Positions 1 through 34,007 of a DNA stretch of 34,007 bases are shown here, piece after piece. The position numbers and the translations under genes are program-made. How positions within the stretch are numbered: the stretch's first letter is position 1; each line of letters starts with the position of its first letter. Under the pieces are notes generated by a model. It did not search any database, was not told the DNA's origin, and saw only the letters and a list, made by a program, of their open reading frames with translations. The DNA lies in assembly GCA_024222685.1 (NCBI GenBank), contig JAAEOZ010000274.1:1-34007 (forward strand), written 5' to 3'. Source of the stretch: Gammaproteobacteria bacterium (GTDB lineage: Bacteria > Pseudomonadota > Gammaproteobacteria > GCA-001735895).

Positions 1-363
1 AATCTGTGTGCGGTCATCCAGATAAGTCTCGAAGGGACCTAGTCCGTATACATTAGCGATCAGAGCATTAAAGTCATTGCGAGGTTGATCGGTATAAACA
101 ATACTGACCGGAAGATCAGGTGATCGTTTGTGAACAGCTTCTATGCTTTTAGTTATCATTCCAAGCGAAGTCCCTGCATCGGCACAACCCATGTCCGACA
201 GAGTAAATCCATTTTGTAGCGTACTGTCGGGCAACTCATTAATAGCCTTAATTACCATTGGCGTCGCAGCATCGATGACATGTTTAGCGCCGATAGTGGC
301 CAGCGAATACAGGCCACCACCACTCATAGTAATACCTTCAGATTGCGCCTTCGAAACAGCCAT
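1..363 (-). CDS. SABATH-family SAM-dependent carboxyl methyltransferase (3' end missing)
   Basis: The reading frame stays open from an ATG at 363 to the window edge, giving the first 121 residues. A purine-rich GGGGGAA lies just upstream of the ATG. The protein resembles the N-terminus of the SABATH (Methyltransf_7) family, whose plant members methylate carboxyl groups of salicylate, jasmonate or indole-acetate using S-adenosylmethionine. Three family landmarks appear in order: a Met-Ser-Gly-Gly-Gly start followed by a Tyr-Ser pair (residues 13-20), the SAM-binding 'SDMGCADAG' (56-64, compare plant 'ADLGCSSGP'), and 'YTDQPRNDFNAL' (90-101, compare plant 'LNDLPGNDFN'). The gene begins 32 bp after lpxB on the same strand and is probably the last known member of the gnnA-gnnB-lpxB transcript. 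The substrate cannot be deduced; substrate-contacting residues lie mostly in the missing part. I am sure of the family, not of the function. Confidence 0.8.
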   Translation of the reverse strand, partial: MAVSKAQSEGITMSGGGLYSLATIGAKHVIDAATPMVIKAINELPDSTLQNGFTLSDMGCADAGTSLGMITKSIEAVHKRSPDLPVSIVYTDQPRNDFNALIANVYGLGPFETYLDDRTQI

Positions 364-395
364 TATTCCCCCTTATGTTGACTGGTTGTAAACTA

Positions 396-1535
396 CTACT
401 TATTGATAAACGATAATACAAGCCTGGCCATATTTTCGGAACCACAACCGTCGCCCAGATTTGATTTCACTTCACAAAGCCCCTGTTTAAGCTCAGTTGC
501 ATATTGCTTCTGGTCTAATATTTTCAAAATCTCTTTACTGATATTGTTTACCGTAGCTCTATCCTGCACAAACTCCTGAACGATTTGGCGCCCTGCGACG
601 ATATTTACGAGGCCTATGTAGGGAATATTGATTAAGCGGCTCATAATTTGATACGAAAGCCACGACACTTTATAAATAATACACATAGGGATTTTGAGTA
701 GTGCTATCTCCAGTGTAACAGTTCCAGAGCAGGAAATTATTGCATCGCAACAGGAAATGACATCATAGATATCATCACGAGTAAGCAATATATCGATACC
801 GGAGTTAAGGCATTCATCTTTAATCGTATCGAAATCCAGTGAGTTGGCTACTGGCATTACAAATCTTAAATCAGGTTTTTGTTTTTTTAGTTCAATAGCC
901 GTTTCAAATAGCAAAGGTAGCAGGTTTCTTATCTCATTGTTGCGACTACCTGGAAATAATCCAACCAGCTGGATTCCTGTTTCAATACCTAACCTGGAGT
1001 GTATTTCATCAGGGCCAGCCGTAGTGATTACCTTGCCAACAAGAGGATTACCGACAAAACTGACTGGTATATTGGCGCGTCGATAATATTCGGCTTCAAA
1101 TTTGAATATCACCGCCATGTGATCGATTAGGCGCCCAATTTTATGAATTCGTTTCGGTCGCCAGGCCCATACCTGAGGGCTGATATAGAAAAGAACTCTT
1201 ATTCCGAGTTCTCGGGCATGTGCTGCCATTTTCAAATTAAACTCTGGATAGTCGACCAGTATCAGCAAGTCCGGCCTGTTTTGCTCCATCGCCTGACGGA
1301 TAATTGCCATAGCTCGTTTGATTTCGCCCCAGTGCCTGATGACCTCGACAAGGCCAACAACCGCAATATTGGAGGAATCATAATCTAGTTCAACGCCAGC
1401 ACTTCGCATGGATTGACCACCCATACCGCTAAATCGGATATCTGCCTGCAGGCATTTGAGTTGTTCGATAAATTCCGCGGCATGAGCGTCTCCAGAAGCT
1501 TCACCCGCCAAAACCATCACATGAGGATTCGACAT
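396..1535 (-). CDS. lpxB: Lipid-A-disaccharide synthase
   Basis: This family GT19 glycosyltransferase joins UDP-2,3-diacylglucosamine to lipid X (2,3-diacylglucosamine 1-phosphate) to form the tetra-acylated disaccharide 1-phosphate of lipid A, at the inner face of the inner membrane. The 379 residues match the usual length of about 380. Visible motifs are the N-terminal 'LAGEASGD' (9-16), a central 'PGSRNNEI' and a C-terminal 'CSGTVTLEIALL' followed by 'PMCIIYK', all typical of LpxB. The ATG overlaps the stop of gnnB by one base (TGATG), so translation is probably coupled. In most relatives lpxB follows lpxA and precedes rnhB on the same strand; here it follows a sugar dehydrogenase-aminotransferase pair and is inverted relative to rnhB-dnaE. 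Its substrates may therefore carry a 3-amino, amide-acylated sugar. Confidence 0.96.
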   Translation of the reverse strand: MSNPHVMVLAGEASGDAHAAEFIEQLKCLQADIRFSGMGGQSMRSAGVELDYDSSNIAVVGLVEVIRHWGEIKRAMAIIRQAMEQNRPDLLILVDYPEFNLKMAAHARELGIRVLFYISPQVWAWRPKRIHKIGRLIDHMAVIFKFEAEYYRRANIPVSFVGNPLVGKVITTAGPDEIHSRLGIETGIQLVGLFPGSRNNEIRNLLPLLFETAIELKKQKPDLRFVMPVANSLDFDTIKDECLNSGIDILLTRDDIYDVISCCDAIISCSGTVTLEIALLKIPMCIIYKVSWLSYQIMSRLINIPYIGLVNIVAGRQIVQEFVQDRATVNNISKEILKILDQKQYATELKQGLCEVKSNLGDGCGSENMARLVLSFINK

Positions 1536-2623
1536 CAGGCTGACAAAATTGCCTCACACACAGTTTCAACCTGGGATTCACTCATTTCAGGAAAAACTGG
1601 AAAAGACAGACAACGTAAAGAAACTTCTTCTGTAACAGGTAGAGTTGCCTGTTCCGTGCCTGTAAATGCTTTTTGCTGATGCAGGGGTACTGGATAATAA
1701 ATCGCACAGGATATGTCTTTAGACAGAACACTCTCGCGAACCGCATCACGACCATCGCATAACAACGTATATTGATGAAAAATATGATCGCGATCATCAG
1801 GTATTGCAGGCGTTTCAAATCGACTACCTTCGAGTAGCCGGTTATAGGTTTGTGCAACACGTAACCGATTGGAGTTGTATTCGTCTATATACTTTAACTT
1901 TATGCGCAGAATTACAGCCTGCAACTCGTCAAGGCGACTGTTAAAGCCAATAACATCGTGATGATACTGCTTGCTACTGCCATGGTTTCTGTAAATGCGT
2001 ACGGTATCTGCTGCAGCATCACTATTTGTGGTTACCATTCCTCCATCACCATAGCATCCAAGATTTTTACTGGGGAAGAAACTGAAGGTGCCTGCGATCC
2101 CGAATGTTCCGGTTTTGCGCCCCTTGTAACTGCTTCCAACTGACTGGGCACAGTCTTCAACGATTGCAAGATTGTACTCCTCAGCAATAGCCACTATCTC
2201 ATCCATATCGGCAGCTTGACCGAACAGGTGAACAGGAATTATTGCGCGGGTTTTATCGGTGATTGCGGATCTGATCGCATCAGGATCTATATTCAGGCTA
2301 TCGGGTAGAATATCAACAAATACCGGGGTTGCACCGACATAGCGGACAGCTTCCGCAGTTGCAATAAAAGTAAAGGCGGTGGTGATTACTTCATCGCCTG
2401 GTTTGATACCTGCCGCGAGCAAACCAAGGTGCAGCGCATCGGTACCGTTCGCACAACCGAGAGCATGCTTCACATTCAGATATTCAGCGCATTCTTTTTC
2501 GAAGGCTTGCACATTCGGACCGAGGATATATCGAGTTTCTCCTAATGCCTGAATAATTGCAGCGTCAATTTCAGTTTTGAGTGTTTCGTACTGACCTTTC
2601 AGGTCAACCATAGGAATGGTCAT
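1535..2623 (-). CDS. gnnB: DegT/DnrJ/EryC1 aminotransferase, probable UDP-GlcNAc 3-aminotransferase GnnB
   Basis: This is a PLP-dependent sugar aminotransferase of 362 residues, a normal length for the family. The Schiff-base lysine is K186 in 'FSFFPSKNLGC', and the PLP-ring aspartate is D157 in 'VEDCAQS'; 'GTDALHLGL' (60-68) binds the phosphate. The family makes amino sugars from keto-sugar nucleotides. The ATG overlaps the gnnA stop by four bases (ATGA) and the stop overlaps the lpxB start by one base. The direct coupling of dehydrogenase, aminotransferase and lpxB recalls the gnnA-gnnB pair of Acidithiobacillus ferrooxidans and Leptospira, which makes UDP-2-acetamido-3-amino-glucose for lipid A. 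The specific substrate is inferred from this context; DegT enzymes for O-antigen sugars look similar, but they normally lie in polysaccharide clusters, not beside lpxB. Confidence 0.75.
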   Translation of the reverse strand: MTIPMVDLKGQYETLKTEIDAAIIQALGETRYILGPNVQAFEKECAEYLNVKHALGCANGTDALHLGLLAAGIKPGDEVITTAFTFIATAEAVRYVGATPVFVDILPDSLNIDPDAIRSAITDKTRAIIPVHLFGQAADMDEIVAIAEEYNLAIVEDCAQSVGSSYKGRKTGTFGIAGTFSFFPSKNLGCYGDGGMVTTNSDAAADTVRIYRNHGSSKQYHHDVIGFNSRLDELQAVILRIKLKYIDEYNSNRLRVAQTYNRLLEGSRFETPAIPDDRDHIFHQYTLLCDGRDAVRESVLSKDISCAIYYPVPLHQQKAFTGTEQATLPVTEEVSLRCLSFPVFPEMSESQVETVCEAILSA

Positions 2624-3564
2624 AATGTTCTCTTGATAAGGGATGTGATTTCAATTGCGGTTTCCAGTGCTCGCTTGCCCGCCTCTCCGCTTACAAGTGG
2701 CTTTCCTCCAGTCTTTATTGCATTAATAAAGTCGAGTACTTCAAGATTTAATGCATCATTATCTTCAAATGTACGTTCGTGATGTTCTACATTTTTAATG
2801 CCAGCATCGTTTTTTGTTTCCCCTTTTCGGTTTATAGCGACAATCCTGTTTTGAAAGTCTGCCGATAGATAAGCATTTTTGTGAAAAATGCGTATTTTTC
2901 TCTCGCGTTTCTGACTTATGCGATTAGCAGTAACATTGGCAACACAATTATTCTCAAACTCAATTCGAGCGTTGGCGATGTCGATTGTGTCAGATAAAAC
3001 TGATAGCCCGCTGGCAGACATCTTCCGAATCGGACTGTCAACAAGATCGAGAATTATATCAATATCATGAATCATCAAATCGAGAATTACGCTAACGTCG
3101 GTAGCACGTACGCTAAATGGTGCAAATCTGGTAGACTCGATAAATTCCGGCTGGTCGACTTCTTCCTTAATACCAATCATGACGCTGTTAAATCGTTCGA
3201 TATGACCAACCTGCAGAACCAGCTGCTTATTGCTGGCTATCTCGATAAGCTCTGCGGCTTCCTCAACAGTTTCAGTTATCGGTTTTTCTATTAAACAGTG
3301 AATTCCTGCTTCCAGTATGTCGCGAGCGATTTTATAATGCTGGCTGGTTGGCACGACCAGACTGATGGCATCAACCATCGATAACACATCATGATAATCG
3401 GTGAAAGCTATTACACCATGCTTGTCGGCAATTTCTCTGGCAATATCGGGATTCGTGTCTACCACGGCAACGAGTTCACATTCGGTACAGGCACTATATT
3501 TGTCCGCATGCCACCTACCGAGATGACCTGCACCAACAACTGCTAATTTGGGTAATTGAGACAT
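2620..3564 (-). CDS. gnnA: Gfo/Idh/MocA oxidoreductase, probable UDP-GlcNAc 3-dehydrogenase GnnA
   Basis: This NAD(P)-dependent sugar dehydrogenase would oxidise position 3 of UDP-GlcNAc, giving the keto sugar used by the next gene. With the ATG at 3564 the protein has 314 residues. An N-terminal Rossmann fold is shown by 'GAGHLG' (11-16), followed by the acidic 'VVDTNPD', 'VVPTSQHY', and the conserved 'EKP' (93-95); 'VGHIERFNS' is typical of the lineage found near lpx genes. I prefer the ATG at 3564 to the in-frame TTG at 3579 because a consensus TATAAT would start transcription close to 3585, leaving almost no leader for the TTG. The stop overlaps gnnB by four bases. The general function is clear; the exact substrate is inferred from coupling to gnnB and lpxB. 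Confidence 0.75.
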   Translation of the reverse strand: MSQLPKLAVVGAGHLGRWHADKYSACTECELVAVVDTNPDIAREIADKHGVIAFTDYHDVLSMVDAISLVVPTSQHYKIARDILEAGIHCLIEKPITETVEEAAELIEIASNKQLVLQVGHIERFNSVMIGIKEEVDQPEFIESTRFAPFSVRATDVSVILDLMIHDIDIILDLVDSPIRKMSASGLSVLSDTIDIANARIEFENNCVANVTANRISQKRERKIRIFHKNAYLSADFQNRIVAINRKGETKNDAGIKNVEHHERTFEDNDALNLEVLDFINAIKTGGKPLVSGEAGKRALETAIEITSLIKRTL

Positions 3565-3592
3565 AGTGAAATCAGGCAAAAATAAACGGCGA

Positions 3593-3622
3593 ATTATATA
3601 TGTATGACCCGCTAAATGCGAA
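3593..3622 (-). promoter_or_regulatory. Candidate sigma-70 promoter of the gnnA-gnnB-lpxB operon
   Basis: On the minus strand a consensus -10 TATAAT (3598-3593) follows a TTCGCA -35 (3622-3617) with an 18-base spacer. It overlaps the first codons of rnhB on the other strand. Placement just before gnnA supports it; the -35 is weak. Confidence 0.45.
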
Positions 3623-4181
3623 GTTTATAGCGGGCGTTGACGAAGCAGGTCGTGGACCGCTGGCTGGTCCTGTGGTTGCAGCTGCTGTTATTCTCGACCC
3701 TGATTGCGTCATAGAAGGTATTACCGATTCTAAACGTCTATCATCGAAACAGCGTAGCCATCTTGAATCTGAAATCAAACACTATGCTCTTGCCTGGGCT
3801 GTAGCAGAGGCCAGCCATATTGAGATAGATAAAATCAATATTCTGCAGGCCAGTTTGCTGGCGATGCAGCGCGCAGTTGAAAACCTGCGCATTCAACCTC
3901 ATAAGGTATTAGTCGATGGCAATCAGCTGCCGAAGCTGGGCAATGTAGAAATGTATGCAATTGTAAGAGGGGACCTCAGCGAGCCATGCATTTCAGCCGC
4001 TTCCATACTCGCCAAACAGGCCAGAGACAGACAGATGATAGAGCTGGATAAACTGTATCCGCAATACCAGTTTGCCCGACACAAGGGATATCCAACAGCA
4101 CTACACCGGGAATTACTTCAACAGCATGGGGCCAGTGCCGTGCATCGCATGAGTTTTAAGCCAGTACGGGATATTAAATAA
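3600..4181 (+). CDS. rnhB: Ribonuclease HII
   Basis: RNase HII cuts RNA at RNA-DNA junctions and starts removal of ribonucleotides misincorporated in DNA. The 193-residue protein is full length. '[13 protein letters not shown]' (12-24) carries catalytic D14 and E15, 'VDGNQLP' carries D106, and '[21 protein letters not shown]' supplies a further acidic residue (D125) of the active site; 'HKGYPT' is also conserved. The ATG at 3600 lies only 35 bases from the divergent gnnA ATG, so the promoters of the two units must overlap each other or the coding sequences. The stop codon directly abuts the ATG of dnaE, an arrangement (rnhB-dnaE) conserved in gammaproteobacteria. Confidence 0.96.
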
Positions 4182-7100
4182 ATGGCGAACGATTTTGTCC
4201 ATCTGCATATACATTCGGAATTCTCGCTTCAGGACAGCACAATTCGGCTCAAGCCACTCATAGAGGAGACACGTAATCGTGGCATGGCGGCAATTGCCCT
4301 GACCGACCTGTCAAACATGTTTGCTCTGGTAAAAATGTTTAAGTCGGCCATTTCGAAAGGCGTTAAACCAATATTTGGTGCAGATGTATGGATTTATCAT
4401 GGTGACAGAAAGGATTCACTAAGCCGTCTGGTCTTACTTTGTATGAATGATATTGGCTATCTGAACCTTAAGCAGTTGATATCACAATCCTATCTGCATG
4501 GCCAGCAGGCCGACCGACCTGGGATCAATATTGAATGGTTGAAAGACAAGAGCGAGGGATTGATAGCACTTTCGGCCTGTCTGGAAGGGGATATCGGGCA
4601 GGCACTAAAAAGACAGAAAGTCGACCTCGCCGAAGAGTATCTGCAACAGTGGATGTCAGTTTTTGGTGATCGATTTTTCATTGAAATTCAGCGCACCGAT
4701 AGACCGTTTGAAGAAAATTATATCGACCATGCGCTGGACTACAGTAAACGCCTGCAGGTGCCGTTAGTAGCTACCAATGATGTCCGCTTTTTCGATAGCG
4801 AAAACTTCGAGGCCCACGAAGTTCGAGTTTGTATATGTGGCGGTTTTACTCTGGAAGACCAGCGACGCCCAAAAGTTTACTCACCGAAACAGTATCTACG
4901 TAGTAATGATGAAATGCTGGCCCTGTTCGAGGATATTCCCGAAGCGATCAAAAATACTGTAAATATAGCAAAAGCCTGTAATGTACGCCTGAAACTGGGC
5001 GACAACTACCTGCCGGACTATCCAGTGCCCGAGGGATACGATGTCAACAGCTATTTCCGGCATGTATCAGAACAGGGACTGGAACAACGCCTCGAGTTTC
5101 TTCAGGAACAACTTGAAGGCAATAATGTTCCAGATCGCCAAACCTACCTGGATCGGCTAAATCTGGAACTTGATGTCATCATTCAAATGGGGTTTCCCGG
5201 ATACTTCCTGATTGTCATGGACTTTATCGAGTGGGCCCGACAACATGCTATACCAGTTGGTCCTGGTCGTGGTTCTGGAGCAGGATCTCTGGTTGCTTAT
5301 GCACTGAAAATAACCGATCTGGATCCGCTGGAGTACGAGTTACTGTTCGAGCGCTTTCTTAATCCAGAGCGTGTATCCATGCCTGACTTTGATATAGATT
5401 TCTGCATGGATAGACGTGATGAAGTAATTGAATACGTCGCCGATCATTATGGGCGCAATCAGGTCTCTCAGATAATCACCTATGGCACGATGGCGGCAAA
5501 AGCCGTGATCCGCGATGTCGGAAGAGTGTTGTCGCATCCTTATGGCTATGTCGATCGCATCGCCAAACTTGTTCCTTTTGAGATTGGAATGACACTAAGT
5601 AAAGCACTCGAACAGGAAGAGGCATTACGCGAGCTTTATCATCAGGAAGAAGAAGTCACCATGCTGATCGATATGGCACTTTCGCTCGAAGGTCTGACAC
5701 GCAATGTTGGTAAGCATGCAGGTGGAGTGGTTATCTCGCCAAGCGACCTCACAGACTTTACCCCGGTCTATTGTGAATCCGGCGGCGGTGGCCTGGTTTC
5801 TCAGTTTGACAAAGACGACGTCGAAGCAATCGGACTGGTCAAGTTTGATTTTCTCGGACTACGCACGCTGACCATTATCGACTGGGCAGTTAGCTCGATA
5901 AATGTCGGCAAAGATGGCAACAAGCTTGAAATAGAACGTATCCCACTTAATGACTCCGCTACATTCAAGTTATTACAGGGATATCAAACCACTGCGGTAT
6001 TTCAGCTCGAATCACGTGGTATGAAAGACCTGATTCGGCGCCTGCAACCGGATAGCTTCGAAGATATTATCGCACTGGTAGCATTGTTTCGCCCCGGCCC
6101 ATTACAATCCGGAATGGTGGATGATTTTATTAATCGGAAGCATGGCCGCTCCAAAGTAGAGTATCCACATCCGGCACTTGAGCCAATTTTAAAACCCACC
6201 TACGGGGTTATTTTATATCAGGAACAGGTTATGCAAATAGCCCAGGTGCTAGCTGGATATACGCTGGGCGGCGCCGATATGCTACGACGCGCAATGGGTA
6301 AGAAAAAACCTGAGGAAATGGAAAAGCAAAGGGCTGTTTTTACCGATGGCGCGCTGGCCAACGATGTTGAGGCAGGTACCGCAACCCGTATTTTCGACCT
6401 GATGGAAAAATTTGCCGGCTATGGTTTCAACAAATCGCACTCTGCTGCATATGCGCTGGTTTCCTACCAGACCGCCTGGCTAAAAACTCATTATCCTGCA
6501 GAATTTATGGCGGCAGTGATGTCGGCTGATATGGACAATACCGATAAGATCGTCACCTTAATCGATGAATGTCGGGAAATGAAACTAAATGTACTGCCAC
6601 CAGACATTAACCGTTCCAGTTATGAATTCATTCCCGATGATAACGATACAGTAATTTATGGTCTCGGAGCCATCAAAGGTGTCGGCCAATCAGCCATCGA
6701 GTCTATTATCAATTGCCGTGAGTCAGGTGAATATGAATCACTGGATGAATTCTGTGAACGAATTGACTCAACGCGTTCAAACCGAAAGGTACTCGAGTCT
6801 TTAATTAATGCGGGAGCAATGGATTCTCTGTCTGAAAATCGAGCCGCAGTGCTCGCCCATTTACAGCATGCATTACAGGCGGCCGAACAAAATCAGAATA
6901 ATCAGGATGCTGGCATGATGGATATTTTTTCGGAGATTGTTGAGTCGCAAGCCGTAATGCCATTGCCCTGGTGTGAGCCCTGGGATGAGAAAAAACGTTT
7001 GATGCAGGAAAAAGAAGCACTGGGTCTCTTCCTGACTGGGCATCCGTTGAAAATTGTCGAGGAAGAAGTGAAGCAGATATCCTCAGGCAATTTTGCACAT

Positions 7101-7664
7101 TGGCTCGAAAAACTCAACACTGGAGATAGTTCAGATGAATCTGGCCGCTTTCGACAGAAAGAACTAAAAACCACGGTTTGTGGTCTGGTTGTCGATATTC
7201 GCATGAAGAACAACTTTAACGGCAGGGAAGCGTTTGTCACGCTAGACGACCGTAGTGGTCGAATTGATGTGCGTGTCTCTCCGAGCTTATTACAGGAGGT
7301 CGAAAGTCTGCTACAGAAGGATAATATCTGGGTGGTTGAGGGTGGTATTGCATATGACGATTTTAACAATGGTATAAAGATTCGTGCCAGGAGTGTCTGG
7401 CTGCTGGATGAGTATCGAGAGAAAAATGCGCGCGCGTTGCATATCACACTCAATGGTGAGTCAGACCATGAAATCGATCAGTTGATAGCAACGCTTGATC
7501 AGTACGGCGATACGTCTAAATTACCGTTGATTGTCCATGCCCAGGACAATGGCTACCTATATCAATTGCGTACAAATAGCAAGTGGTCCATTTCAATTTG
7601 TGAGCAATGTCTACTTTCCTTAAATAAGCATCTTGATATCAATCAATTCCATGTGGAATACTAG
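4182..7664 (+). CDS. dnaE: DNA polymerase III alpha subunit
   Basis: This is the catalytic subunit of the replicative polymerase. Its 1160 residues equal the E. coli protein. An N-terminal PHP domain begins with 'FVHLHIHSEFSL' (5-16). The polymerase palm contains 'GPGRGSGAGSLVAY' and 'PDFDIDFC' with catalytic D404 and D406, and 'VKFDFLG' with D556. Later come a helix-hairpin-helix region, the internal clamp-binding segment around 'GMMDIF', and an OB-fold with 'TVCGLVVDIR'. It starts immediately after the rnhB stop. In most relatives accA follows dnaE; here accA lies about 15 kb further on, and a lipoprotein gene follows instead. Confidence 0.98.
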   Translation: MANDFVHLHIHSEFSLQDSTIRLKPLIEETRNRGMAAIALTDLSNMFALVKMFKSAISKGVKPIFGADVWIYHGDRKDSLSRLVLLCMNDIGYLNLKQLISQSYLHGQQADRPGINIEWLKDKSEGLIALSACLEGDIGQALKRQKVDLAEEYLQQWMSVFGDRFFIEIQRTDRPFEENYIDHALDYSKRLQVPLVATNDVRFFDSENFEAHEVRVCICGGFTLEDQRRPKVYSPKQYLRSNDEMLALFEDIPEAIKNTVNIAKACNVRLKLGDNYLPDYPVPEGYDVNSYFRHVSEQGLEQRLEFLQEQLEGNNVPDRQTYLDRLNLELDVIIQMGFPGYFLIVMDFIEWARQHAIPVGPGRGSGAGSLVAYALKITDLDPLEYELLFERFLNPERVSMPDFDIDFCMDRRDEVIEYVADHYGRNQVSQIITYGTMAAKAVIRDVGRVLSHPYGYVDRIAKLVPFEIGMTLSKALEQEEALRELYHQEEEVTMLIDMALSLEGLTRNVGKHAGGVVISPSDLTDFTPVYCESGGGGLVSQFDKDDVEAIGLVKFDFLGLRTLTIIDWAVSSINVGKDGNKLEIERIPLNDSATFKLLQGYQTTAVFQLESRGMKDLIRRLQPDSFEDIIALVALFRPGPLQSGMVDDFINRKHGRSKVEYPHPALEPILKPTYGVILYQEQVMQIAQVLAGYTLGGADMLRRAMGKKKPEEMEKQRAVFTDGALANDVEAGTATRIFDLMEKFAGYGFNKSHSAAYALVSYQTAWLKTHYPAEFMAAVMSADMDNTDKIVTLIDECREMKLNVLPPDINRSSYEFIPDDNDTVIYGLGAIKGVGQSAIESIINCRESGEYESLDEFCERIDSTRSNRKVLESLINAGAMDSLSENRAAVLAHLQHALQAAEQNQNNQDAGMMDIFSEIVESQAVMPLPWCEPWDEKKRLMQEKEALGLFLTGHPLKIVEEEVKQISSGNFAHWLEKLNTGDSSDESGRFRQKELKTTVCGLVVDIRMKNNFNGREAFVTLDDRSGRIDVRVSPSLLQEVESLLQKDNIWVVEGGIAYDDFNNGIKIRARSVWLLDEYREKNARALHITLNGESDHEIDQLIATLDQYGDTSKLPLIVHAQDNGYLYQLRTNSKWSISICEQCLLSLNKHLDINQFHVEY

Positions 7665-7695
7665 CGTTTGAAACTCCAGCATTGTGAGGAATATA

Positions 7696-8499
7696 ATGAA
7701 TACAACTTTTAAAATGGTTTTAATACTATTGTTTGGCGCGATGATCAATGCCTGTGGTAGTAGTGGCGGCGGAGGTAGTGACGACCCCGATGATGCAACT
7801 ATAGAAGCAGCAAACGCAAAAAGTCTGGGTATTACGGCAATGGAAGGTGCCAGACAGGCTGTGGATAATGAGAACAATTCTTCGGCAATTCCTCTTCCAA
7901 GGGCTGCGCTCAGAATGGCATTAATTCCGGTTGATATCCCGAACTTCTGTACTTCCGGTTCGGTGACAGCGGATGCTACACAAACTTCATCCACAATTAA
8001 CTTTAATATGTGCGCTTATGGAGGTGCGTTTGGAATAGTGGCCGATGGGACAGTAGTTACCCAAACCAGTACTTCAGGCAACATCACTACCATAACTACC
8101 GATTACCAGGATTTCACCGTTACGTCCAATGGTACGACTCAAACTGTAGATTTTAGCTCTGTGTGTACAGTCAATACCTCCACTTCAGATGTTTCCTGCA
8201 CATTCAGCTCCGACGCTCTCGGACTAGATGGTTCGACTACCTATGGTGTTTCGAATGCATCTGTGTCGGGTGACGATACCAGCGGCTGGGATGTTTCCGT
8301 ATCGGTTGATGGTCCTTCAGGTACTATCACACTCGAAACCACTCAGCCGATATTATTCGACTGCGCTGGAGGTTATCCTAGTTCAGGGGTGATTGTGTTT
8401 ACCGACGCCGATGGTGTAGAAGTAACTGTTACGTTTATCGATTGTAATTCCTTTTCAGTCAGTTACTCGGGTACTTCTGAGGTTTATACCTACAATTAA
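7696..8499 (+). CDS. Predicted lipoprotein of unknown function
   Basis: I do not recognise a family. The start is the ATG at 7696, preceded by GAGG at a good distance; an upstream in-frame GTG (7684) is less likely. The 267-residue protein has a lipoprotein signal: a hydrophobic stretch (8-17) and lipobox Ile-Asn-Ala-Cys with the lipidated cysteine at 20. The residue after the cysteine is Gly, which suggests outer-membrane sorting. A Gly/Ser/Asp linker follows (about 21-33). The rest is rich in Ser, Thr, Val and Asp with alternating polar/hydrophobic pattern and several cysteines ('NFCTSG', 'SSVCTVN', 'VSCTFSS', 'LFDCAGG', 'FIDCNSF'), suggesting a disulphide-stabilised beta-rich secreted domain. 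It stands alone between dnaE and a strong terminator. Confidence 0.8.
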   Translation: MNTTFKMVLILLFGAMINACGSSGGGGSDDPDDATIEAANAKSLGITAMEGARQAVDNENNSSAIPLPRAALRMALIPVDIPNFCTSGSVTADATQTSSTINFNMCAYGGAFGIVADGTVVTQTSTSGNITTITTDYQDFTVTSNGTTQTVDFSSVCTVNTSTSDVSCTFSSDALGLDGSTTYGVSNASVSGDDTSGWDVSVSVDGPSGTITLETTQPILFDCAGGYPSSGVIVFTDADGVEVTVTFIDCNSFSVSYSGTSEVYTYN

Positions 8500-8526
8500 A
8501 TCTGGTACTCAGGTATATTAAATAAA

Positions 8527-8553
8527 GGCCCCGATTCTGTCGGGGCTTTTTTT
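8527..8553 (+). terminator. Rho-independent terminator after the lipoprotein gene
   Basis: A perfect 7-bp GC-rich stem (GCCCCGA / TCGGGGC, 8528-8534 with 8540-8546) has a 5-base loop and is followed by seven T residues. It ends the rnhB-dnaE-lipoprotein direction and may also act weakly on the opposing mupP transcript. Confidence 0.9.
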
Positions 8554-8593
8554 GTGGCCGAACTCCCAGCCAGTATTATCACAAAACAACCGA

Positions 8594-9247
8594 TTAACAG
8601 GACAATAAACAGTGATCGAGCAGCTCGCGCGGATGATTAATAATACCGTCAGCCTTCCAGTCCTGTAAGTTGGTGTCCGGCTCGATATAACCATAGGCTG
8701 CAATCACTGTTTTCATACCAGCAGCATTTCCAGCAATCATATCTCTTTGATCATCCCCTAGATAAATGCATTGCTGGCAATCAATTCCAAGCTTATCGGC
8801 GGCAACCTGAAGTGGCATGGGATGCGGTTTACGATACTCCAGCGTATCCCCGCAAATCACTACAGGGCTGCGGAGGTTTAATTGCTCCAATAACGGAGTA
8901 GTGAGCCATTCCGGCTTATTGGTGACGATTCCCCAGTTAATGTGGTTATCTTGCAGCCAACGGAGAATTTCTTCAAAGCCGTCAAACAGTACTGAGTTGT
9001 CTGCTACTATTTCTCGATAATGTTGCAGATAGCGCAGTCGCAAAGGTTCTATTTCCAGTTCATCGACATGTTCGCCAAACCCCAGTTGTGTCAATACCAG
9101 GCCCCCCCGCGAAACATACGGGCGTATTGACTCTAGAGGAAGTGGTGCGAAGCCTTCTTCGACCAGCAGATTATTTAAAGCACCGCCCATATCAGGTGCT
9201 GTGTCGACGAGCGTACCATCGAGGTCGAACAATACTGCTTTTATCAT
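8594..9247 (-). CDS. mupP: HAD-IA phosphatase, Gph-like, probable MupP (MurNAc-6-phosphate phosphatase)
   Basis: This HAD hydrolase is annotated in many genomes as phosphoglycolate phosphatase. With the ATG at 9247, which overlaps the ubiG stop by four bases (ATGA), it has 217 residues; another in-frame ATG at 9259 would add four. Motif I 'FDLDGTLVDT' (7-16) holds nucleophile D8 and acid D10, motif II is in 'GIVTNKP', and motif IV is 'YLGDDQRDMIAG'. In Pseudomonas the gene in this exact position, after mtaD-ubiG, is MupP, which dephosphorylates N-acetylmuramate 6-phosphate in peptidoglycan recycling toward UDP-MurNAc. I use that name on the strength of the conserved neighbourhood; sequence alone cannot exclude phosphoglycolate as substrate. 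Confidence 0.8.
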   Translation of the reverse strand: MIKAVLFDLDGTLVDTAPDMGGALNNLLVEEGFAPLPLESIRPYVSRGGLVLTQLGFGEHVDELEIEPLRLRYLQHYREIVADNSVLFDGFEEILRWLQDNHINWGIVTNKPEWLTTPLLEQLNLRSPVVICGDTLEYRKPHPMPLQVAADKLGIDCQQCIYLGDDQRDMIAGNAAGMKTVIAAYGYIEPDTNLQDWKADGIINHPRELLDHCLLSC

Positions 9248-9948
9248 AAAGTGCGGCAATGCATAAGGTAATTTACATCGATATCGCGCCCGAGTTTATA
9301 GTGTCGGGTTATCGGGTTGTAAGTCATGCCGGTAATATCGACAACTTCCAGCTGATTATCGCGAGCTACTTTAGAAAGTTCAGACGGCTTTATAAATTTC
9401 TGATACTCATGAGTACCTTTTGGCAGCATATTCAATATATATTCGGCGCCAACTATGGCTAACGCAAAAGATTTGGGATTACGATTTATAGTTGAGAAAA
9501 ACAGATCGCCATCGGGTTTCAGCATGGAAGCGGCGGCATTCACAATGGAGGCCGGGTCGGGGACATGTTCGAGCATTTCGAGACAGGTTATCACATCAAA
9601 TGTTTCAGCATGACTTTCCGCAAATTCTTCCGCTGATATCATCTGATATTCAATATCGAGTTGACTTTCATGTAAGTGCAATTTCGCTACCCTGAGAGAC
9701 ATATCTGCCATATCGATACCGGTAACATCTGCTCCGTTAGCCGCTAGAGATTCGGTGAGGATGCCGCCACCGCATCCAATATCAAGTATTTTCCTGCCTT
9801 CGAGATTTCCTGCCTGTTGTTCGATATAACCGACTCTTTGCGGGTTAATATCGTGCAAAGGTTTAAATTCACTCTCGCGGTCCCACCAGCGGCTGGCAAT
9901 CGACTGGAATTTTTCAATCTCTAACGGATCAACATTTAACTGACTCAT
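9244..9948 (-). CDS. ubiG: Ubiquinone biosynthesis O-methyltransferase
   Basis: UbiG performs both O-methylations of ubiquinone synthesis using SAM, at the inner membrane. I place the start at the ATG at 9948 ('MSQLNVDPLEIEKFQ'), which overlaps the mtaD stop by four bases and has an AGAGAG upstream; a longer frame to 9999 lies inside mtaD and lacks family similarity. This gives 234 residues against about 240 in E. coli. The N-terminal 'FQSIASRWWDRESEFKPLHDIN' region and the SAM motif 'KILDIGCGGG' (53-62) are typical, as are 'CLEMLEHVPDP' and 'FFSTINRN'. The gene is translationally coupled to mtaD before it and mupP after it. Confidence 0.95.
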   Translation of the reverse strand: MSQLNVDPLEIEKFQSIASRWWDRESEFKPLHDINPQRVGYIEQQAGNLEGRKILDIGCGGGILTESLAANGADVTGIDMADMSLRVAKLHLHESQLDIEYQMISAEEFAESHAETFDVITCLEMLEHVPDPASIVNAAASMLKPDGDLFFSTINRNPKSFALAIVGAEYILNMLPKGTHEYQKFIKPSELSKVARDNQLEVVDITGMTYNPITRHYKLGRDIDVNYLMHCRTL

Positions 9949-11276
9949 GTAATACTCTCTGGTGCTATTTTTGCCTGCCACTGATTCACGAGCTGACATA
10001 GCTGGTCCTTATCGATTGTGGTGAACTGACTATCATTATAAAGACATTCTCCTGCAACCCAGACATGCGTAACCTGGCGACTATTGCAGGCATAGACAAC
10101 CTGTGATGCCACGTCATACAGGGGTTGTGTATTTAAACTCGACATATCGAGGGCAATAATATCAGCCTGTTTACTCACTTCTATCGATCCTGTCTCATCT
10201 GCAAGCCCCAGTGCCTTTGCACCATTAATGGTAGCCATTTCAATAGCTTGCCGACTATCACAGGCACGGGCATCACCACTGGTTCCTTTTGCCAGAAGAG
10301 CGGCTGTACGCATTTCGCCAAACATATCCAGATCGTTATTACTGGCTGCACCATCAGTACCCAGACAGACATTAACCGCATTACTCTGCAAGTCAGCGAC
10401 AGGGCATATGCCACTCGCCAGTTTTAGGTTGGATTCAGGGCAATGCACGACATTAACGCCAGCCTCGGCCACTCGTTCTATTTCAAAAGCATTTAACTCG
10501 GTCATGTGAACCGCAACCAGGTTCGGATTGAGTAAATTAAGCTGATCGAGACGTTGTAAGGGCCGCATACCACTATTTTTTTCTGCCTCCGCAACCTCAA
10601 AGGCAGTTTCATGTATATGCATATGGACCGGCAGCTCCAGTTCACTACTATACATGGCGACTTCTTTTAACGGTTGATCAGAGACAGTGTAGGGAGCATG
10701 TGGTGCCAAAGCGGCAGTCACCAGAGGTAAGGACTTCATCTCGTCAAAAACGGCTATCGCTTTACTAATATACTCCTGCGAATCCCTCGCCCAGACGGTG
10801 GGAAAATCCAGAACAATAAGGCCCACAACGGCACGAATTCCTGTCTGTTGCACCTCATGTGCAACAACATCCGGATAAAAATACATATCGTTAAAACAGG
10901 TTGTTCCGGATTGAATCATTTCTGCCGCTGCAAGCTTCAGCCCATCCCGAATAAACTGTGCATTCACCCACTGTCCCTCAGCTGGCCAGATATGTTGATT
11001 TAGCCATTCCATTAACGGTAAATCGTTACCCAACCCGCGGAACAGACTCATCGATGCATGGGTATGTGCATTTACCAGACCGGGCATAACAACATGCGTT
11101 GCAAGCTCGAAAATCTCTGCTTCTGCATAGTAACTAAGAGAGTAGATCTCTTCAGCCGGTAATAGCTGGATAATCCTGTCCTGCTCGATAACAATCGCAG
11201 TGTTCTGTAATATTTCAAATGCCTGATTAACGGTAATTATCCATCCCGGCAGCAATATCTGATATTTCCTGTTCAT
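9945..11276 (-). CDS. mtaD: TRZ/ATZ amidohydrolase, probable 5'-methylthioadenosine/S-adenosylhomocysteine deaminase
   Basis: The 443-residue protein is a metal-dependent amidohydrolase that probably deaminates methylthioadenosine or S-adenosylhomocysteine to the inosine forms, part of purine and methionine salvage. Metal ligands appear as 'NAHTH' (H71, H73), H193 in 'APHAPYT', 'HMHIHE' (H220, H222), H257 in 'AVHMTE' and D308 in 'GTDGAASNND'. It is the first gene of a minus-strand operon with ubiG and mupP, the same order as in Pseudomonas, where mtnA also lies between it and gyrA; mtnA is absent here. Deamination of SAH by-product from UbiG methylation is a plausible reason for the linkage, which is inference. 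Substrate assignment within this family is often uncertain. Confidence 0.85.
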   Translation of the reverse strand: MNRKYQILLPGWIITVNQAFEILQNTAIVIEQDRIIQLLPAEEIYSLSYYAEAEIFELATHVVMPGLVNAHTHASMSLFRGLGNDLPLMEWLNQHIWPAEGQWVNAQFIRDGLKLAAAEMIQSGTTCFNDMYFYPDVVAHEVQQTGIRAVVGLIVLDFPTVWARDSQEYISKAIAVFDEMKSLPLVTAALAPHAPYTVSDQPLKEVAMYSSELELPVHMHIHETAFEVAEAEKNSGMRPLQRLDQLNLLNPNLVAVHMTELNAFEIERVAEAGVNVVHCPESNLKLASGICPVADLQSNAVNVCLGTDGAASNNDLDMFGEMRTAALLAKGTSGDARACDSRQAIEMATINGAKALGLADETGSIEVSKQADIIALDMSSLNTQPLYDVASQVVYACNSRQVTHVWVAGECLYNDSQFTTIDKDQLCQLVNQWQAKIAPESIT

Positions 11277-11650
11277 AGGCGCACCTTACAATATTCTGTC
11301 CTGCCTGCAAGCGATAATAAAAAATCTCAGCGTCAAAGAAATGCCTGTGAAGTGTAATCAGTAATGAGTGAATTTCAGCTTAATGCCACCGTGAGCAGGA
11401 TTATGAAACAGCATAATTCCTTAAAGATATGACTGATCTTTTAGTGAAGCCAATAATATAGGCGTCCTAAAGTCGATTAAGTCTTTAGCTGAAAGTGTTT
11501 CAAAATACTAAACCACGTTAATCCGTCTTAATTTTCATTCTAAGAAGATTTTACAATCAAGTAGTGTTGACCATTGGGTTTGTGTTAAAATCGCCCAGAT
11601 TCGAGATAAATCAATCCAGCGTCAAATCTAACCCTTGAGAATTGAATTTT
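11277..11650. other. Divergent intergenic region between mtaD and gyrA (374 bp)
   Basis: This AT-rich region must hold the promoters of the leftward mtaD-ubiG-mupP operon and of rightward gyrA. I see no gene or RNA gene in it. There is a small CTAAAG/CTTTAG inverted repeat around 11466-11484 of unclear meaning, and a possible extended -10 near gyrA listed separately. Confidence 0.7.
11583..11591 (+). promoter_or_regulatory. Candidate extended -10 element for gyrA
   Basis: TGT followed by TAAAAT (11586-11591) fits an extended -10 element about 60 bases before the gyrA ATG. A TTGACC at 11567-11572 looks like a -35 but lies only 13 bases away, too near for a standard spacer, so the assignment is weak. 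Confidence 0.35.
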
Positions 11651-14218
<2,568 letters not shown>

Positions 14219-14237
14219 GGCGAAAGGACTTCACAGA

Positions 14238-15332
14238 ATGAGTGATAAGGCTTTACAGGAACTACGTGAGCAAATAGATCAGATCGACGAACAGTTACTG
14301 GCACTTTTCAACCGGCGTGCCAGTTGTGCTGTAAGTGTTGCCGAAGTAAAACGGTCGGACAGTGATCACCCAAATGATGTGGTTAATTTCTTCCGACCCG
14401 ATCGCGAAGCCCAGGTTATCAAACGGATCAAATCGCTTAACCAGGGTCCGTTAAATGATGACGAAGTAGGGCGCCTGATTCGTGAAGTTATGTCGGCTTG
14501 CCTTGCTCTGGAACAACCACTGAAAATTGCCTATCTTGGACCTGAAGGCACATTTACACAAAGTGCAGCACTGAAACATTTCGGTCATTCCGTATCGACT
14601 ATACCGATGAGTAGCATCCCCGACGTGTTTGCCGCAGTGAGCTCCGAGCATGCCGATTTTGGTCTGGTGCCAGTTGAAAACTCAACCGAAGGCGTCATCA
14701 GTCATACGCTGGACATGTTTATTGATTCAAATCTCAAGGTATGTGGCGAGGTAGAAATCAGAGTACACCATCATCTGGTTAACCAGTCCCAGGATATCAG
14801 TCAGATTGAAACAATATATTCTCATCAACAATCTTTTGCGCAGTGCCGCCGCTGGCTTAATCAGAATTTTCCAGGCACGGAAAGAATTCCAGTAAGCAGT
14901 AATGCCGAGGCTGCTCGTATAGCCAAACAGGATGTTTCAGCAGCGGCTATATGTGGGGCTCCTGCTGTTAAGGTTTTCGATCTCAAAGTATGTTATGAAA
15001 ATATCGAAGACCTGGCGGATAATACTACTCGGTTTGTGATTATTGGACAGCAGGATGTAGATCCCTGCGGTAACGATAAAACTTCTTTACTAATATCCGC
15101 TGGTAATCACCCCGGCTCCCTTCTTGGTTTGTTACAACCCCTGGCCGACAACAATATCAGTATGAATAAAATTGAATCGAGACCTGATCCCGACCGAAAG
15201 TGGGAATACATATTCTTTATCGATATCGATGGTCACCAGCAGGATAAAGACATCCAGAAGGCATTGGAAACACTAAGAAGCCAGACAGCACTGCTCAAAA
15301 TTCTGGGGTCATATCCCAAAACCTCTCTTTAA
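14238..15332 (+). CDS. pheA: Bifunctional chorismate mutase / prephenate dehydratase (P-protein)
   Basis: The enzyme converts chorismate to prephenate and then to phenylpyruvate, the last steps before phenylalanine. I choose the ATG at 14238 (AAGGA upstream; protein starts 'MSDKALQELREQIDQ'), giving 364 residues like the Pseudomonas enzyme. An AroQ chorismate mutase helix bundle occupies about 1-95, the dehydratase begins at 'IAYLGPEGTFTQSAALKHFG' with 'VPVENSTEGVISHTLD' and 'TTRFVIIG', and a C-terminal ACT domain shows 'ESRPDPDRKWEYIFF'. The ACT domain normally mediates feedback inhibition by phenylalanine. It lies between gyrA and tyrA in the conserved aromatic block; hisC, present in Pseudomonas at this point, is absent. 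Confidence 0.97.
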   Translation: MSDKALQELREQIDQIDEQLLALFNRRASCAVSVAEVKRSDSDHPNDVVNFFRPDREAQVIKRIKSLNQGPLNDDEVGRLIREVMSACLALEQPLKIAYLGPEGTFTQSAALKHFGHSVSTIPMSSIPDVFAAVSSEHADFGLVPVENSTEGVISHTLDMFIDSNLKVCGEVEIRVHHHLVNQSQDISQIETIYSHQQSFAQCRRWLNQNFPGTERIPVSSNAEAARIAKQDVSAAAICGAPAVKVFDLKVCYENIEDLADNTTRFVIIGQQDVDPCGNDKTSLLISAGNHPGSLLGLLQPLADNNISMNKIESRPDPDRKWEYIFFIDIDGHQQDKDIQKALETLRSQTALLKILGSYPKTSL

Positions 15333-15338
15333 TAAACT

Positions 15339-16202
15339 ATGATTGAAAAACTCGTCATTATCGGTGTGGGCCTGATCGGCGGCTCGCTATCACTGGCACT
15401 CAAGCAGGCTGGTGTTGTGAATAATGTAGTCGGCTGCGACCGAAGTCCTCAGAATTTACAGAAAGGTGTTGATCTTGGTGTCATCGACAGCTTTGAGCTA
15501 TCTATCAGCGAAGCAGTGAAAACTGCTGATGTGGTTGTAGTAGCAGTACCGCTTGGTGCTATGCACATGGTGTTTCAACAAATATGTGAAAGCATTACTG
15601 ATCATACTATTGTTACCGATGTGGGTAGTAGCAAGAGATCAGTGGTCGAAGTTGCACGGCAGACAATGGGTGATCGCTTTCCGCAGTTTGTTCCCGGACA
15701 CCCAATTGCCGGTGCCGAAAAGAGTGGTGTAGAAGCGGGATTTGCTAGCCTGTTTCAAAATCGTAGTGTCATTCTCACACCGGTTAAAGAAACCGATAAT
15801 AAACTGATCGAAAGAGTCGACTCAATGTGGCGACATTGTGGAGCAATTATCGAATATCTCGATGTTGATCACCACGACAGAGTCCTGGGGGCAACATCTC
15901 ATCTACCACATATGCTGGCCTATGCGATGGTTAACTATCTGTCGGGTCTTAACGATCACGATGAAATATTCAGATATGCAGCGGGTGGCTTTCGCGATTT
16001 TACACGAATAGCTTCTAGTGATCCGGTCATGTGGCGTGACGTCTGTTTATCAAATGGCAATACTTTATTAAAGCTAATCGAAGGTTATCAGGATGAACTC
16101 GATATGATATCGAAAGCAATTCAACATAATGATGCCGATCAGTTGTTGCAATTATTCGGCAAGGCCAAATCTGAAAGAGACTCTTTAATCGGCAACTGTT
16201 AA
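15339..16202 (+). CDS. tyrA: Prephenate dehydrogenase
   Basis: TyrA oxidatively decarboxylates prephenate to 4-hydroxyphenylpyruvate, the tyrosine precursor. The 287 residues carry an N-terminal nucleotide fold 'IIGVGLIGGSL' (7-17), 'VTDVGSSKRSVV', and the prephenate-binding 'PGHPIAGAEKSGVEAG' and 'SHLPHMLAYA'. It lacks a C-terminal ACT domain. The stop codon shares one base with the aroA start (TAATG). In Pseudomonas the equivalent TyrA and AroA are one fused protein; here they are separate but overlapping genes. Confidence 0.96.
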   Translation: MIEKLVIIGVGLIGGSLSLALKQAGVVNNVVGCDRSPQNLQKGVDLGVIDSFELSISEAVKTADVVVVAVPLGAMHMVFQQICESITDHTIVTDVGSSKRSVVEVARQTMGDRFPQFVPGHPIAGAEKSGVEAGFASLFQNRSVILTPVKETDNKLIERVDSMWRHCGAIIEYLDVDHHDRVLGATSHLPHMLAYAMVNYLSGLNDHDEIFRYAAGGFRDFTRIASSDPVMWRDVCLSNGNTLLKLIEGYQDELDMISKAIQHNDADQLLQLFGKAKSERDSLIGNC

Positions 16203-17503
16203 TGACTTATTTTAAATGCAGCCCTGGAAGGTCGTTATCGGGATCAATTCGCGTACCTGGTGATAAGTCGATCTCACATCGATCTATCATACTGTCGTCG
16301 ATTGCAGATGGTAGCAGCACAATCAAAGGATTTCTTGAAGGCGAGGACAGCCTCAACACTCTAAAAGCGTTTCAGGCAATGGGCGTTTCTATAGAACACC
16401 AGGCTGATAAAATCATAGTGAATGGTGTCGGCATCAATGGATTGAGTAAACCAGCCAAAAAACTGGATATGGGAAATTCAGGAACCGCAATGCGATTGCT
16501 CATCGGTTTGCTCGCCGGTCAGAATTTTGATAGTGAACTAATAGGTGATACATCTCTTTCCAGCAGGCCCATGAATCGCGTTATCGATCCGTTAAGAAGT
16601 ATGGAGGCGGTAATTGATAGTGATATAAACGGCACTGCACCAATCAGAATATGTGGCCAATCGAATCTCCAGTCCATCGAGTATGACATGCCAATGGCTT
16701 CAGCACAGGTAAAGTCCTGTCTTCTGTTGGCCGGCCTTTACGCAAAAGGTGAAACTATTGTTAGGGAACCAGCTCCTACCAGAGATCACAGTGAGCGTAT
16801 GCTAAGAGGATTTGGATGCAATGTTTCAACAAAGGGTAATGAGATTCGAGTGGCCGGTGGTCAGCGATTAAGTGCGAATGATATCGATGTACCTGCAGAT
16901 ATCTCCTCGGCTGCTTTCTTTCTGGTTGCAGCAAGTATTGCTGAGAATAGTCAGTTAACACTCAAACATGTCGGCGTTAATCCAACTCGAACCGGTGTTA
17001 TCGACATTCTACGATTAATGGGTGCTGATATAGTTTTATCGAACCACAGAGAGATCGGTGGAGAACCAGTTGCCGATTTGACCGTGCGTAGCGCGAAACT
17101 GAAAGGTATAGACATTCCGCAGGAACTGGTTCCACTTGCGATAGACGAGTTCCCGGTAATATTTGTCGCTGCTGCCTGCGCCGATGGTATAACAAGGTTG
17201 ACTGGCGCTGCGGAGCTCAGAATTAAAGAAAGTGATCGGATTCAATCCATGGCGGATGGCTTGAACATTTTGGGTATAAATGCAGTACCCAGCGAGGATG
17301 GTATGTCGGTTACTGGTGGACATATTGGTGAGGGAAATATTGAATCGCATGGCGATCATCGTATAGCCATGGCTTTTAGCGTTGCCTCATTGTGTGCTTC
17401 TGGACCGGTAAAGATTTTTAATTGTGCTAATGTAAATACATCGTTCCCCGGATTTGTAGAATTAGCATCCTCAGTAGGAATTAGGATTATAAGCGATGAG
17501 TGA
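16202..17503 (+). CDS. aroA: 3-phosphoshikimate 1-carboxyvinyltransferase (EPSP synthase)
   Basis: The enzyme joins shikimate 3-phosphate and phosphoenolpyruvate in the sixth step of the shikimate pathway. The 433-residue protein shows 'PGDKSISHRS' near the N-terminus, 'GNSGTAMRLL', 'SSRPMNRV', 'MASAQVKSCLLLAGLY', 'TRDHSERML', 'NPTRTG', 'ELRIKESDR' and 'HGDHRIAM'. The 'RPMNRV', 'TRDHSERML' and 'NPTRTG' segments place it with class II-type EPSP synthases, which include the Agrobacterium CP4 enzyme, not with the E. coli type. The glycine in 'NSGTA' that CP4 replaces by alanine is retained, so glyphosate tolerance cannot be inferred. It overlaps tyrA by one base and cmk by eight. Confidence 0.97.
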   Translation: MTYFKCSPGRSLSGSIRVPGDKSISHRSIILSSIADGSSTIKGFLEGEDSLNTLKAFQAMGVSIEHQADKIIVNGVGINGLSKPAKKLDMGNSGTAMRLLIGLLAGQNFDSELIGDTSLSSRPMNRVIDPLRSMEAVIDSDINGTAPIRICGQSNLQSIEYDMPMASAQVKSCLLLAGLYAKGETIVREPAPTRDHSERMLRGFGCNVSTKGNEIRVAGGQRLSANDIDVPADISSAAFFLVAASIAENSQLTLKHVGVNPTRTGVIDILRLMGADIVLSNHREIGGEPVADLTVRSAKLKGIDIPQELVPLAIDEFPVIFVAAACADGITRLTGAAELRIKESDRIQSMADGLNILGINAVPSEDGMSVTGGHIGEGNIESHGDHRIAMAFSVASLCASGPVKIFNCANVNTSFPGFVELASSVGIRIISDE

Positions 17504-18176
17504 AACTAAACCCTATGTGATAGCTATCGATGGACCAGGCGGGTCTGGTAAAGGTTCATTGGCGTTACGACTGGCTAAAATTTTAGGTTTTCATCTACTG
17601 GATAGTGGCGCCATCTATCGCCTCGCAGCCTTAAAAGCGTTAAAATCAGGAACCAACATCAAGCAGGAGATTGACGTTCTAGAAGCTTTGCAGGATTTCA
17701 ACATTCATTTTGAGAGCGGTGAAGAATTGACCATCCCTTTTCTGGACGGAGAAGACGTAGCAGCTCAGATACGCTTGGAATCTACTGGAGATGCTGCATC
17801 GGTGATTGCACAGTATTCAGGTGTCAGGGCTTGCTTGCTAGAACGACAAAGACAATGTTTTCAGCCTCCTGGGCTGGTTGCTGATGGTCGCGATATGGGT
17901 ACGGTGGTTTTCCCGGATGCACTAATTAAGTTCTTTTTGTATGCATCGGTCGAAATCAGGGCGCAAAGGCGTTATAACCAGTTGATAAGTATGGGTATAT
18001 CCGCTAATATCGCGCAGCTTCAGGCAGATATCAGTGAACGTGACGAACGCGATCGCAATCGTAGTGAATCACCTCTGGTTCCTGCAACTGACGCATTGGT
18101 TGTAGATTCGAGCTTACTCGATCTCGATCAGGTTACCGAGTTAATGATGAGTCATATACACGAAGTAACCGAATAA
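17496..18176 (+). CDS. cmk: Cytidylate kinase
   Basis: Cmk phosphorylates CMP and dCMP with ATP. The 226-residue protein has the P-loop 'IDGPGGSGKGS' (10-20; the usual family form is GPSGSGKG), 'LDSGAIYR' in the nucleotide-binding domain, and 'VADGRDMGTVVFPDA' for CMP recognition, then 'RDERDRNRSESPL' of the lid. The ATG lies inside the end of aroA with an eight-base overlap. cmk-rpsA order is nearly universal in proteobacteria. Confidence 0.96.
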   Translation: MSETKPYVIAIDGPGGSGKGSLALRLAKILGFHLLDSGAIYRLAALKALKSGTNIKQEIDVLEALQDFNIHFESGEELTIPFLDGEDVAAQIRLESTGDAASVIAQYSGVRACLLERQRQCFQPPGLVADGRDMGTVVFPDALIKFFLYASVEIRAQRRYNQLISMGISANIAQLQADISERDERDRNRSESPLVPATDALVVDSSLLDLDQVTELMMSHIHEVTE

Positions 18177-18221
18177 CTGGCCCTTATCGATGCAATCTCG
18201 GTAAGGTTTTCAACTTTAACA

Positions 18222-18257
18222 TTGTAATGTAAACGCGATCCGCGTTATTCATTACAA
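18222..18257 (+). promoter_or_regulatory. Hairpin in the rpsA leader, possible S1 autoregulatory element
   Basis: An outer arm TTGTAATG (18222-18229) pairs perfectly with CATTACAA (18250-18257), and an inner arm AACGCG (18232-18237) with CGCGTT (18241-18246); a small 2/3-base internal loop separates them and the tip is ATC. It ends 18 bases before the rpsA ATG and has no U-tract, so it is not a terminator. The rpsA leader of E. coli is structured and bound by S1 itself; the same role here is inferred. Confidence 0.6.
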
Positions 18258-18275
18258 ACCTTTTTAGGAATTTCC

Positions 18276-19949
18276 ATGTCTGAAAATTTTGCAGAAATGT
18301 TTGAGCAAAGCATTACTCAAATGAATATGCGCGTCGGTGAAATAATCACTGGCGAAGTTGTCGATATCAACCGTGATGTTGTCATCGTCAATGCCGGCCT
18401 CAAATCAGAAGGTGTTATACCGGTAGAACAATTTTACAATGAAAGCGGTGAACTCGATGTCAATATCGGTGATTCCGTCGAAGTTGCACTCGATTCGTTT
18501 GAAGACGGATACGGTGAAACTAGATTATCCAGGGAAAAAGCCAAGCGTGCTCGTGCCTGGGCCAGACTAGAGCAGGCTCAGGAAGCCGATGAAATCATTA
18601 CCGGCCGATTTACCGGCAAGGTCAAGGGTGGTTTTACCGTTGATATTGGCGAAATCAGAGCTTTTCTTCCCGGCTCCCTGGTCGATGTGCGACCAGTTAG
18701 GGATACTGCTTATCTCGAAGAAAAAGAACTCGAATTCAAAATCATCAAGCTCGATCAGAAGCGTAATAATGTTGTCGTTTCCCGCCGAGCCGTTGTCGAG
18801 AAAGAATTTAGCGAAGAGCGCGAAAAACTGCTTGAGACACTTAAGGAAGGTGAACGTGTCCGCGGTGTAGTCAAAAACCTCACCGATTATGGCGCATTCC
18901 TTGACCTTGGCGGCATAGATGGTCTCCTACATATCACCGATATGGCCTGGAAACGTGTCAAACATCCGTCCGAGGTTGTTGAGATCGGTCAGGATATTGA
19001 TGTCGTCGTATTGAAGTTCGACCGTGAAAAGAATCGCGTTTCACTCGGCCTTAAGCAAATTGGTGACGATCCATGGGCCAACATCATGCGACGTTATCCG
19101 GAAGGTCAGCGTTTATTCGGACATGTCAGCAATATCACCGATTATGGTTGTTTTGTTGAAATTGAAGACGGTGTCGAAGGTCTTGTCCACGTATCCGAGA
19201 TGGACTGGACCAACAAAAATGTTAATCCTAACAAAGTCGTTACGCTGGGTGATGAAGTTGAAGTGGTTATCCTTGAAATCGATGAAGAACGCCGACGTAT
19301 TTCTCTGGGTATGAAGCAGTGCAAACAGAACCCATGGGAAGAATTCGGTTCTACTGCGAATAAAGGCGACATTATTTCCGGCAAAATTAAATCGATTACT
19401 GATTTCGGAATCTTTATTGGGCTCAACGGTAATATTGACGGTTTGATACACCTTACTGACCTGTCCTGGAACAAAACTGGTGAAGAAGCAGTTCGTGATT
19501 ACCAGAAAGGTCAGGAAGTTGAAGCCATGGTTTTATCGATTGATCCTGAACGTGAACGAATTTCTCTGGGCATTAAGCAAATTGAAAAAGACCCATTTGC
19601 GAATTTCATTTCCGAAAAACCCAAAGGCAGCATTGTCACTGGAATTGTGGTATCAGTTGATGCAAAAGCAGCAATTATAGATCTGGGTGATGGTCTTGAA
19701 GGTATATTGCGTGCATCTGAAATGGCTAAAGACCGTGTTGAAGACGCGCGTTCATTCCTTAACGAAGGCGATCAGGTTGAAGCAAAAATTACTGGTATGG
19801 ATCGTAAAGGACGTAGTGTATTCCTGTCTATTAAAGCAAAGGATTCTGACGAAGAACAGGAAGCTCTGAAAGATTACGCTGCGAGCAGTGGTTCAACCGG
19901 AACGACTACCAGCTTCGGTGATCTGCTAAAGGAAAAAATGGATTCATAG
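18276..19949 (+). CDS. rpsA: 30S ribosomal protein S1
   Basis: S1 binds mRNA and helps to place structured or weakly SD-led messages on the 30S subunit. Its 557 residues equal E. coli S1. Six S1/OB-fold repeats can be followed: two degenerate N-terminal ones used for ribosome binding (about 20-90 and 105-170) and four RNA-binding ones beginning near '[22 protein letters not shown]', '[22 protein letters not shown]', '[22 protein letters not shown]' and '[22 protein letters not shown]'. The ATG has AGGA close upstream. A leader hairpin precedes it and a terminator-like hairpin follows. Confidence 0.98.
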
Positions 19950-19960
19950 AATCCCCGATG

Positions 19961-19993
19961 GGCGATTTAGAGGATTAAATCGCCCTTATTCTA
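19961..19993 (+). terminator. Terminator-like hairpin after rpsA
   Basis: A perfect 10-bp stem GGGCGATTTA (19961-19970) / TAAATCGCCC (19977-19986) with a six-base loop is followed by TTATTCT. The stem is strong but the T-tract is interrupted, so read-through to ihfB is possible. Confidence 0.7.
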
Positions 19994-20164
19994 TAAAATT
20001 ACTATCAAATGTAGTGACTGTAAGTCATTGATTTTGTAAGATAAGTACAAATAGCTATTTTGCATATCGTGCTCTGATTATTCCTACAGGAATTTTGTGG
20101 TTTGCCGGTGTTCAGGTATCAATAGCATCTTTAGTATCGATATCTCTATCAATTAGGCCTGATA

Positions 20165-20479
20165 ATGATGAAAGAACCAGAATATGTACCATCTTTAACT
20201 AAATCTGATTTGATCGATAATCTATCCAGGAATCAGGGTCATCTAGCCTATAAAGATGTCGAGCTCGCGGTGAAAAGCCTGATTGAAATGATGAGCAACG
20301 CTTTATCGAATGGCGAACGTATAGAAATCAGAGGATTTGGAAGTTTCAGTCTTCACTATCGGCCACCGCGAACCGGTAGAAATCCCAAGTCCGGAGACAA
20401 GGTCAATTTACCAGGCAAGTATGTTCCACATTTTAAGCCCGGTAAGGAATTGCGCGATCGCGCTAACGGACATGATTAA
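20165..20479 (+). CDS. ihfB: Integration host factor beta subunit
   Basis: IHF-beta pairs with IHF-alpha to bend DNA sharply at specific sites. The body from '[11 protein letters not shown]' to the end is a complete HU/IHF fold, with 'IEIRGFGSF' and the DNA-intercalating arm '[12 protein letters not shown]' containing the key proline. The protein is 104 residues, about ten more than the usual 94-95, because no start codon exists nearer to 'LTKSDL'; the extension is '[10 protein letters not shown]'. Two adjacent ATG codons (20165 and 20168) could serve. It follows rpsA after 215 bases, the usual order. No clear promoter was found in the gap. Confidence 0.95.
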
Positions 20480-20531
20480 CGACTAGGCCAACAAATACAC
20501 CTACAGACTCCGCCACAAAGACTCCTAGACA

Positions 20532-21692
20532 TTGGATATCATCTGGCTTTTTTCACTGATTTTCGTTGCATTGATTGCAGGATGGTTTTTGGGATGGATA
20601 ATGCGATCAGCTGCTCATTCGTCCAGCCATAAGCATCAGTCCGTCAACTGGTCGGAATCTTATGCAAAAGGTTTGAATTATTTGCTCATAAATGATTCGG
20701 ATCGCGCAATCCAGACTTTTATTGATCTCGTAAAAATTGACCAGAACACGATTGAAATTCATATAACTTTAGGAAACCTGTTTCGCTCAAAAGGGGAAGT
20801 TGACCGAGCTATAAAAATTCACCAGAATTTGCTTGCGCGGCCAAATCTGACCAGGCAACAGAGAAATATGGCAATAGCAGAACTGGCTGAAGATTTTCTG
20901 AAAGCCGGATTGCATGATCGGGCGGAAAAGCTATACCGTGAAATGGCAGAACTCCAGATTGATGATTTAGCTGCTTACCAAAGGTTACTTGATTTATACA
21001 TTGCTGAGAAATCCTGGTATCAGGCCTGTGATTGTGCTCAGATTTTATATGACCGTGGTAAGCCTGAAGCGGCTATCGTGCTCTCACAATGTCATTGCGA
21101 AATTGCCCAATCGGCACTCTCTGACGGTAATAAGAAACTGGCACGAATCAATCTGGATAAAGCACTCAATATAAATCATAATTGTGTCAGGGCTGGAGTA
21201 TTACTGATTGAGCTTCATTTAAGCACTAAGGATTACACATCGGCAAGAAAACTCCTACAACGTCTTATTAAGCATAGTCCGGAATACATGGTGCTATATA
21301 TTGAACCCGCAAAAGCAATCTATCTTCATGGAAAAGAGTCGAGGGTTTACCAGAATTTCCTACAGCATCAATATGAAATAAATCCATCTAATCGGCTTGC
21401 AATTGCTTTGCTTGAGCATTATTCAAATAATAATCAGATCGATAAAGCAAGAGATTTTCTGGAGCAGGTATTGCGGAAATCACCATCATTCGGTGCATTT
21501 GATTTTGCTCTCCGTTTTTTGAAATCTGAGCCAGAAAAGCTTGCCGATACCTGGGGAAACCTGTCTGATTTCCTGAGGAATATGCAGAGTAAAAAAGTTG
21601 AGTATATCTGTGCTAATTGCGGCTATGGCAGCCACGCAATCCAGTGGAACTGTCCGAGTTGCAATCGATGGTCAACAATGAAGGCCGTATAA
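20532..21692 (+). CDS. lapB: LPS assembly protein B, TPR protein with rubredoxin-like zinc domain
   Basis: LapB (YciM) is anchored in the inner membrane and, with FtsH, controls LpxC breakdown and thus lipopolysaccharide synthesis. The start is a TTG at 20532; the next in-frame ATG would remove most of the membrane helix (about 3-22), so TTG is preferred. The 386 residues contain the N-terminal helix, a run of tetratricopeptide repeats (about 45-345), and a C-terminal zinc ribbon with C360, C363, C374 and C377. In E. coli lapA lies directly upstream; here ihfB does, and no lapA-like gene is visible in the window. pyrF follows after four bases, as in E. coli. Confidence 0.94.
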   Translation: MDIIWLFSLIFVALIAGWFLGWIMRSAAHSSSHKHQSVNWSESYAKGLNYLLINDSDRAIQTFIDLVKIDQNTIEIHITLGNLFRSKGEVDRAIKIHQNLLARPNLTRQQRNMAIAELAEDFLKAGLHDRAEKLYREMAELQIDDLAAYQRLLDLYIAEKSWYQACDCAQILYDRGKPEAAIVLSQCHCEIAQSALSDGNKKLARINLDKALNINHNCVRAGVLLIELHLSTKDYTSARKLLQRLIKHSPEYMVLYIEPAKAIYLHGKESRVYQNFLQHQYEINPSNRLAIALLEHYSNNNQIDKARDFLEQVLRKSPSFGAFDFALRFLKSEPEKLADTWGNLSDFLRNMQSKKVEYICANCGYGSHAIQWNCPSCNRWSTMKAV

Positions 21693-21696
21693 ATTT

Positions 21697-22398
21697 ATGC
21701 TAATACCTGACCCTAAAGTTATCGTTGCACTGGACATGGTAGATTGCACAACAGTTTATCGTTTTGTTGACAGGCTTGATCCTGGTTCATGCAGGTTAAA
21801 AGTCGGTAAGGAACTATTTACTGCGGCCGGACCGCAGTTAGTCGATCAACTTTGCAATAAGGGATACGAAATTTTCCTTGATTTAAAATTTCACGATATT
21901 CCAAACACGGTAAAAAAAGCGGTGTACGCTGCGTCGAAACTTGGTATCTGGATGTTAAATGTTCATGCTAGTGGTGGTAGTGAAATGTTATCGGCGGCAC
22001 GAGAGGGCATTGACATGGCAGGTGTGAATCGTCCTTTTCTGATTGCGGTGAGTGTTCTTACCAGTATGTCAGATAATAGCCTCAGAGAAACCGGTATAAG
22101 CTGTAGTGTTGCTGACCAGGTAAATCGTCTGACAAAGCTGGCACTTACTACTGGGCTCGATGGCATGGTTTGCTCTGCTCAGGAAGCGGTAACGCTTCGA
22201 CAGAATTTCGGCGATACACCTATACTCGTAACACCCGGAATCCGACCAGAAGGATCACAACAGGACGATCAGCGACGTATTATGACACCTCGCGAGGCAA
22301 TGGATGCCGGCGCCAGTTATCTGGTTATCGGTCGACCGATTACGCAACATCCAGATCCGTCTGCAGGGCTTGATGACATCAACCAGAGCCTCGTTTAA
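21697..22398 (+). CDS. pyrF: Orotidine 5'-phosphate decarboxylase
   Basis: PyrF makes UMP by decarboxylating OMP. The 233-residue TIM-barrel protein has the catalytic 'LDLKFHDIPNT' (61-71) with the charged network D62, K64 and D67, plus 'VIVALDM' near the N-terminus, 'NVHASGG', and the C-terminal phosphate-binding 'VTPGIRP' and 'LVIGRPIT'. It starts four bases after lapB and probably shares its transcript. Confidence 0.97.
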   Translation: MLIPDPKVIVALDMVDCTTVYRFVDRLDPGSCRLKVGKELFTAAGPQLVDQLCNKGYEIFLDLKFHDIPNTVKKAVYAASKLGIWMLNVHASGGSEMLSAAREGIDMAGVNRPFLIAVSVLTSMSDNSLRETGISCSVADQVNRLTKLALTTGLDGMVCSAQEAVTLRQNFGDTPILVTPGIRPEGSQQDDQRRIMTPREAMDAGASYLVIGRPITQHPDPSAGLDDINQSLV

Positions 22399-22435
22399 TT
22401 CATTATTGTTAGTAAATCAGATATCACCTATTTGC

Positions 22436-22464
22436 ATGACAGTTAACCGACGAATGGTTACACT
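22436..22464 (+). promoter_or_regulatory. Candidate sigma-70 promoter of accA
   Basis: ATGACA (22436-22441) and TACACT (22459-22464) are separated by exactly 17 bases, in the 99-base gap between pyrF and accA. Five of six -35 bases and four of six -10 bases match consensus. Confidence 0.5.
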
Positions 22465-22497
22465 ATCACAACGTTTCAAGGCATCATAAAGTTAATT

Positions 22498-23460
22498 ATG
22501 GATCCAAATTTTTTAGATTTCGAGCAACCAATCGCTGAACTGGAAGCCAAGATTTCCGAGCTTCGTTATGTTACCGACGATTCTGATATCAATATCTCGG
22601 AGGAGATTAAAACCCTCGAAATAAAGGCCGAAAGCCTGACATCTTCCATTTTTGCCAAACTTTCACCCTGGCAGATCTCACAACTGTCACGTCATCCGAA
22701 CAGACCTTACACGCTCGATTATATCGAACGACTGTTTACTGATTTTGAACATTTGCATGGTGATCGTGCCTATGCAAATGATTATCCGATTATCGGCGGA
22801 ATAGGGAGACTCGATGCAAAACCGGTAATGGTAATCGGGCAACAAAAGGGACGCGACACCAAAGAAAAGGTAAAGCGTAATTTTGGCATGCCCAGGCCTG
22901 AAGGCTATCGTAAGGCTCTGCGTTTAATGAAGATGGCGGAGAAATTCAAGATGCCGCTAATTACTTTCGTAGACACCCCGGGGGCATATCCCGGAATTGG
23001 CGCCGAGGAACGTGGACAGAGCGAAGCTATTGCCAGGAACCTGTATGTACTCTCGGAGTTAAAAACACCTGTAATATGTACCATCATCGGAGAAGGGGGT
23101 TCTGGCGGTGCTCTGGCTATTTGCGTCGGTGATCGAATAAACATGCTGCAGTATTCAACCTACTCGGTGATTTCTCCTGAGGGTTGCGCTTCGATTTTAT
23201 GGAAGAGCGCAGAAAAAGCGCCTCAGGCTGCTGAAGCTATGGGTATTACCGCACAGCGACTGTTCTCCCTTAAGTTAATAGATCATATTATTGAAGAACC
23301 CCTTGGTGGTGCGCATCGAAACCATGACCAGATTGCCGAATCCCTTAAACATAATCTCATCGAAAACATAGACGCACTTGAATCGGTCAGTATCGATAAA
23401 CTGTTAGATCAACGCTATCAGAAATTGATGAGCTTTGGCCAGTATCGCGAAGTTGTTTAA
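22498..23460 (+). CDS. accA: Acetyl-CoA carboxylase carboxyltransferase subunit alpha
   Basis: AccA and AccD form the carboxyltransferase that makes malonyl-CoA for fatty acid synthesis. The 320-residue protein has an N-terminal helical region from '[14 protein letters not shown]', then the crotonase-like core with '[19 protein letters not shown]', '[20 protein letters not shown]', '[22 protein letters not shown]' and the oxyanion-type '[11 protein letters not shown]'. It is separated from dnaE, its usual upstream neighbour, by about 14.8 kb, and has its own candidate promoter; tilS follows as in Pseudomonas. Confidence 0.97.
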
Positions 23461-23495
23461 CAGTTTTCGTCGAATGTGAAACTAGAAAGCAGGCA

Positions 23496-24758
23496 ATGTC
23501 AACAGAGTCGAGCCTCGAAAGGCAGGTTGAAAAACAGCTGCAACACTTTGTCGACGCCCAGTCAAAAATTGTCCTCGCATTCAGCGGTGGACTCGATTCC
23601 TGTGTATTACTCCACTTTTTACAAAAATCAGTACCCAACGACAGGCTACTAGCCTGGCATATTCACCATGGATTGCTGGATTGCGCTGACGACATGGCTT
23701 GCTTTTGTCAAAACCGGGCAGCTGAATATCGGGTGAACTTTAAAATAAGCCATCTAAACCTCGTAGGAACTCAATCCAACCTTGAATCAATTGCGCGAGA
23801 GGCGCGATATAGTGAATTCGAAAATGGCCTGAATAATTCGGATCTATTGCTCACCGCACATCATGCTGACGACCAGGTGGAAACTTTACTTCTCAACCTG
23901 TTCCGGGGGTCCGGTAGCTCCGGCTTACGGGGTATCGCTCACGAGAAGAAACTATCCAGAATTCGTGTTTTGAGACCTCTCCTTCAGGTGTCAAAAATCG
24001 AGCTATACGAGTATGCCAAACATCATGTTATCGAGTGGTTCGAAGATCCAAGTAATCAAAATGACCGGTTTGACAGGAATTACCTGCGACAACAGATTGT
24101 TCCGAAAATCAGGCAACGCTGGCCAGGACTGCTTAAATCGATTGAGCGTGTTTGTCAGATACAATCTGAGACCCAGCATATCCTCGATGAAGTGGCACAG
24201 GCCGACTATCGGCGTTGCCATATTGACTCCACACGACTAAAAAAAGAACCTCTGGTTGATCTATCGTCAGCCAGACAGAAAAACCTTATTCGCTATTGGC
24301 TCAGAATGAATCAGCTTAATAGCCTTCCGACCGGCAGGCTGAAGTCACTAATTGTACAACTGCAGGCGCAGCATCAGGCACATCCGGTAATTCAGGGGAA
24401 AGGTTATGACATTCGAATTTATAATAACCAGGTATATGTGGTTAAACCGGTTGAAAAAACTGATTTAGAGAACTGTTACAGTTTTGATCAGGAAAGTGAA
24501 CTACAAATTCCATTGTTAGAAATAAAAATTCATCGTAAGGATATTTTTTACTTTTTAAAAATCAAGGACACCGGCCAGGAAATTCAACTAGGTTTCCGTA
24601 CTGGAAGCCTGTTACGTGCATCAGAAAAACACCGTCTTAAACGCTTATTCCAGAGCTATCACATACCACCCTGGATGCGCGATCGAACTCCATTGATTTT
24701 TATTGACGGCATATTGAAAGACCTGTTGATTTTTGAGTCATCTTGTATGGACAAGTAA
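23496..24758 (+). CDS. tilS: tRNA(Ile)-lysidine synthase
   Basis: TilS attaches lysine to C34 of tRNA-Ile(CAU) so that it reads AUA. The 420-residue protein is normal for the long form. The PP-loop ATP site is 'SGGLDS' (30-35); 'HIHHGL' and 'TAHHADDQVETLLLNLFRGSGSSGL' are diagnostic. The C-terminal third holds the TilS substrate-binding domains, ending near 'RLFQSYHIPPWMRDRTPLIF'. An AAGCAGG precedes the ATG. It follows accA by 35 bases. Confidence 0.96.
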   Translation: MSTESSLERQVEKQLQHFVDAQSKIVLAFSGGLDSCVLLHFLQKSVPNDRLLAWHIHHGLLDCADDMACFCQNRAAEYRVNFKISHLNLVGTQSNLESIAREARYSEFENGLNNSDLLLTAHHADDQVETLLLNLFRGSGSSGLRGIAHEKKLSRIRVLRPLLQVSKIELYEYAKHHVIEWFEDPSNQNDRFDRNYLRQQIVPKIRQRWPGLLKSIERVCQIQSETQHILDEVAQADYRRCHIDSTRLKKEPLVDLSSARQKNLIRYWLRMNQLNSLPTGRLKSLIVQLQAQHQAHPVIQGKGYDIRIYNNQVYVVKPVEKTDLENCYSFDQESELQIPLLEIKIHRKDIFYFLKIKDTGQEIQLGFRTGSLLRASEKHRLKRLFQSYHIPPWMRDRTPLIFIDGILKDLLIFESSCMDK

Positions 24759-24811
24759 TATTTTTTACACGAAGATTGTATTGCCGAACAACTCCTTAGA
24801 ATCAGGTTTGA

Positions 24812-25543
24812 ATGTCTGACAACATTGAAAAAGACCATGTCTTCGCGCGTCCTTTAAGCGATATTAAGGCGTTTGAATTCAATGAATCTGTGACACGCGT
24901 TTTTCGAGACATGATTTCACGCTCGGTTCCAGGTTATGAATTGCTCTTAAGGATTATCGGTCTCTATGCCAATGTTTTTGTTCGTGATAATACGCGCATT
25001 TATGACCTGGGATGCTCACTCGGAGAAGTATCACTATTAATAAGAGAACAGGCTAATGCTGATAATATTTCAATTATTGCTGTCGATAGCTCTCCATCAA
25101 TGATAGACCAATGTCGATCATCAAATCAGCAAATCGATAATATAGACTGGGTTTGTGATGACATTCAACGTATTGATGTTGTAAATGCATCTATGGTAGT
25201 TCTGAATCTGACCTTACAGTTTGTTGTGCCCGATGATCGACAGGCATTGCTTGAGGATATTTTCGTGGGTCTCAATCGTGGAGGAATACTGGTGCTCAGC
25301 GAAAAGATCAGGGAGGACGATCCGGGGACAGATCAGCGTATGATTCAACTCCACCAGGCCTTCAAGAAAATGCAGGGTTATAGTGAACTCGAAATTAGTC
25401 AGAAACGAACTGCACTGGAAAAAGTACTGGTGCCTGATCTGGAATCTGGTTTAATTACGCGGATAAGACAGGCTGGTTTTAGTGAAGTATACCAGTGTTT
25501 TCGCTGTTTCAATTTTGTTTCATATCTAGCTATTAAATCGTGA
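24812..25543 (+). CDS. cmoA: Carboxy-S-adenosyl-L-methionine synthase
   Basis: CmoA makes carboxy-SAM from SAM and prephenate; CmoB uses it to modify wobble uridine 34 of tRNAs. The 243-residue protein begins with the family's 'DHVFARPLSDIKAFEFNESVTRVFRDMI' pattern and has SAM motif 'IYDLGCSLGEVS' (63-74). Its stop overlaps the GTG start of cmoB by four bases. Prephenate is made by the pheA product in the same window. The pair sits between tilS and pyrG, which are adjacent in Pseudomonas. Confidence 0.95.
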   Translation: MSDNIEKDHVFARPLSDIKAFEFNESVTRVFRDMISRSVPGYELLLRIIGLYANVFVRDNTRIYDLGCSLGEVSLLIREQANADNISIIAVDSSPSMIDQCRSSNQQIDNIDWVCDDIQRIDVVNASMVVLNLTLQFVVPDDRQALLEDIFVGLNRGGILVLSEKIREDDPGTDQRMIQLHQAFKKMQGYSELEISQKRTALEKVLVPDLESGLITRIRQAGFSEVYQCFRCFNFVSYLAIKS

Positions 25544-26496
25544 ATTATGATTTTTTATTTGATCAACTTGATGCCGGAGGTTTTACTACCTGGGTTAACC
25601 AATTACGCCTGCAGCAACGGGACTGGTTAATTCGGCATGGCGATTACGCTCGTTGGAACCGTTCATTAACCGAATTACCCGTCATCGAAAATGCCAGGGG
25701 GAAACTTGATCAGTCGGCAGTAACAGTCGAAGGCCATTGTGCAGAGCCGGAAAAGTTAAAAAATGTATTGCAGGGGTTATCCCCCTGGCGAAAGGGACCC
25801 TATCAGATAGCTGATATTTTTATCGATAGTGAGTGGCGGTCCGACTATAAATGGTCGAGAGTTTTGCCGCACTTAAGTTCGTTAACTGGTGGGCGAGTCC
25901 TGGATATCGGCTGTGGTAACGGTTTCCATTGTTGGCGCATGCTCGCCGAAAATCCCAGACTGGTTGTCGGTGTTGAACCATCGGTGTTGTTCAACCTTCA
26001 GTTCAGGGCATTGCAGCACTATTTAAATCGAAAAGAAGCCTGCATGCTCCCGTTCGGCATCGAAGCATTGCCTGACGATATGAGCTGGTTCGATACGGTG
26101 TTTTCAATGGGCGTTCTATATCACCGCAAAAGCCCTATCGATCACTTAATCAAGCTTAAATCTTTACTCATTCCAGGTGGCGAATTATGTCTGGAAACAC
26201 TGGTTATCGAAGGTAGCGAGGGTGAACTTTTACTCCCGGCAGACCGTTACGCCCGTATGCGTAATGTGTGGTTTATACCATCAGCCAAAGAGCTCGCAAG
26301 CTGGTTAAGGCGCTGTGGTTTCGAATCTGTACAAATTATCAGCGAGAGCATCACTACAACGGATGAGCAGCGAAGTACCGAATGGATGAAATTTGAGTCA
26401 TTGAAGGAATGTTTAGATAGCAATTGTATAAATTTTACTGTCGAAGGGTTACCTGCGCCGCGCAGGGCAATACTGCTGGCTAACAAACCTGCTTAG
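25540..26496 (+). CDS. cmoB: tRNA U34 carboxymethyltransferase
   Basis: CmoB transfers the carboxymethyl group of carboxy-SAM to 5-hydroxyuridine 34, giving cmo5U in tRNAs that read four-codon boxes. The 318-residue protein starts at GTG 25540 inside the end of cmoA (GTGA overlap). Typical segments are 'LSPWRKGPYQI' (80-90), 'WRSDYKWSRV' (99-108), the SAM motif 'VLDIGCGNGFHCWRM' (120-134) and 'VFSMGVLYHRKSPIDHL'. Its stop overlaps the stop of the convergent diguanylate cyclase gene by four bases. Confidence 0.95.
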   Translation: MNYDFLFDQLDAGGFTTWVNQLRLQQRDWLIRHGDYARWNRSLTELPVIENARGKLDQSAVTVEGHCAEPEKLKNVLQGLSPWRKGPYQIADIFIDSEWRSDYKWSRVLPHLSSLTGGRVLDIGCGNGFHCWRMLAENPRLVVGVEPSVLFNLQFRALQHYLNRKEACMLPFGIEALPDDMSWFDTVFSMGVLYHRKSPIDHLIKLKSLLIPGGELCLETLVIEGSEGELLLPADRYARMRNVWFIPSAKELASWLRRCGFESVQIISESITTTDEQRSTEWMKFESLKECLDSNCINFTVEGLPAPRRAILLANKPA

Positions 26497-27806
26497 CCCT
26501 CATCTTTCAATGGTTTTGAAACAACTCGATTACGACCTTTATCCTTGGCTTCGTACACGCACAGATCAGCCCTGGAAAATAGTGTTGCAAAGTCGGCCAT
26601 TTCGCCGACAGCCATTGCAGTGACACCGATACTGGATGTTACTGTTAAGTCGTGAGGTTTAAGAGCCTCGACTTGTGACCGCAGTTTCTCGGCCTTTAAG
26701 TTTGCACCTTTCCGATCGCAGTGACTTAGCAGAACAACAAATTCTTCACCGCCGAATCGAGCAACAAGATCGCCTTCGCGAAAACTCAGATTAAGTAGGT
26801 TACCGACCTCAGAAAGGACAATATCCCCTACCGCGTGACCATAAGTATCATTAACTGATTTAAAATGATCGAGATCTATCACCATCAGACTTAAAGGGTA
26901 GTTATGTCGAAACGCCTGGGAAATGAATTTTTCTGAAAATTCCATCAAACTGTGTCGGTTGTGACATCCCGTCAACTTATCGGTTGTTGCAAGCGCATAC
27001 AGCTCACGCCTCTGGTCGTGAACTTTGTCGAGTAGTCGTTTATTGGTGATCAGGTGATTGACTCGAATGAGTAACTCTTCAATCAGGACTGGTTTTTGCA
27101 GGTAATCGTTAACACCAATTTGATAAAGCGATAATCGTAATTCATCACTATTTTCACCAGTAATAGCAATCACAGGAACGAAGCCTCGAGCATCATCGAT
27201 GTCACGAATCTGACTCACAAGGTCATTTCCTGTCATTTCCCCTTCCAGATTTATATCGGTGATAACAAGGTCATAGGCATCGACATCAGAGCCGTAAGAG
27301 ATTTCGTTATTGAAATCCTCCCAGGCCCGTTCTCCGCTACAAAAATGGGAAATATTGTACCCGGCCTGCGAAAGATGAGAGGTGATCAGCGCAGTAATAC
27401 TTTTACTGTCTTCAACAAATAGTATCCTGCTTTCAGATCGCTTGGGATCAGCAATTTCTTCGGTAAAGCGAATAATCTGGTCGGTAATTTGCTGTAGATT
27501 TTTCTTTATGATAACCCTGTCTATACCTAACGAAGTATCTACTTTTGCAGATTGTTCATCGATGGTTAAATATAAAATAGACGCCTGATTATTGGTGTTA
27601 TGATCATTGCAGTATTGAATTAACTGACTGCCATGGCCATCTTCCAGGTGCTGATTAACACAGATCACCTGATATTGCTCAGAATTTAAAAATGTTGTGG
27701 CTTCCTCGATGCTGCTGCAGATGTCGTTTTCAAAACCTTGCTGTCCGAGAATATTGTCCAGTAGCTGGCGATAAAGTCGACTATTTTCAGTGATAAGCGC
27801 ACGCAT
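26493..27806 (-). CDS. Dual receiver-domain response regulator with GGDEF diguanylate cyclase output
   Basis: The 437-residue protein makes cyclic-di-GMP under phosphorelay control. The first receiver-like domain (about 1-115) has Asn51 where the phosphorylated Asp should be, so it is probably a pseudo-receiver. The second receiver (about 127-250) has the acidic pair E132/D133, phospho-acceptor D184 and K238, and looks active. The GGDEF domain (about 270-432) has 'KLTGCHNR', 'DLDHFKSVND', the active-site GGEEF (352-356) and, five residues before it, the inhibitory I-site Arg-Glu-Gly-Asp (343-346). The domain layout resembles PleD of Caulobacter, but the order of active and inactive receivers differs in detail. 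No Shine-Dalgarno sequence is evident before the ATG, and no histidine kinase is nearby. Confidence 0.92.
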   Translation of the reverse strand: MRALITENSRLYRQLLDNILGQQGFENDICSSIEEATTFLNSEQYQVICVNQHLEDGHGSQLIQYCNDHNTNNQASILYLTIDEQSAKVDTSLGIDRVIIKKNLQQITDQIIRFTEEIADPKRSESRILFVEDSKSITALITSHLSQAGYNISHFCSGERAWEDFNNEISYGSDVDAYDLVITDINLEGEMTGNDLVSQIRDIDDARGFVPVIAITGENSDELRLSLYQIGVNDYLQKPVLIEELLIRVNHLITNKRLLDKVHDQRRELYALATTDKLTGCHNRHSLMEFSEKFISQAFRHNYPLSLMVIDLDHFKSVNDTYGHAVGDIVLSEVGNLLNLSFREGDLVARFGGEEFVVLLSHCDRKGANLKAEKLRSQVEALKPHDLTVTSSIGVTAMAVGEMADFATLFSRADLCVYEAKDKGRNRVVSKPLKDEG

Positions 27807-27855
27807 AGCATTAAGTATAGGTCAGGAAATTAATTTCACTTTAAGTTCCTTTTAA

Positions 27856-30425
<2,570 letters not shown>

Positions 30426-30450
30426 ATATAATTCTTTTTTTACGGTTTAA

Positions 30451-31746
<1,296 letters not shown>

Positions 31747-31768
31747 GAAATTTGTAGCCAATGGTTTT

Positions 31769-32065
31769 ATGAAAATACTGATTGGTATTTTGATTATTTT
31801 ATTTATCGGATTACAGTACAAACTCTGGTTCGGCGATGGTAGCTTGTCAGAAGTAGTGCAATTGTCAAAAGAGCTGGATACACAAAAAGAGAAGCTTCGA
31901 TTGCTTGAAGAACGCAATCGTATTCTCGAAGCACAGGTTCTCGATCTGCAGAATGGACTGGATGCCTATGAGGAAAAAGCGCGAAACGACCTCGGAATGA
32001 TCAAACAGGGAGAAACCTTTATCCAGTTGATACCTGGCGAGTCGGTTAACAGCAGTGGACAATAA
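31769..32065 (+). CDS. ftsB: Cell division protein FtsB
   Basis: FtsB joins FtsL and FtsQ in the divisome and helps activate septal peptidoglycan synthesis. From the ATG at 31769 it has 98 residues: a short cytoplasmic start, one membrane helix (about 2-16), then a periplasmic coiled coil (about 28-68) with heptad-like Leu spacing, and a C-terminal 'RNDLGMIKQGETFIQL' segment typical of the family. A longer upstream frame overlaps eno and is unlikely. The end overlaps ispD by 11 bases. Confidence 0.93.
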   Translation: MKILIGILIILFIGLQYKLWFGDGSLSEVVQLSKELDTQKEKLRLLEERNRILEAQVLDLQNGLDAYEEKARNDLGMIKQGETFIQLIPGESVNSSGQ

Positions 32066-32750
32066 TTGTCCTGTATGGGCTGTTATACCAGCCTCGGGTA
32101 TTGGCCAACGGATGCAGTCGGATCGACCAAAACAATACCTCTCGTTTTGTGGTAAAACGGTGCTTGAACATACTCTGGATCGATTACTGGCCTGCCCGTT
32201 AGTTCATGGAGCAATGCTAATTCTCAGAGAAGATGACTCCTACTGGCCTAATATTAACTATCAACCCGCTAAACCATTCCACGTTGCTGTCGGAGGGGAA
32301 CATCGACAGGATTCGGTTATTAATGGTTTATCAAAGCTTTGCGATCTATTTGACGGTGTCTATGCTCTGGTACATGATGCCGTACGCCCTCTGGTGCCAC
32401 AGTCTGATTTAATTAAATTAATTGAATCACTGGAAGCAAATAAACAGGGTGCGTTACTGGGATCACAAGTTGCGGATACCTTGAAGCAACAAAATAACCT
32501 GGGCTCAGTTGAGAAAACGATCAACAGGGATGGATTGTGGAGAGCTTTTACACCTCAGCTATTTGAAGCAGAAGTTCTTCTGGATGCCCTGCAAAAAGCC
32601 AGGCGCTCAGGTCAAATTTTAACCGACGATTCATCGGCTATAGAAGCTGCGGGGTATCAACCATTGCTGGTGGAAGGTAGTACTGAGAATATTAAAATTA
32701 CCTTACCTGCGGATCTGCAACTGGCTGAAGTTATATGGAAAAATCAGTAA
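32055..32750 (+). CDS. ispD: 2-C-methyl-D-erythritol 4-phosphate cytidylyltransferase
   Basis: IspD transfers CMP from CTP to methylerythritol phosphate in the MEP isoprenoid pathway. The 231-residue protein starts with GTG at 32055, 11 bases inside ftsB; no better start is available. The nucleotide-binding 'IPASGIGQRMQSDRPKQYL' differs from the common 'PAAGxGxRM' only by Ser for the second Ala. 'GGEHRQDSVINGL', 'VHDAVRPLV', 'NRDGLWRAFTPQLF', 'TDDSSAIEAAG' and 'NIKITLPADL' are typical. ispF, its usual downstream partner, is absent; two minus-strand genes follow instead. Confidence 0.95.
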   Translation: MDNNCPVWAVIPASGIGQRMQSDRPKQYLSFCGKTVLEHTLDRLLACPLVHGAMLILREDDSYWPNINYQPAKPFHVAVGGEHRQDSVINGLSKLCDLFDGVYALVHDAVRPLVPQSDLIKLIESLEANKQGALLGSQVADTLKQQNNLGSVEKTINRDGLWRAFTPQLFEAEVLLDALQKARRSGQILTDDSSAIEAAGYQPLLVEGSTENIKITLPADLQLAEVIWKNQ

Positions 32751-32760
32751 TCGCCGTTGA

Positions 32761-32940
32761 CTAGACTAACAATATTAAAAGTACAATAAATAGAGCTACA
32801 AGGGCCATAGGTACGATATAGCCCATCCAGTCATTCATACTGCCTTTTGGGGAATGTTTAATAGCTTCACGCGCGCGTGGGAACAGCATCGCCACCATGG
32901 CGAGTAAAAATAGTGCGCTACCAATCTGCAGCCAGTTCAT
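32761..32940 (-). CDS. Small two-helix membrane protein, unknown function
   Basis: A 59-residue frame runs from ATG 32940 to TAG at 32761. The protein has two hydrophobic helices (about 5-20 and 42-59) joined by a basic and polar linker with 'PRAREAIKHSPKG' and 'NDWMG'. The positively charged linker suggests both ends lie in the periplasm, by the positive-inside rule. It sits between the yccA terminator and the convergent end of ispD, only ten bases from the ispD stop. Upstream GGAA is a weak ribosome site. I do not recognise a named family, but the ordered helix-linker-helix pattern argues that it is real. Confidence 0.65.
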   Translation of the reverse strand: MNWLQIGSALFLLAMVAMLFPRAREAIKHSPKGSMNDWMGYIVPMALVALFIVLLILLV

Positions 32941-32952
32941 AATTTAGGGTTC

Positions 32953-32985
32953 CAAAACAAATAAGCCCCGAAATACGGGGCTTAT
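32953..32985 (-). terminator. Rho-independent terminator after yccA
   Basis: A perfect 10-bp inverted repeat, ATAAGCCCCG (32961-32970) / CGGGGCTTAT (32976-32985) with a five-base loop, is followed on the minus strand by TTGTTTT. It lies 22 bases after the yccA stop and separates it from the small membrane protein gene. Confidence 0.8.
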
Positions 32986-33007
32986 AGTTAAACTTTACTA
33001 CCAAATA

Positions 33008-33667
33008 TTAATCGTCGCCAAATGCACCTAGCAAATGCAACAATGCCTGGAACAGGTTCAAAATAGACAGGAACAGACTTGCAGTCGCCATAATATAATT
33101 GGTTTCACCGCCATGAATCATGGAAGATGTCTGATATAGAATCAAACCACTCATAATCATAACTACCGCGGCGTTAATAGCCAGAAACAGGGCTGGAATT
33201 TGCAGAAATATATTGAGAATGGCTGATCCCAGAACAACCAGCAATCCAACCATCAGAAAGCCGCCCATAAAGCTAAAGTCTTTTCGAGTTGTAAGGGCAT
33301 AACCAGACAGCGCCAGGAATATAGCCCCAGTACCACCCAATGCAGTCATTACAATGCTGGGATTAACAGAAAGGTAATAGCTGAGAATCGGGCCAAGTCC
33401 GAGACCTAACAGTCCAGTGATACCGAATAGTACCGGAATACCTGCAGCAGAATTAGCGGTGCGTGGTAAAACAAACCAGAGCATGACGATGGCGGCAATA
33501 TCAACCATAAGAGCGACGCCATGTGACACGCCCGTCGCCACCCCAATAAAGGCAGTAACGCCACTAAACAACAGCGTCATCGACAATAATATATAGGTAT
33601 TCTTAATAAGTTTATTGGTTTGTAGAATCGCATCAGGTGAGCGCACTACAGTAGTATTTAGTTGCAT
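33008..33667 (-). CDS. yccA: Bax inhibitor-1 family membrane protein YccA
   Basis: The 219-residue protein, the same length as E. coli YccA, is a BI-1/LFG family inner-membrane protein with about seven hydrophobic helices. E. coli YccA is a substrate and modulator of the FtsH protease. The start ATG has GGAG eight bases upstream. The N-terminal tail 'RSPDAILQTNKLIKNTY', central 'GYALTTRKDFSFMGGFL', 'SSMIHGGETNYIMATASLFLSILNLF' and the acidic C-terminal 'GAFGDD' fit the family. A good promoter precedes it and a terminator follows. FtsH also works with LapB, encoded elsewhere in this window. Confidence 0.93.
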   Translation of the reverse strand: MQLNTTVVRSPDAILQTNKLIKNTYILLSMTLLFSGVTAFIGVATGVSHGVALMVDIAAIVMLWFVLPRTANSAAGIPVLFGITGLLGLGLGPILSYYLSVNPSIVMTALGGTGAIFLALSGYALTTRKDFSFMGGFLMVGLLVVLGSAILNIFLQIPALFLAINAAVVMIMSGLILYQTSSMIHGGETNYIMATASLFLSILNLFQALLHLLGAFGDD

Positions 33668-33709
33668 TTCTTAATCTCCGTTGATTAAAACTCTTCTGTA
33701 CCTCTGCTC

Positions 33710-33738
33710 ATTCTATGTGTCTAAACCTTTCATATCAA
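33710..33738 (-). promoter_or_regulatory. Sigma-70 promoter of yccA
   Basis: On the minus strand TTGATA (33738-33733) and TAGAAT (33715-33710) are separated by exactly 17 bases, about 43 bases before the yccA ATG. Both elements match consensus in five of six positions. Confidence 0.65.
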
Positions 33739-33769
33739 GGGAATAATAACCATATTTATCAAAGGTTTA
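33722..33769. repeat. Spaced 9-bp inverted repeat over the yccA promoter
   Basis: TAAACCTTT (33722-33730) and AAAGGTTTA (33761-33769) are perfect inverse complements 30 bases apart. The first arm lies between the -35 and -10 of the yccA promoter, so the pair may be operator half-sites; this is inferred. Confidence 0.5.
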
Positions 33770-33865
33770 ATAGTAACCAGAATTAGCACAATTTAATTTG
33801 CATTTTCAAGCATATATGGGCAGTCGATGTAGAATTCAAGACCAGAAAAAATATCAAATTAGCGG

Positions 33866-33893
33866 ATGACTCGGCCTGTTAAATGTTTATAAT
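33866..33893 (+). promoter_or_regulatory. Promoter of tRNA-Ser with GC-rich discriminator
   Basis: ATGACT (33866-33871) and a perfect TATAAT (33888-33893) have a 16-base spacer. The following ACGCCGC is a GC-rich discriminator, the usual mark of stable-RNA promoters under stringent control. It lies 59 bases before the tRNA. Confidence 0.75.
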
Positions 33894-33952
33894 ACGCCGC
33901 TATCTGACTTCGCGACCAACACCCGGTACAGGAGACAGAAAGATAAATTTCT

Positions 33953-34007
33953 GGAGAGCTGGCTGAGTGGTCGAAAGCGGCGGTCTTGAAAACCGTTGAG
34001 GAGAAAT
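33953..34007 (+). tRNA. tRNA-Ser(UGA), 3' part beyond the window
   Basis: The 55 bases begin with acceptor 5' strand GGAGAGC and D-arm GGCTGAGTGGTCGAAAGC. The anticodon stem GCGGT/ACCGT (33980-33984, 33992-33996) encloses loop CTTGAAA with anticodon TGA at 33987-33989. The window ends within the long variable arm region, which fits a class II serine tRNA. Confidence 0.93.

Follow-up and report, generated by a model that had tools for sequence, protein, structure and literature searches.

An uncharacterised, sporadic bacterial SABATH methyltransferase subfamily, encoded behind lpxB in one genus and beside TakP-type TRAP transporters in other lineages

To our knowledge, almost every SABATH methyltransferase characterised to date is a plant enzyme; the single bacterial one with a solved structure acts on fatty acids. 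Among the plant members are SAMT (1M6E), IAMT (3B5I), loganic acid methyltransferase (6C8R) and the caffeine synthases; the carboxylate anchor of the plant enzymes is Gln25 (SAMT numbering), and some plant members methylate nitrogen, not a carboxylate. For bacteria, the open-access literature returned a single enzyme, MmFAMT, all other papers being concerned with plants. This mycobacterial fatty acid O-methyltransferase (5F2K/5F2N/5F2O) is active on C8-C12 acids and on their 3-hydroxy acids (PMC9744835).

The window, that is, the whole stretch of 34,007 nucleotides that was analysed, is contig C274 of an assembly of 812 contigs (G000) and begins at the contig's first base. On its minus strand, an ATG at position 363 opens a frame of 121 codons that reaches base 1 without a stop. 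Based on this frame, on PF03492 and on full-length homologues, positions 1..363 (minus strand) encode the N-terminal 121 amino acids of a SABATH (Methyltransf_7) SAM-dependent carboxyl methyltransferase. The gene is truncated by the contig end, beyond which its 3' two thirds lie, and a search of the window's own assembly did not find the remaining part. The full gene, which the first-pass annotation had proposed to confirm, was read instead in two full-length relatives (L003 and L004) that are 81% identical across the fragment.

Being a truncated piece, the fragment alone falls below the PF03492 cut-off (25.8 bits, E 7e-6, against 29.8). The full-length homologues, of approximately 366-380 amino acids, exceed this curated cut-off across the domain, with 100-131 bits and E-values between 1e-28 and 1e-38 across some 300 residues or more (6e-36 for L003). 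A scan of genome contigs revealed 48 loci encoding relatives of the fragment, at 37-83% identity, and together with the full-length relatives these indicate that the match is not due to chance; NCBIfam holds no model for the protein. The landmarks of the family are in place, namely SAM motif I (D-x-G-C/A), the acidic residue after beta 2 and the SFY motif, with D57/G59, D92 and F130 invariant and residue 129 either Ser or Thr. An AlphaFold model of the L003 protein, built from a 25-sequence alignment, reached a pLDDT of 88.6 and a pTM of 0.89, and its top 29 Foldseek matches in the PDB were all SABATH enzymes, the best being 5F2N (TM 0.80/0.83, 356 columns). The Rossmann core and the alpha-helical C-terminal cap are both present in the model of this homologue, the cap region of the window's own protein lying outside the contig. 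The family assignment made at first reading is therefore upheld by the PF03492 matches of full-length relatives and by the complete fold of the L003 model, cap included. Thus, the window gene almost certainly encodes a SABATH methyltransferase, and from its family membership the protein very probably methylates a carboxylate.

The description of the gene as plant-type did not survive. The nearest solved protein by sequence and fold is the mycobacterial enzyme (5F2K/5F2N), with E-values of 1.6e-26 by phmmer and 9e-41 by profile, while the plant enzymes gave weaker matches (best phmmer 1.5e-15, SAMT 1M6E 9e-14; profile 5e-25). A plant origin of the gene is accordingly not favoured. MmFAMT shares with the present subfamily the SABATH fold (about 356 columns, TM 0.80-0.83) and a bacterial host, as well as the SAM motif, the GxSFYxQIxP motif and the Trp of xxWLS. 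However, the two are only about 25% identical, and the C-terminal motifs of the present subfamily (CPF, PTxRxW and GHxMDYVH) were not seen in the FAMT alignment. The plant enzymes share the fold including the cap (TM 0.68-0.83), the SAM-binding motif, the SFY motif and Trp151, but structural alignment gives only 16-22% identity. By profile alignment, hence by sequence equivalence and not by superposed coordinates, the plant Gln25 corresponds to Ala26, and SAMT Met150 and the active-site Gln154 of FAMT (the site of the 5F2O mutant) correspond to His150; both Ala26 and His150 are invariant in 27 sequences, across which the Trp151 position is Trp or Tyr.

The gene stands behind lpxB (396..1535, minus strand; TIGR00215 295 bits, PF02684 E 1e-92), which encodes lipid-A-disaccharide synthase. 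The earlier statement that 32 bases separate the two genes on the same strand proved exact, the spacer being 364..395 (minus strand); in it the purine-rich AAGGGGGAATA, with an RBS-like AAGGGGG, precedes the SABATH ATG, and no terminator-like site was seen in the gap. In the relatives these spacers are mostly of -8 to +30 bp, with a maximum of 163 bp. Upstream of lpxB lie a DegT-family aminotransferase gene (1535..2623, minus strand; PF01041 E 4e-124) and a Gfo/Idh/MocA oxidoreductase gene (2620..3579, minus strand; PF01408), so that the same-strand order is oxidoreductase, aminotransferase, lpxB, SABATH. The oxidoreductase is a probable GnnA, its best NCBIfam match being the UDP-GlcNAc 3-dehydrogenase model NF040723 (217 bits, below that model's own cut-off of 450). 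The aminotransferase, from its position between the GnnA-like gene and lpxB, is a probable GnnB for UDP-GlcNAc3N synthesis. Spacing and orientation suggest that lpxB and the SABATH gene belong to one operon. In lipid A whose backbone is 2,3-diamino-glucose, GnnA and GnnB are responsible for the 3-amino sugar (PMC8036547); the probable gnnA-gnnB pair directly upstream of lpxB (1535-3579) predicts that the lipid A contains 2,3-diamino-2,3-dideoxyglucose. Two members of the genus (L011 and L021), both of which keep the SABATH gene, lack this pair or have it in reduced form, and in three genomes of the sister genus g2 (L083, L085 and L086) the pair does not adjoin lpxB.

Within the genus, the window's gene order was matched in 24 of 31 genomes, one of them by a remnant only, and the lpxB-SABATH junction itself was read in 21. 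None of 10 genomes from two sister genera has the arrangement; the pair anticipated at first reading to recur in other genomes does recur, but within one genus. Complete neighbourhoods of relatives continue downstream with a reversed metallo-beta-lactamase/rhodanese gene, a NERD-domain gene and DctP-DctQ-DctM. On the LpxB tree the presence of the SABATH gene needs six changes, and in the SABATH tree the lpxB-linked copies form one clade, one contig-cut copy carrying no label. The simplest history is probably one gain on the genus stem followed by at least five losses, a count which on its own does not separate gain from loss. Two genomes show decay in place, with a remnant left between lpxB and the gene that follows: G011, with about 32 N-terminal codons (L050, 7995-8090; L076; L105), and G009, with a broken C-terminal piece (L073, 1221-1487; L108). 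In G006 and G023 a beta-lactamase-fold gene follows lpxB directly, with no SABATH trace between. As it was probably lost at least five times, the gene appears dispensable. Intact copies have a G+C content like that of their surroundings (42-71% across loci), and as the clade moreover spans the genus, a recent transfer into the window genome was rejected. Of the suggestion that the gene is a newcomer carried by the operon promoter, what holds is an arrival at the base of the genus; by now it is an old resident of host-like composition that has been repeatedly lost.

The gene is rare and patchy in its distribution. In survey genomes, the window's included, it was found in 4 of 369 across the class and in 4 of 398 across the phylum. 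The nearest relatives of the linked clade are unlinked to lpxB: L019 is its sister, followed by L025 and L033 with two Acidimicrobiales MAGs, and then by Granulosicoccaceae and others. The copies from two high-G+C Acidimicrobiales MAGs (L024, 1702-2823; L026, 4036-5163) are about 62% identical to the window clade and possibly represent a transfer between phyla. Another copy, from a 'Gemmatimonadetes' MAG (L034, 1409-2689), is nearly the same as those of the Immundisolibacterales loci L032 and L037, and its contig is possibly misbinned. No lpxB was found beside any relative outside the genus in the stretches read, so the association is not conserved beyond close relatives. After exclusion of doubtful mechanical ORFs in G+C-rich loci (L024, L103 and L128), the other neighbours included a class III aminotransferase (L019), an FAD-dependent amino-acid-oxidase-like enzyme (L052), an SDR-glyoxalase-PhyH set (L031) and zinc uptake genes (L027). 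Several of these partners are concerned with 2-oxo or amino acids, which is a hint, if a weak one. Tight operon partners were observed in L031 (SAR116; 5399-9080), with an SDR-glyoxalase-PhyH-SABATH row, and in L027 (788-5159), with a SABATH-znuA-ABC transporter row; in each, the SABATH gene and its neighbour share a 4-bp overlap.

Outside the genus, the gene most often neighbours a TRAP transporter of the 2-oxo-acid type. In 8 of 29 genomes, from at least four lineages, a same-strand DctP-DctQ-DctM operon adjoins the SABATH gene or is separated from it by a single gene; the operon is upstream in six loci (L025, L033, L035, L040, L043 and L044) and downstream in the complete genome G417 (L127) and in L029, where a PhzF-like gene intervenes. 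The neighbouring DctP is closest to 2HZK (TakP; 9e-77) and next to 7UG8, a ketoacid-binding protein. With roughly one TakP-type DctP gene per genome (31 rows, one gene being split in two), chance would give about 0.1 SABATH-TRAP pairs at a distance of up to 8 kb (16 kb out of ~4.3 Mb) against the 8 observed, and the adjacency is well beyond chance even when collapsed to four lineages. A TRAP operon of this type is likewise found some 2 kb past the SABATH gene in most of the lpxB genus. The orthologous TRAP is absent there in three of the five cases of SABATH loss, and the opposite pattern was never seen (Fisher p 0.06 when the window genome is included and 0.04 when it is left out; tree-based sign test p 0.25), these co-losses being too few for significance on the tree. 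TakP-type transporters are neighbours and not part of the SABATH enzyme, and they also occur without it: sister genera g2 and g3 keep TRAP and lack SABATH, and 6 of the 29 SABATH-bearing genomes outside the genus have no TakP-type DctP at the threshold used, which shows that mutual dependence is not strict. A joint arrival of the two in the genus was likewise not supported, as TRAP is found in the sister genera too. In G001, dctP is split, its two parts lying some 1.4 kb from each other as an insertion might leave them (L119, 6379-8868); the LpxB of this genome is identical to that of an Olavius algarvensis Gamma 3 record.

Read together, these observations agree best with an uncharacterised, sporadic bacterial SABATH subfamily whose substrate is a small polar acid, probably one belonging to 2-oxo-acid metabolism; from the lpxB operon the gene would gain its position and perhaps a promoter. 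We hold this account with even confidence. The link of the substrate to 2-oxo acids, suggested by the neighbourhoods of homologues, deserves slightly less. A single acquisition by the genus ancestor would have placed the SABATH gene after gnnA-gnnB-lpxB, where it would probably be transcribed by read-through from the promoter of that operon, with no catalytic role in lipid A synthesis. The enzyme would use SAM to convert the carboxylate of the acid into a methyl ester, and the TakP-type TRAP importer may bring in the acid, or its precursor, that the enzyme then caps. Extended to marine Proteobacteria as a two-part system, in which a TakP-type TRAP imports a 2-oxo acid or a close derivative and a SABATH enzyme, its carboxylate clamp being the non-plant pair Ala26/His150, methyl-esterifies it, the proposal becomes speculative and, in so specific a form, improbable. 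We know of no carboxyl-capping route of this kind described in bacteria.

In the best-surviving alternative the gene is a passenger of the promoter, and its methyl ester serves a purpose outside both lipid A and 2-oxo acids; the ester could, for example, be a signal for secretion or an aromatic acid rendered harmless. The vicinity of TRAP would then reflect shared habitat or joint transfer. The varied neighbours in other lineages and the retention of TRAP without SABATH in g2 and g3 speak for it, but TRAP adjacency in several arrangements and far above chance does not fit, and we consider it rather unlikely.

A role in the envelope or in fatty acid metabolism was judged quite unlikely. In it, the enzyme would methylate free or 3-hydroxy fatty acids, such as the acyl chains of lipid A, in the manner of mycobacterial FAMT, and the place behind lpxB would reflect this. 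The closest solved structures are indeed FAMT with octanoate and with 3-hydroxy-decanoate, the substrate range of MmFAMT given above (PMC9744835) would suit, and the link to lpxB persists throughout the genus. Against this stand the low identity to FAMT, the absence of the SABATH gene from lpxB-bearing sister genera, the losses that left lpxB in place, and the unlinked relatives that carry the same invariant residues with no lpxB nearby in the stretches read. When 19 distinct linked sequences were compared with 26 unlinked ones, the two sets had 74 identical positions of at least 95% conservation in common, and S8, G10 and I204 alone were specific to the linked clade; a retuning to lipid A should show more, and no sign of it is seen. 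The envelope-related target raised by the first-pass annotation is therefore disfavoured, both by these shared positions and by the TRAP transporter as the commonest neighbour. The sugars of lipid A bear no carboxylate before Kdo is added. Because relatives elsewhere lie more often beside an organic-acid importer, the function of the SABATH enzyme is likely to be unrelated to lipid A, and lpxB probably supplies position and transcription, not function. A trans-aconitate methyltransferase, suggested by an 887-aa neighbour of aconitase length, was dropped when that neighbour turned out to be DctM.

The favoured reading, a subfamily acting on small polar acids, has consequences beyond this locus. 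A conserved bacterial subfamily with a different carboxylate site and a transporter neighbour offers a testable substrate class, and it would widen the known uses of carboxyl methylation in bacteria. At the same time, a core envelope operon has carried along, through a whole genus, a gene that probably takes no part in the operon's pathway, and the case of lpxB and its SABATH neighbour cautions against deducing function from a single adjacency.
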